This document shows positions 1 through 64,000 of a DNA stretch of 64,000 nt, piece by piece. Position numbers and translations under genes: made by a program. The stretch comes from Pasteurellaceae bacterium Orientalotternb1. Its GTDB lineage: Bacteria > Pseudomonadota > Gammaproteobacteria > Enterobacterales > Pasteurellaceae. The notes beneath the pieces are model-generated. The model was not told the origin of the DNA. It ran no database searches and was given only the letters and a program-made list of their open reading frames with translations. Position 1 is the stretch's first letter; every line of letters starts with the position of its first letter. The DNA lies in contig CP015028.1 in NCBI GenBank assembly GCA_011455275.1, forward strand, positions 1,276,911-1,340,910, read 5' to 3'.

Positions 1-723
1 GGGGATTTATTGCATTTTTGGTATATCAATCAATTAGAAATATCCATATTCTTTCGGAAAACAGAAACAACCCTAACAATAGGGGAGTACAAATTTGACA
101 ATGAAGAGTTTATATTTATTGAACAACCAAAATACTTTATAACAAGCGATTCAAAAATAGAAGTTATTGAAGGGGCAATATATGAAAATTTTGAAATAGA
201 CAACATATTCAATAAAATTTTATTTGATGATGGTTACATAACCTATACTGGAATTTGCAGCATTGTTCCAAGTGCTTTTAATTATGTTGAAATGGAAAAG
301 GAAATTATAGAAAAAGGAATTTGTGTAAACTTTGCGGGAAATCTAATTACGCCAAAGCATTCAGAATTAAAAACAAGATTGTCGTTTTTTATTCAATTTA
401 AAAATTTTGAAAAAGCTAGATATAGTTATTTGAATAAAGAAAATTTATATATTCTCAATGATCATTTAGATGATTTTATTTCAAATAGGAGTAATGAATT
501 GCAGAGTATTGCAAAAAAAGAAAAACAACCCACAACCAAAACGCTAAATTCTCAAGCCGAATTTATTCGCAATTTAATCACTATTCATTATGGCGAAAAG
601 GCGGCGAATAATATCCGAAACGAACTGGAAAACTCTCGAAGCCGTATATCTAGAGATTTTGACGAAAACGCCTTAAAAGCCCCGAGCGGTAAAACAGTTG
701 ATCGCTGGATAAATCAAATCTAA
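1..723 (+). CDS. Hypothetical protein of the satellite element, open at the left edge
   Basis: The reading frame is open from the first base of the window to a stop at 721-723, so the true start may lie outside; the first usable in-window start is a TTG at 10. The product (about 237 residues from there) is unrecognised. Its first two thirds are very AT-rich and dominated by Ile, Asn, Phe and Lys; the last 60 residues are more polar, with an Arg/Asn/Glu-rich helical stretch ending in GKTVDRWI. No signal peptide or membrane segment is obvious. It precedes a duplicated palindrome and an AlpA-like gene, so it probably belongs to the mobile element. The low GC of the N-terminal part suggests foreign origin. 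No function is assigned. Confidence 0.6.
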   Translation, partial: GDLLHFWYINQLEISIFFRKTETTLTIGEYKFDNEEFIFIEQPKYFITSDSKIEVIEGAIYENFEIDNIFNKILFDDGYITYTGICSIVPSAFNYVEMEKEIIEKGICVNFAGNLITPKHSELKTRLSFFIQFKNFEKARYSYLNKENLYILNDHLDDFISNRSNELQSIAKKEKQPTTKTLNSQAEFIRNLITIHYGEKAANNIRNELENSRSRISRDFDENALKAPSGKTVDRWINQI

Positions 724-730
724 CCCTTCT

Positions 731-772
731 CAATTTTCGGAATATTCCAACAATTTTCGGAATATTCCGAAA
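731..772. promoter_or_regulatory. Duplicated palindromic operator candidate
   Basis: An 18-bp sequence, CAATTTTCGGAATATTCC, occurs at 731-748 and again at 751-768, exactly 20 bp apart (two helical turns on the same face). Each copy contains the palindrome GGAATATTCC, and the second copy expands to a perfect 18-bp palindrome TTTCGGAATATTCCGAAA at 755-772. It lies between the first gene and the AlpA-like gene and looks like a tandem dimer-binding operator for a phage-type repressor. The bound protein is not identified. Confidence 0.55.
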
Positions 773-882
773 TCATTCGCCCCCTTTCCCCAAAATTCCC
801 CTTGCGAACTCAAGAACGCAACCGAGCGAATAGCAACCGTTGCGGACGTATAAAACTGAAATTTAACAGCAAGGGGAAACCG

Positions 883-1074
883 ATGGACGAAACACCAATC
901 AAACCGCAGCTTTTGAGCATTAAAGAATTGATTGCAATGCTCAATCTTTCCAAAACCACGATTTACGCTTTGCTAAAGCAAGGCAAATTTCCGCCGCCGT
1001 TTATGCAGGGTAGCCGTTGCACCCGTTGGAAAATGGCAGACGTTGAAAACTGGCTAGCACAAGGGGGCAAATAA
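883..1074 (+). CDS. AlpA-family helix-turn-helix regulator
   Basis: A 63-residue protein starting at the ATG at 883, which has an AAGGGG Shine-Dalgarno sequence about 7 nt upstream; an in-frame extension to 802 lacks such a signal. The core, LLSIKELIAMLNLSKTTIYA followed by KQGKFPPPFMQGSRCTRW, is the MerR-like winged helix-turn-helix of AlpA/excisionase-type regulators, ending in the usual WLAQGG-like tail. In P4-like elements such proteins control integrase expression or excision. The stop codon overlaps the start of the next gene (ATAATGG), indicating translational coupling. Confidence 0.85.
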   Translation: MDETPIKPQLLSIKELIAMLNLSKTTIYALLKQGKFPPPFMQGSRCTRWKMADVENWLAQGGK

Positions 1075-1436
1075 TGGCAGGACTTGAAATCAAATGCCCA
1101 TTTTGCGGGGGCAAATGCAACATAAGAACCAGCGAACGCCCAACGCTTTTAACCGTACAGGCACAAGTCTATTGCATAAATTGCGGCACGTTACGGGCGG
1201 ATTTTATCGGGCAGCTCACCAACGTTAAACGGGCGTTATTCCTAGATTGCCCCGAAGCAGAGCGTTGGAGCAAAACCGAGAAAGAGCAGATAGCCGAAGA
1301 CGGCAAAAAACCGCTCACCAACGAGGAGCGGGTAGCCCAATTCAAAGCGGGCAAAGACCAACCCGATCTATTTGCTGATAACACCATAATGACCCCGCAA
1401 GAGCGAGTAGCACGGCGGGAAGCCTTACGCAACTGA
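1074..1436 (+). CDS. Ogr/Delta-like zinc-finger protein
   Basis: A 120-residue protein starting at the ATG that overlaps the stop of the AlpA-like gene. The N-terminal 45 residues have the Ogr/Delta layout: CPFCGGKC, an RTSERPT segment, then YCINCGTLRADFIGQLT, giving Cys-x2-Cys and Cys-x2-Cys zinc ligands around the characteristic R-T-S. In P2/P4 phages, Ogr and Delta activate late promoters. The C-terminal half is charged, with two repeats of the form ERVAxxxA (ERVAQFKA and ERVARREA). The family assignment rests on the finger pattern; the tail is unlike classical Ogr (about 72 residues), so the biological role is inferred. Confidence 0.6.
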   Translation: MAGLEIKCPFCGGKCNIRTSERPTLLTVQAQVYCINCGTLRADFIGQLTNVKRALFLDCPEAERWSKTEKEQIAEDGKKPLTNEERVAQFKAGKDQPDLFADNTIMTPQERVARREALRN

Positions 1437-1509
1437 TGCACCTACGCCAATTCTACGCCATTCGCAGGGGCTAAACTCGAAAGCATTTGCGTAGAGACAC
1501 CATAAAAAA

Positions 1510-1541
1510 ACCGCTTGCAGATTGAGAGCCTTGCAAGCGGT
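1510..1541 (-). terminator. Hairpin built from inverted uptake-signal-like words
   Basis: ACCGCTTGCA (1510-1519) and TGCAAGCGGT (1532-1541) form a perfect 10-bp stem with a 12-nt loop. The flanking A-run at 1504-1510 supplies a U-tract only for transcripts read on the minus strand, where no gene is visible. Both arms differ from the exact Apl-type uptake signal by one base (GCAAGCGGT instead of ACAAGCGGT). Confidence 0.45.
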
Positions 1542-1678
1542 AGGATTGATGAAATTATTCACTCAAAAATAGGAATATAAGAAATGAAACCTAAATTATT
1601 TCACAAGCAGAAACAATCTACGCCAATTTCTGCTAAAATGCAACAAATTTCTAGATTGTTATTGACAACCCCAAACCG

Positions 1679-1782
1679 TTCGCCGTATGCTTCCCCCGCT
1701 TTCGCAAAATCGAAAGCCGAGTGTGGAAACTCGAATAGATACACGGCGAATAATAGCACGCTTTTAATCCGTGCTTTTTTTA
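1679..1782 (+). ncRNA. C4/CI-like antisense immunity RNA candidate
   Basis: The sequence folds as a three-way junction. The outer stem pairs TTCGCCGT (1679-1686) with ACGGCGAA (1743-1750). Hairpin 1 pairs GCTTTCG (1698-1704) with CGAAAGC (1711-1717). Hairpin 2 pairs CGAGT (1718-1722) with ACTCG (1729-1733). All stems are perfect. It is followed at once by a terminator hairpin and U-run. The position upstream of an Ash/Icd-like gene matches the C4 RNA of phage P1 and the CI RNA of P4, which are processed from the same-strand leader and pair with the downstream leader. Loop 1 (AAAATCG, 1706-1712) is complementary to 1812-1818 and loop 2 (GTGGAAA, 1723-1729) to 1889-1895. The RNA region also reads as open frame, in frame with the downstream gene. 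The 5' end is not resolved. Confidence 0.6.
1755..1781 (+). terminator. Rho-independent terminator after the structured RNA
   Basis: AGCACG (1755-1760) pairs perfectly with CGTGCT (1770-1775) across a 9-nt loop and is followed by a T-run to 1781. It lies five bases beyond the closing stem of the C4-like RNA and would release a short RNA before the Ash/Icd-like gene. Confidence 0.7.
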
Positions 1783-1836
1783 TTCGTTGCTCACGCACAC
1801 CTAAAGAACGCCGATTTTTGGCGTGTTCGCCTATGG

Positions 1837-1942
1837 TAGCGTGTAGCGGGCAAGGCTTAGCCCTTGACTGTGTTCCGTGTATCGCAGTTTTCCACCCCGT
1901 TGCACGCTATCGCCCTACATTGTGGAAAATGTTAGCGATAGC
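1837..1942 (+). promoter_or_regulatory. Leader with mutually exclusive RNA stems
   Basis: Two long pairings compete in this leader. Fold A pairs TAGCGTG (1837-1843) with CACGCTA (1903-1909) and encloses CAAGG/CCTTG and ACTGTG/CGCAGT hairpins, echoing the upstream three-way junction. Fold B pairs GCTATCGC (1906-1913) with GCGATAGC (1935-1942) and stacks ACATT (1917-1921) on AATGT (1928-1932). The folds share 1906-1909, so they cannot coexist. Fold B ends 19 nt before the GGAG ribosome-binding site of the next gene. This looks like a target region for antisense control; the direction of the switch is inferred. Confidence 0.5.
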
Positions 1943-1973
1943 CCCAATCAATTTTTACACGGAGCTATCAGCA

Positions 1974-2423
1974 ATGAAACAATTTGCCTACTCATTCCTA
2001 TGCGTAAATCGTAACGCAGACACCTACCAAGAAGAAGTCATCCGCATTATCGCCGACAGCGAGCAAAACGCCCGTTTTCAGCTTACCGCCGATTATCGTC
2101 TTGCCCTTGCCCGCCCGATTGCAAAAGTTTTACATAAACCGACCGCTTGCTCTGCTCAAACTCAAGCACAAGGGGGATTTATGCGTAATTCACTCAATTT
2201 TAATCATTGCAAAATCAAAAATATCAACATCGACCAATCAGAAAAAAAATACGAGATCAATGTGTTCGTATTGCACACTGGTACACGAGACAACGTCGAT
2301 GTTAAGCAGTATTTCAATCATAGCATAGCTGGAAATGTGGCTGGCTTAAAAGCAGAACTAAGTGCTTGTGAACAGGAGATCAGCCATAGAGCAGGAAATA
2401 AGAAAGGGGGCGAAAATGCGTAA
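1974..2423 (+). CDS. Ash/Icd-like (host cell division inhibitor-like) satellite protein
   Basis: I place the start at the ATG at 1974, which has GGAG eleven bases upstream and begins MKQFAYSFLCVNRNA. The N-terminal segment with RIIADSEQNARFQLTADYRL resembles the Icd-like/Ash proteins of P1/P4-type elements. The frame is open back to an ATG at 1584, and homologous entries are often annotated with that extension, but 1679-1942 is dominated by RNA stems, so the extension may not be translated. An internal in-frame ATG at 2181, preceded by AAGGGGGA, could start a second, shorter protein carrying the C-terminal MRNSLNFN portion. In P1, Icd inhibits division and couples translation of the antirepressor; a similar role here is inferred. 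Confidence 0.55.
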   Translation: MKQFAYSFLCVNRNADTYQEEVIRIIADSEQNARFQLTADYRLALARPIAKVLHKPTACSAQTQAQGGFMRNSLNFNHCKIKNINIDQSEKKYEINVFVLHTGTRDNVDVKQYFNHSIAGNVAGLKAELSACEQEISHRAGNKKGGENA

Positions 2424-2940
2424 TTCAGCCCTAAACGAGAAAATGCGAGTAGTCGATTTAGGCGTAGCCGTTTGCATTGATGCAATTATTCGCAACGCCG
2501 AAGCCCTATAAAATGACACCATTACCAGCGAGCGAGCAAGCCAATACAAAGCCCAAATTAGAAAAAATGCCCAAACTTACAAGCAAGCAATTGATGAGCT
2601 TTTAGGCGTGTTTGATGATGACAAGCAACGACAGACGGCAAACAAACCAGCCAATTTTGCCGATTTTTCGCAAAATCTAACCCGTTGTACAGCTTGTGGA
2701 ATTGCGGATAAAGAGACAGATGATGCAATGCAACAGTTAGCGATTGCAACCGAAGCAGCAATCAGTATTCCATTCATTATTCAGCAATTGATTGAAACCG
2801 TAGGTAATCAGCAAAAACTAGAAACTACCTTGTATGACTTTTCAGAAATGGCAACGGTTTATTTACAGCACGTCATCACCTAGAGGGAAGCATTGCAACA
2901 AGTGCTAATTTTGAAAGAGCAAGGGGGCAGTGATGAGTAG
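2416..2940 (+). pseudogene. Satellite gene broken by in-frame stop codons
   Basis: The ATG at 2416 has an AAAGGGGG ribosome-binding site and opens a frame beginning MRNSALNEKMRVVDLGVAV that hits TAA at 2509-2511 after 31 codons. The same frame then runs without interruption (NDTITSERASQYK, then LLGVFDDDKQRQ) to TAG at 2881-2883, and beyond it continues REALQQVLILKEQGG to TAG at 2938-2940, where it overlaps the next gene as the other gene pairs in this cluster do. The simplest reading is a single gene of about 174 codons with one clear nonsense codon, and perhaps two. The 2608-2883 part could survive as a truncated product. No function is recognised. Confidence 0.5.
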
Positions 2941-3256
2941 CTTACAAACGAAAGCGATTATCGAAGAGCTGAAAGGCTTTTTAGATGAATCACTAGCCCG
3001 CCATTTTAGCGAATTAAAAGAAAGCCTAGCCCCAAAAGAAGAGCTGGCATTTATTCGCCTATCTGAAGCGATGAAAATGCTAGGAGCAGGCAGAGCCACG
3101 TTTGACCGCTGGCAAAATCCAAAATCGGAGTATTACATTCCCGATTTTCCAAGAAAAATCAGAATGGGCGGATACGTTTTCTATGAAAGAAACGAAATTC
3201 AAGCCTTTATGCAAACAAGACTAGAACAACGGGAACAAGGGGGAGAACAATGCTAA
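2933..3256 (+). CDS. AlpA/excisionase-like DNA-binding protein
   Basis: About 107 residues from the ATG at 2933 (a GTG at 2930 is a weaker alternative), with AAGGGGGC directly upstream. A charged, probably helical N-terminal region (FLDESLARHFSELKESLAPK) precedes an AlpA-like winged-helix segment: FIRLSEAMKMLGAGRATFDR, then IPDFPRKIRMGGYVFYERNE. The family binds DNA to control integrase or excision. The extended N-terminus is unusual for AlpA and may mediate oligomerisation. It overlaps the next gene by 7 bp. Confidence 0.65.
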   Translation: MSSLQTKAIIEELKGFLDESLARHFSELKESLAPKEELAFIRLSEAMKMLGAGRATFDRWQNPKSEYYIPDFPRKIRMGGYVFYERNEIQAFMQTRLEQREQGGEQC

Positions 3257-3477
3257 CACACCGCATAAACTTACCAGACGGCACAGAGATCGAATTTTTT
3301 GCCAGCGATGAAGCCACTTTCCAGCAACAATTTGGCAATTTCAACCCGTTTGAACAGATGCAATCTTTCGCCGATTTTCAACGCTATCAGCAAGCTCACC
3401 GCAGAAAGCACCGAGCCAGCAAAACCAGCAAACAAGCGAAGAAACGGCAGAAATTAGCAAGACGTAAACACCGCTAA
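3250..3477 (+). CDS. Small hypothetical protein with a basic tail
   Basis: A 75-residue protein starting at the ATG that overlaps the stop region of the AlpA-like gene, with GGGGGAG just upstream. The first half is mixed and aromatic (FASDEATFQQQFGNF); the last 28 residues are almost entirely Lys, Arg, Ala, Gln and His, ending KKRQKLARRKHR, suggesting nucleic-acid binding. I do not recognise the family. It is probably translated together with its upstream neighbour and ends just before a hairpin. Confidence 0.55.
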   Translation: MLTHRINLPDGTEIEFFASDEATFQQQFGNFNPFEQMQSFADFQRYQQAHRRKHRASKTSKQAKKRQKLARRKHR

Positions 3478-3490
3478 CCACCCCAAAAAT

Positions 3491-3511
3491 ACGGGCGATT
3501 TTTTCGCCCGT
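3491..3511 (+). terminator. Terminator-like hairpin
   Basis: ACGGGCG (3491-3497) pairs with CGCCCGT (3505-3511), with an A plus T-run loop. It separates the small regulatory genes from the helicase gene. There is no U-tract after the stem, so it may be a weak terminator or an RNA-processing signal. Confidence 0.4.
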
Positions 3512-3546
3512 TCATCATAAATTTTGCAGAATTTAAGGATTGAGAG

Positions 3547-5436
3547 ATGAAAATCAAAGCACATAATTTAAGAACTTTGCTTAAACAAGACCCCGCACCA
3601 CAGCAGGAAGTGTTTATTTTGATGGGGGAAGATGTATGGGGATTTTACCGAGAAGATCGTAAAGACAGAAAAACAGATGGTTCAGGGCAAGGTTGGCGAT
3701 TATTTGCCGATATTGTGAAGGCAGGAAATCCGAATCGCTATCAAGATGCTCCGATTTTGATTGATGAAAATAATATTGGAAAGATTGCAAGCCTTGAAAT
3801 TTTACCGCAACGGCAGCAAGTGGCGAGCATTGTTGATACTGATGGCTTTTTTGGCGTAAAGCGAAGCGAAAATGGGATCACAATTCGACACAATCAGCAA
3901 ATTTTAACTGATATTTGCTTAAACCTTGCTAAAAATACCGCAGTAAATACGCTCACCTTACGGAATAATACGGGGGAATTACTGGAAGACCTAAGCGGAC
4001 ACGTTAGCCGTATTCGTAATGATGATGAGCTTGCCAAATTATCCGCAACACCTGAACAAATTGAACTTGATGGCGAGATGATGAAAAAACTCGCCCCAAA
4101 TGAACGGGCAGAATATTTTTATAAGTGGTATAACAAACCCCTAGCTTTTCATAGCCAACATAAAGAAATCTACATTTTCAACGGTAAATGCTGGAAAATT
4201 CTAGATGAAACACTGCTTTTTCGTGCGATTCGTGATTTTCATCAAGAGTATGGAGCAAACTATTATTCCGTTGATCGCATTAAAGCGATTCGTGATTGTT
4301 TAGCCGTTGATTTACCCCTTTTCGGAGAAACCAAAAATAATCTACTCGCATTTAATAATGGCGTATTGAATAAGAATACATTGGAGTTTTTGCCCCATAG
4401 TCAAGACTATTGGCTTACAGGCTTTAATCAGTGTGATTACTTGCAAATGGAAACACCAACACCGAATTTTGATAAATGGCTAGATTTTATCAGTTACGGA
4501 GATGAAGCCCGCAAGCGTTCATTCCTTGCAGGGCTATATATGATTTTGAATAACCGCAACGATTGGGAACTTACTCTTGAACTTATTGGCGAAGCAGGCG
4601 GCGGGAAGAGCGTTTATTTAGAAATCGGTAAGTTATTAAGCGGTGATGGTAATCATTGTGCTATGGAGCTGGAAATTCTAAAAGATGATAAAGCTAGAGA
4701 CGTCATCTTAAATAAAACTTTTTTATACTCTTCCGATCAAAGTAAATATGTTGGTGATGCGTCGATTGTGAAACAAATTTCTAGTGGCGAAGAAATCACT
4801 TTTAACCCGAAGAATAAAAAATCGTTTAATCAACGAGTACAGGCGATTATTGCAATTTGTTCTAACACGTTACCGATATATCGTAATGATGGGGGAGGAA
4901 TGGATAGACGGCGGGTAATTTTCCCGTTTAATCGAGCGGTAGATGAAAAAGATCGTGATATTAACTTAAAGCAGAACATCAAAAGCGAGTTAGGCGGGAT
5001 TATCCGTAAACTATATGATACTTTCCCAAATGCAAACGAAGCAAAATTAGCTCTCTTTAACCAAAAAAACAGTAAAGAAGCCTTGGAAATGAAGCGGAAG
5101 AACGATCATATTTTAGAATTTATTCAAGAATTTGAGCTATTGCCACAAGTAACGACTGAAGGCTTAGTGCTTGGCAGCAGTAAAAACGCACCAGCAACCA
5201 ATACCGATTTGATTTTTAACCGTTTGTATTGGATTTATTTACTCTTTTGTGAAGTACAAGGGCGAACAGATAAGCAAATTTTGAAGCCCGCCGATTTAGT
5301 CGATGAAATGACACAAGCATTCAAAACAGCAGGCTATAAAACCAGATTTCAAAGCCGAGTTTTAGGCAAAAGAGCGAATCACACCAACGTTGTTTTGAGA
5401 GATAAACAAGAAACGAAATTCAAGTGGCAGTTTTAG
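3547..5436 (+). CDS. P4/D5-family phage replicative helicase (primase-helicase family)
   Basis: A 629-residue protein. Residues about 180-300 look like the D5_N region (LLAFNNGVLN near 267-276). A superfamily 3 helicase core follows: Walker A GEAGGGKS (348-355), SSDQSKYVGDASIVKQ (395-410) as the Walker B/C region, SNTLP (439-443) and the DGGGMDRRR arginine motif (448-456), the hallmark of phage/plasmid P4-family proteins. The first 170 residues show no Cys-rich zinc motif or recognisable primase catalytic motif, so I call it a helicase with an uncharacterised N-terminus. In P4 the equivalent alpha protein also binds the origin iterons; an iteron array lies directly downstream. Confidence 0.88.
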   Translation: MKIKAHNLRTLLKQDPAPQQEVFILMGEDVWGFYREDRKDRKTDGSGQGWRLFADIVKAGNPNRYQDAPILIDENNIGKIASLEILPQRQQVASIVDTDGFFGVKRSENGITIRHNQQILTDICLNLAKNTAVNTLTLRNNTGELLEDLSGHVSRIRNDDELAKLSATPEQIELDGEMMKKLAPNERAEYFYKWYNKPLAFHSQHKEIYIFNGKCWKILDETLLFRAIRDFHQEYGANYYSVDRIKAIRDCLAVDLPLFGETKNNLLAFNNGVLNKNTLEFLPHSQDYWLTGFNQCDYLQMETPTPNFDKWLDFISYGDEARKRSFLAGLYMILNNRNDWELTLELIGEAGGGKSVYLEIGKLLSGDGNHCAMELEILKDDKARDVILNKTFLYSSDQSKYVGDASIVKQISSGEEITFNPKNKKSFNQRVQAIIAICSNTLPIYRNDGGGMDRRRVIFPFNRAVDEKDRDINLKQNIKSELGGIIRKLYDTFPNANEAKLALFNQKNSKEALEMKRKNDHILEFIQEFELLPQVTTEGLVLGSSKNAPATNTDLIFNRLYWIYLLFCEVQGRTDKQILKPADLVDEMTQAFKTAGYKTRFQSRVLGKRANHTNVVLRDKQETKFKWQF

Positions 5437-5449
5437 GAAAAATAGAAAG

Positions 5450-5482
5450 TCGTGTAATTTCAATGAGTTGCACGATTTTTTT
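5450..5482 (+). terminator. Terminator of the helicase gene
   Basis: TCGTGTAA (5450-5457) pairs with TTGCACGA (5468-5475) with one G-U pair and is followed by seven T residues. It lies 14 bp after the helicase stop codon. Confidence 0.7.
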
Positions 5483-5520
5483 ATTTCTTTATATGAAATT
5501 TGCCAGAATTGATTTTTTTG

Positions 5521-5818
5521 TTTCACTTTTTCACTTTTTCACCCTTTAATTAAATAACTATATGATATATAAGAAAAAATAGAGTTTTTAAAGGGTGAAT
5601 AAAAAGGTGAAAGGGTGAAAGAATGGGTGAAAAGGTGAAAGGGTGAAAGAGTAAAACTCTAAAAAATGCTATTTTTATATTTATAATCAAATGGTTATGT
5701 GATTTAGGGGTGAAAGGGGGTGAAAGACAAAACACTAAAATTACACGTTTCACCCTTTGAAATAATCTTATAAATCAGATGGTTATATATAAAAAGGGTG
5801 AAAGGGTGAAAAAGTGAA
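5521..5818. other. Iteron-rich putative replication origin
   Basis: This AT-rich stretch contains ten GGTGAA words on the + strand (5593 to about 5804) and two inverted TTCACC copies (5538 and 5749), mostly within AAAGGGTGAAA, plus degenerate TTTCACT and AGTGAAA copies at both ends. A second motif, TCANATRGTTAT, occurs three times: inverted at 5554-5565, direct at 5687-5698 and 5775-5786. P4 alpha protein recognises GGTGAACAG-type iterons in ori and crr; the shared GGTGAA core and the adjacent helicase gene make this the likely origin of the element. There is no gene between 5437 and 5922. Confidence 0.7.
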
Positions 5819-5922
5819 AGCGTTTTTATCGATCGGCTGGCAGATTTTTATTTTTCTATGACTAAATTGCTTGCGTTTTGTATTGAAAACATTACAATTC
5901 TAACAAGGCAACAGGGGGAGAA

Positions 5923-6252
5923 ATGTATATCATCGAACAAACGCCCATTTTCAAACAATGGCTAAAAAGCGTGAAAGACCCTATCGCCAAAATCTCAATG
6001 ATTAAACGCATTGAGCGGGCAGAAAATGGCAATTTTGGCGATCATAAACCGCTGAAAGGGGTGAGTGATATTTACGAAATGCGAATAGATACGGGCAAAG
6101 GTTATCGCATTTACTACGCACAAGCGGGCGAAATTATCTACTTACTGACCAACGGCGGAGATAAAACGACACAGCAAGCTGATATAGAGAAAGCAAAAGC
6201 AATATGGGCAGACTACCAACAACAAACCACAGCAAACGGGGGGCAACAATGA
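5923..6252 (+). CDS. RelE/ParE-type toxin (addiction-module killer, HI1419-like)
   Basis: A 109-residue protein with GGGGGAG before the ATG. It has the fold signature of the HigB/RelE-like killer family: FKQWLKSVKDPIAKISMIKR, GNFGDHKPLKGVSDIYEMRI, then GYRIYYAQAGEIIYLLTNGG. The basic and aromatic residues (KPLKGV, YEMRI, RIYY) are the conserved surface used for mRNA interference in the family. The stop overlaps the antitoxin start (ATGA), a toxin-first HigBA-like order. It probably stabilises the element. Confidence 0.85.
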   Translation: MYIIEQTPIFKQWLKSVKDPIAKISMIKRIERAENGNFGDHKPLKGVSDIYEMRIDTGKGYRIYYAQAGEIIYLLTNGGDKTTQQADIEKAKAIWADYQQQTTANGGQQ

Positions 6253-6566
6253 ATAAACCACTTTCAGCCGAAGAAAAAACCGAGCTAGGTATTACCCGCT
6301 TTGATGCGGCGGAATACTTAGACAGTGACGAATTGATCGCTTTATACCTTGCCGAAACCTTGAAAGACGGTACAGATGCGGAATTTATCCAAGCCTTGAA
6401 TACGGTTGCAAGAGCAAAGGGAATGAACGAAATCGCCAAAAAAGCGGGGATTGGCAGAGAAAGCCTATATCAAACCCTTTCAAGCAGTAAGCCAAGATTT
6501 GAAACGGTTCGCAAAATTTTAGATGCGATGAATATCGAGCTTATTCCAACCATTAAAACCGCATAG
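6249..6566 (+). CDS. HigA-like antitoxin (HI1420-like)
   Basis: A 105-residue protein starting at the ATG at 6249, overlapping the toxin stop by 4 bp; a longer in-frame extension lies inside the toxin gene and is unlikely. The N-terminus (ITRFDAAEYLDSDELIALYL) is the toxin-contacting part of this antidote family. The C-terminus is a Cro/CI-type helix-turn-helix (MNEIAKKAGIGRESLYQTLS), expected to bind the operon promoter. It is followed by a terminator. Confidence 0.85.
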   Translation: MNKPLSAEEKTELGITRFDAAEYLDSDELIALYLAETLKDGTDAEFIQALNTVARAKGMNEIAKKAGIGRESLYQTLSSSKPRFETVRKILDAMNIELIPTIKTA

Positions 6567-6584
6567 CAAGAAATACCACATACA

Positions 6585-6606
6585 GGGCGAACAATCGCCC
6601 TTTTTT
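6585..6606 (+). terminator. Terminator of the toxin-antitoxin operon
   Basis: GGGCGA (6585-6590) and TCGCCC (6595-6600) form a tight stem with a 4-nt loop followed by six T residues, 18 bp after the antitoxin stop. Confidence 0.85.
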
Positions 6607-6942
6607 CTTATTCGTAAATAATAAATTTTATTTTTATCAAATTATTTCTTCAGTATTGAACCATTTGAATTTATTCGCCTAACCGTTAAGAATGCAAGGT
6701 TGCGGCTCAAAAATCGCTTTCTACTATTTTTCTACTGGCAATTTATAGAAAGCGTGGGAACCCTTGCAGAATAAGGCTTATAACGTGAAGATCAATTGCT
6801 GCCCCCGCAACCATTCCTTTATATTCTTTTTTAAATTACCTACCTATTTTGTAGCTTTTCATTATTTGCTCTAATTTATTTGTATTCTCTATTCTTGTTG
6901 TCTTCAGATTTAACGATTTTTGCCTGTAATTAGCATAAAAAA
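6607..6942. other. Gene-free inverted-repeat region, possible element boundary
   Basis: I see no gene here. The section 6694-6812 is rich in inverted repeats: GGTTGCGG (6698-6705) with CCGCAACC (6805-6812), CGCTTTCT (6715-6722) with AGAAAGCG (6747-6754), and TGCAAGG (6694 on) with CCTTGCA (6762 on). It could be a structured RNA or an attachment region with recombinase arm sites at the right end of the element. No tRNA fragment was recognised, so the element end is not placed precisely. Confidence 0.35.
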
Positions 6943-6971
6943 ATGGCTTAAAACATAACGTCTTAAGCCAT
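6943..6971. terminator. Bidirectional terminator between the element and ushA
   Basis: ATGGCTTAA (6943-6951) pairs with TTAAGCCAT (6963-6971), with A-run and T-run flanks on either side. It ends the minus-strand ushA operon and could also stop rightward transcription out of the element. Confidence 0.8.
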
Positions 6972-6987
6972 TTTTTGTTACTTTTTG

Positions 6988-8631
6988 TTATTTAAAGATA
7001 ATATCATCTTTCGGGTCGTATTTTGATGCATCTAATACTTTGTTTTCTTCAAAGTATTTTTTCAACATTTCGGCATCAATAAAGCCAGTATTGACATAGC
7101 TTGGGTGTTTTTTCAATACTGGGTAGCCGTCACCGCCGCCTGCACAGTAGTCTGGTACAGATAGTTTGTATTTTTTGTTTAAATCAATTGCTTTTCCTGC
7201 AATTTTCACATCTGAGATGGTTTTTGCTGTACGATCAACCACCATGGAGATGCCTGCAAACTGTGGATAAGCTCCTGTATCTGGTTCTTTAAAGGCAACT
7301 ACATTTAAGTAATCTAAAAGCTCCTGACCAGTGAAATCAACAGTTGAGATCATATTGCCGAAAGGTTGAACGGTAAGAAGATCTTTATAAGTTGTTACCC
7401 CTTCATTAATCGAAGTACGGATACCACCAGAGTTCATGACGGCCACATCTGCTTTTACACGTTCCATTTGAGATTGTGCGATCAAGCGACCTAAGTTAGT
7501 TTGATGGAAGCGAATAATTTTACGATCACCTTCAAATTTACCTTTTACTTCCCCCACTTTCACGCCTAGCAAACGGTCACCTTCGTCTTGGTATTTTTTC
7601 AAATGTTCAAAGACTTTTTGATCTTCTGCAAGTTCGTCTTGATAGAGTTTGTATTCTGATTTACCGTCTTCCAATTTGATTTTTTGTTTCAAGTTAATTG
7701 GAATTAATTCATATTTCACTAATTTTGTTTCGCCATTTTTGAATTCAAAATCAGCACGACCTAAGAATTTACCCCATTCACCTGCTTGCACGATCCAAGT
7801 ACCATTTTGGAAATCTGGTTTACATTCATCACCTGGTTTGTATTTGACTTTAAATTCACCTTTTTCATCAATACAAACTGTATCGTGAGTGTGTCCACCG
7901 ATGATTAAATCGAATGCCCCTTTATCTAATGCACGGGCAAGGGAAACATCGCCTGGTGCATTTTGTCCGTGCTTACCATCAAAATAGTAGCCCATATGAG
8001 TGAGAGCGATACGCACGTCTGGTTTTTCGGTTTTATTGATTTCGGCAAGGGTAGTTTGTGCGGTTTCGATAGGGTTGTTGAAGATAACATGGTCTGTCAC
8101 TTCAGGGTTACCCAGTTTGGCAGTGTCTTCAGTTGTTAAACCAACCACTGCAATTTTTAACCCATTTTTGTCTAAAACGGCATAAGGTTTAACCAACGGT
8201 TTATCGGTTTTTTTATTGATAACGTTGGCAGAAATTAATGGGAAAGTTGCCCATTTTTCTTGTAATTCAAGTACTTGTAATGGAGAGTCGAATTCGTGGT
8301 TACCAAGCACAGCCGCTTCGTAGCCTAACATATTCATCCCTTCAATATCTGGTTTTGCATTTTGCATATCAGATTCTGGTACGCCCGTATTAAAGTCACC
8401 TGCATGGAGTAGTACAACAGCACCGCCATTGCCTTCTACTTCTTGACGAACTTTGTCAATAGCTGTTTTTTGTGCAGCAAAGCCGTATTCGCTTTTGTCA
8501 TTTTTCCAGAAATGACCGTGAGTATCATTCACGTGTAATACAGTGAAACGATAAGTTTTGTCCGCTTCGTATGCCATTGCTGTTGTTGCAGAAAGTAATG
8601 CAACGGAAAGTAGAGTTTTAGTAAATCTCAT
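6988..8631 (-). CDS. ushA: Periplasmic UDP-sugar hydrolase/5'-nucleotidase UshA
   Basis: A 547-residue protein, close to the 550 of E. coli UshA. A signal peptide (MRFTKTLLSVALLSATTAMA) is followed by mature YEADKTY. Metallophosphatase motifs are visible: VNDTHGHFW, GDFNTGVPESD, GNHEFDSP, THMG and GGHTHD. The C-terminal substrate domain has NSGGIRTSINEG and the GGGDGYP loop. The enzyme hydrolyses UDP-sugars, nucleotides and possibly NAD-derived compounds in the periplasm; in Pasteurellaceae this family also includes NadN (about 600 residues), but the length and sequence fit UshA better. It is last in a minus-strand operon after dgkA and an L,D-transpeptidase. Confidence 0.9.
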   Translation of the reverse strand: MRFTKTLLSVALLSATTAMAYEADKTYRFTVLHVNDTHGHFWKNDKSEYGFAAQKTAIDKVRQEVEGNGGAVVLLHAGDFNTGVPESDMQNAKPDIEGMNMLGYEAAVLGNHEFDSPLQVLELQEKWATFPLISANVINKKTDKPLVKPYAVLDKNGLKIAVVGLTTEDTAKLGNPEVTDHVIFNNPIETAQTTLAEINKTEKPDVRIALTHMGYYFDGKHGQNAPGDVSLARALDKGAFDLIIGGHTHDTVCIDEKGEFKVKYKPGDECKPDFQNGTWIVQAGEWGKFLGRADFEFKNGETKLVKYELIPINLKQKIKLEDGKSEYKLYQDELAEDQKVFEHLKKYQDEGDRLLGVKVGEVKGKFEGDRKIIRFHQTNLGRLIAQSQMERVKADVAVMNSGGIRTSINEGVTTYKDLLTVQPFGNMISTVDFTGQELLDYLNVVAFKEPDTGAYPQFAGISMVVDRTAKTISDVKIAGKAIDLNKKYKLSVPDYCAGGGDGYPVLKKHPSYVNTGFIDAEMLKKYFEENKVLDASKYDPKDDIIFK

Positions 8632-8654
8632 GTAACGTTCTCCTTGTGTTGAAA

Positions 8655-9233
8655 TTAGGGGCGAATATCAATTATCGCATTATGAATAACAGCTTGGTAA
8701 AGCTCATCAACTTCTTCATCAGTGACTGCAATGCAACCGTGAGTCCAGTCTTTGAGTAAATGCATTTTTCCAATAGCACCAGTGCCATTTCGTAAACCGT
8801 GAATTTTGATCAAACCACCTGGTGATTTCCCCTGCGAAGCCGCATAGGCTTTATCTGCTTCATTCGGGTAAGATACGCCTAAGTTTTTATGATAGCCACT
8901 GTTTGGGTTACGATCATTGATGCGATAAATCCCTTCTGGCGTTTTGCCATCACCTTCAAACTGTTTGTGTCCAATGGGGTTGAAACCAAGGGCGATAGGG
9001 TAAACCTTAATCAATTGGTCACCTTGATATGCCCACATTTGTCGTTTTGCTTTAAAAACAACGAGCCGATCGATTTTTACATCGGGCAGAGCATCGTCAC
9101 TTTTAACCAACGGCGGGACTGGGCTATCAATTTGCATTTGGCTGACTAGCATCGTGTTTGACCAATAAAAATAGCTGAAAATTGCGGATGAAAGCAGAAT
9201 AATGGTGCTTACTATGTACAGTAATCGCTTCAT
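8655..9233 (-). CDS. YkuD-family L,D-transpeptidase
   Basis: A 192-residue protein. An N-terminal hydrophobic segment (LLYIVSTIILLSSAIFSYFY) acts as a signal or anchor. The catalytic domain has FVVFK-like strands, GKTPEGIYRIN, IKIHGLRNG and the active-site motif WTHGCIAV with the catalytic Cys. Such enzymes form or edit 3-3 crosslinks or attach proteins to peptidoglycan in the periplasm. Its compact size resembles the YafK-like group, whose specificity I cannot tell. It lies 23 bp before ushA and 15 bp after dgkA, which suggests cotranscription. Confidence 0.85.
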   Translation of the reverse strand: MKRLLYIVSTIILLSSAIFSYFYWSNTMLVSQMQIDSPVPPLVKSDDALPDVKIDRLVVFKAKRQMWAYQGDQLIKVYPIALGFNPIGHKQFEGDGKTPEGIYRINDRNPNSGYHKNLGVSYPNEADKAYAASQGKSPGGLIKIHGLRNGTGAIGKMHLLKDWTHGCIAVTDEEVDELYQAVIHNAIIDIRP

Positions 9234-9248
9234 CGGAAATCAAATGCT

Positions 9249-9623
9249 TTAGAAAAATAGAATGAGCAACCACGTCAATGCAAAGATCATCATTGACATA
9301 AATACGGCAGCTGAACCAATGTCTTTAGCTCGTCCAGAAAGTTCGTGATACTCAGATCCGATTCGATCAACAACGGCTTCAACTGCACTGTTTAATAATT
9401 CAGTAACTAACACCAGCAGTGTTGAACCAACTAACAAAATTTTTTCAATTGACCCGTCACCAATGTATAAACCGAACGGAATCAGAAAAAAACAAAGCCA
9501 CACTTCTTGACGAAATGCAGCTTCATTCAAATAAGCACTTTTCAAGCCTTTCATCGAAAAGCCTGCAGCACGAATAACACGGTGAAAACTCACTCTATTT
9601 TCTGGTTTCATAAAAATATTCAT
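9249..9623 (-). CDS. dgkA: Diacylglycerol kinase
   Basis: The reading starts at 9623, with an alternative ATG at 9611 (MKPENRVSFHRVIRAAG) closer to family length (about 120 residues). It has the family core NEAAFRQEVWLC, then LLVLVTELLNSAVEAVVDRI with EYHELSGRAKDIGSAAV, which carries the catalytic Glu residues, and three membrane helices. The enzyme phosphorylates diacylglycerol to phosphatidic acid at the inner membrane, recycling the by-product of periplasmic phosphoglycerol transfer. An LtaS-like transferase that would generate such diacylglycerol is encoded at 31686-33632. Confidence 0.92.
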   Translation of the reverse strand: MNIFMKPENRVSFHRVIRAAGFSMKGLKSAYLNEAAFRQEVWLCFFLIPFGLYIGDGSIEKILLVGSTLLVLVTELLNSAVEAVVDRIGSEYHELSGRAKDIGSAAVFMSMMIFALTWLLILFF

Positions 9624-9814
9624 CTGAAAAAAGAGCTACATTTTACCCAAAGCAAAGGTTTGCGGAAAGAGTTTGTACCCATTTTTAGCAAAAATTCAAA
9701 AAAATAGGTAAAAAATAGAAAAAATCTAAGATTTGCAAAATTTCTACAGGAACTGACCGCTTGTCTATTCCCTTATGGCAATTTTTCGGCTAATCTTTAG
9801 GCTCTTTTTAGGAG

Positions 9815-9837
9815 TATAGACGGCTGTCCCGTCTATA
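9815..9837 (+). promoter_or_regulatory. Hairpin in the sstT leader
   Basis: TATAGACG (9815-9822) and CGTCTATA (9830-9837) form a perfect 8-bp stem with a 7-nt loop, starting right after an AGGAG word and ending one base before a possible ATG at 9838. It would separate a strong Shine-Dalgarno from the downstream start at 9862. It has no U-tract, so it is not a terminator. Confidence 0.4.
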
Positions 9838-11067
9838 ATGGTTTTATCTACAGGACATATTATGAGTAATTCGTTATCTTCCAAATTGCTAGGCGGCAAT
9901 CTCGTGCTACGTATTGCTGTTGGTTTAGCTTGCGGAGTATTGCTTGCGTTAATCCAAGCAGAATGGGCAAAAAGCGTTGGCGTACTAGGTCAATTTTTCG
10001 TGAAATCATTGCGTGCTATCGCTCCCATTTTGGTTTTCTCTTTAGTGCTTTCTGCGATTGCCAATAAAGAAGTTGGCAGCGATAGCCGCTTAAAACCCAT
10101 TTTAGTGTTATACCTAGTTGGTACCTTCTTAGCGGCATTAACGGCGGTTATTTTAAGCTACATATTCCCTACCACGCTTGAATTAGTGACTAGCCCAGAC
10201 GGTTTAGCACCACCACAAGGTGTTGGTGAAGTCTTGAAAACCGTGGTGTTCAACTTAGTGGATAACCCACTCGGTGCCATAACCAACGGTAATTTCCTAG
10301 GTATTTTGGCGTGGTCAATCGGTTTGGGTATTGCCTTACGTCATGCTGCACCAAGCACCAAAGTGCTACTAAGTGATATGGCAGATGCTGTTTCATTTGT
10401 AGTGAAAGTGGTGATCGCATTTGCCCCAATCGGCGTATTCGGTTTAGTGGCTGAAACTATTGCCACCAACGGTATGGATGCATTCGCAGGCTACTTCCGC
10501 TTGCTTGCTGTATTACTTGGTGCAATGGCATTTGTAGCGTTTGTATTGAATCCGTTATTAGTGTTTTTAAAACTTCGCCGCAACCCGTACCCATTAACGT
10601 TCACTTGCTTGCGTGAAAGTGGTGTAACGGCATTCTTTACTCGTAGTTCAGCGGCAAATATTCCTGTGAATATGGGGTTAGCAAAACGTTTAGGCTTAAA
10701 AGAAGAAATCTATTCTATTTCTATCCCACTTGGTGCGAACATCAATATGGCGGGAGCGGCAATTACGATTACGGTTTTAACCCTTGCAGCAGCCTACACT
10801 CAAGGCATCGTGCCTGATTTTTGGACAGCGTTATTGTTAAGCCTTGTGGCATCAGTCTGTGCGTGCGGTGCATCAGGTGTTGCGGGCGGTTCATTATTGT
10901 TGATCCCACTGGCGTGTAGCTTGTTCAACATTCCAAATGATGTGGCGGCACAAGTGATTGGTGTAGGCTTCATCATCGGTGTGATCCAAGATTCTGCCGA
11001 AACTGCACTCAACTCATCAACCGACGTGTTGTTTACGGCAGCGGTAAGTATGGCTGATGAAAAATAA
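9838..11067 (+). CDS. sstT: Sodium/serine-threonine symporter SstT
   Basis: About 400 residues of a dicarboxylate/amino acid:cation symporter. Family landmarks are [56 protein letters not shown] and a C-terminal [14 protein letters not shown]. There are about eight to ten hydrophobic segments. It imports serine and threonine with sodium at the inner membrane. The frame opens at 9838, but an ATG at 9862 ([12 protein letters not shown]) matches the family start better. A strong terminator follows at 11090. Confidence 0.93.
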
Positions 11068-11089
11068 TTTCAAATAAGCTATTGAATGA

Positions 11090-11113
11090 GGGACGCAATG
11101 CGTCCCTTTTTTT
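11090..11113 (+). terminator. Terminator of sstT
   Basis: GGGACGC (11090-11096) pairs with GCGTCCC (11100-11106) across a 3-nt loop and is followed by seven T residues. Confidence 0.9.
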
Positions 11114-11195
11114 GTGATCTCTGTCGAGAAACAAGCGTAGCAAACTAGGGCATTTTGCAGAGATTTTGCATAATTCCGCACTGATGGAGCGGAAA

Positions 11196-13469
11196 ATGAA
11201 TCTTGATCGTCTTTGTGTGCTTTTTGTGTTGAGCCTTTTGCCTATACTATGGTTGCCATTTGATTGGTTGATTTATGGTTTTGGCATAACTGGGCTATCG
11301 TTACTGATTGCATTGAAGCAAAAAAGTACATTATGGCTGCTGTTAGCGGCATTACAAGCGGTCAGTTACGGGCAAATTTTTGCAATTGCGAAGCGGGCAG
11401 ATAATGTCATTGCTTCTCGTGTGCAAGAGACGATTGTGATTGAAAAAGTACTGAAGCAAGGGGATTTTCAGTCAGTCATTGCAAGGCGTACCACGGGAGA
11501 GCGAATTTACCTTACGGTTCAACATAAAGTACCGTTGCAGCTTTCGGGGCAGTATTTGGCTGATTTTACGGTTCGACCGATTTCAAGCCGCTTGAATATC
11601 GGCAATTTTGATCGCCAAAAATGGTATTTCGCTCAATCTATTCAGCAAATCGGAACATTACGTCATATTCAACTTCTGACTCATCAAACGCCGTCTATCC
11701 GAACTAAATGGTTAGAGCGAGTTCGATCACAAATGGAAACATTACCTTCACAAGGGCTTCTATTAGCTCTTGCATTTGGCGAGCGAGCATGGCTTGAACA
11801 AGCGGATTGGCAACACTTTCAACAAACCTCCACGGCACATTTAATTGCGATTTCGGGGCTACACATTGCCCTTGCAATGGGAATTGGAATGGCTTTTGGC
11901 AAAGGCGTTCAATGGTGTTTATGGCAAGTGAATGGGCTGCAAGCGGTCAGATCCTCGCCTTTTTTTGCAAAAGCGATTGGCTTTGTATTGGCGTTGGGGT
12001 ATAGCTATTTAGCGGGGTTTGCAATCCCTACGTTGCGAGCGTTACTGGCGATTGGGTTGATTTTGCTTTGTCAAGCACTACGCCGACACTATACCGCTTG
12101 GCAATTTTGGTGGCGGGCGGTGGCATTGTTGCTGCTGTTAGATCCAATCAGTTTACTGTCTGAAAGTTTTTGGCTTTCTGTGTTGGCGGTGGGGAGCCTG
12201 ATTTTTTGGTATCAATTTTTTCCGCTAAAGGTATTTGAAGAGAAAATTTGCAAAAAAATAAGCGGATCTTACCGCTTGTTGCTAGGGTTAGTTCACTTGC
12301 AAATCGGGATTTGGCTCGTGTTCTCACCTGTGCAACTCACTTTCTTTGATGGCATTTCGCCTTTTGCTTTATTGGCTAATTTATTGATCGTGCCGCTGTA
12401 CAGTTTGGTACTTGTGCCACTGATTTTATTTACGCTACTGACTGATAATGGGCTGCATACTTGGCAATTGGCAGACGGGTTGTCGCAGGTTAGTTTGTGG
12501 CTACTTGAACCACTATCTGATTATTGGATTGATCTTAGTTATCCGCAACAATGGCAGCTATTTTCTTTTAACTTATTGATTTTATTATTGCTGTATGGCT
12601 GGCTGCATCAGCCTGTTAAGTGGAGGCGGATCTGCCTTTTGCCTATTGTTTTAAATCGTCTCTATTTCTTTCCGAATTGGATTTTGCCACAACCAATGGG
12701 GCAGTGGTTGCATTTTGATGTTGGGCAGGGTTTAGCCATGGCATTGGTTTATCAGAAACAAGGCGAGCAAAAAGCGGTGATTTATGATACGGGAGCGAGT
12801 TGGCAGGGTGGTTCAATGGCGGAATTGGAGATTTTGCCTTATCTGAAACGGCGGGGAATTGATGTATCTGCGGTTTTTATCAGCCATTCAGATAATGATC
12901 ATGCAGGTGGGGCGATACCCGTATTAAAAGCCTATCCGAAGGCGATGTTGATCACAAGTGATCAACAAAATTATGGACATTTCCCGTCAGAACGTTGTGT
13001 AGCAGGGCGATTTTGGCAATTTGGTGACATACGATTACAAGCGATTTTCCCAGAACATATTGTGAATAAAGCGGAAAATCAGGAGTCTTGTGTGTTGGTG
13101 GTAGAGATTGGCAAGTTTCGGCTGCTACTAACAGGTGATAGTGGGATAAAACAAGAACAACAATTTTCGTCCCAAATCGGCAAGATAGATTTTCTGCAAG
13201 TTGGACATCATGGGAGTAACACAAGCACCAGTCATACGCTGTTAGCCAATACTCAGCCAGATATGGCGATAATTTCTGCAGGAAGATGGAATCCGTGGCG
13301 ATTGCCCAATCAACAAGTAGAAAAACGGCTCGAACAATATCAAATTCCATTTTTTAATACTGCTCAAGTGGGTATGATTAAAGTAGATTTTTACGCTGAA
13401 CATTATCAAATGGTTACGGCAAGATCAGCGTATAGCCCTTGGTATCAGCATTATTTCGGCAAAAAATAA
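11196..13469 (+). CDS. comEC: DNA uptake channel ComEC/Rec2
   Basis: About 757 residues from the ATG at 11196, which is preceded by GGAGCGG; the frame is open further upstream to 11166. The N-terminal third has membrane helices and an OB-like periplasmic region. The competence domain (about 190-480) includes LIAISGLHIALAMG. A C-terminal metallo-beta-lactamase-like domain has HFDVGQGLAMAL, HSDNDHAGG and VGHHGSNTSTS. ComEC passes single-stranded DNA through the inner membrane during transformation. The gene itself carries uptake signals at 11354 and 12271, the first read as the peptide LQAVSYGQIFA. It ends tail-to-tail with queA at a shared hairpin. Confidence 0.92.
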   Translation: MNLDRLCVLFVLSLLPILWLPFDWLIYGFGITGLSLLIALKQKSTLWLLLAALQAVSYGQIFAIAKRADNVIASRVQETIVIEKVLKQGDFQSVIARRTTGERIYLTVQHKVPLQLSGQYLADFTVRPISSRLNIGNFDRQKWYFAQSIQQIGTLRHIQLLTHQTPSIRTKWLERVRSQMETLPSQGLLLALAFGERAWLEQADWQHFQQTSTAHLIAISGLHIALAMGIGMAFGKGVQWCLWQVNGLQAVRSSPFFAKAIGFVLALGYSYLAGFAIPTLRALLAIGLILLCQALRRHYTAWQFWWRAVALLLLLDPISLLSESFWLSVLAVGSLIFWYQFFPLKVFEEKICKKISGSYRLLLGLVHLQIGIWLVFSPVQLTFFDGISPFALLANLLIVPLYSLVLVPLILFTLLTDNGLHTWQLADGLSQVSLWLLEPLSDYWIDLSYPQQWQLFSFNLLILLLLYGWLHQPVKWRRICLLPIVLNRLYFFPNWILPQPMGQWLHFDVGQGLAMALVYQKQGEQKAVIYDTGASWQGGSMAELEILPYLKRRGIDVSAVFISHSDNDHAGGAIPVLKAYPKAMLITSDQQNYGHFPSERCVAGRFWQFGDIRLQAIFPEHIVNKAENQESCVLVVEIGKFRLLLTGDSGIKQEQQFSSQIGKIDFLQVGHHGSNTSTSHTLLANTQPDMAIISAGRWNPWRLPNQQVEKRLEQYQIPFFNTAQVGMIKVDFYAEHYQMVTARSAYSPWYQHYFGKK

Positions 13470-13487
13470 TGCCCTAATCAGGGCATT
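13468..13487. terminator. Shared hairpin terminator between comEC and queA
   Basis: AATGCCCT (13468-13475) pairs with AGGGCATT (13480-13487) around a 4-nt loop. It overlaps the comEC stop codon, sits just beyond the queA stop, and can serve both convergent genes. Confidence 0.75.
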
Positions 13488-13497
13488 TATTAAGTCA

Positions 13498-14583
13498 TCA
13501 AGGAGTATCGTCCAATGCATTGGGATTTTTAGTAATAAACATCGCATCGCCGTAGCTGAAAAAACGATATTTCGCTTCGACTGCGTGTTGGTAGGCATTC
13601 ATACAGTGGCGATAGCCTGCAAAGGCAGAAACTAGCATAATCAGTGTGGATTCTGGTAAGTGGAAGTTCGTCACTAGAGCATCTACAATGCGGAAAGATT
13701 TCCCTGGGTGCAGGAAAATGGCAGTGTCTGCGTAAAATGGTGCGATTAACTGACCGCTTGTTGCAGCCGCTTGGGCGGCACTTTCAATAGAGCGTACTGA
13801 TGTGGTACCGACACAGATCACTCGCTTGCCATTGGCTTTGGTGGCGAGAATTTTATCAACCACGTCTTGGCTGACTTCAGCATATTCAGCGTGCATTTTG
13901 TGATCTTCAATGCTCTCCACCCGAACCGGCTGGAATGTACCCGCTCCAACGTGAAGAGTAACAAAAGCGGTATTCACTCCTTTTTCAGCCATTTTTTGTA
14001 GCGTGCTTTCATCGAAATGTAATCCTGCTGTGGGAGCAGCAACGGCACCTAACACTTGGCTATAAACCGTTTGATAGCGTTCCTGATCAGTATCTTCATC
14101 GGGACGATCAATGTAAGGCGGAAGTGGCATATGTCCTGCTTGTTGGAGAAGATCAAACAGTGGCTGTTCAGCGGCAAAATGCAGTTCAAATAAGGCATCA
14201 TGACGAGCTACCATAGTGGCTTTAAAGCCATTTCCTTCACCTAATTTATCTTCACCAAGCCAAATTTCGGCATCAACTTTTGGAGCTTTAGATGCTCGAA
14301 TATGTGCCAGACAGCGATGTGCATCGAGCACACGCTCGACTAATACTTCTAATTTTCCACCGCTGGCTTTACGACCGTATAAACGGGCGGGAATGACTCG
14401 TGTATTGTTGAAAATCAGCAGATCTCCAGCGTTGAGATGCGAGAGTAAATCGGTGAATTGTTGATCTTGAAATTGACCTGTTTCACCGTTGAGATAAAGT
14501 AAGCGGCTGGCAGAGCGTTCTGCGGTAGGATAGCGAGCAATAAGTTCATCAGGTAAATCAAAGTGGAAATCAGAGACAAGCAC
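13498..14583 (-). CDS. queA: tRNA preQ1(34) S-adenosylmethionine ribosyltransferase-isomerase QueA
   Basis: A 361-residue protein, the usual family length. The N-terminus [20 protein letters not shown], then [36 protein letters not shown] and the C-terminal YGDAMFI are QueA signatures. It transfers the ribosyl moiety of S-adenosylmethionine to preQ1 at tRNA position 34 to make epoxyqueuosine. The preceding pathway enzyme, tgt, is at 48443-49597 and is not linked. Its codons near 13753 include an uptake signal read as the peptide [10 protein letters not shown]. Confidence 0.95.
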
Positions 14584-14659
14584 GAAAGTTCCTTAAATAT
14601 AACGTTACAAAAAAGAGTGATAAAGGTTTTCAAAAGTTATTCGATTCTGCAAAGCAAAA

Positions 14660-15583
14660 TTATAAAAGAGTGAGTATCTCTTCAATGGCTCTGCTTAATT
14701 TTATGCGATCATGGCGATAACTGACATCATCTGCACTGAGATCTTGGCGGAGTGTCGTGATGTAAGAAGGTGTCTCACTACGTTCTTCTGGCACGGTGAT
14801 AATGCCGTTTAAGCGAGTAATACCAATCCGATTTTCTATCCATTGAATCCGATCATTTAATGAAAGTGTTCCCGCAATGCCGTGTTCTTTGCCAATATTA
14901 TCAATAAAGATCACTTTAGCGTGGCTTTGTTGGATAGTTTGGGCGACTTCATCAAGTAATAAATTGGGCATAATACTGGTGAAAAAGCTCCCTGGTCCGA
15001 GCAAAATCAGTTCCGCTTGGCGTAATTCATCAAGCAATTCTGGCGTTGCCGCCACATTTGGCTCTAGGGAAAGTGAGTGGGGAAGTTGATCTAGGGCATC
15101 AATCGACACTTCTCCTACAATGGTGTTTCCACAAGGCAAGAGACTGGCTAAATGAACAGGTGTTTCCGACATCGGCATTAATCCCACACGCACATGCAGT
15201 AGATCTCGCACTAAATCTAAGGCTTCCAAAGGGCGGATTTTCATATCTTCCAAGGCTTTTAAAATTAAATTGCCAAGATTGTGTCCTGCCAGCTCGCCTT
15301 TTCCAGCAAAGCGATATTCAAATAGTGCAGAGGCAACTGTAGGTTTGACGGTGATCTGGGTTAAGCAGTTACGCAAATCTCCCCACGCTATACCGCCGTG
15401 TTGGGAACGAATTCGTCCTGTTGAACCGCCATTGTCGGTAGTTGCCACAACACCAGTCAGTTTTTCACGTAAGAATGAGAGTGCGGATAACACACGCCCC
15501 AGCCCGTGTCCGCCGCCGATTGCCACTACTTTATTCAGTTGTGTAAGGTGTGGGTGGCGGGGTGAAAGGTTTTTTTCCGTCAT
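14660..15583 (-). CDS. YvcK/YbhK-like protein (CofD-like fold)
   Basis: A 307-residue protein. The start region holds VVAIGGGHGLGRVLSALSFL, then TDNGGSTGRIR and ISVDALDQLP-type segments, and ILLGPGSFFTSIMPNLL, the UDP-sugar/phosphate-binding layout of the YvcK (gluconeogenesis factor) and CofD group. In Bacillus, YvcK binds UDP-sugars and influences cell-wall precursor supply; in gamma-proteobacteria the role of YbhK is unclear. It lies 29 bp downstream of perM, probably in one transcript, with queA 76 bp further on. Confidence 0.85.
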   Translation of the reverse strand: MTEKNLSPRHPHLTQLNKVVAIGGGHGLGRVLSALSFLREKLTGVVATTDNGGSTGRIRSQHGGIAWGDLRNCLTQITVKPTVASALFEYRFAGKGELAGHNLGNLILKALEDMKIRPLEALDLVRDLLHVRVGLMPMSETPVHLASLLPCGNTIVGEVSIDALDQLPHSLSLEPNVAATPELLDELRQAELILLGPGSFFTSIMPNLLLDEVAQTIQQSHAKVIFIDNIGKEHGIAGTLSLNDRIQWIENRIGITRLNGIITVPEERSETPSYITTLRQDLSADDVSYRHDRIKLSRAIEEILTLL

Positions 15584-15612
15584 AAAAATCCATTTGCAAA
15601 AAAATCTGCGGT

Positions 15613-16674
15613 TCAGACCGCTTGTTTGGTGCTTGGTAATGCGTTAATAACCGCTTTTACCAAGGTGGCAAGTGGGATAGCAAAAAATACGCCCCAAAGT
15701 CCCCAAAGTCCACCAAAAATGATCACGGCGACAATAATAGTTAAAGGGTGTAAGTTAACGGCTTCCGAAAATAAAAATGGGACGACTAAGTTTCCGTCAA
15801 GTAACTGGCTGATCACAAAGGCAAGTAACAAGTAATAGAAATCAGGCGAAAGCCCGAATTGGAAAAGGGCAACTAACACCACGGGAATAGTGACTAACAC
15901 GGCACCAATATAAGGCACTAAAACGGACAAACCGACAGCCACCGAAAGTAGTAATGGATAATTTAAGCCAAAAAATAGGAAAATAATGTAAGTGGCAAGC
16001 CCGACAATCAGAATTTCTAACAATTTACCTCGTATATAATTGGCGATTTGTTGCTGCATTTCTGTCCAAACATGAGCGGCTAATCCACGATTTTCAGGTA
16101 GCAATTTACTGAGAGAGCGAAGGAACAAATTCTTATCTTTTAACAGGAAAAAGACCATAAGCGGTACAAGGAAAGCATAAATTCCTAATCCAACTAAGCT
16201 GACCAATGAATTGACCGAAAATGCGAGCAGTGAGTCGCCAAAGCCTAGAATTTTGCTGCGTAATGTTGTCATGATGGAATCCAACATCACATAGTCGATC
16301 AGTTCTGGATAATGTTCTGGCAAGGCTTGCAGCCATTCGTTTAATAGATTGAACATAGACGGCAAATCTTTGAGAAATTTAACCGTTTGATTCCAAAGAT
16401 TTGGCAACATCACCATAAAGAGAAACACAGAAAGTGAAATGAAGCCGCCCAATACAACAATTAAGCTAACAATGCGTGGCAGTTTAAACTGTTCGGTAAG
16501 AAAACGGATCGGCCATTCGAGTAAGTATGCAAAAACGATGGCGATAAGTAACGGCATGAGTAGATCACTAAAAAAATAAATTGTCCCGAAACCGACCAAT
16601 AAAATGGCTAATAATACAGCCGTTTGTGGATCATTAAATTTTTGTTTGAACCACGTTTGAAACATTTCGAACAT
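15613..16674 (-). CDS. perM: PerM/YfgO-like AI-2E family transporter
   Basis: A 353-residue membrane protein. The start [17 protein letters not shown] and the segment [18 protein letters not shown] match PerM (YfgO) of the AI-2 exporter superfamily; seven to eight hydrophobic helices and the family motif [19 protein letters not shown] are visible. The transported substrate is unknown for PerM. It begins a minus-strand unit with the YvcK-like gene. Confidence 0.85.
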
Positions 16675-16731
16675 TGCGACTTCCTGTTAAAGCGATGATA
16701 TTTTTCTAAAAGTGGACATAAAGAAGTAAAA

Positions 16732-16753
16732 TCAGCCCCGAAAATGGGGCTGA
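16732..16753 (-). terminator. Terminator of the methyltransferase gene
   Basis: TCAGCCCC (16732-16739) and GGGGCTGA (16746-16753) form a perfect 8-bp stem. It lies 11 bp beyond the minus-strand stop codon and precedes perM. Confidence 0.7.
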
Positions 16754-16763
16754 AATTTCACGG

Positions 16764-17519
16764 TTATTTTTGGCTACAAATGGCAATAAATCCCAGTTTG
16801 TTATCTGGATTATTAAAGGTCTGGAACATTTTTTTGAAGGTTTCTCGATTTTCTGGTTTTAATGCATTGCCAACGATTTTCATCGCACCCACCACACCTT
16901 CATCATGAATGAGGCCTTTTGGTGAGAGCAAACTCATTTCACCAGTAAAGGTTTCAACATTGCGGAAGCCGCAGCCTAGGAATAGATTTTTCCAATTTTC
17001 TTTGGTAAGCGGAGAGACGGTAATTTTAATCGCTTCACGCAAATCGGCGAGAATTTGTGCGGAATCTTCAGTATTAAGCAACACATCGTGAGTCAGTAAG
17101 AAACCGTTAGGTTTTAGCACGCGTAAATACTCACGAATGGCTTTTTCTTTGGCTTCAGCGGGCAACATAGTCAACATGGCTTCGTTGATCACAACATCAA
17201 AGCTATTGTCTTCAAAAGGCAGTTTTGTGGCATTGGCACGTTGTACTTGGACTAAATCTTCCATTTTATTTTCTGCAATATTTTGGCGTGCTTTTTCAAG
17301 AGCTTCTTCGTCCAGATCAACTCCGATTACCTCGCAGCTAAATTGTTTGGCAATTTCAATTGCGGTTGTCCCCATATTACAAGCCACTTCTAAGACTTTT
17401 TTATCTTGACGGAAATCGCCGTTCGCAATGAGCCAATCCGTTGCCAATTTGCCACCTGGACGTAAACGGGTTTTACCTAAACGGGCTAAGAAATGGTGAC
17501 CAACTTCTTCTTTTTTCAT
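16764..17519 (-). CDS. Class I SAM-dependent methyltransferase, substrate unknown
   Basis: I start at the ATG at 17519 (MKKEEVGHHFLARLGKTRLR); a slightly longer in-frame start exists at 17531. About 251 residues. Motif I is VLEVACNMGTTAIEIA, followed by VIGVDLDEEALEKARQNIA and FDVVINEAMLTMLPAEAKEK, a UbiE/MenG-like Rossmann methyltransferase. The conserved N-terminal GKTRLRPGG resembles small-molecule methyltransferases of unknown function. It is divergent from arfA, with a USS in its upstream region (17556-17564). Confidence 0.8.
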   Translation of the reverse strand: MKKEEVGHHFLARLGKTRLRPGGKLATDWLIANGDFRQDKKVLEVACNMGTTAIEIAKQFSCEVIGVDLDEEALEKARQNIAENKMEDLVQVQRANATKLPFEDNSFDVVINEAMLTMLPAEAKEKAIREYLRVLKPNGFLLTHDVLLNTEDSAQILADLREAIKITVSPLTKENWKNLFLGCGFRNVETFTGEMSLLSPKGLIHDEGVVGAMKIVGNALKPENRETFKKMFQTFNNPDNKLGFIAICSQK

Positions 17520-17700
17520 AAACCACCTCAATTTGCAAAAAATTTCTAAAATCTGACCGCTTGTAACAAGCTAAAGTTCGTTATTACACGGAAATGCTCC
17601 AAATTATACAGACTTTTATATACAAATGATAAGATTTTTGGCAAAATTTGCCCCGCTTTTTCATAAGCGAATATATTTTTAAATGATGAAGGAAATTTGA

Positions 17701-17925
17701 ATGAAAAAATCTGAAAAATCAACTCACTACGTTCACCAGCGGGGTGAAATTCAAGAGAGTGCAATTAAAGCATTAGTGACTGATAAATTATTTCGCAGTA
17801 GAGTGGAACGAAACCGAAAAGGTAAAGGTAGCTACCAACGAAATACCAAACATCGAAAAGGTTATGCAAATGGAGAAAACCCATTTAAAAGTATTCAAAT
17901 GAATATTTCTAAATGGGTTTTCTAA
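17701..17925 (+). CDS. arfA: Alternative ribosome-rescue factor ArfA
   Basis: A 74-residue protein with AAGGAA upstream of the ATG. The ArfA core is clear: GEIQESAIKALVTDKLFRSR followed by VERNRKGKGSYQRN. ArfA recruits RF2 to ribosomes stalled on non-stop mRNAs, as a backup to tmRNA. As in E. coli, the end of the gene forms a long hairpin (17874-17923) that overlaps the stop codon, so normal transcripts should be cut or terminated before the stop and the product degraded through tmRNA tagging. The C-terminal KSIQMNISKWVF is the hydrophobic tail expected to be lost in the active short form. Confidence 0.9.
   Translation: MKKSEKSTHYVHQRGEIQESAIKALVTDKLFRSRVERNRKGKGSYQRNTKHRKGYANGENPFKSIQMNISKWVF
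17874..17923 (+). terminator. Intragenic regulatory hairpin of arfA
   Basis: AGAAAACCCATTTA (17874-17887) is perfectly complementary to TAAATGGGTTTTCT (17910-17923). The loop contains a further ATTCA/TGAAT pair, giving a stem of nearly 50 nt. It lies inside the coding region and its 3' arm touches the first base of the stop codon (17923-17925). Confidence 0.85.
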
Positions 17926-17947
17926 TTTAAGAAAATGTTTTTGGTGC

Positions 17948-18715
17948 TTAAGCCGTAACGGTTACTGGAATTTGTGATTTTGTTACCCCAGCCATTTCAC
18001 TAAGTTCATCCATTCGATTAATGGTAATGTACTTTCCTTGCACCGTAATCATACCGCTTTTTTGGAAGCGACCGAGTAAACGGCTGATCGTTTCAATGGT
18101 TAAGCCAAGATAGTTACCAATGTCGCCACGAGTCATTGTTAAACGGAATTCACGGGCGGAGAAGCCGCGAGCGGAGTAGCGTTGAGAAAGGTTGTATAAG
18201 AATGCTGCCAATTTTTCTTCTGCGTTCATTTTCGAAAGCAACAAAATCATCTCTTGATCAGTTTTGATTTCGTGGCTCATTAATCGCATAATTTGATGAC
18301 GAATACGTGGCATTTTTCCTGCGAGATCGTCAAGGATCTCAAAGGGAATTTCACAGATCATTGAAGTTTCCAATGCTTGAGCAAATCCAACGTGTTTCAT
18401 ATCCATAATGGCGTCAAAGCCGACGAGATCACCAGGTAAATGGAATGCGGTGATCTGTTCTTCACCATTTTCACTGATGGTATAGCTTTTGATTGTGCCT
18501 GAACGAATGGCATAAATTGCTTTTAGATCGTCACCTGATTGGAAAATCACTTGAGACTTTTGCACTGGTTTTTTACGCTCAATGATGTTGTCTAGCTGAG
18601 TGAGTTCGTGTTCATTGAGTGTAAAAGGTAAACAAAGCTGACTAATACTGCAGTTTTGGCAGTGAATAGTGCAAGCCGTTCTTCCATTTGTTTTTGAATC
18701 AGATACAATTTTCAT
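17948..18715 (-). CDS. fnr: Fumarate/nitrate reduction regulator FNR
   Basis: The start at 18715 ([11 protein letters not shown]) gives 255 residues, matching the family; a 20-codon upstream extension is unlikely. Iron-sulfur ligands are visible as Cys19, Cys22, Cys28 and Cys121. The cyclic-nucleotide-like barrel includes [13 protein letters not shown]. The helix-turn-helix is [20 protein letters not shown] with the E-x2-SR recognition residues. FNR loses its 4Fe-4S cluster in oxygen and switches anaerobic metabolism genes. Confidence 0.95.
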
Positions 18716-18799
18716 AAAATGCCTCAAATTTGATTTAGGGCAAATTTTAACATCTTTTTTGAGAATGTGAACCAATAAATTTGCTAGGGAGAATGGACA

Positions 18800-18901
18800 G
18801 TGCCAGCGGAAAAATTAACCAAGAAACGATTAATTCAAATTTGTGTGATGTTAGCGATTTTAGTGATGGCGTTTTTGTATAGAACTTACACTTATTCGTA
18901 A
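18800..18901 (+). CDS. Small single-span membrane protein
   Basis: A 33-residue reading frame starts at the GTG at 18800 and ends at TAA 18899-18901. The sequence begins [13 protein letters not shown] and contains one hydrophobic stretch ([14 protein letters not shown]) after a basic N-terminus, the layout of a small inner-membrane protein. GGGAG lies about 8 nt upstream. It is divergent from fnr and followed by a uptake-signal hairpin terminator. The family is not recognised. Confidence 0.5.
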
Positions 18902-18910
18902 ATTTTTCAT

Positions 18911-18950
18911 CGAAAGTGACCGCTTGTTAGCCGACAAGCGGTCACTTTCG
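18911..18950. terminator. Terminator made of an inverted pair of uptake signals
   Basis: CGAAAGTGACCGCTTGT (18911-18927) and its perfect complement (18934-18950) form a 17-bp stem with a 6-nt loop. Each arm contains an exact Apl-type uptake signal. It lies between the small + strand gene and the end of tdk, and can stop transcription from both sides. Confidence 0.8.
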
Positions 18951-18953
18951 TCA

Positions 18954-19532
18954 TTATTTTTGCAATTTTTCTTTGTAGTGGCGGCGGCAAACGGAGAGGT
19001 AGGTGTCGTTGCCTCCAATTTGGATTTGTTCACCATCAGCAACGGCTTCCCCTTGTTCATTCATACGAATAACAAAATGGGCTTTACGTCCGCAGTAGCA
19101 AATAGTTTTCAACTCCTCAAGTTGATCAGACCATGCCAACAAATATTGACTGCCTTCAAAGAGCTCTGCTTGGAAATCGGTGCGTAAGCCGTAGCATAAA
19201 ACTGGAATCGAGAGCTTATCGACCACTTCCGTCAGCTGATAAACTTGAGCCTTGGTCAAAAACTGTGCTTCATCAACCAAAATGCAATGGAGCGTTTGTT
19301 TTTCAATATGGGCTTTAACTTCTTTGAAAATATCGGTATTTGCATCAAAAAGATTGGCTTCTTGCATAATACCAATGCGGGAAGCAACTTTGCCTACGCC
19401 ATAACGTCCGTCAATCGCAGCGGTGTAAACCAGCGTATTCATTCCCCGTTCTTGATAGTTGTAGGAAGATTGCAGCAGCGTGGTCGATTTCCCTGCGTTC
19501 ATAGAAGAGTAGTAAAAATAGAGTTTTGCCAT
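18954..19532 (-). CDS. tdk: Thymidine kinase
   Basis: A 192-residue type II thymidine kinase. Walker A is [12 protein letters not shown], the Walker B-like motif is LVDEAQFLT, the lasso region has YGLRTDF, and zinc ligands occur in CYCGRKAHF and CRRHY. It phosphorylates thymidine in the cytosolic salvage pathway. zapB lies upstream on the same strand, separated by a terminator. Confidence 0.95.
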
Positions 19533-19550
19533 AATTTATCCAATAAAAAA

Positions 19551-19576
19551 ACGGCTAACTTGATGAAATTAGCCGT
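19551..19576 (-). terminator. Terminator of zapB
   Basis: TTAGCCGT (19569-19576) pairs with ACGGCTAA (19551-19558), and the A-run at 19545-19550 supplies the U-tract on the minus strand. Confidence 0.8.
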
Positions 19577-19590
19577 TTCTGTTGTTCAAA

Positions 19591-19809
19591 TTAAACGTTG
19601 TCGATTTGACCTAAAAGTGAACGCAAACGGTCTTGGAAACCTTGGTGTTCTGCTTTTAATTGTTCGTGCTCTTGACGCAATGTTTCATTTGCACGGTTCG
19701 CTTCGTCGTTTTTGCCTTTTAATTCTTCCACTTCTAATTGAAGTAATTGAATCGTTTCAACGGCTTGTTTAATTTTGTTTTCGAGTTGATCAAGCACTTC
19801 GATTGACAT
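19591..19809 (-). CDS. zapB: Cell division protein ZapB
   Basis: A 72-residue protein, wholly heptad coiled coil (LDQLENKIKQAVETIQLLQL, then VEELKGKNDEANRANETLRQ), ending SLLGQIDNV. The length and pattern match ZapB, which forms filaments with ZapA at the Z-ring and links it to the chromosome terminus. GAGGG ribosome-binding site upstream. Followed by its own terminator before tdk. Confidence 0.9.
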   Translation of the reverse strand: MSIEVLDQLENKIKQAVETIQLLQLEVEELKGKNDEANRANETLRQEHEQLKAEHQGFQDRLRSLLGQIDNV

Positions 19810-19906
19810 AATGTTTCCCTCTTTATAATAATGCTGAAAGTCGCAAGATTGTACCCCAATCTAGCAGCGATTTCATTATAAAGTTTTGAAATCGTGATAA
19901 AAAAAT

Positions 19907-19926
19907 CCCCTAACGAATGTTAGGGG
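19907..19926 (-). terminator. Terminator of efp
   Basis: CCCCTAAC (19907-19914) pairs with GTTAGGGG (19919-19926); the A-run at 19899-19905 gives the U-tract in the minus-strand transcript. Confidence 0.85.
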
Positions 19927-19933
19927 AAACGCA

Positions 19934-20500
19934 TTATTTCACACGAGAAACGTATTCGCCAGAACGGGTATCCACACGGATCACTTCACCGATTTGAACG
20001 AATAACGGAACACGAACAACCGCACCTGTGCTTAAAGTTGCTGGTTTACCGCCTGTACCTGCGGTGTCACCTTTCAAACCTGGATCGGTTTCAACTACTT
20101 CTAACTCAACGAAGTTTGGTGGGGTGACGCCGATTGCAGAGCCGTTCCATAACGTGATGATACATTCTGCTTGATCAACTAACCATTTGTCGTTGTCGCC
20201 CAATGCTTTCGCATCAACAGAGATTTGCTCGAAAGTTTCTGGGTGCATAAAGTACCAGAAATCTTCGTCTTTGTATGAATAGGTGTAGTTGTAATCTACA
20301 ACGTCCGCCGCTTCTACAGAAGTACCTGATTTGAAGTTGATTTCTAACACTTTGCCAGAGATCAATTTACGGATTTTAGTACGGGTAAATGCTTGACCTT
20401 TACCCGGTTTTACGAATTCGTTTTCAACAATCACACAAGGTTCGCCATCTTGGATAAATTTTAAACCTGGTTTGAAGTCGTTAGTGCTGTAACTAGCCAT
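19934..20500 (-). CDS. efp: Translation elongation factor P
   Basis: The start at 20500 ([15 protein letters not shown]) has GAGG upstream and gives 188 residues; a longer open frame lacks a signal. Lys34 in KPGKGQAF is the site for beta-lysylation by EpmA after EpmB action. EF-P relieves stalling at polyproline. The C-terminal OB domain has [17 protein letters not shown] and [14 protein letters not shown]. epmB lies divergently at 21219, with one secreted-protein gene between. Confidence 0.95.
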
Positions 20501-20664
20501 TGTATTCCTCAGAATAGATTGATAATTGCCTAAATGGCAAAGGTAAAAAAGGCGAATATAATACAACAAAATTGGTCAATGGTTAAAAAATTTCTTGCTA
20601 TGGTGGGGCATTTTTTTCAGGTATAATCCGCCCAATTTTTTACTTGGACTTAAAAAGGAAAAAT

Positions 20665-21216
20665 ATGAAAAAGGTGATGACATTCGCTATGGTATTGGCG
20701 TTATCAGTAGCAACGGTAGCGGAAGCGAAGCGTGGTGGCGGCTTTAAAGTGGCTAAAAGCAAGCCAAGTACAAGCCAAAACCAACAGCAAAAAAATCAGC
20801 AAGATGCCGATTTTAACAATACGCCAAATACGATGCCAAATGGTGCAGCAGCCCAAGCTCAACAGGTTCAACGTGGCAGTGGAATGAACAATTTTGTCAC
20901 GGGGGCAGCGGCAGGTTACTTATTGAGCAATGTGCTTTCACCAACAGAAGCTCAAGCTCAAGAAACAGGCTCACAAGCGGTCAGTTCCGAGCAAAATGTT
21001 GCAAATCCGACGGCACAGCTCACTCAAAAAATTGAGCAAATGGCGAATGTGCCTGCGTTCAAACTGCTTGATCCGACCGATCCGAATATGATCGAACGCA
21101 ACGCAAACTATTCACGCTACTGCTTAGGCGGTATGCAATATATCGTCAGCGGCTCAAAAGCGATTGTGTTGGTCGATAGCCAAAATCAGCCACAACGTTG
21201 TGTGGTGACCCCATAA
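20665..21216 (+). CDS. Secreted hypothetical protein between efp and epmB
   Basis: The ATG at 20665, preceded by AAAGGAAA, gives about 183 residues. A signal peptide is clear (MKKVMTFAMVLALSVATVAEA). The mature part begins with KRGGGFKVAKSKPS, is rich in Gln, Asn and Ala, has a glycine-rich NNFVTGAAAGYLLSN segment that could be a membrane-associating helix, and ends with a small domain holding two Cys (YCLGGMQYIV and QRCVVTP) that may form a disulfide. The uptake signal at 20973 is read as SQAVSSEQNVAN. The function is unknown; the 2-bp gap suggests cotranscription with epmB. Confidence 0.7.
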   Translation: MKKVMTFAMVLALSVATVAEAKRGGGFKVAKSKPSTSQNQQQKNQQDADFNNTPNTMPNGAAAQAQQVQRGSGMNNFVTGAAAGYLLSNVLSPTEAQAQETGSQAVSSEQNVANPTAQLTQKIEQMANVPAFKLLDPTDPNMIERNANYSRYCLGGMQYIVSGSKAIVLVDSQNQPQRCVVTP

Positions 21217-21218
21217 CG

Positions 21219-22229
21219 ATGCAACGCATTGACATTCAGTCAAACTACAAACCGCAATGGTTGCAGGACTTGGCGAACGCCTTTAACGACCCAGCTGAAC
21301 TGTTGCGGTTTTTAGGTTTTGACCCCGCTGATTTTGCTGAAGATTTGCCTGCTCGCAAGCTGTTTGCGGTTCGGGTGCCACGTTCCTTTGCGGAAAAAAT
21401 GCAAAAAAATGACCGAAACGACCCACTTTTCTTGCAAGCGATGGCATTGCAAGACGAGTTTTTGCAAGCGGATGGTTTCGTGAAAGATCCCCTTGAGGAA
21501 CAGCACTCTCCCGCCCCAAATATTCTGCATAAATACCATAATCGTTTGCTATTTATGCTAAAAAATAGCTGTGCCATTAACTGCCGTTACTGCTTCCGCC
21601 GCCATTTTCCTTATGATGAAGTCAAAAGTGGCAAAGCGGTTTGGCAGCAAGGTCTGACGTATATTGCTGAACATCACGAGTTGGAAGAGGTGATTTTGTC
21701 GGGCGGGGATCCGTTAATGGCGAAAGATCACGAAATGGATTGGATTTTGAGCGAGTTAGAGCAAATTCCCCATATCAAAACCCTGCGGATTCACAGTCGC
21801 TTACCTGTGGTGATCCCAAATCGCATTACCCCTGAATTTGCAGACCGCTTGCAACGTTCTCGGCTGAATGTGGTGTTGGTAACACATATCAATCACGCCA
21901 ACGAAATTGACGATATTTTTGCTGAAAAAATGACAATGCTTAAACAGGCTGGCGTGGTGTTGTTGAATCAATCGGTGCTACTCAAAGGCATAAATGACAA
22001 CGCCCAAACGCTCAAAGCCTTGAGCGATAAGCTATTTGGCTATGGCATTCTGCCGTATTACGTGCATTTGCTCGACAAAGTAGAAGGGGCAAGCCACTTC
22101 TATGTGAGCGACGAACAGGCATTTGTGATTTACAAAGAATTGCAGCGGATCACCTCTGGTTATCTTGTGCCAAAACTTGCCCGAGAAATCGCTTTTGAGC
22201 CGCATAAAATCTTGATGAATGCGAGCTAA
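21219..22229 (+). CDS. epmB: EF-P (R)-beta-lysine-forming 2,3-aminomutase EpmB
   Basis: A 336-residue protein starting at 21219. The radical-SAM cluster motif is CAINCRYC (Cys118, Cys122, Cys125), followed by EVILSGGDPLMAKD and PLDEK-like segments of the lysine 2,3-aminomutase group. The short length without a C-terminal extension is typical of EpmB (YjeK), which converts lysine to (R)-beta-lysine for EF-P modification. It starts 2 bp after the secreted hypothetical gene and is divergent from efp. Confidence 0.92.
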   Translation: MQRIDIQSNYKPQWLQDLANAFNDPAELLRFLGFDPADFAEDLPARKLFAVRVPRSFAEKMQKNDRNDPLFLQAMALQDEFLQADGFVKDPLEEQHSPAPNILHKYHNRLLFMLKNSCAINCRYCFRRHFPYDEVKSGKAVWQQGLTYIAEHHELEEVILSGGDPLMAKDHEMDWILSELEQIPHIKTLRIHSRLPVVIPNRITPEFADRLQRSRLNVVLVTHINHANEIDDIFAEKMTMLKQAGVVLLNQSVLLKGINDNAQTLKALSDKLFGYGILPYYVHLLDKVEGASHFYVSDEQAFVIYKELQRITSGYLVPKLAREIAFEPHKILMNAS

Positions 22230-22272
22230 CAAGCGGTCAGATCCGACCAAAATTTTGCAAATGGAGAAAGAA

Positions 22273-23286
22273 ATGTCGAATAGAATCCAAACCTATGCCG
22301 CAATGAATGCAGGCGAATCGCTTGTTCGTTATGACTATCTGGCTGACGAATTGTGTGCTGATGATGTAGAAATCAAAGTGCACTACTGTGGCATTTGCCA
22401 TTCGGATCTGTCGATGATTAACAACGATTGGGGCATTAGCCAATATCCACTGGTGGCAGGACACGAAATTATTGGCGAGATCATCGCATTAGGAACAGCG
22501 GTTAAAGGCTTGCAAATCGGGCAAATGGTCGGCGTGGGTTGGACTGGGCAGTCTTGCCAACATTGCGATCATTGCATTGACGGCAAAAGCCAGCACTGTG
22601 CGGAAGCCTTGCCCACGGTGTTAAAAATGGGGGGCTTCGCCGATAAAATTCGCACCCAATGGCAATGGGTGATCCCGCTTCCGAGTCATTTAGATTTTGC
22701 CAAAGCTAGTCCGCTGTTATGCGGTGGTATTACCGTTTTCCAACCCCTTTTGCAGCACAATATCAACGCCACGCATAAAGTCGGGGTGATTGGCATCGGT
22801 GGCTTAGGGCATCTGGCATTGCAATTTTTAAAACAGTGGGGCTGCGAAGTGGTGGCATTCAGTTCAAATCGTGCTAAATATGATGAAATTTATGCCTTCG
22901 GGGCAGATCGTATTTTAGATTCCACCGATGAACAAGCTCTAAAAGCGGAACGGCAAAGTTTGGATTTGATTATCTCAACGGTGAACGTGTCGCTCAATTG
23001 GAATGCCTATATGAGTTTGCTCAAACCCGAAGGTAAATTGCATATCGTGGGTGCGGTGCTTGAACCACTGAAGATTCATTCTTTTTCTTTGATTGACGGC
23101 AATAAAACCGTAGCGGGCTCACCCACAGGCTCACCCGCACAACTCCGCAAAATGATCGACTTTTCCGCCCGTAAACAAATTTTGCCGATGGTTGAAATTT
23201 TCCCAATGTCGCAAATCAACCAAGCCATTCAGCATTTAAAAAACGGCAAAGCCCGCTATCGCATTGTCTTGAAGAACGATTTTTAG
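22273..23286 (+). CDS. Zinc-dependent NAD(P) alcohol dehydrogenase (YahK/CAD-like)
   Basis: The start at 22273 (MSNRIQTYAAMNAGE) follows GGAG by 6 nt; the frame runs back to 22219. About 337 residues. Zinc and cofactor motifs are CGICHSDLSMINNDWG, GHEIIGEI, the structural-zinc CQHCDHCIDGKSQHC, and the Rossmann GVIGIGGLGHLALQFLK. The family reduces aldehydes, often with NADPH; the substrate is not predictable. Uptake signals flank both ends (22229 and 23291). Confidence 0.88.
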   Translation: MSNRIQTYAAMNAGESLVRYDYLADELCADDVEIKVHYCGICHSDLSMINNDWGISQYPLVAGHEIIGEIIALGTAVKGLQIGQMVGVGWTGQSCQHCDHCIDGKSQHCAEALPTVLKMGGFADKIRTQWQWVIPLPSHLDFAKASPLLCGGITVFQPLLQHNINATHKVGVIGIGGLGHLALQFLKQWGCEVVAFSSNRAKYDEIYAFGADRILDSTDEQALKAERQSLDLIISTVNVSLNWNAYMSLLKPEGKLHIVGAVLEPLKIHSFSLIDGNKTVAGSPTGSPAQLRKMIDFSARKQILPMVEIFPMSQINQAIQHLKNGKARYRIVLKNDF

Positions 23287-23368
23287 CCTTACAAGCGGTC
23301 AGATTCCATTTAAAATTTGCAATAAATACGTAATAATGAGCGACTAATACGTTGATTGGGGGAACGAT

Positions 23369-24412
23369 ATGACGGGAATTCTTGAAACACAGATGTTGAT
23401 TAGTGATATTAAAAATATCATTACACAATCAAGGGAGACTGCAATTCGGGCGGTTGATTTTCAACGAGTTGTGATGTATTGGCATATCGGCAAACGGATT
23501 TTTGAAGAAGAACAGCAAGGACAAGAACGAGCAAATTATGGTTCTTATCTGATCAAACTGCTAGCAAATAGCCTACAACCTGAATTTGGTAGTGGATTTT
23601 CTGTTCGTCAACTAGAGCGTTATCGCCAGTTCTACCGTATTTTCCCAATTGCGTCCGCACTGCGGACGCAATTGAACTGGACACAATATAAGTTGCTTAT
23701 TTCCTTAGATAATGCGGATAAACGAGAATTCTATATTGCAGAAAGCATCAAAAATAACTGGAGCTCCCGCCAATTAGAGCGTCAAATTTATAGCCAACTT
23801 TACGAACGTTTATTGCTGAGTAATGATAAGGCAAGCGTACTTGCGGTAGCGAGAAACGAAATAATTCCTACTGATCCTAAACAAATTATTAAAGACCCGA
23901 TAATATTAGAATTTCTTGGATTACAGCGGGAAAGTGCCTACTACGAAAAGGATTTAGAAAAAGCGATTATTACACACTTACAAGATTTTTTATTAGAACT
24001 TGGAAACGGCTTTTCATTCATTGCTCGCCAAAAACGTCTGCACCTTGATGGTGATGAGTTTTTTGCCGATTTGGTTTTTTATAATCGCATTTTGCAATGT
24101 TTTGTGATTATTGAAATTAAAACTCAAAAATTGACTCATCAAGATCTTGGTCAATTACAAATGTATGTGAATTACTTTGATCGTGTTGAAAAACTTCCAC
24201 ATGAAAATCCAACGATTGGTATTTTACTTTGTGCTGATAAAAACGACAGCGTGGTTAAATTTAGCTTACCAGAAAATCAAAAACAAATTTTTGCAAGCCA
24301 ATATCAGCTTTATTTACCTTCAGAAAAAGTCTTGCTAGAAGAAATGAAAAAAGAAATAGCGAATTTCGAACAAAAATTAGAAGAGCAGAAAGGCGATTAT
24401 TTTGTTCGCTAA
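23369..24412 (+). CDS. YhcG-family PD-(D/E)XK nuclease-domain protein (DUF1016)
   Basis: A 347-residue protein. An N-terminal DUF1016 helical domain ([30 protein letters not shown]) is followed by the C-terminal PD-(D/E)XK-like part [20 protein letters not shown], with the Asp and the E-x-K active-site residues. YhcG proteins are often associated with mobile or defence genes; the role is not established. The coding sequence contains a perfect 29-bp palindrome (23646-23674) encoding [15 protein letters not shown] precedes the start at 23369. Confidence 0.85.
23646..23674. repeat. Perfect 29-bp palindrome inside the YhcG gene
   Basis: CAATTGCGTCCGCA (23646-23659), one central C, and TGCGGACGCAATTG (23661-23674) form two exact 14-bp arms with no loop to speak of. 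It lies in frame in the junction between the two YhcG domains. Confidence 0.9.
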
Positions 24413-24453
24413 ATTTGCAACATTTTCCCCGAAACAGACCGCTTGCTTATGTT

Positions 24454-24486
24454 AAAATCCGACAAATTTTTCAGTCGGATTTTTTT
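24454..24486 (+). terminator. Terminator-like hairpin abutting the uvrB start codon
   Basis: AAAATCCGAC (24454-24463) pairs with GTCGGATTTT (24474-24483) and the T-run reaches 24485, one base before the uvrB ATG at 24487. It may terminate YhcG transcription or regulate uvrB. No Shine-Dalgarno is visible for uvrB. Confidence 0.65.
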
Positions 24487-26505
24487 ATGAGCAAGCAAGG
24501 CAAATCTTTTATTCTTCATTCCCCATTCAAACCCGCTGGCGATCAGCCCACGGCCATTGCCAAATTGGTCGAAGGGCTAAACGACGGCTTGGCACATCAA
24601 ACGTTGCTTGGGGTAACAGGTTCGGGCAAGACATTTACCATTGCCAATGTCATCGCCACACTCAACCGACCTGCGATGTTGCTTGCCCCGAATAAAACCC
24701 TTGCCGCCCAGCTCTATGCCGAAATGAAAGCCTTTTTCCCTGAAAATGCGGTGGAATATTTCGTTTCCTATTACGACTACTATCAGCCCGAAGCCTATGT
24801 GCCTGCCAGCGATACCTTTATCGAAAAAGATGCGTCCATCAACGAGCAGATCGAGCAGATGCGACTTTCGGCGACCAAATCTTTCCTTGAGCGGCGGGAT
24901 ACGATTGTGGTAGCGTCCGTCTCTGCCATTTACGGATTGGGTGATGTCGATGCCTATATGCAGATGATGTTACATTTACAAGTGGGGGCGATTATCGACC
25001 AACGTACTATTCTTTCTCGCCTTGCTGAACTGCAATACACCCGCAACGACCAAGCCTTTCAGCGTTCGACTTTTCGTGTGCGAGGGGAAGTGATTGACAT
25101 TTTTCCTGCGGAAAGTGATGAAGTGGCATTGCGTGTTGAACTGTTTGACGATGAAATCGAAAACTTGTCCCTGTTTGATCCGCTGACAGGGCACAGTCTC
25201 GGCAAAGTGCCACGCTACACCATTTACCCGAAAACCCACTATGTTACGCCACGAGAGCGAATTTTAGCCGCAATTGAGCAGATCAAAGTCGAGCTTGCCG
25301 AACGCCGAACTTACTTCATTCAAGAAAATAAATTGCTGGAAGAGCAACGCCTTGCCCAACGCACCCAGTTCGACATTGAAATGATGAACGAGTTGGGTTA
25401 CTGCTCGGGGATCGAAAACTATTCCCGCTATCTCTCTGGCAGAAAGGCGGGCGATCCGCCGCCAACTTTGTTCGATTATATGCCATCCGATGGCTTGCTG
25501 ATTATTGATGAAAGCCACGTGACCGTACCACAAATTGGTGGAATGTACCGTGGCGATCGTGCGAGAAAAGAGACGCTGGTGCAATATGGTTTCCGTTTGC
25601 CTTCCGCCTTGGATAACCGACCGCTACGTTTTGAAGAGTTTGAACAACTTTCACCGCAAACGATCTATGTTTCCGCTACCCCAGGCCCTTACGAATTAGA
25701 GAAAAATCCTGATGTGATCGACCAAGTGGTGCGACCAACTGGCTTACTCGACCCGATTATCGAAGTTCGTCCCGTGGCAACGCAAGTCGATGATTTACTA
25801 TCGGAAATTCACAAACGGGTGGAGGTGAACGAACGGGTGTTAGTCACTACGCTGACCAAAAAAATGGCGGAAGATTTAACGGATTATTTGGACGAACACA
25901 GCGTGCGGGTGCGGTATCTGCACAGCGATATTGACACAGTCGAGCGGGTGGAAATTATCCACGATTTGCGAATGGGAATGTTTGACGTGCTAGTTGGGAT
26001 AAATTTGTTGCGTGAAGGGTTGGATATGCCTGAAGTGTCGTTAGTGGCGATTTTAGATGCGGACAAAGAAGGCTTCCTCCGTTCCGAACGCTCGCTGATC
26101 CAAACCATCGGACGTGCTGCCCGAAATCTCAACGGTAAAGCGATTCTCTATGGCGACCGTATCACCAACTCAATGCAAAAAGCCATTCAAGAGACCGAAC
26201 GCCGCCGCGAAAAACAGATGGAACACAATCGCCAACACGGCATTGTTCCACAAGCACTGAACAAAAAAGTCGGCGAATTGCTCGATATTGGGCAATCCGA
26301 CAAACCAAAACGCAGCAAACAAGCGGTCAGATCCAGCGATAATTTTGCAAATGAGTACAAACCAAAATCCCGCAAAGAACTCGAAAAAGAACTGAAAGTG
26401 TTAGAACAGCAAATGAAAGATCTCGCCCAAAATTTAGAGTTTGAAAAAGCGGCAGCGGTGCGGGATAAGCTACAAACCTTGAAAACGGTGCTGTTGGAGA
26501 TATAA
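24487..26505 (+). CDS. uvrB: Excinuclease ABC subunit UvrB
   Basis: The start at 24487 ([20 protein letters not shown]) aligns with UvrB, giving 672 residues. Walker A is GVTGSGKT (42-49), the beta-hairpin is [15 protein letters not shown], helicase motifs include DESHVTVPQ and ATPGPYE, and the C-terminal UVR domain binds UvrC. UvrB verifies DNA damage in nucleotide excision repair. The linker before the UVR domain contains an uptake signal read as [12 protein letters not shown], typical of USS placement in tolerant linkers. No ribosome-binding site is visible before this start. Confidence 0.95.
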
Positions 26506-26568
26506 GAACGGAAATTTTGATCGTAGAGATGTTGGTTATTGAGAGAGATGCTGCCCTCATTGACATAA

Positions 26569-26641
26569 AAGTGCGGTTAGTTTTGAGTATATAAACTCAA
26601 TGTGGAATGGAAATAACATTTAACCGCACTTATTGTCTTAG
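26569..26641. terminator. Inverted pair of Haemophilus-type uptake signals with inner hairpin
   Basis: AAGTGCGGTTA (26569-26579) pairs with TAACCGCACTT (26631-26641), and an inner TTGAGT/ACTCAA hairpin (26583-26600) lies in the loop. Both arms contain AAGTGCGGT, the core uptake signal of the H. influenzae dialect rather than the local one. It sits between the convergent uvrB and carbonic anhydrase genes. Confidence 0.65.
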
Positions 26642-26663
26642 TTTAGGACTAAAGGCAGATTAT

Positions 26664-27428
26664 TTATTCAACAATGACACGTGCATTAATTGGTTGAACT
26701 GGGCGGCTATTATGTCCTTTCATAAGTGTGGAGAAAGCATCCACTTGTGCTTGGCTTATGTTGTCATACTGTTTTAGTACTAACCATTTAACTCCTTCAG
26801 AGCAAGGCGGCGTTGTCAATGAGCCGCTGAAACGATAATAATCACGATTTTTAGGAATTAGATTTGTTGGATCGAACGGGACTGTCAGTTTATATTTTTC
26901 ACCTGCTTTTTGTGGGAAATTATTCCAAATAGGAGCTAAGTGTTGGTTTTCGTTAGATAAAACATACAGGATGCCAAGTACTGCAAGATTGCCATTTTGA
27001 TCTGTATGCACAAAATGAGCTTCTAGTGGAAAAGATTTTCCTCTAATTTTATTTTCGCTTGGTACATGGAAGTGGAATTGTTTAAGGGTATAAGTATAAC
27101 CATTCAACAGTATTTGGTTATTTTCGTCTTTGAAATCAACTTGAATGGTATGTCCATTATTTACAATTTCAACATTAGAAGGGCGGTAGTGAATATTGAT
27201 TGGTGCTAATTTACCATCAACGGTATTGACAATATCGACAGGTGATTGGTTTTTACCTTCACTACATATAGCAAATTTAGGTGAAAGTTCTGCCCAATGT
27301 TCTGGAGATTCATGTCCAGTATACCCCCAATGGCTATGTTTCTCTTTCGTTATCGGTTCTGTAATTTGGCTACAAGCAGCGAGCATCATTGAACTAACAG
27401 TGAGAGTGAAAATTCTTGAAATTTTCAT
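26664..27428 (-). CDS. Alpha-class carbonic anhydrase, probable lipoprotein
   Basis: The start at 27428 (MKISRIFTLTVSSMMLAACS) gives about 254 residues. The lipobox LAAC suggests a lipid-anchored, periplasm-facing protein. Alpha-carbonic anhydrase landmarks are HWGYTG, GKNQSPVDI, the zinc ligands in QFHFHVPSEN and EAHFVH, and PPCSEGVKW near the C-terminus. It interconverts carbon dioxide and bicarbonate. The adjacent Hin-type uptake-signal dyad and its patchy distribution in the family suggest acquisition by transformation. Confidence 0.93.
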   Translation of the reverse strand: MKISRIFTLTVSSMMLAACSQITEPITKEKHSHWGYTGHESPEHWAELSPKFAICSEGKNQSPVDIVNTVDGKLAPINIHYRPSNVEIVNNGHTIQVDFKDENNQILLNGYTYTLKQFHFHVPSENKIRGKSFPLEAHFVHTDQNGNLAVLGILYVLSNENQHLAPIWNNFPQKAGEKYKLTVPFDPTNLIPKNRDYYRFSGSLTTPPCSEGVKWLVLKQYDNISQAQVDAFSTLMKGHNSRPVQPINARVIVE

Positions 27429-27645
27429 GATGTAACTCCTCAATTGAAATAAATTAAAAATACAAATTAATATTATTCAGTCTTCAAAAGACCAAAGCCA
27501 TCTTAGAGAAAACAATAGGTTATTGCAAGTAATAAATGGATCATGTGATTCCCCGATAGTGCTCGTCTGTGACCACAAGTTCAACGCGATACAATCACGT
27601 CTATGTACTCATTCAGAAATTAGCTTTTTTATCACTATGCCAATA

Positions 27646-27693
27646 AAAAAGAGTTGGTAATCATCAATAAAACGGACGAATACCAACTCTTTT
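27646..27693. terminator. Bidirectional terminator between DedA and carbonic anhydrase regions
   Basis: AAAAAGAGTTGGTA (27646-27659) pairs with TACCAACTC and following T-run (27681-27693). It lies just after the minus-strand DedA stop codon and provides its U-tract on that strand. Confidence 0.8.
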
Positions 27694-27711
27694 TCTACTA
27701 TTTTTAATTTT

Positions 27712-28317
27712 TTATATCACTTGTTTAGCTTTGCGGTTTTTCTTCCATTTCCAGAAAATAAATAGGCCGCCAACTAATAAAATAATCCAAATGGCTAATT
27801 GTCCTTTGTGAATTTGTTCTTTTAACCAATCTAAATTTTTAGCACCAAAATCGCCTAAATAAACCCAAATCGGCACGGAAATAATCGCAGCAAAGAAATC
27901 AACTAGTACGAAGCGGGTGTAAGTAACTCGACGCGTAATGCCTGATACCAAATAAACCACTGCACGAAGTCCAGGTAAGAAACGGGCAACGAAAAGTAAT
28001 TTCCAGCCCTGTTTTTCAAAACGTTCTTGCACGGTTTGGAAGCGTTCAGGGGTAGCGACCTTTCGAATAAGGGGAAAGCTGAGAATTTTTTCGCCATAAA
28101 TGCGACCAAGCCAGTACATAGTACTATCACCAACGAGTACGCCAACCATACTAACGACCAACATCCAATGTACATTAGTGTAGCCTAACCCTGAAATGAC
28201 CCCGCCTGAAACAAGGGTAATATCTTCTGGAATGGGTACGCCAAAACCACAAATAAGTAGCACAAAAAAAACTGCCCAGTAACCGTAGCTACTAAAAAAT
28301 TCAATTAAATATTCCAT
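27712..28317 (-). CDS. DedA-family membrane protein
   Basis: A 201-residue protein with the DedA pattern: a re-entrant N-terminal PIPEDITLVSGGVISGLGY, the conserved GDSTMYWLGRIYG, and ARFLPGLRAVVYLVSGI with the key arginines, then two C-terminal helices and a basic tail. The DedA/VTT superfamily includes undecaprenyl phosphate and phospholipid flippases. The 201-residue size resembles YohD. It lies downstream of purR on the same strand, 15 bp away. Confidence 0.85.
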   Translation of the reverse strand: MEYLIEFFSSYGYWAVFFVLLICGFGVPIPEDITLVSGGVISGLGYTNVHWMLVVSMVGVLVGDSTMYWLGRIYGEKILSFPLIRKVATPERFQTVQERFEKQGWKLLFVARFLPGLRAVVYLVSGITRRVTYTRFVLVDFFAAIISVPIWVYLGDFGAKNLDWLKEQIHKGQLAIWIILLVGGLFIFWKWKKNRKAKQVI

Positions 28318-28332
28318 TAAAACCTCTGTAGA

Positions 28333-29346
28333 TTATGCCTGTGTTAGATTTCGTACAGACTGTCTAATAACTAGCTCAGGATAGAATTCCAATGTTGTTG
28401 GAGTGTGTTGTTGTTCACCGCGATTAATTCGTTCAAATAAAATATCCAACGCCATTCGTCCAACGCGTGCTTTTGACTGGTGAATTGTTGTTAAAGGCGG
28501 TGCGTAGAAACGAGAGTTGTGGATATTATCGTAGCCGATCACCGAAATATCTTGCGGCACTGACAAGCCTTTTTCGGTGATTGCCGAAATCGCTCCAAGT
28601 GCCACCGTATCGCAAGAGCAGACTACTGCCGTTGGCAATTTATCTTGCTTGAGAATTTGATTCATACTCTCAAAGCCTGCTTCTGGCTCGAAATCGTTTT
28701 CTAGAATCCATTCGTCTCGAATCAGCAATCCTGCTTCTGTCATTGCTTTCACATAGCCATCAAAACGGGCTTTGGAAATGGTTTTGAATAGATCACCAGT
28801 AATAATCGCAATATCCCGATGTCCATTGTCGATTAAATGGCGAGTGGCGAGATAACCACCTTCGACCCCGTGGTCAAGAATACGGTCGCTTTTATTATCG
28901 TTCGGGCCCCAATCCGTTACTACCATTGGTACATTGGTTGCATTAAACAACTCAAAAGAGTTTTCCGCATATTCAGAACACATTACCAAAATGCCATCCA
29001 CCCGTTTTTTTACCAACATATCTAGATGGTTTTGAATTTTCTCGGGATTATTTTGGGTATTACATAAAAACAATGAATAACCATTTTGGTAGCAATATTC
29101 TTCCACCGCTAACACAATTTCCGCAAAATAGGGTGCTTCGCTAGTGGTGATGATCATACCAATTGATTTGGTGGTATTTACTTTCAAACTTCGTGCGACT
29201 GCACTTGGTGAATAGTTTAACTCGGAGACCGCATTCCATACTGCTTTTGCGGTGTCTTCTGCAACAAAGCGGGTTTTGTTGATCACGTGGGAAACCGTAG
29301 TTGTTGAAACACCCGCTAGTTTGGCAACATCTTTAATCGTAGCCAT
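28333..29346 (-). CDS. purR: Purine repressor PurR
   Basis: The start at 29346 ([20 protein letters not shown]) is the exact family start and gives 337 residues. The helix-turn-helix and hinge helix ([18 protein letters not shown]) are nearly identical to E. coli PurR. The effector domain includes [13 protein letters not shown] and [13 protein letters not shown]. With hypoxanthine or guanine, PurR represses purine biosynthesis genes. Confidence 0.94.
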
Positions 29347-29484
29347 AAGATTCCTCACAATCAAAAAATTGCCGTATTATAGCGAATTTCTTAAAATGCT
29401 TAAACAAAATAACGGATTGCTTTTCATTTTGGGCAAATCGTTTTAGAATAAATAGACTTTATGTGAATTAATGGAGAAAACAAA

Positions 29485-29565
29485 ATGGGTACTTTTGGTT
29501 ATTCAATGTTAGCAGTAATCGGTTCATTAGGAATGATCGTGATTTTTGCGTACAATATTTTCTAA
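29485..29565 (+). CDS. Very small membrane protein, YnhF-like position
   Basis: A 26-residue frame (MGTFGYSMLAVIGSLGM then IVIFAYNIF) from the ATG at 29485, with GGAG 10 nt upstream. It is one hydrophobic span with almost no charge. Its size and its place next to purR recall YnhF of E. coli, but the sequence resemblance is weak, so no name is given. A terminator follows. Confidence 0.55.
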   Translation: MGTFGYSMLAVIGSLGMIVIFAYNIF

Positions 29566-29578
29566 TTTTAGTGTTATC

Positions 29579-29603
29579 AGGCGGGGTTGACCCGCCTTAA
29601 TTT
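29579..29603 (+). terminator. Terminator of the small membrane-protein gene
   Basis: AGGCGGG and CCCGCCT form a perfect stem around GTTGA, followed by TAATTTTTT. It lies 14 bp after the stop codon. Confidence 0.8.
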
Positions 29604-29610
29604 TTTCTGC

Positions 29611-29641
29611 AGACAGGCGAAAACCTGTCTTTGTCTTTTTT
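29611..29641 (+). terminator. Terminator-like hairpin abutting the mnmC start codon
   Basis: AGACAGG (29611-29617) pairs with CCTGTCT (29624-29630) and is followed by TTGTCTTTTTT, ending directly at the mnmC ATG (29642). It is the second hairpin in a row and leaves no room for a Shine-Dalgarno. Confidence 0.6.
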
Positions 29642-31645
29642 ATGAATAAACTCACTTTTGCAACGCTCTCTTTCAATGCTCAACACACGCCCGTTTCTGA
29701 GCAATTTGACGATATTTATTTTTCCACCCAAGACGGTCTTGCTGAAAGCTATTATGTTTTCCAAGATGGCAATCAGCTTTGGCAAAAATGGCAAAACCAC
29801 ACTCGATCGCATTTTGTGATTGCGGAAACGGGTTTTGGCACGGGGCTGAATTTCTTAGCAGTCGCCGAGCGTTTTCAACAATTTCGGACGGAATTTCCCA
29901 ATTTGCCACTGAAAAGGCTCTATTTTATTTCCTTTGAAAAATTTCCATTGCAGCCAGAACAATTTGCTCTGGTTCACGCAGGGTTTACACAATTTGCAAA
30001 ACTTTCGCAGGAACTGACCGCTTGTTGGCAGCCTCGCCAAGTGGGCTGTCAGCGTTATCATTTTGATGATGTCTATTTGGATATGTGGTTTGGCGAAATG
30101 GCGGATAATCTCATTCAGTTGGGCGATAGCGAAAATAGCTCGGTCGATGCGTGGTTTTTGGACGGCTTTTCGCCCGATAAAAACCCAGAAATGTGGAATG
30201 GTCATCTTTATCGGCAGATGTTCCGCCTTACTCGCAATGGCGGATCTTTTGCGACTTTTACCGCCGCAAGTGAAGTGCGGCGGGGCTTACAAACGGTTGG
30301 TTTTACAGTGAAAAAACGCAAAGGTTTTGGTAAAAAACGAGAAATGTTATGGGGTGAAAAGCCTTTTGATGCGTTGCCGAGCGACATTCGATTTCCTTAT
30401 TTTTATCAACAAAATCAAACAAATAGCGATGATGTGGCGATTGTCGGCGGCGGTGTGGCAAGTCTGTTTTTGGCGTGGTCATTGCTGGAAAAAGGCAAAA
30501 AAGTGACCTTGTATTGCAAAGATGCACAACTGGCGGAGAATGCATCGGGCAATTTGCAGGGAGCAATTTATCCGCAGTTGAGCGATGATGATGAACGCAA
30601 TGTGCGGTTTTATGTGCATAGCTTCGATTATGCCTTGCACCGTCTGCAGCAGCTTTCACAAGCGGTCACTTTCCAACAGAATTTTGCAGGTGTGGTACTT
30701 TACGCCTACAACGACAAAACGGCACAAAAACTGCAGAAAATGGCAGAGCAGGGCTGGGACGAACGCTTATTTAAGCGTTGTTCTGCAAAAGCGTTGAGCG
30801 AAAAAATCGGCTTACCTGTGGTAAATGGTGGGGGATTTATTTCGCAGGGCGGCTGGCTTTCGCCCGTTGAATTGGTTCGCAATGGCTTTACTTATTTGCA
30901 AACGTTGGGGTTGAAAATTGTGCTTAATCATCGGGTTGAACAACCTGAATTTCACCACGGCAAATGGCAATGGAAACATCAGAGTGAAACCGTTGCTCAC
31001 GATATTTTAGTGTTAGCAAATGGGCATACTTTGACGGATTTTCCACAGGCGGATGGCATTCCTCTTTATCCTGTGAGAGGGCAGGTCAGCCAAGTGCCGA
31101 CCAACGATCAGCTTCGCCAGCTAAAATGTGTCGTCTGTTTTGACGGCTATATTACGCCGATGTCTGTGACTGAAAGCCACTGCATTGGGGCGAGCCACAT
31201 TCGTGATAATGCGGAAATGGCGTTCAGCTTGGCGGAACATCAGCAAAATATTGCAAAACTTCAGCAGAATCTGACCGCTTGTAGCTGGACAGCACAGATC
31301 GACAGCTCACAAAATCAAGCCAAAGTCGGCATTCGGGCGGCATTTCGTGATCGGGTGCCGATGGTGGGGGCGATGCCGAACTTTGCTCGCCAAAAAGCAC
31401 AATTCGCTAATCTCTACAACCAACTTCGTCGTAGAGATCCTGTTGAGCAAGCGGAATGCTACCCAAATTGTTATTTGATTGCTGGGCTTGGCTCCCGCGG
31501 CTTAACCACTGCCCCGCTGTTGGCAGAACTGCTTGCCAGCCAAATTTGTGGCGAACCTGTGCCGTTGAGCGAAGACATTTGTCACGCATTAAGCACCAAC
31601 CGCACTTGGATACGGAATTTGTTACGAGGTCGGAAAGTGGTCTAA
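29642..31645 (+). CDS. mnmC: Bifunctional tRNA mnm5s2U biosynthesis protein MnmC
   Basis: A 667-residue fusion. Residues 1-240 are the DUF752 methyltransferase (AETGFGTGLNFLAVAERF, then DAWFLDGFSPDKNPEMWN). Residues about 265-660 are the FAD-dependent oxidoreductase (DVAIVGGGVASLFLAWSLLE, LPVVNGGGFISQGGWLSP). It removes the carboxymethyl group from cmnm5(s2)U34 and methylates to mnm5s2U. Three uptake signals lie inside (30017, 30658, 31274), two giving LTAC peptides, and one Hin-type signal lies at 31599. There is no visible ribosome-binding site. Confidence 0.94.
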   Translation: MNKLTFATLSFNAQHTPVSEQFDDIYFSTQDGLAESYYVFQDGNQLWQKWQNHTRSHFVIAETGFGTGLNFLAVAERFQQFRTEFPNLPLKRLYFISFEKFPLQPEQFALVHAGFTQFAKLSQELTACWQPRQVGCQRYHFDDVYLDMWFGEMADNLIQLGDSENSSVDAWFLDGFSPDKNPEMWNGHLYRQMFRLTRNGGSFATFTAASEVRRGLQTVGFTVKKRKGFGKKREMLWGEKPFDALPSDIRFPYFYQQNQTNSDDVAIVGGGVASLFLAWSLLEKGKKVTLYCKDAQLAENASGNLQGAIYPQLSDDDERNVRFYVHSFDYALHRLQQLSQAVTFQQNFAGVVLYAYNDKTAQKLQKMAEQGWDERLFKRCSAKALSEKIGLPVVNGGGFISQGGWLSPVELVRNGFTYLQTLGLKIVLNHRVEQPEFHHGKWQWKHQSETVAHDILVLANGHTLTDFPQADGIPLYPVRGQVSQVPTNDQLRQLKCVVCFDGYITPMSVTESHCIGASHIRDNAEMAFSLAEHQQNIAKLQQNLTACSWTAQIDSSQNQAKVGIRAAFRDRVPMVGAMPNFARQKAQFANLYNQLRRRDPVEQAECYPNCYLIAGLGSRGLTTAPLLAELLASQICGEPVPLSEDICHALSTNRTWIRNLLRGRKVV

Positions 31646-31650
31646 AAAAT

Positions 31651-31678
31651 AGGGCGTATGATCTAATCATTACGCCCT
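31651..31678. terminator. Bidirectional terminator between mnmC and the LtaS-like gene
   Basis: AGGGCGTA (31651-31658) pairs with TACGCCCT (31671-31678), with A-run and T-run flanks, between convergent genes. Confidence 0.8.
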
Positions 31679-31685
31679 TTGCTAT

Positions 31686-33626
31686 TTATGGTTTGTCTTT
31701 GGGTAATTTATATAATTGATTTTTATACAAATAACTGCCCAGTAAGGCGTGGGCAAGAGCCTCTTTTTTCATCGCTTCAGGTTGCTCTTTAGCGGTGAAT
31801 TTGCGAGATTGCTTGTCGTATTCATAACCCTGTGGAGCATTGTTAGGTTGTAAGATAATCACATCGGAACCTTTCATCATCGCTTGGGTTTGGTCGTATT
31901 GCATAAAGGCACGATTTGGATCGACATTTTGAGTTAAGTCATAACCAATCATTGGATAATCACCACTGACGCCCGCAAGAGAAAGAAGCGTGGTTGGCAT
32001 ATCAATTTGGCTCACTAAACGAGGATCTCGCTTCGGTTCAATGCCATCGCCCAAAATCAACGCTGGAATATGGAAATGATTGATCGGCACTAATTCTGCA
32101 CCCGCTACACGAGAGTCGTGGTCAGCAATCACAAGGAAAAGGGTATCTTTCCAGTAATTTGAATTTTGTGCCAATTTAAAGAAATGCCCTAAGGCATAGT
32201 CCGCATATTTGGCGGCGTTATTGCGGGTCTGTTTGTCTTTATCAAATAGTTCAATTTTCCCGTCTGGGAACTCAAACGGATCGTGATGGCTAGAGGTGAA
32301 GACTAAACTGAAGAAGGGGTGATCGCCTTTTGCCAGTTCGGTGAAGGTTTCATGGGCTTTATCAAACAGATCTTCATCACTCATTCCCCAAGTGCCTTGG
32401 AACTTCGGATTTTTGTAATCTTTTTCGTCAATAATGGTTTGGAAACCGTTGCCGTAGAAATAGCTTGCCATATTGTCGAAATGCTTTTCGCCGCCGTAAA
32501 TAAAGGACGTTTTATAACCGTTTCGACCGAGCAAATCGGCAATAGTGAAGAAGCCGTTTTGGCTTTTGGTTAGTTTCACTGTGGCACGAGCGGGCGTTGG
32601 GGTGAACCCTGCGGTAACTGCTTCAATGCCACGCACAGAGCGGGTTCCTGTGGCATAGAGATTTTCAAATAACCAACCTTGTGTTGCGAGTTTGTCAAAT
32701 TCAGGACTGATTGGGCGACCGCCTAGTGTGCCGATAAACTGTGCCCCTTGACTCTCCATTAAAACGATGACGATATTCTTCGGCTTGCCTTGATAAGTCG
32801 CTTGGTTGCGGCTTAAAGTTGGATATTGCTCGGAAATATAGTCATTTGTATCACGTCCACGGCTCTGTTTGACGATTTGCAACATCTCGTCCACGTCCAT
32901 TTTGCCGTACTGTTCAGACGATTTATCTTCATCTTTTAATTGCTGAGCAGCATACAGTACCGAATAACCTGAATTGAGTACTAACGAATTGACCAACGGA
33001 TCGCCCGAAAATGCTACCATTGCAGGATTGATACCGCGATGTTGGAAGGTTGAACGGGCACCAATAAAGGAAACGGCAATAATCACTAATGCCATCACAG
33101 GTCGCCATTTCCAACTTGGTGAACGCAAATTTTGCGTTGCCCAGCCAGAGAGTTTCCAATAAATCACGGCAGCTAAAATAGTGATCACCAAACTCGAAAT
33201 CACAGCGGTTAAATGTCCGTTTGCCAACATCGTAAAGACTTCTTTCGGGTAGAGCAGGTATTCGATAAATAAGCGGTTTGGGCGGAAATCGTAGGTTTCA
33301 ATAAAAGCAGGCGTCGCCATTTCCATAAAGATAATGAACACGCTACCAGCGGTGAGCCACACACGCAAAATCGTTTTCCAAATGTTGCCTAATACATTGT
33401 GATGGTAAAGCAGTACGCTAAATAGTGCAGGCACACCAAACAGATAACAAACGGAAACGATATCGATCCGAATGCCTTGCAAAAAGAGCGGCAGCCAGCC
33501 ATTAACTGCGGCAATGCGATCCGCTTGCCAGAGAGAAAGTCCAAGCCGAGAAAGGCTAAAAATAATGAGATTGAGTCCCACGAAAAACAGCACAGGGAAT
33601 AACACAGAACGGGATTGTTGTTGCAT
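31686..33626 (-). CDS. LtaS/OpgB-like membrane phosphoglycerol transferase-type sulfatase
   Basis: About 648 residues; a second ATG at 33626 sits close behind the first at 33632 (MRMQQQ). Five N-terminal membrane helices precede a periplasmic alkaline-phosphatase-fold domain: NIVIVLMESQGAQFIG, the nucleophile loop ATGTRSVRGIEAV, IADHDSRVAGAELVPINHFH and QIDMPTTLLSLAG. It belongs to the LTA synthase/phosphoglycerol transferase family; in gamma-proteobacteria these modify periplasmic glycans or lipopolysaccharide, but the substrate here is unknown. It releases diacylglycerol if it uses phosphatidylglycerol, linking to dgkA. The YcbX-like gene ends 3 bp upstream. Confidence 0.85.
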   Translation of the reverse strand: MQQQSRSVLFPVLFFVGLNLIIFSLSRLGLSLWQADRIAAVNGWLPLFLQGIRIDIVSVCYLFGVPALFSVLLYHHNVLGNIWKTILRVWLTAGSVFIIFMEMATPAFIETYDFRPNRLFIEYLLYPKEVFTMLANGHLTAVISSLVITILAAVIYWKLSGWATQNLRSPSWKWRPVMALVIIAVSFIGARSTFQHRGINPAMVAFSGDPLVNSLVLNSGYSVLYAAQQLKDEDKSSEQYGKMDVDEMLQIVKQSRGRDTNDYISEQYPTLSRNQATYQGKPKNIVIVLMESQGAQFIGTLGGRPISPEFDKLATQGWLFENLYATGTRSVRGIEAVTAGFTPTPARATVKLTKSQNGFFTIADLLGRNGYKTSFIYGGEKHFDNMASYFYGNGFQTIIDEKDYKNPKFQGTWGMSDEDLFDKAHETFTELAKGDHPFFSLVFTSSHHDPFEFPDGKIELFDKDKQTRNNAAKYADYALGHFFKLAQNSNYWKDTLFLVIADHDSRVAGAELVPINHFHIPALILGDGIEPKRDPRLVSQIDMPTTLLSLAGVSGDYPMIGYDLTQNVDPNRAFMQYDQTQAMMKGSDVIILQPNNAPQGYEYDKQSRKFTAKEQPEAMKKEALAHALLGSYLYKNQLYKLPKDKP

Positions 33627-33635
33627 ACGCAAACC

Positions 33636-34424
33636 TTATTCTAAAATGGAAATAAAATCACCAACACGGATCACCCCACTATTTTCAGGCACTAAATGAA
33701 TGCCAAAGATCGGTTTACCTTTTTCGTTGGTGTGTTGTTGCTTGAGTGTGCGAAACGGCTCGGTTTTGGGATCAAGCTCAAGGGTTTGCACATCACGGGT
33801 AATCAGAATGCAGCGGGTGCAGCATTGCGAGAAGGTAAATTTGACTTCACCGATTTGAATTTTTCGCCACTGTTCTTCTTCAAACGCCACGTTGCCGTCT
33901 ATGACAATATTGCCACGAAACTGTTCCATTGAAACTGGCACAGGCGACCATTTTTGCACTTGATCCAAGGATTTTTGTGAAACAAGCAACAACGGATTGC
34001 TATCGGCAAAACTCAGTGGATGATCGTCAAAGTGGGCAACGGTACGTTGGCTTTTTTCGCCCAACCAACGTAATTGCACGGGGCGAGCAAATTTTTCGCT
34101 TAGCCATTGATTGACCGCTTCACCTGCAATCCAAGATGGGAAATGCGTTCCCCACACTTCGCTGGTGTCGCATTTTGCAAAATCTTGGTATAAAGCGACC
34201 GCTTGTTCGCCTTGATCGTCGCAAATCACAATTCCTGTCGAAATCGGAAATACCGACAAGCGATAGAGCATCTGCTCTTTGCGAGCGGTGATAAAGGTAC
34301 CATCGGGTTCGGTGATCATAAATTCTCGATCGAAATTCAACCCTTGCGGCTGTACAAACGCCTGTGCGACTTTGTACGCTCGGGTTGATTTAATCGGAAA
34401 CAGATTAAGTTCAGTCACTTGCAT
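33636..34424 (-). CDS. MOSC-domain YcbX-like protein without ferredoxin domain
   Basis: The start at 34424 (MQVTELNLFPIKSTRAYKVA) has GGAG upstream and gives 262 residues. A MOSC_N barrel precedes a MOSC domain with EQFRGNIVIDG and the Cys-rich FSQCCTRCILITRD, where the molybdenum-cofactor ligand Cys is expected. E. coli YcbX (369 residues) carries an extra C-terminal 2Fe-2S ferredoxin domain, which is absent here. The family reduces N-hydroxylated bases such as 6-hydroxylaminopurine. It is upstream of, and probably cotranscribed with, the LtaS-like gene. Confidence 0.85.
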   Translation of the reverse strand: MQVTELNLFPIKSTRAYKVAQAFVQPQGLNFDREFMITEPDGTFITARKEQMLYRLSVFPISTGIVICDDQGEQAVALYQDFAKCDTSEVWGTHFPSWIAGEAVNQWLSEKFARPVQLRWLGEKSQRTVAHFDDHPLSFADSNPLLLVSQKSLDQVQKWSPVPVSMEQFRGNIVIDGNVAFEEEQWRKIQIGEVKFTFSQCCTRCILITRDVQTLELDPKTEPFRTLKQQHTNEKGKPIFGIHLVPENSGVIRVGDFISILE

Positions 34425-34532
34425 TCTATTCTCCTTTAAAAATGGCTCGCACAATAGCGGAAAAGCCTGAAATTTGCAAAAAATTCCAGTAAAATGACCG
34501 CTTGTATTATTGCAAAATGAAAAGAACTGATT

Positions 34533-34754
34533 ATGGCAAAGAAACCAACAGATTTTGAAACCACGTTAAAAGAGTTAGAAGAAATTGTCGGGCGTTTGGA
34601 AGCAGGGGATTTACCGCTGGAAGACGCATTAAACGAATTTGAAACGGCAATTAAATTGGTGCAACAGGGGCAAGATCGCCTACAAAAAGCCGAGCAACGC
34701 ATTCAAATTTTATTGCAGAAAAACGAGCAAGCTCCCCTTGCCGATTACGAATAG
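34533..34754 (+). CDS. xseB: Exodeoxyribonuclease VII small subunit
   Basis: A 73-residue protein ([20 protein letters not shown], then [20 protein letters not shown]) with the two-helix coiled coil of XseB and a short acidic C-terminus. Several XseB copies pack on XseA to cut single-stranded DNA. It is followed 12 bp later by ispA, the conserved xseB-ispA order. xseA is not in the window. Confidence 0.93.
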
Positions 34755-34766
34755 CAGGGCAGAGCA

Positions 34767-35657
34767 ATGGTAAAATTTTCGAAGGAACTGACCGCTTGTC
34801 AGGATCGGGTTAATCATTTTTTAGAACAGCAACTAAATGGTTACGATCGAGAGGGATCACCCTTGGTTGAGGCGATGGCGTATGCGGTGTTATTAGGTGG
34901 CAAACGAGTTCGCCCGTTTTTGATTTACGCCACAGGGCAAATGCTTGGTGTGCCGTTGGAAAAGCTCGATCACTCTGCAGCCGCAATGGAATCCATTCAC
35001 GCCTATTCATTGGTACACGACGATTTGCCCGCAATGGACGACGATAAACTCCGTCGTGGCAAACCCACTTGCCATATCGCCTTTGATGAAGCCACGGCAA
35101 TTTTGGCGGGCGATGCACTGCAAAGTTTTGCGTTTGAACTGTTAGCAAAAGATCCAAGCCTCACAAGCGGTCAGAAAGTTGCACAAATTTACCAACTGGC
35201 GACTGCGGCGGGAGCAAGTGGAATGTGCTTAGGGCAGAGTTTGGATCTACAAGCGGAAAATCAAAGCGTCAGCCTTGCAGGATTGGAGCAAATTCACCGT
35301 AACAAGACGGGGGCGTTGATTGTCGCGTCGGTTCTAATGGGATTTAACCTGTCTGATTACGCTCAAGATTTTGAAATTAAACAGAATTTAGAACGATATG
35401 CCCGAGCAATTGGGCTGGCGTTTCAAGTGCAAGACGATATTTTGGACGTGGTCGGGCAAAGCGATAAGATTGGCAAAACGGTGGGTTCAGACGAAGCACT
35501 CAACAAAAGCACCTACCCGAAATTACTCGGTTTAGATGGAGCCAAACAGAAAGCCGAAGATTTATACCAAACCGCACTGAATGCGTTAGCACAACTGCCG
35601 TTTGATTCGCACATTCTGCGAGAGTTAGCAGAATTTATTGTGAAACGGGAAGCCTAA
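34767..35657 (+). CDS. ispA: Farnesyl diphosphate synthase
   Basis: A 296-residue protein. First aspartate-rich motif SLVHDDLPAMDDDKLRRGKP, second FQVQDDILDVVG, plus GGKRVRPFLIYATG and KTVGSDEALNKSTYP. It condenses dimethylallyl and isopentenyl diphosphates to farnesyl diphosphate for quinones and undecaprenol. The N-terminus FSKELTACQDR and the internal SLTSGQKVAQIYQ are each encoded by an uptake signal (34791 and 35163). An operon with xseB is likely. Confidence 0.94.
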   Translation: MVKFSKELTACQDRVNHFLEQQLNGYDREGSPLVEAMAYAVLLGGKRVRPFLIYATGQMLGVPLEKLDHSAAAMESIHAYSLVHDDLPAMDDDKLRRGKPTCHIAFDEATAILAGDALQSFAFELLAKDPSLTSGQKVAQIYQLATAAGASGMCLGQSLDLQAENQSVSLAGLEQIHRNKTGALIVASVLMGFNLSDYAQDFEIKQNLERYARAIGLAFQVQDDILDVVGQSDKIGKTVGSDEALNKSTYPKLLGLDGAKQKAEDLYQTALNALAQLPFDSHILRELAEFIVKREA

Positions 35658-36773
<1,116 letters not shown>

Positions 36774-36783
36774 TTAAGTCGAA

Positions 36784-36815
36784 AATAAGGTGGTTGTAAA
36801 ATCACCTTATTTATT
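36784..36815. terminator. Bidirectional terminator between leuB and ffs
   Basis: AAATAAGGTG and CACCTTATTT form a 10-bp stem around GTTGTAAAAT. It ends leuB on the + strand and the 4.5S RNA on the - strand. Confidence 0.8.
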
Positions 36816-36832
36816 TTAGAGTGAAAAGGGTG

Positions 36833-36941
36833 AGGGCGTTTCCAGCACTTCTCGGCACACGGAGCTTTCAATTCTGGCTGCTTTCTTCCGAACCTGACCA
36901 AGTAAACTGAATTCCATTGCGAGAGACTAAAAACGCCCTCA
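36833..36941 (-). ncRNA. ffs: Signal recognition particle 4.5S RNA
   Basis: About 109 nt on the minus strand. The apical domain GGTCAGGTTCGGAAGAAAGC, then AGCC, is the universally conserved SRP RNA region that binds Ffh. The ends GAGGGCGTTT and AAACGCCCTC pair to close the long hairpin. It guides membrane-protein mRNAs to FtsY with Ffh. A consensus promoter lies upstream (36972-37000) and a hairpin-containing leader (TTACAC/GTGTAA) between promoter and RNA suggests 5' processing, presumably by RNase P. Confidence 0.95.
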
Positions 36942-36971
36942 TTGGATTACACGAAAGTGTAAGAACACGAA

Positions 36972-37000
36972 TTATAGAGAGTTCATCGAACGAACTCAAG
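36972..37000 (-). promoter_or_regulatory. Promoter of the 4.5S RNA gene
   Basis: On the minus strand TTGAGT (36995-37000) and TATAAT (36972-36977) are 17 bp apart, a near-consensus sigma-70 promoter pointing at ffs. Confidence 0.8.
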
Positions 37001-37072
37001 TAAAAAGCATAACAAGCGGTACGATTGTTTGAAAAATTTGCAAATTTTAGGAAAGCTAACAAGGAGAACAAC

Positions 37073-37945
37073 ATGAAAGCACTTGCACGTTTAATCGAAT
37101 TACTGACTTTGGAACGCCTAGATGATGGTTTGTTTCGAGGTGAAAGTGAAGATCTTGGCTTTCCACAAGTATTTGGCGGGCAAGTCGTTGCACAAGCTAT
37201 TGCAGCGGCAATGCGAGTAGTTGATGTTGAAAGAGATCTTCACTCTTGCCATTGTTATTTCTTGCGAGTGGGAGATGCAGCGTATCCGATTATTTATGAA
37301 ACAGAAGTGCTACGAGAAGGCAAAAGTTTCACTGCGGTAAGCGTGAATGCAAAGCAACATAATGAACTTATTTGTCGAGTGATGACTTCATTTCAAGTTC
37401 GAGAAGCAGGGTTCGAGCATCAAGTAAGTATGCCAAAAACCGCCTCCCCCGATGAATTTTATTCAGAAAATGAACTGATACAGTCGTTAGCATTAATGTT
37501 ACCAATGCCATTGAGAGAAAAATTTCAGGCAGAGCGAGCGTTTGATGTGCGTATTAAATATCCTAATGATCCTTTTAATGGTCATAAATTGCCCGCAGAA
37601 CAGACGCTATGGGCGAAATTAAATGGCGATGCACCACTAGATCGCCGTTTGCAGCAATGTCTCGTCGCCTATTTCAGCGATTTTCACTGTATTTTGACAA
37701 TGTTACACCCGCACGAACGTGGTTTTATGCAATCAGGTGTTCGAATCGCTACCCTTGATCACAGTTTGTGGTTTCACCGAGAAATTAATTTTAATGATTG
37801 GCTACTGTTTTCATTACATAGCACTAACGCAAGTGGTGCAAGGGGATTAACTCGTGGAGAAGTGTTTGATCAGCAAGGCAATTTGCTGGTGACTTATCAA
37901 CAAGAAGGACTGATTCGTGATGAGTCAGAAGCCATAGAAAATTAA
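37073..37945 (+). CDS. tesB: Acyl-CoA thioesterase II TesB
   Basis: The ATG at 37073 follows AAGGAGAACAAC and gives 290 residues; an open frame upstream to 37025 lacks a signal. Double hotdog-fold markers are ESEDLGFPQVFGGQVVAQAI, HSCHCYFLRVGD, YEATEVLREGKSF-like strands (ETEVLREGKSFTAVSV) and the catalytic Asp/Gln/Thr region SLWFHREI and GARGLTRGEVFD. It hydrolyses medium- and long-chain acyl-CoAs. A terminator follows at 37952. Confidence 0.93.
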   Translation: MKALARLIELLTLERLDDGLFRGESEDLGFPQVFGGQVVAQAIAAAMRVVDVERDLHSCHCYFLRVGDAAYPIIYETEVLREGKSFTAVSVNAKQHNELICRVMTSFQVREAGFEHQVSMPKTASPDEFYSENELIQSLALMLPMPLREKFQAERAFDVRIKYPNDPFNGHKLPAEQTLWAKLNGDAPLDRRLQQCLVAYFSDFHCILTMLHPHERGFMQSGVRIATLDHSLWFHREINFNDWLLFSLHSTNASGARGLTRGEVFDQQGNLLVTYQQEGLIRDESEAIEN

Positions 37946-37951
37946 GGAAAC

Positions 37952-37976
37952 AGCCTTGGAATCTCCAAGGCTTTTT
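37952..37976 (+). terminator. Terminator of tesB
   Basis: AGCCTTGG (37952-37959) pairs with CCAAGGCT (37965-37972) and is followed by TTTTT. Confidence 0.85.
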
Positions 37977-38052
37977 ACTTTGGCTTGCTTTGCACAATTG
38001 CAAAATTTCGTTAGAATCTGACCGCTTGTAACCTTTAAAATGTTAAATATAA

Positions 38053-39018
38053 ATGATTGATTTTCGTCCTTTTTACCAACAAATCGCCACCACGAACTTA
38101 TCAGCGTGGCTTGAAACCCTACCTTTACAACTCAAACAGTGGGAAAAACAAACCCACGGCGATTATGCCAAATGGGCAAAAATTGTCGATTTTCTGCCAA
38201 CTTATCCTGCCGAAATTGATCTGAGCAAACGAGTAGAAGCCCGTTTAAACGAGCCACTTTCAACAGGCGAAATGCAGCGGCTGGTTTATCATCTCAAACA
38301 GCTTATGCCTTGGCGAAAAGGACCTTACCACCTTTATGGCGTGCATATTGATACTGAATGGCGTTCCGATTTCAAATGGGATCGTGTGCTGCCACATCTA
38401 TCGCCGTTGAAAGACCGAACTGTACTCGATGTCGGTTGCGGTAGCGGCTACCATATGTGGCGAATGGTGGGCGAAGGGGCAAAAATGGTGGTCGGCATTG
38501 ATCCAACAGAGCTGTTTTTGTGCCAATTTGAAGCGGTACGAAAATTGTTAAATAACGACCGCCGAGCGAATTTAATTCCCCTTGGCATTGAACAAATGCA
38601 GCCGTTGCACGCCTTTGACACGGTGTTTTCAATGGGGGTGTTGTACCACCGTAAATCGCCACTTGATCACCTTTCACAGCTTAAAAACCAGCTCGTCAAA
38701 GGCGGGGAGTTGGTGCTAGAAACCTTGGTGATTGACGGTGATGTGAACACCGTGCTGGTACCAGTCGACCGCTATGCCAAAATGAAAAACGTCTATTTTA
38801 TTCCGTCTGTAGCAGCATTGATTAATTGGTTAGAGAAAGTCGGCTTTAAAAACGTTCGCTGCGTAGATGAAGCTGTCACCACATTGGAAGAACAACGCAA
38901 AACCGACTGGCTAGAAAACGAATCGTTGATTGATTTCTTAGATCCAAACGATCACAGCAAAACCCTCGAAGGCTACCCCGCACCAAAACGGGCGGTGATT
39001 ATTGCGAACAATCCTTAA
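38053..39018 (+). CDS. cmoB: tRNA U34 carboxymethyltransferase CmoB
   Basis: A 321-residue protein. [40 protein letters not shown], the methyltransferase motif [18 protein letters not shown] and [17 protein letters not shown] identify CmoB. It uses carboxy-SAM made by CmoA to form cmo5U34 in tRNAs. cmoA lies at 60300-61022, about 21 kb away on the other strand. The upstream uptake signal is at 38021. Confidence 0.95.
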
Positions 39019-39071
39019 AAATGTGTAACTATCGAAATTTAAAGGAGATTTTATAAGCGGCATTCTGAATG

Positions 39072-39911
39072 CTAAAACAAACTCTGCTGTCCAATTAAAA
39101 ACTCAGGTTTGGCTTTTACTGAAAATCCATATTCGGTTAAATAGCCTTTTAAGCTCTTGATATTGTAGAAAGAATGGCTTTTGGTGGTGTTTTGGAAATA
39201 GAGATAGAGCTGGTCGAATTCATCTCTGCGTTGATGAAGTAACTTGGCTAAATGTTGTAATTCGCTTTCACTATAACGGTAGTCGTGGCGTTCTGCCGCT
39301 GATTGCGCTTTCCACCAGTTTGGATTGCGTCCATGTAGGCGTAGATAAGCGGTGCGTTGATTGGCGTAAAATTGAAAAGCGGGCAAGCCGATATTCTGTG
39401 GATAATCTACATTACACCAAATCAAATTTTGTTTACCTTGAAAATAATCCAGTACAGATTGGATATGCCAACTGGCATGGCGAAATTCAATGACTAAGGG
39501 ATAGCCTTCAAACCAAGACACCAATTCCGCAAGATAATAACGATTGGCTTGAGTGCGTTCAAAACTCGAGGGAAACTGAATAAACAAATTTGCTAAGCAA
39601 TTTTGTTCTATCAACGGCTGTAACGCATTTAAAAAGGCTTCCGCTTGTTGTTTAAGTGCGGTGCGTTTATGGCTAAAATCCTGATGCAATTTCAGCGAAA
39701 ACTGTAACCGCCCAGCCGCCTTCTCCACCATTCCCTGCAACGCCTTCGCCCCAATCGGTGCGTGAAAAGTGCTGTTGATTTCGATTGTGTCGTAATGTTG
39801 GCTATAAATTGACAAAAACTCGGATTTATCCGTTCCAAACGGATACAACGATCCAATGAGATCCGTATCGCTATAACCGCCTGTGCCGATGTGGATTTGG
39901 GGTGATTGCAT
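39072..39911 (-). CDS. yecE: DUF72 family protein YecE
   Basis: A 279-residue protein. The start (IHIGTGGYSDTDLIGSLYP), EINSTFHAPIG, FQFPSSFERTQANRYYLAEL-like strand, EFRHASWH and YLRLHGRN match the DUF72 TIM barrel. The function is unknown. A Hin-type uptake signal is present at 39654. Confidence 0.85.
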   Translation of the reverse strand: MQSPQIHIGTGGYSDTDLIGSLYPFGTDKSEFLSIYSQHYDTIEINSTFHAPIGAKALQGMVEKAAGRLQFSLKLHQDFSHKRTALKQQAEAFLNALQPLIEQNCLANLFIQFPSSFERTQANRYYLAELVSWFEGYPLVIEFRHASWHIQSVLDYFQGKQNLIWCNVDYPQNIGLPAFQFYANQRTAYLRLHGRNPNWWKAQSAAERHDYRYSESELQHLAKLLHQRRDEFDQLYLYFQNTTKSHSFYNIKSLKGYLTEYGFSVKAKPEFLIGQQSLF

Positions 39912-39965
39912 TGTGATTCGTGATTGGTTTGAAATGAGGTTAGTTTAGGGAGAATTTAGCGAAAT

Positions 39966-40028
39966 GCAAGCGGTCGGTTTTTGAGAAAAATTTGCAAATT
40001 GGGGGGAAAGTGCTGTGGGAAATTTTGA
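39966..40028. repeat. Left copy of a composite uptake-signal direct repeat
   Basis: This segment and 41361-41424 share GCAAGCGGTYGGTTTTTG, a TTTGCAAA-type AT block and GGGGAAAGTGCKGTGGG in the same order and orientation. Each joins an Apl-like signal to a Hin-like signal. They bracket the DUF4143 ATPase gene. Confidence 0.65.
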
Positions 40029-40146
40029 ACTTTATCTATTTATTAGGTTTATTCCTATAAAAATAGACAAAATTGCAATTTGTTTATGGATATAACCATA
40101 AAAAGTGATAGTATATTTTTAGTTATTCACTCACAACCCTAAAACT

Positions 40147-41361
40147 ATGATCACTAGACCAACGTATCTTGCACAGCTCAAGCCCTTTATTGATAAGCCT
40201 TTTGTCAAAGTTATCACAGGTTTACGCCGTAGTGGTAAATCCACGGTGTTGAAATTATTGCAGACGGAGCTACTTGAGCGTGGTGTGCAAAATGAGCAAA
40301 TTATTTACATCAATCTGGAAAGTTTTGCTTTTAGCGAGCTAAAAAGTGCGGTGAAGTTGTATGAATTTGTGAAAAGCCAAATTCGTTCAACCGAAAAGCA
40401 TTATATCTTGCTAGACGAAATTCAAGATGTGCGAGAGTGGGAAAAAGCGGTCAATGCGTTTATGGTCGATTTCAATGTGGATTTGTATATCACGGGTTCT
40501 AATTCACAGCTACTTTCTTCCGAACTTTCCACTTATTTGGCTGGACGTTATGTGGAAATTCCGATTTTTACGTTGTCGTTTCAGGAATCTTTAGCATTTA
40601 AAGCGGCTTATGCCACGGATGCTTTTACCACAGAAACGGCGTTTAACGATTATCTGCATAAAGGTGGGTTTCCTGTTATTCACACGGCGAATTACAACGA
40701 AGAAACTGCCTATAAAATCGTGCAAGATATTTATGCTTCGGTGATTTTGCGAGATACGGTGCAACGACATAAAATCCGTGATGTTGAGCTGCTGGAGCGG
40801 ATTATTAAATTTGCTTTCGATAATATCGGTAACACCTTTTCTGGCAAAAATGTGGCGGATTTTTTCAAAAGTCAGCAGCGAAAAGTGGATATTAATACCG
40901 TTTACAACTACTTAAAAGCGTTGGAAGGGGCATTTATTTTGCATCGGGTGGAGCGTTTTGATATTCGTGGCAAAGAAATTCTCAAAACCCAAGAGAAGTT
41001 TTATTTGGGCGATATTGCCTTGCTTTACGCCGTAATGGGTTTTCGCCCGACATTAATTTCAGGCATTCTCGAAAATATGGTTTACCTTGAACTCAAACGC
41101 CAAGGCTATCAGGTTTATATCGGTAAACTGGGCGATAAAGAAGTGGATTTTATTGCACAAAAACAAGATGAAAAATTGTATATCCAAGTGGCTTATAAAC
41201 TAGAAAGCGAGCAAACCGTGCAACGTGAATTTACTCCATTGCTTGCCATTGCCGATAATTACCCGAAATATGTGGTGACTTTAGATGAGCTTTGGAAAGG
41301 TAATATTGAAGGCGTAAAACATCTGCATATGGTGGAGTTTTTGATGGGGAATGCTGGGTAG
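40147..41361 (+). CDS. AAA ATPase with DUF4143 nuclease-like C-terminus
   Basis: A 404-residue protein. Walker A GLRRSGKSTVLKLLQ, Walker B YILLDEIQDVREWEKAV and sensor DLYITGSNSQLLSSEL belong to the AAA_14 group. The C-terminal DUF4143 part has QEKFYLGDIALLYAV and a PD-(D/E)XK-like strand pair DKEVDFIAQK and KLYIQVAYK. These proteins are frequent accessory genes; the function is unproven. A Hin-type uptake signal lies inside the gene (40344) and composite repeats lie on both sides, suggesting acquisition by transformation. Confidence 0.85.
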   Translation: MITRPTYLAQLKPFIDKPFVKVITGLRRSGKSTVLKLLQTELLERGVQNEQIIYINLESFAFSELKSAVKLYEFVKSQIRSTEKHYILLDEIQDVREWEKAVNAFMVDFNVDLYITGSNSQLLSSELSTYLAGRYVEIPIFTLSFQESLAFKAAYATDAFTTETAFNDYLHKGGFPVIHTANYNEETAYKIVQDIYASVILRDTVQRHKIRDVELLERIIKFAFDNIGNTFSGKNVADFFKSQQRKVDINTVYNYLKALEGAFILHRVERFDIRGKEILKTQEKFYLGDIALLYAVMGFRPTLISGILENMVYLELKRQGYQVYIGKLGDKEVDFIAQKQDEKLYIQVAYKLESEQTVQREFTPLLAIADNYPKYVVTLDELWKGNIEGVKHLHMVEFLMGNAG

Positions 41362-41424
41362 CAAGCGGTTGGTTTTTGTGAGAATTTTGCAAATTTTTTT
41401 GGGGAAAGTGCGGTGGGGGATTTG
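41361..41424. repeat. Right copy of the composite uptake-signal direct repeat
   Basis: It matches 39966-40028 in order and orientation, and begins at the last base of the ATPase stop codon. It contains an exact Hin-type AAGTGCGGT at 41406-41414, which the left copy has lost by one base (AAGTGCTGT). Confidence 0.65.
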
Positions 41425-41480
41425 GGAGTTTTAAAACAGAATGGCACTTGGATTGTGCCATCTGATTATGTATGGGTAAA

Positions 41481-43217
41481 TTAAGTTTCTATTTTAGTCG
41501 TATTCCATACTTTAGAAAATGAAGCACTTCTAGATTGGGGAGCAAACTGAGGCTTTTTGATTTTAACTTTCATTGGAAATGGAAAATCAACCCCAAGCAA
41601 AAGTGCTTCGCCTTGCCCAAGTACAGGTAAAAAAGCAGCTGAGCGATTGTCAATAGAGCCAACGGCTTTTTTTACAATTTCTTGGTCTTTTTCATTAGTT
41701 AGTCTATGAACAATCAGTGTTCCGATTTGGCTTAGTACATCTTCAGGAATATCCCTAGGTCTTTGTGTTGCCATAACGATATTTAAACCATATTTTCTTC
41801 CTTCTTTTGCAATATCTCCAAAAGCTGTCAGATTCATTCTACTGTTTTCATCGCCAATAGATTTATTTAAAAATTGATGGGACTCATCAATGAAAACAAG
41901 CAATGGATTTTCATAACTAATAGCACCTTTGCGAGCACAATCTAATAATTTACGACCTATTGTATTAACCAATATTTCCCTTGCATTTGCTTCAAATGGG
42001 ACAGAAGAAAGATCTAGACGGATTATTGGGTTTGTTTGATTAAGGCATACTTTATTTATAACATCGGGTATTGTAGTAAGATTCTGATCGCTATCTAACA
42101 TCCACTTTAAGTGCGGACTATTTTGCATAGCTTTAATACGAGAAATTAGGCTTAAACAATATCCAATGTCATTATCATATCTTTTCCCCCATCTAGCAGG
42201 ATCAGATCCTCCTGTAGGATATACACATTCTTCGATAATTTGCTCAGCTAATGCGGAAAATTCCCAAGGAATTTCAGAGAAATTTTTATCTATTGAAGTT
42301 ATTGCATTCTCAAAAGGTTGTTTGGGTTGCTCTGCTTTTTTTAAATTTCTATCATTTATGGCTAAATCTTTAGCCTGTTGTACTTGGGATTGTTGTGAAT
42401 AGTATGAAACTATTTTTAAACTCCGAATTGCTTCTTCTAATTTCGGAGATTGGCTTCCTGCGGATGGTCTCAATAAAGCTCTTATATCTGAATCGGTAAA
42501 CATCCAATGTGGATAAGTAACTTGATTTTGAGCATTTGCATTAGTATGCCCACCAACATAATAACTTGTACAAGGCAAATCTTCATATTCTCCAGTTGCA
42601 TCTAACAATAAAACCTTACCGCCTTGTGAAGCCACATTATTTATCAGATTTGCCATGGTGTAGCTTTTACCACCACCAGTTGAACCTAAAATAGCACAGT
42701 GTCGGGCAAACAATTTTTCAGGCGTTAAATGAATTGTTACGGATGAATCATTCGGTATTTCTGCAATTGGAAGCTGTAATTCGCTATTATTACTAGCTAA
42801 TTTTCCTTCGGCTAATAGAGAGACTAAATTTGGATGAGCCGAATAAATTTGTGCTCCTAATTTAGGATATTGTCTAATTCCTTTGTAGTTAAACCCTTTT
42901 TCTACATCAACGCTGACTAATAATTGGACTAAACCAATAGGGTTATTATTGGGATAATGTTCGTCTAAATTATCCACGCTTAGACGTTCACCATTTTCTA
43001 ACCATACTTTAACCATTCTGCCTAGAATTGATGTTTGACCACAATCAATAAAAATAAATTCATTGACTTCTCCAATTGGAATGCGATTTCCTAATAGCCA
43101 AACTTGTTCACCTGTTCCTGCTTTGGTTAGATTTATTTTGGCTTCAGTAGCAGATATTTCGATCAAACTCCCTATACGTCTTTTTAAATCATGTGGTGAA
43201 AACCATTCTGTATTCAT
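41481..43217 (-). CDS. HerA-type ATPase of a SIR2-HerA defence pair
   Basis: A 578-residue protein. An N-terminal HAS-barrel-like region (1-150) precedes the FtsK/HerA ATPase core: Walker A GSTGGGKSYTMANLI (178-192), LLLDATGEYEDL, Walker B LLVFIDESHQFL (439-450) and the arginine region ATQRPRDIPEDVLSQIGTLI (483-502). HerA forms a hexameric motor; in SIR2-HerA systems it assembles with the SIR2 NADase to sense phage DNA. Its start overlaps the SIR2 stop by 4 bp, so the two are translationally coupled. Lower GC than neighbours and no uptake signal support transfer. Confidence 0.9.
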   Translation of the reverse strand: MNTEWFSPHDLKRRIGSLIEISATEAKINLTKAGTGEQVWLLGNRIPIGEVNEFIFIDCGQTSILGRMVKVWLENGERLSVDNLDEHYPNNNPIGLVQLLVSVDVEKGFNYKGIRQYPKLGAQIYSAHPNLVSLLAEGKLASNNSELQLPIAEIPNDSSVTIHLTPEKLFARHCAILGSTGGGKSYTMANLINNVASQGGKVLLLDATGEYEDLPCTSYYVGGHTNANAQNQVTYPHWMFTDSDIRALLRPSAGSQSPKLEEAIRSLKIVSYYSQQSQVQQAKDLAINDRNLKKAEQPKQPFENAITSIDKNFSEIPWEFSALAEQIIEECVYPTGGSDPARWGKRYDNDIGYCLSLISRIKAMQNSPHLKWMLDSDQNLTTIPDVINKVCLNQTNPIIRLDLSSVPFEANAREILVNTIGRKLLDCARKGAISYENPLLVFIDESHQFLNKSIGDENSRMNLTAFGDIAKEGRKYGLNIVMATQRPRDIPEDVLSQIGTLIVHRLTNEKDQEIVKKAVGSIDNRSAAFLPVLGQGEALLLGVDFPFPMKVKIKKPQFAPQSRSASFSKVWNTTKIET

Positions 43218-44452
43218 TTAATATCTCCTATAGCAACCTGCTGAAAAATATGAAAAATCTCTTCTTCTGGAGTAGATTTATTTCTTTCGGGCAATTGTTC
43301 AACAAAAGTAGCGAAATCACTATCAATAAGTGAAATGCGAGAGTCTCCAGCTTCAATAGCTTTCATTAATAATTCTCTAATATCTTTGTTAAAAGAGCCT
43401 GTTTCATCAAAAAGTGAACGTGTTCCAACCATCAATAATAATTCTGGATTTGTACGCAATGCCATTGTAATTGCATTATTGATATGTTTATCGTTAAAAC
43501 CGAATCCAAGGCATAAAATGGCTGTTTTAGGTTTTTGTACAGCTTCTAAAAAACTTGCCATCATATCTAAGTAAGGTGATTCATAAGAGGTTTGATATTT
43601 AGTACTACTTGGGTAAATAATAACAGGCTCTCCTTGTTGGGAATCAGATATTCTTTTTTGAATACCGTGATCTGTTTTCAACCAATCTACAGAACCGTGG
43701 ATTTTGTAAAGGTGGAATACATTGGGAAGATAAGAATTTGCTTTATCTGAAGCTTGGGTTTTATGCACAATGTCATAATGAAACCATGCAGGATTGAAGC
43801 GATGCGGTCTGCCAAATTCAAAACCATCAATTATGATCATTCCTATATTAGATGCTGCCGTTTCAAACGCTAAATCATAGTTAGTTGTGAATAGTTTTAA
43901 ACGTTTTTGTTTAGGTTGTCTTTTTCCCAAAACTCGTAGTAGTTTGTTATGATGTTCCCACTCACTGGAGTCTAAGATTTTTTCTGTGAAGTTAGTTTGT
44001 TGTAAAATTTCTAATTTTGCGTCTTTAACGAATTTTTTTAATTGCTGTAATCGACGATTAGATAAATTTTGTAAAGATAAAAAAGTATCACAGCGTGACA
44101 GCAAAAGTTCAATATCTTTCGATACATATTCTTGTCCTTTTTCATCTGTCCATTTTTTTGCAAAATCCTTGTAATTTGTATATTCCTTAATTTCGTTAAA
44201 AACCTTAGGGTTTTTCTCTTCACAATAATTCCAAAGATCTGTCATACTTGGTGCAGGGTGAGCCTGTGTAGTATTGAATGTTAAAGAAGTCCCTGAGCCA
44301 GCTAAAACAATAATATTTTCAGCATCAAGAATTTGATTTAATGATTTGGATAATAAGGATTGTCGTTCTTTTTGTTTATCATCTAATGATGAAAAATCAA
44401 TATTAACTGGTTCTTTTTCAGAGATATTGGAAGAAAAAAATTTTATATTCAT
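43214..44452 (-). CDS. SIR2-family NADase of a SIR2-HerA defence pair
   Basis: A 412-residue protein. The NAD-binding loop is VLAGSGTSLTF (49-59), the catalytic region holds LFTTNYDLAFE (Asn191, Asp193) and YKIHGSVDWL (His252), and GFGFNDKHI (316-324) completes the Rossmann fold. The middle contains an insertion of about 100 Lys-rich residues. In known SIR2-HerA (Nezha-type) systems this subunit cleaves NAD or DNA on phage infection. The gene comes first in the operon, with AAGGATTC before the ATG and an AT-rich promoter region. No close paralogue is visible. Confidence 0.9.
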   Translation of the reverse strand: MNIKFFSSNISEKEPVNIDFSSLDDKQKERQSLLSKSLNQILDAENIIVLAGSGTSLTFNTTQAHPAPSMTDLWNYCEEKNPKVFNEIKEYTNYKDFAKKWTDEKGQEYVSKDIELLLSRCDTFLSLQNLSNRRLQQLKKFVKDAKLEILQQTNFTEKILDSSEWEHHNKLLRVLGKRQPKQKRLKLFTTNYDLAFETAASNIGMIIIDGFEFGRPHRFNPAWFHYDIVHKTQASDKANSYLPNVFHLYKIHGSVDWLKTDHGIQKRISDSQQGEPVIIYPSSTKYQTSYESPYLDMMASFLEAVQKPKTAILCLGFGFNDKHINNAITMALRTNPELLLMVGTRSLFDETGSFNKDIRELLMKAIEAGDSRISLIDSDFATFVEQLPERNKSTPEEEIFHIFQQVAIGDIK

Positions 44453-44532
44453 TATGAATCCTTAAAAGTAATATAAATTAAAATTTAACTTGATTTTTTA
44501 AAAATTTCACAAAGTCTAACTACTTGCTACGC

Positions 44533-47500
44533 TCACTTCATCACCACCCCCAACCACTTCACCATTTCCCTTTCATCCCAACCTTTGCGTTTGGCGTAAT
44601 CCACCGCCTGATCTTCATCAATCCGCCCTAACGTGAAGTAGTTGCTGGCTGGGTGGGAGAAGTACCAGCCGCAGACGCTGGCGGCGGGCCACATGGCGTA
44701 GCTTTCGGTGAGTTTCATACCGATGCGTTGTTCTACTTCAAGTAAATCCCAGATGATCGCTTTTTCGGTGTGTTCTGGGCAGCTTGGGTAGCCAGGGGCG
44801 GGGCGGATGCCGATGTAGTTTTCGGCGATCAAGCCAGCGTTGTCGAGGTTTTCGTCTGGCGAATATCCCCAAATTTTCAACCGAAGTTGGTGGTGCAAGT
44901 ATTCCGCCATGGCTTCGGCTAAACGGTCGCCGACGGCTTGCAGTAAGATGGCGTTGTAGTCATCGCCTGCGGCTTTGTAGCTTTCCACTAAGTCGTGTTC
45001 TTCAATGCCGGCACAGACGGCGAACATTCCCAGCCAGTCTTTTTGTCCGCTTTGTTTATCGGCGATAAAGTCGCTCAAGCAAAGGTTGTACGGGCTTTTG
45101 CTGTTTTTGTTGCGTTCGCTTTGTTGGCGTAAGTGATAGCAAGTGCCAGCGATTTCTTGGCGTGCTTCGTCACGATAGACCACAATATCATCGTCCACAC
45201 GTTCTGCTGGGAAAATGCCTAAAATGCCCGTTGGGTTGAGTTTATGATTTTGAGCCAGCTCGTCTAGCACGACTTGAGCATCATTCCACACTTTGCGTGC
45301 TTCTTCGCCACCTTCTGGATAATCGAAGGCATCAGGGTAGCCGCCCATCAAGCCCCATACACGGAAGAATGGCGACCAGTCGATATAGCCACGCAGGATT
45401 TCAATCGGCACATTTTTAAATTCCACAATGCCCGTTTGATGTGGCTGCGGTACTTGGTAATCCGCCCATTCGCCAGCAAAGGCGTTAAAGCGATTTTGGC
45501 GAGCTTCTTCAATCGGCAACTGTTTGCGTAGCGGCTTGCGGTTGGCGAAAGTATGTTGGATTTGCTCATATTCTTTTTTGGTGCGTTCCCACAATTCTGC
45601 TTTGGTTTCAGGGTTCATCAACGCCGCACAAACGGTCACGGCACGGGAGGCGTTAGTGGTGTAGATCACTTCATATTTATATTGGGGATAGAGTTTGATC
45701 GCCGTGTGTTCTTTGGAGGTGGTTGCACCGCCAATCAGCACCGGAATGTTCAAACCCAAGCGGCTCATTTCGCCAAGGAAATATTCCATTTCATCTAGCG
45801 ATGGCGTAATCAAACCGCTCAAGCCGATGATGTCGGCTTTTTCGTCAATTGCAGTTTGAATAATTTTGTCTGCAGGTACCATTACACCCAAGTCAATCAC
45901 TTCAAAGTTGTTACATTGCAGCACCACGCTCACGATATTTTTACCGATGTCGTGCACATCGCCTTTTACGGTAGCAATCACCACTTTGCCGCTAGACGAG
46001 CCTTTCTGCTTGGTGGCATTGATAAACGGCTCCAAATAGGCGACCGACTGCTTCATTACCCGAGCGGATTTCACCACTTGCGGCAGGAACATTTTGCCAT
46101 CGCCGAACAAATCGCCCACCACGTCCATTCCGTCCATTAGCGGCCCTTCGATCACTTCCAGCGGTGAGCTAAATTTTAGGCGAGCCTCTTCGGTGTCTTC
46201 GATAATATGGTTGGTGATGCCTTTCACGAGTGCGTGTTTTAAGCGTTCTTCCACTGCCCACGTCCGCCATTCTGCTACCCCCGTAGTTTGGCTACTACAA
46301 GCGGTCAGATCCCGTAATTTTTCTGCAAATTCGAGCAAACGGTCAGTTGCGTCAGCACGGCGATTGAGTACAGCATCTTCCACCACGGTACACAATTCAG
46401 GATCGAGATCGTCATAAATCGCTAACTGCCCAGCATTGACAATCCCCATATCCATTCCTTGCTTGATAGCGTGATAGAGAAACACGGCATGAATCGCTTC
46501 ACGCATCGGGTTGTTACCACGGAAAGAGAAGGAGACATTCGACACACCGCCTGAAATTTTAGCGTGGGGGAGAGTACGTTTAATACGCCCCGTCGCATTG
46601 ATAAAGTCCACGCCGTAATTGTTGTGTTCTTCAATGCCCGTGCCAATGGCAAAAATGTTCGGGTCGAAAATAATATCTTCAGGTGGAAAGCTTACTTGAT
46701 CCACCAAAATGTTGTACGCACGAGTACAAATTTCCACTTTGCGATCTTCAGTATCCGCTTGCCCCACTTCATCAAACGCCATCACCACCACTGCCGCACC
46801 ATAACGGCGAACCAGTTTCGCTTGGCGGATAAAATTTTCTTCGCCTTCTTTGAGAGAAATCGAGTTCACAATCCCTTTGCCTTGAATGGATTGCAAACCC
46901 GCCTCGATCACCTCCCATTTGGACGAGTCAATCATCACTGGCACTTTTGCCGCTTCGGGTTCAGTCGCCATAATGTTGAGGAATTTGGTCATACACTTTT
47001 GCGAATCGAGCAAGGCTTCGTCCATATTCACGTCAATCACTTGTGCACCGTTTTCCACCTGATCGATAGCGATCTCAATCGCCTCGGCAAACTTATCTTC
47101 TTTGACTAAGCGTTTGAATTTGGCAGACCCCGTCACGTTATTGCGTTCGCCCACGTTTACGAATAGGCTTTCGTCATCAATGTTGAGCGGTTCTAAGCCC
47201 GATAAACGCATTGCGGTTTTGATTTCGGGCAACTGGCGTGGCTTGATGCCGTCCATTGCTTTGGCGAAGGCTTGGATATGTTCTGGCGTGGTGCCGCAAC
47301 AGCCGCCGACAATATTCAAAAAGCCGCTTTCCGCCCACTCTTTGAGTTGTGCCGCCATTTCGGCTGCACCTAAATCGTAGCCGCCAAAGGCGTTCGGCAA
47401 GCCTGCATTAGGGTGTGCTGAAACATAACATTCGCTGATTTTCGACAGTTGTTCCACATATTGACGCAATTCTTTCGGGCCTAAGGCACAGTTCAAGCCG

Positions 47501-48222
47501 AAACTGAGCGGCTTTGCGTGGCGGAGAGAGTTGTAGAAGGCTTCGGTGGTTTGCCCTGAAAGGGTACGCCCCGAAGCATCGGTGATGGTGCCTGAAATCA
47601 TTACAGGCAGCACTACGCTGAGTTCTTCAAACACTTGGTCAATGGCAAATGCCGCCGCTTTAGCATTGAGCGTATCGAAAATGGTTTCGATCATAATGAT
47701 GTCCGCACCGCCTTCCACCAAGCCTTTGGTCGCTTCAGCGTAGGCATCGACTAACTGCATAAAAGTCACATTGCGGAAACTCGGATCGTTTACATCAGGG
47801 GAAATGGACGCCGTGCGGTTGGTCGGCCCCAGAACGCCTGCTACAAACCGCGGTTTTTCTGGGGTTGAATATTTGTCCGCCGCCAAACGTGCCAGTTTCG
47901 CCCCTACAAAATTCAGCTCATAAGCGACCGCTTGTAAGTCGTAATCCGCCTGTGCGATGGTGGTGGAGCTGAAAGTGTTGGTTTCAATAATATCCGCTCC
48001 CGCCGCCAAATATTTTTCGTGAATGGCTTTAATCAACAGCGGCTGCGTGAGCGTTAGCAAATCGTTATTGCCCCGCAAATCAATCGGGCTATCCTTAAAC
48101 CGCTCGCCACGGAAATCTGCTTCGGTCAGTCTATATTTCTGAATCATCGTCCCCATTGCACCGTCTAGAATCAAAATGCGTTGGGCGAGAAGATCTTTTA
48201 AAAGTTGTGCTGAGTTTTGCAT
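44533..48222 (-). CDS. metH: Cobalamin-dependent methionine synthase
   Basis: The start at 48222 ([20 protein letters not shown]) aligns with MetH, giving 1229 residues; the frame extends upstream without support. Modules in order: homocysteine domain with zinc Cys ([11 protein letters not shown]), pterin domain ([13 protein letters not shown]), cobalamin cap and binding ([10 protein letters not shown], ligand His, and [13 protein letters not shown]), then the AdoMet reactivation domain ending [12 protein letters not shown]. It remethylates homocysteine with 5-methyltetrahydrofolate. The exact uptake signal at 46297 lies in the linker after the pterin domain and is read as [12 protein letters not shown]. 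No cobalamin riboswitch is visible upstream. Confidence 0.95.
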
Positions 48223-48397
48223 AGATTTGTATTCTTTAAAGAGAAAAATTGCAGGAATAATAGGAAGATAACGGGGGAGTGTCAAAGGGTAAATTTAGGG
48301 ATTGCAAGCGGTTAGATTTTTACTGAGTTTTGCAAATCGAGAGGTGCAAAAAATTGGCTAAAAATGACCGCTTGTATGGCAAATTCGTGTAAAATAG

Positions 48398-50101
<1,704 letters not shown>

Positions 50102-50102
<1 letters not shown>

Positions 50103-50329
50103 TGGACTACCAACTCGACCTTACCGCTTACCGCTGTCCCTTGCCGTTGTTGATGACCAAAAAAGCACTGCAACAACTTAAGCAAGGGGAGCAGTTGCAA
50201 GTGTTGCTAAATGAAACGGCAACATTGAATGATTTTATATTGTTAGGTCATTCTATGGCGGTATTGGTTGAGCAGGGTGGTGAAGACGAAAAAATACAAC
50301 TTATCTTTAAAAAACGGAAGGACGCTTAA
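50102..50329 (+). CDS. TusA-family sulfurtransferase
   Basis: A 75-residue protein whose start overlaps the upstream stop (TAATGG). The motif LTAYRCPLPLLMTKKALQQL contains the TusA CPxP signature, with Cys12 as the persulfide carrier. The fold is complete; classical TusA feeds the Tus relay for s2U34. This one could instead serve a different sulfur acceptor, since the lineage contains several TusA paralogues. It is last in the tgt operon. Confidence 0.85.
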
Positions 50330-50382
50330 GCGTACTTCCGTATTTGCAAAAAATTCGCAGGATCTGACCGCTTGTCGTTTGA

Positions 50383-50988
50383 TTACCAACCGTTATTACG
50401 TTTGCGGCGTGGCATAAGAAGCGGGAGTAGCAAGCCAAGTAGCAAACCTGCACCGAGTACAGTACCGCCGTAGATAAAGTATTGAATCATAATTTCACGA
50501 GATTCGGCATCTTGAATGGCTTCTAAATCACGATTTTTATTCTTTAAGATTTCCAATTCACGTTTTAATTGTGCATTTTGTTCTAATAATTCGCTGCTTT
50601 GTTGATCCGCTTGCTGTGTGCGGCGTTGCATTTCTGCAGTGCGTTGTTGCCAATCGCCATCAATTTTATTCAGTTTTAATGTAAGCTCTTGCACTTGTTG
50701 TTTTAATTGTGGGGTAAGTTCTTTGGAGCTTGGTGTTGTAGTTAATTCACTGTTAAGAATCCACGCTTCACGATTTTTGGCATCTCGAATCAAGGAATAG
50801 CGTTCTCTACGCTCAAGCACTGTCACTTTTTCACCTGCTTGAATCGTACCAGAAATTTTGAAATTATCGCCCGCTCCTTTGCGTAGGTAGGTGTTGAGAT
50901 TTTCGGTAACATATTGTGTTTGAGCAAACGCAGGGAGAGAAGTAGCGAGAAAGAATGAGCCGAGTAGAGTTGCAACGGTTTTTTGCAT
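50383..50988 (-). CDS. SH3-domain protein of the YgiM type
   Basis: A 201-residue protein. Signal peptide (MQKTVATLLGSFFLATSLPAF), bacterial SH3 domain (TYLRKGAGDNFKISGTIQAG), a coiled coil of about 70 residues (QTLKLNKIDGDWQQRTAEMQ-like), a C-terminal membrane helix (GTVLGAGLLLGLLLPLL) and a basic end. The layout is that of the TIGR04211/YgiM family, envelope proteins of unknown function. It follows the PiT gene on the same strand, 79 bp away. Confidence 0.85.
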   Translation of the reverse strand: MQKTVATLLGSFFLATSLPAFAQTQYVTENLNTYLRKGAGDNFKISGTIQAGEKVTVLERRERYSLIRDAKNREAWILNSELTTTPSSKELTPQLKQQVQELTLKLNKIDGDWQQRTAEMQRRTQQADQQSSELLEQNAQLKRELEILKNKNRDLEAIQDAESREIMIQYFIYGGTVLGAGLLLGLLLPLLMPRRKRNNGW

Positions 50989-51067
50989 AATAAATCCTTA
51001 AATTAAATAATCAGAAAGTGCTATGAATGCACTTTCTGATTCCTATAAAAGTGGGAAGTTCCATTTA

Positions 51068-52330
51068 TTACCGGAAAATCGCACTTAAAATATAGTAAAT
51101 AATAATAGAAAGTATTGCTCCTGCTGGAAGAGTAATAACCCATGAGGCAACGATGTTTCGTATCACACCGAGATTTAGTGCTGCGATACCACGAGCAAAG
51201 CCTACACCAAGAACCGCACCCACTAAAGTTTGTGTGGTTGAGATTGGTAAGCCCGTTCCTGATGCCAATACCACGGTGATTGCACAAGAGAACTGTGCTG
51301 CAAAACCACGGCTTGGGGTGAGATCAGTGATACCCGTACCAATAGTACTCATTACTTTATGACCCATTACGGCTAATCCTGCGGCAATCCCAATCGCCCC
51401 AAGCGGAAGCACCCAAGGGGCCATCACGGTTTTACCTTCAATGACACCACCATGATCAACAATCGACACAACAGCAGCCAGAGGTCCAATCGCATTGGCA
51501 ACATCATTTGAACCGTGAGCAAATGCCATAGCACAGGCTGTGATCAGCATCAATAAGCTGAAGACTTTTTCCACACCACTAAAGCCTCCTGTTTGCAAAC
51601 GAGAAACAAACGAGTTACTGCGTAGATAGAATAAACTAGCGACAGTTGCTACTGCTGCAAAAACTAAGCCTAGTCCAACGGTTTGTATACCACTAAGATT
51701 TAAACCAACGTGTTTTAAGCCTTTATCAAGCGTCACTACACAAATGATGAAAACGGTTAGACCTGTATAGTAAGGCGCGTATTTTTGTGCATTAGCGAGC
51801 GGTTTGTCGGTATCAAAAATCAGTTTTTGAGTCGAGATAAAAATCGCAAAAGCAACGATCCCCGCAATCACTGGGGTAATAAACCAACTACCGACAATCC
51901 CCCCAAATTTTGACCATTGCACAGCTTCCATACCAATGGTGATGCAGGCAAACCCGACAATCGCCCCAATAATAGTATGAGTGGTCGAAACAGGCCAGCC
52001 TTTTTGGGAAGCAATGAGCAGCCAAAGCCCCGCTGCAAAGAGTGAGGACATCATACCTAAAATCAGTACATCGGGTTGTCCCACAAAAGCATCGGAAGCT
52101 ATTACACCGCTTTTAATGGTTTCGGCAACTTCACCTCCTGCAAGGTAAGCTCCAGCAAATTCAAAGATGAGTGCAATATAAACCGCTTGTTTGGCGGTAA
52201 TAGTACCAGAGCCAACGGCAGTACCCATTGCATTGGCAACATCATTTGCACCAATACCAAATGCCATAATAAAGCCGAAAACCGCAGTAATCAGCACGAT
52301 GATGAAGCCGTAGTGATGTATCAGTTCCAT
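51068..52330 (-). CDS. PiT-family inorganic phosphate transporter
   Basis: A 420-residue protein with duplicated signature motifs AFGIGANDVANAMGTAVGSG and MAFAHGSNDVANAIGPLAAV and about ten helices. PiT carriers import metal-phosphate complexes with protons or sodium. The DUF47 PhoU-like gene lies 14 bp upstream, the normal PiT operon partner. It carries an uptake signal at 52182. Confidence 0.93.
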   Translation of the reverse strand: MELIHHYGFIIVLITAVFGFIMAFGIGANDVANAMGTAVGSGTITAKQAVYIALIFEFAGAYLAGGEVAETIKSGVIASDAFVGQPDVLILGMMSSLFAAGLWLLIASQKGWPVSTTHTIIGAIVGFACITIGMEAVQWSKFGGIVGSWFITPVIAGIVAFAIFISTQKLIFDTDKPLANAQKYAPYYTGLTVFIICVVTLDKGLKHVGLNLSGIQTVGLGLVFAAVATVASLFYLRSNSFVSRLQTGGFSGVEKVFSLLMLITACAMAFAHGSNDVANAIGPLAAVVSIVDHGGVIEGKTVMAPWVLPLGAIGIAAGLAVMGHKVMSTIGTGITDLTPSRGFAAQFSCAITVVLASGTGLPISTTQTLVGAVLGVGFARGIAALNLGVIRNIVASWVITLPAGAILSIIIYYILSAIFR

Positions 52331-52344
52331 AAATTTTATACCTC

Positions 52345-53025
52345 TTATGAACGTGCTAACATCAACTCAATACGTGAGCCAACTCGTTGTGCTTGATCGG
52401 CAAGAACTCCAATCCATTCAATGATTTTATATAAGAACATAATATCAATTGGATTATGAGAGTCTTCAATTTGTAGTAATGCTTTACGCAATACAATTTG
52501 TAATTGATCTGTATCATCTTCAATGGTATCAAGCTCTAAAATCATATTATTCACGAAGTTCAGCTCACGACCACGGAAGCCTGTTTCAAGGAGTTGATCC
52601 ATTTCATTGATGACTTTATCTGCTTGTGTTGTAGCATCAAGGCTACGGGAGAGAAAATGCACAAAAGAAGGTTGCATTTCGGTTGGAATCAGTAATTGAC
52701 GACCAATCACTCTGCCAGAAATATCTTTGGCGAAGTTGGCTAATTTATCTAATTGGGTGACAAGTTCTAGTAAGTCAGTACGCTCAACAGGCATAAATAA
52801 ACCGCGAGGTAATTTTAAGCGAATCTCACGTTTGAGTGTATCGGCTCGGCGTTCTAAATCGATGATTTGACGGCGAATCTTTTCCGCATCTTCCCAACGA
52901 CCTTCAAAAGTCGCTTCAAAAAAAGGAACAAGTAAGCCACAGCACTCTGTTACTTTTTTAGAGTGTTTTTGTAATGGCTTGAGAGGCGAATGGGCGAATA
53001 ATCCTAAAATATTATTCATTGCCAT
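52345..53025 (-). CDS. DUF47 PhoU-like PiT-accessory protein
   Basis: A 226-residue helical protein (TIGR00153/YkaA type): WEDAEKIRRQIIDLERRADT, LKREIRLKLPRGLFMPVERT, DLLELVTQLDKLANFAKDIS. PhoU-like proteins of this family pair with PiT transporters and are believed to gate phosphate transport. It starts the minus-strand operon with the PiT gene. Confidence 0.9.
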   Translation of the reverse strand: MAMNNILGLFAHSPLKPLQKHSKKVTECCGLLVPFFEATFEGRWEDAEKIRRQIIDLERRADTLKREIRLKLPRGLFMPVERTDLLELVTQLDKLANFAKDISGRVIGRQLLIPTEMQPSFVHFLSRSLDATTQADKVINEMDQLLETGFRGRELNFVNNMILELDTIEDDTDQLQIVLRKALLQIEDSHNPIDIMFLYKIIEWIGVLADQAQRVGSRIELMLARS

Positions 53026-53301
53026 AGGTTGATCTCCAATATGATTGATTTAAATTGGCTCTGCCCTAAGGGCAAAACGGCAGCAATTTTACTTGATGTC
53101 GTCAGCAAGATCACGAATTAAAATGTAATTTTTGCTAACAAGCGGTCAGTTCCGTTAAATTTTTTGCAAATTAGCATTATCTCCAGTAGCTCAGACCTAT
53201 TAATCTAATAGTTACAAATCAACAAGTTAAAGCATATTTCAATTTACAAGGCTGCTTATAAGTATTACTATTTAACCATTTTTGATTACAAGATTTATTA
53301 G

Positions 53302-54294
<993 letters not shown>

Positions 54295-54305
54295 GAGTTG
54301 ATGAG

Positions 54306-54785
54306 ATGAAAAAACTATTAGCAACTACATTAGCCCTTCTTTCAGCAATGGCATTTGCTGAAACAAAAGTTGATACACCAGCTGAAAGTGATGTAAAAGA
54401 CAAACAACCTTTTGCAATGATTCGAGTGTTTGATACTTCTGGAAAAGAGCCGAAATTGATGAATGGAAATCGTCTTTCTCGTCATAAATCTCGCCAAGTT
54501 TGTGTTTTTGTCGCTAATGTACCTATTCAAGAACAAAATCTTTTTGCTGAATATTTTCAAGCACCTAAGCCGATGAAAATTCATTTTGAAGGGGCAAATG
54601 TACAGGCGGAAGATAATCAAAAGAACTATTTAATTTCATTTAATATGACCAAAGAGCAAATAGCAAATGATGTTGTTTCTCAATGTTGGACTTTCACGAA
54701 AAAGGATCCGATAGGCACATATAAATTAGATGTTCAATTTAATGATATTGTTTTTAAAGGCTTAGAATTCAAAGTGTTAAAATAA
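54306..54785 (+). CDS. Secreted hypothetical protein between pheS and pheT
   Basis: A 159-residue protein with a signal peptide (MKKLLATTLALLSAMAFAET). The mature part has two Cys (RQVCVFVAN and VSQCWTF), one or two amphipathic beta-like segments, and no recognised domain. It is spaced 11 bp after pheS and 15 bp before pheT and has its own GGAG-like signal, so it is in the operon. Its codon use is AT-richer than the flanking synthetase genes, suggesting a later insertion. Function unknown. Confidence 0.75.
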   Translation: MKKLLATTLALLSAMAFAETKVDTPAESDVKDKQPFAMIRVFDTSGKEPKLMNGNRLSRHKSRQVCVFVANVPIQEQNLFAEYFQAPKPMKIHFEGANVQAEDNQKNYLISFNMTKEQIANDVVSQCWTFTKKDPIGTYKLDVQFNDIVFKGLEFKVLK

Positions 54786-54800
54786 GAAGTGAGAATATAA

Positions 54801-57188
54801 ATGAAATTTAATGAACAGTGGTTGCGTGAGTGGGTGAATCCTGCAATTAGTACAGAGCAGCTTTGCAACCAAATTACTATGTTAGGTTTAGAAGTCGATG
54901 GCGTGGAAGCCGTTGCAGGTGCGTTTTCAGGCGTGGTTGTGGGCGAAGTGGTCGAATGTGCTCAACATCCTGATGCGGATAAATTGCGTGTGACCAAAGT
55001 GAATGTTGGCGGTGATCGTTTATTAGATATCGTGTGCGGTGCTTCAAACTGTCGTCAAGGCTTAAAAGTAGCTTGTGCGACCGAAGGGGCGTTATTACCA
55101 GGTGATTTCAAAATTAAGAAAACCAAATTACGTGGTCAGCCATCGGAAGGAATGCTTTGCTCATTTACTGAATTAGGCATCAAAGTTGAACAAGATGGCA
55201 TTATTGAACTGCCGTTAGATGCCCCGATCGGCACCGATCTGCGTGACTATCTCAAATTAGACGATAGTACCATTGAAATCAGCTTAACCCCAAACCGTGC
55301 AGACTGCTTAAGCATTGCAGGGATTGCCCGTGAAGTCGGGGTGATCAATCAATTAGCAGTGAGTGAAGCTGCGGTTGAGCCAGTCAAAGCGACTGTCATA
55401 GACAAAGTGGCTATCGATTTACAAGCTCCAGAAGCTTGCCCACGTTACTTATTGCGTGTGGTGAAAGGTGTGAACGTGAATGTGGCATCGCCATTATGGT
55501 TGCAAGAAAAACTTCGCCGTTGTGGAATTCGTTCCATCGATCCAATTGTAGATATTACCAACTTAAGCTTACTTGAACTCGGTCAACCAATGCACGCCTT
55601 TGATATGGCGAAAGTGGCTCAGCCTGTGCAAGTGCGTATGGCAAAAGCAGGCGAAGAGTTGGTGCTATTAGATGGCACTACCGCTAAACTTCAGCCAAAT
55701 ACCTTGTTAATTGCTGACCAAAACGGACCGCTTGCTATGGCGGGAATCTTCGGCGGTCAAGCAAGCGGGGTGAGCAGCGAAACTAAAGATGTAATTTTAG
55801 AAGCCGCATTCTTTGCTCCACTCGCCATTACAGGGCGTGCCCGCCAATACGGCTTACACACTGATGCATCTCACCGCTTTGAACGTGGTGTCGATTTTGA
55901 ACTCGCTCGCAAAGCGATGGAACGTGCTACCGCATTATTACTTGACATTTGCGGCGGAGAGGCAGGTGAAATCGTGGAAGCGGTTAGCCCAGAGCACTTA
56001 CCAAAGTCGAATCGTGTCGAACTTCGCCGTAGCAAATTAGATAATCTACTCGGTCATCAAATTCCAACGGAAACAGTTACTGATATTTTAAATCGTCTTG
56101 GTTTACAAGCAGAATACGCCAACGATGTATGGGTGACGCAATCACCAAGCTGGCGTTTTGATATTGAGATCGAAGAAGATCTGATTGAAGAAGTGGCTCG
56201 TATTTACGGTTACAACAGCATTCCAAATAATGCACCTCTCGCCCATTTACAAATGCGTGGTGTGCCAGAGCGAATTTTAGATGCACAACGTGTGCGTACG
56301 GCTGTGGTTGATAGCGATTACCAAGAAGTGATCACTTATAGCTTTGTTGATCCGAAAATTCAGCAGTTATTGCATCCAGATCAAGAAGCATTGATTTTAC
56401 CAAACCCAATTTCAAGCGAAATGTCGGCAATGCGTGTGTCACTTCTGACTGGCTTGCTCGAAACTATTGCTTACAACCAAAACCGTCAGCAAAATCGAGT
56501 TCGTATTTTTGAAACAGGCTTGCGTTTTATCCCTGATGCATCTGCCGAAAATGGTATCCGTCAAGAACAAGTGTTTGGTGCGGCGATTGTTGGTGATAAA
56601 CGTCCAACACATTGGGAATACAAGGCAGAAGCTGCTGATTTCTTCGACTTAAAAGGCGATTTGGAGCGAGTGATTTCGCTTACTCACGCCCGTAATGACT
56701 TGCAATTTGTGGCGAAGCAGTTCCCAGCACTCCACCCAGGCCAATCAGCTGCGATTATGTTAGACGGTAAAGAGATCGGTTTTATCGGTACAGTTCACCC
56801 AAAAATCGTGCAAAAACTGGGTATTTCAGGCAAGCCAGTCGTATTTGAATTATTAGCTGATGCAATTGCAGAACGCCCAATTCCAAGTGCGAAAGAGATT
56901 TCTCGCTTCCCAGCCAATAAACGTGATATTGCGGTCGTGGTTGATACCAATGTTGCCGCAGGCGAGGTGTTGGCAGAATGTCGTAAGGCAGGCGGTGAAA
57001 AATTGGTTGGCGTGAATTTATTCGACGTTTACCAAGGGGCAAATTTAGTGGAAGGCAAGAAAAGTTTAGCAATTAGCTTAACTGTTCAAGACACCGAAAA
57101 AACCCTTGAAGAAGACGAAATCAATGCGGTAATCCAAGCGGTATTAAATGGACTCGCACAACGTTTTAATGCTTATCTGAGAGATTAG
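54801..57188 (+). CDS. pheT: Phenylalanyl-tRNA synthetase beta subunit
   Basis: A 795-residue protein. N-terminal tRNA-binding domain ([20 protein letters not shown]), B3/B4 editing region ([20 protein letters not shown]), B5 ([20 protein letters not shown]) and C-terminal ferredoxin-like anticodon-binding domain ([20 protein letters not shown]) are in order. It pairs with PheS and edits mischarged Tyr. ihfA follows 12 bp later. Confidence 0.96.
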
Positions 57189-57200
57189 TAAGGAAAAATT

Positions 57201-57497
57201 ATGGCACTTACCAAAATTGAAATTGCAGAAAACCTAGTTGAACGATGTGGTTTTGATAAACGTATGGCAAAGCAATTTGTTGAGATGTTTTTTGAAGAAA
57301 TTCGTGTGACTTTGGAAAAAGGCGAAGATGTGAAATTATCAGGTTTTGGTAATTTCTCTGTACGAGATAAAAAAGCCCGTCCAGGTCGTAACCCTAAAAC
57401 AGGGGAACGTGTCGCTATTGCAGCTCGTCGAGTGGTGACCTTTAAACCAGGTCAAAAATTTCGTGAGCGTGTAGAAAATTCAAAGGTAAAAGCCTAA
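57201..57497 (+). CDS. ihfA: Integration host factor alpha subunit
   Basis: A 98-residue HU-family protein. [39 protein letters not shown] with the DNA-intercalating [14 protein letters not shown] and [17 protein letters not shown] match IhfA. It bends DNA at specific sites with IhfB, supporting recombination and transcription. It follows pheT as in H. influenzae and E. coli. Confidence 0.95.
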
Positions 57498-57512
57498 TTA
57501 CATTTTAAAAAG

Positions 57513-57540
57513 AAAGGCATTTTGAGTTCAAAATGTCTTT
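57513..57540 (+). terminator. Terminator of ihfA
   Basis: AAAGGCATTTTG (57513-57524) pairs with CAAAATGTCTTT (57529-57540) with one G-U pair, followed by further T residues. It lies between ihfA and nlpC. Confidence 0.75.

Positions 57541-64000: not shown

What the first reader, a model, noticed from the sequence alone, without database searches (positions are those of the whole stretch)
41481..44452. SIR2-HerA anti-phage defence pair next to metH
A SIR2 subunit with intact NAD-binding and catalytic residues overlaps by 4 bp a HerA ATPase with intact Walker motifs. Known SIR2-HerA (Nezha-type) complexes deplete NAD on infection. The locus lies beside the ATPase cassette and lacks uptake signals, forming a small defence island between yecE and metH. 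The SIR2 insertion (residues about 90-180) is Lys-rich and may be a sensor specific to this lineage.
Basis: partly seen in the sequence, partly recalled or inferred. Interest (0 to 1): 0.7.

Follow-up and report, generated by a model that had tools for sequence, protein, structure and literature searches.

The report
SIR2-HerA defence pair in variable slot
Two overlapping genes in a Pasteurellaceae-type bacterium encode an intact but distant relative of the known SIR2-HerA (Nezha) anti-phage machine, which destroys the cell's NAD to stop phages; they sit between two housekeeping genes, yecE and metH, in a slot that related species fill with different anti-phage systems.

Summary
In detail: SIR2 (43214-44452, minus strand, 412 aa) and HerA (41481-43217, minus strand, 578 aa) overlap by 4 bp (ATGA), and both are intact. 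They match PADLOC SIR2 and HerA models over nearly their whole length (E 2e-193 and 2e-282). The nearest folds of the SIR2 model are the E. coli Nezha SIR2 chains. N191 and H252 correspond to N168 and H227, whose mutation abolishes defence in V. cholerae, and are invariant in all relatives aligned. I file the pair as a divergent member of a known kind: about 20-25% identical to solved complexes and below NCBIfam's equivalog cut-offs. Two side claims fail: residues 90-180 are not a lineage-specific insertion, and the lack of uptake signals is not significant over the pair (P(0)=0.21). The defence-island idea is strengthened: in 24 genomes the yecE-metH interval runs from 0.2 to 11.8 kb and holds exchangeable systems (retrons, Septu-like, RM and others). 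A new side observation: the convergent AAA_14/DUF4143 gene at 40147-41361 travels with SIR2-HerA elsewhere, and its 3' end is a precise switch point for different defence cargo. Activity in this organism is inferred, not shown.

The parts
43214..44452 (-). SIR2-like NADase subunit (412 aa), first gene of the pair
43880..43888 (-). codons T189-N191 (TTN) holding the presumed catalytic N191, equivalent to E. coli/V. cholerae N168
   Evidence: alignment to 8j4u, invariant, mutant data in PMC11559045
43691..43699 (-). codons H252-S254 (HGS) holding the presumed catalytic H252, equivalent to H227
43214..43217 (-). 4-bp ATGA overlap: SIR2 stop and HerA start (translational coupling inferred); a 4-bp overlap is kept in L065, L007, L008 and L009
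41481..43217 (-). HerA-type hexameric ATPase/translocase (578 aa)
42663..42686 (-). Walker A of HerA (G178-S185, GSTGGGKS)
   Evidence: translation
41883..41903 (-). Walker B of HerA (L439-E445, LLVFIDE)
   Evidence: translation
41440..41462 (-). terminator-like hairpin downstream of HerA (8 pairs, then CTGTTTTAAA)
   Evidence: consensus match only
40147..41361 (+). AAA_14/DUF4143 ATPase (404 aa; PADLOC candidate PDC-S01), convergent with HerA; the same arrangement is in Neisseria MAG L008 and, with a HerA remnant, in L077
39072..39911 (-). yecE/DUF72, one core flank of the variable slot
44533..48285 (-). metH, the other core flank of the variable slot; SIR2 starts 80 bp after its stop, same strand

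Best explanation
This is a functional two-gene SIR2-HerA anti-phage module, a divergent member of the SIR2-HerA (Nezha) kind, acquired into the yecE-metH slot, which is a defence hotspot in this bacterial family. Inferred mechanism: SIR2 forms a two-layer dodecamer, a HerA hexamer docks on it and opens the NAD pocket, and on infection SIR2 hydrolyses NAD+ through N191/H252 to ADP-ribose and nicotinamide. The NAD-starved cell stops supporting the phage (abortive infection). HerA supplies ATPase-driven assembly or DNA translocation. Shown here: intact genes, conserved active sites, fold match, conserved pairing and variable-slot location. Inferred from studied homologues: complex formation, NAD loss, protection. 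Unknown: what triggers it.
For: Full-length PADLOC hits to SIR2 and HerA. The significant PDB sequence matches of SIR2 are all SIR2 subunits solved with HerA (8yhx, 8j4u, 8w9l), and HerA matches HerA of defence complexes. Foldseek hits of the SIR2 model: the top 37 are all SIR2 chains of SIR2-HerA systems, E 2e-17 downwards; the HerA model matches 8wiv/8wld and 8j4u. N191/H252 map to N168/H227, whose Ala mutants lose immunity to ICP1-3 in V. cholerae, where HerA is also needed (PMC11559045). Both residues are invariant in 15 sequences. A HerA gene adjoins SIR2 in every relative found. The same-subfamily pair is rare: 1 of the other 139 family genomes, G107. It has lower GC (32-35%) than metH (50%) or the window (42%). 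It sits in a slot whose other contents include many PADLOC defence genes.
Against: No activity was tested. Identity to characterised complexes is only about 20-25%, and NCBIfam equivalog scores are far below cut-off (133 of 500 bits for SIR2, 172 of 800 for HerA). The structure models are middling (pLDDT 69 and 57), and no complex could be modelled. No clear promoter was found in the 80 bp between metH and SIR2; the region's promoter-like hits (11) do not exceed shuffles (12.6), so expression is unproven.
Confidence: 0.85

Rival explanations
1. The pair is a SIR2-HerA system in which NAD hydrolysis is secondary and the main action is HerA-driven DNA translocation with nuclease cleavage of phage DNA, as proposed for part of the E. 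coli system.
For: E. coli SIR2-HerA has been reported to have NADase, nuclease and helicase/ATPase activities (Tang 2023 as cited in PMC11559045 and PMC12198126). Walker motifs are intact.
Against: In V. cholerae, single mutations of the NADase residues abolish immunity, and those residues are invariant here. No nuclease family was matched in either protein.
Confidence: 0.1
2. The functional unit is larger: SIR2, HerA and the convergent AAA_14/DUF4143 gene act together, the ATPase being a regulator, sensor or addiction part.
For: The AAA_14 gene abuts HerA convergently in the window and in Neisseria MAG L008, and abuts a HerA remnant in G055 at a third site.
Against: G107 and saliva contig L007 carry SIR2-HerA beside yecE without it. 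Most AAA_14 copies stand alone or next to other defence genes. It is on the opposite strand.
Confidence: 0.1
3. The pair is a silent or decaying passenger of a transferred system.
For: The pair is AT-rich and has no clear promoter. Remnants exist elsewhere: a G055 HerA fragment with a stop, a broken copy in L022.
Against: Both ORFs are full length with intact motifs and ribosome-binding sites, and share 81-84% protein identity with the intact G107 copies.
Confidence: 0.1

Closest known systems
SIR2-HerA / Nezha of E. coli (PDB 8j4u, 8su9, 8sub, 8uae)
   Same: SIR2 plus HerA components, SIR2 fold (Foldseek E about 1e-17 to 1e-15), catalytic N and H, Walker motifs.
   Different: About 20% structural-alignment identity; scores below the NCBIfam equivalog cut-offs; a different PADLOC profile pair fits best by far (PDLC04075/PDLC04103).
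Nezha of V. cholerae classical biotype (PMC11559045)
   Same: SIR2-herA pair in a chromosomal defence island; equivalent active-site residues N168/H227.
   Different: Different island (tonB-trmA) and host; defence there is shown, here inferred.
Other solved SIR2-HerA complexes (8yhx; 8w9l/8wld, PsSIR2)
   Same: 8yhx is the best PDB sequence match for SIR2 (E 4e-28); 8wiv is the best for HerA (E 2e-32).
   Different: Partial sequence alignments only; the 8wiv HerA chain is about 700 aa against 578 here.
PADLOC SIR2 PDLC04075 and HerA PDLC04103 families; gammaproteobacterial pairs (Colwellia, Photobacterium, Yersinia and others, L010-L021)
   Same: Full-length match; 50-55% (SIR2) and 57-65% (HerA) identity, same gene order.
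   Different: Different genomic contexts, several next to restriction-modification-like genes; most have a short gap between the genes rather than a 4-bp overlap.

Membership tests
SIR2-HerA (Nezha) anti-phage system | SIR2-like and HerA genes adjacent in one transcription direction | tested here: met
   4-bp overlap, same strand; adjacency conserved in all relatives
SIR2-HerA (Nezha) anti-phage system | Catalytic Asn and His of the SIR2 NADase | tested here: met
   N191 and H252 align with N168/H227
SIR2-HerA (Nezha) anti-phage system | HerA Walker A and B motifs | tested here: met
   GSTGGGKS and LLVFIDE
SIR2-HerA (Nezha) anti-phage system | SIR2 fold closest to SIR2 of SIR2-HerA complexes, not to ThsA or Avs5 | tested here: met
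   Top 37 PDB hits are SIR2 of SIR2-HerA systems; Avs5 and ThsA are far weaker
SIR2-HerA (Nezha) anti-phage system | 12:6 SIR2:HerA complex | not testable with these tools
   no complex prediction available
SIR2-HerA (Nezha) anti-phage system | NAD depletion and phage protection | not testable with these tools
   needs bench work
NCBIfam equivalogs NF042942 SIR2_antiphage / NF042943 HerA_antiphage | Score above the curated cut-off | tested here: not met
   132.9 of 500 bits and 172 of 800 bits; related but outside these two narrow families
PADLOC SIR2 (PDLC04075) and HerA (PDLC04103) profiles | Full-length match to both profiles | tested here: met
   E 2e-193 and 2e-282 over about 98-99% of the proteins

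The most novel reading that the evidence does not exclude
The AAA_14/DUF4143 gene next to the pair is the constant anchor of a modular defence cassette. The last few codons of this gene mark a precise junction at which whole defence operons (SIR2-HerA here; Qat, NACHT-like ATPases, a SIR2 protein and candidate genes elsewhere) are exchanged between strains, genera and probably between Pasteurellaceae and Neisseriaceae. The window's SIR2-HerA is one such cargo, recombined into the yecE-metH hotspot.
Probability: 0.4. Interest if true: 0.5.

Novelty: new member of a known kind. Interest (0 to 1): 0.35.

Why it matters
The pair itself adds one more branch to a known NAD-depleting defence system. 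The more useful result is where it sits. The metH-yecE interval is a variable slot rich in defence genes across a whole bacterial family, so reading that slot in other genomes should yield untested defence genes, and the 3' end of a particular AAA_14/DUF4143 gene may predict where exchangeable defence cargo begins. I found no earlier description of either in the open papers searched; that library is incomplete and the searches were narrow.

Tried and rejected
Lys-rich lineage-specific sensor insertion: rejected by alignment. Lack of uptake signals as evidence of recent acquisition: tested, weak. Phage or plasmid carriage of the same subfamily: no close relative in phage records (3 weak hits) or plasmids (all under 60% identity). 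E. coli genomes hold only short DNA matches (23 of 5426 genomes). The Bacteroidota MAG contig L007 (82% identical) looked like cross-phylum transfer, but it ends in a Pasteurellaceae-type yecE gene and is 90-92% identical in DNA to G107, so it is very probably a mis-binned contig. Neisseria uptake words near AAA_14 copies suggested a Neisseria origin; counts of the word in the host genomes are low, so this stays a hint. Three SIR2-HerA structure papers were not held.

Full report
OBSERVATION. Both match PADLOC profiles over almost their whole length (SIR2 PDLC04075 E 2e-193, HerA PDLC04103 E 2e-282) and Pfam SIR2_2, DUF87 and HerA_C. The SIR2 gene occurs once in a 2.34-Mb genome.

WHAT IT IS. 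PDB sequence searches return SIR2 subunits of SIR2-HerA complexes (8yhx, 8j4u, 8w9l) and HerA subunits of defence complexes. An AlphaFold2 model of SIR2 (pLDDT 69) has E. coli SIR2-HerA SIR2 chains as nearest folds (E 2e-17) and only SIR2 chains of SIR2-HerA systems in its top 37 hits; Avs5 and ThsA are far weaker. The HerA model (pLDDT 57, first 181 residues under pLDDT 50) matches HerA of 8wiv/8wld and 8j4u. By counting along the alignment, E. coli N168 and H227 fall on N191 and H252; one search confirms the residues, and both are invariant in 15 sequences. In V. cholerae, N168A or H227A abolishes immunity and HerA is required (PMC11559045). HerA Walker A and B are intact. NCBIfam equivalog scores are far below cut-off, so this is a divergent subfamily, though already represented in PADLOC.

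WHAT FAILED. The 90-180 'insertion' is present in every relative and in 8j4u, with one small local length difference near residues 104-111; it is mildly Lys-rich (13% against 7%). Uptake signals: this genome uses ACAAGCGGT (1219 against control 50), not AAGTGCGGT (45 against 59). None lies in the pair, but 1.5 are expected and P(0) is 0.21; over the 8.3-kb gap P is 0.014.

DISTRIBUTION. Among 139 other genomes of the family, only G107 has the same-subfamily pair (81-84% identity); four others have remote SIR2-HerA relatives (about 30%). In a scan of one genome per species, 17 loci encode relatives: a saliva contig binned as Bacteroidota (82%), a Neisseria MAG (72%), and 50-60% relatives in Aquaspirillum and several marine and enteric gammaproteobacteria. 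All have HerA adjacent. L007 ends in a Pasteurellaceae-type yecE and is 90-92% identical in DNA to G107, so it is probably mis-binned.

A DEFENCE SLOT. metH and yecE hits lie on the same contig within 12 kb in 24 genomes, counting this one, with intervals of 0.19 to 11.8 kb, median 3.0 kb (in some the yecE copy is broken). G049 is close to an empty site. The slot contents I scanned match PADLOC models for retron II-A (L057), Septu-like PtuA/PDC-M01 (L061), type II RM (L062; a restriction enzyme in L086), a DUF262-type NsnA-like protein (L064), PifA-like (L082), RT-Toprim retron (L085), type I methyltransferase (L089) and candidates PDC-S05, S15, S26 and S72. L067 (retron III-A) and L078 (Qat) lie downstream of metH where I found no yecE. 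In G107, Lamassu-like genes and SIR2-HerA lie directly before yecE. I did not compare against random intervals, so enrichment is not quantified.

THE AAA_14 NEIGHBOUR. The gene at 40147-41361 (PADLOC candidate PDC-S01) is convergent with HerA. The same convergent arrangement is in Neisseria MAG L008 (AAA_14 81% identical), and in G055 an AAA_14 gene faces a HerA fragment with a stop codon at an unrelated site. In three genomes of one other genus, same-site AAA_14 copies have 93-96% identical flanks, but the DNA from the last 6-15 bp of the AAA_14 coding region to the far flank is unrelated: a NACHT-like ATPase (L095), PDC-S39 (L092) and an NA37 protein (L094). Other 3' neighbours are Qat (L078, AAA_14 90% identical), a 1332-aa NACHT-like protein (L096), a 943-aa SIR2 protein (L099), a DUF262-like protein (L097) and PDC-M48B (L102). 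Several copies have only ordinary genes 3' (L093, L100, L101, L103). G107 and L007 have SIR2-HerA without AAA_14, so it is not essential to the system. The NACHT hits are below Pfam's own cut-off. The cargo-anchor reading is my inference from 16 copies.

MECHANISM. Most likely: SIR2 dodecamer plus HerA hexamer, HerA binding opening the NAD pocket (reported for a staphylococcal homologue, cited in PMC12198126), NAD hydrolysis on infection, and abortive infection. Shown here: sequence, fold, active sites, pairing, location. Inferred: complex, activity, protection. The trigger is unknown; that review also lists the activation mechanism of SIR2-HerA as unclear.

VERDICT. Correctly spotted, new member of a known kind, interest 0.35. 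The variable slot and the AAA_14 cargo junction are the parts worth following.

Noticed in passing
window 40020-40146 and upstream of the AAA_14 gene in L077, L078, L092-L103: About 120 bp before the AAA_14/DUF4143 start carries one or more palindromes of the type TATGGTTATAACCATA, recognisable in all 15 copies inspected; possibly an operator for self-regulation.
   Followed up: partly
L008 7958-8019, L077 about 5395-5468, L100 about 6272-6340: The AAA_14-HerA junction is nearly identical in a Neisseria MAG and in G055, with a GCCATCTGAAA...TTTCAGATGGC inverted repeat resembling a Neisseria uptake-signal terminator; L100 keeps this junction without HerA, so it probably lost the pair.
   Followed up: partly
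L054 7137-7979 and L056 1068-1934: A 280-288 aa protein with no PADLOC or Pfam match (L054 copy scanned) fills the yecE-metH slot in G109 and in G047, the same-genus relative; candidate new defence gene.
   Followed up: no
L063 3367-7870: Three-gene slot cargo: DNA cytosine methyltransferase, a 699-aa HATPase protein with two ATPase domains, and a 457-aa response-regulator-like protein; possible uncharacterised defence operon.
   Followed up: no
L011-L013, L016-L020: Blocks of about 6 to 12 kb containing SIR2-HerA are 95-97% identical in DNA between Ningiella, Psychromonas, a Kordiimonas MAG, Yersinia alsatica, Neiella, Neptuniibacter, Neptunomonas and Gilvimarinus, implying a recently spread mobile element.
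   Followed up: partly
window 1584-5436: Phage-satellite-like genes by eye (an Icd/Ash-like ORF and a P4-type primase-like ORF) at the start of the window.
   Followed up: no
window 39654, 40344, 41406: Three AAGTGCGGT words within 1.8 kb although only 45 occur in the whole genome (not this genome's uptake signal); may point to DNA from a relative that uses that signal.
   Followed up: partly
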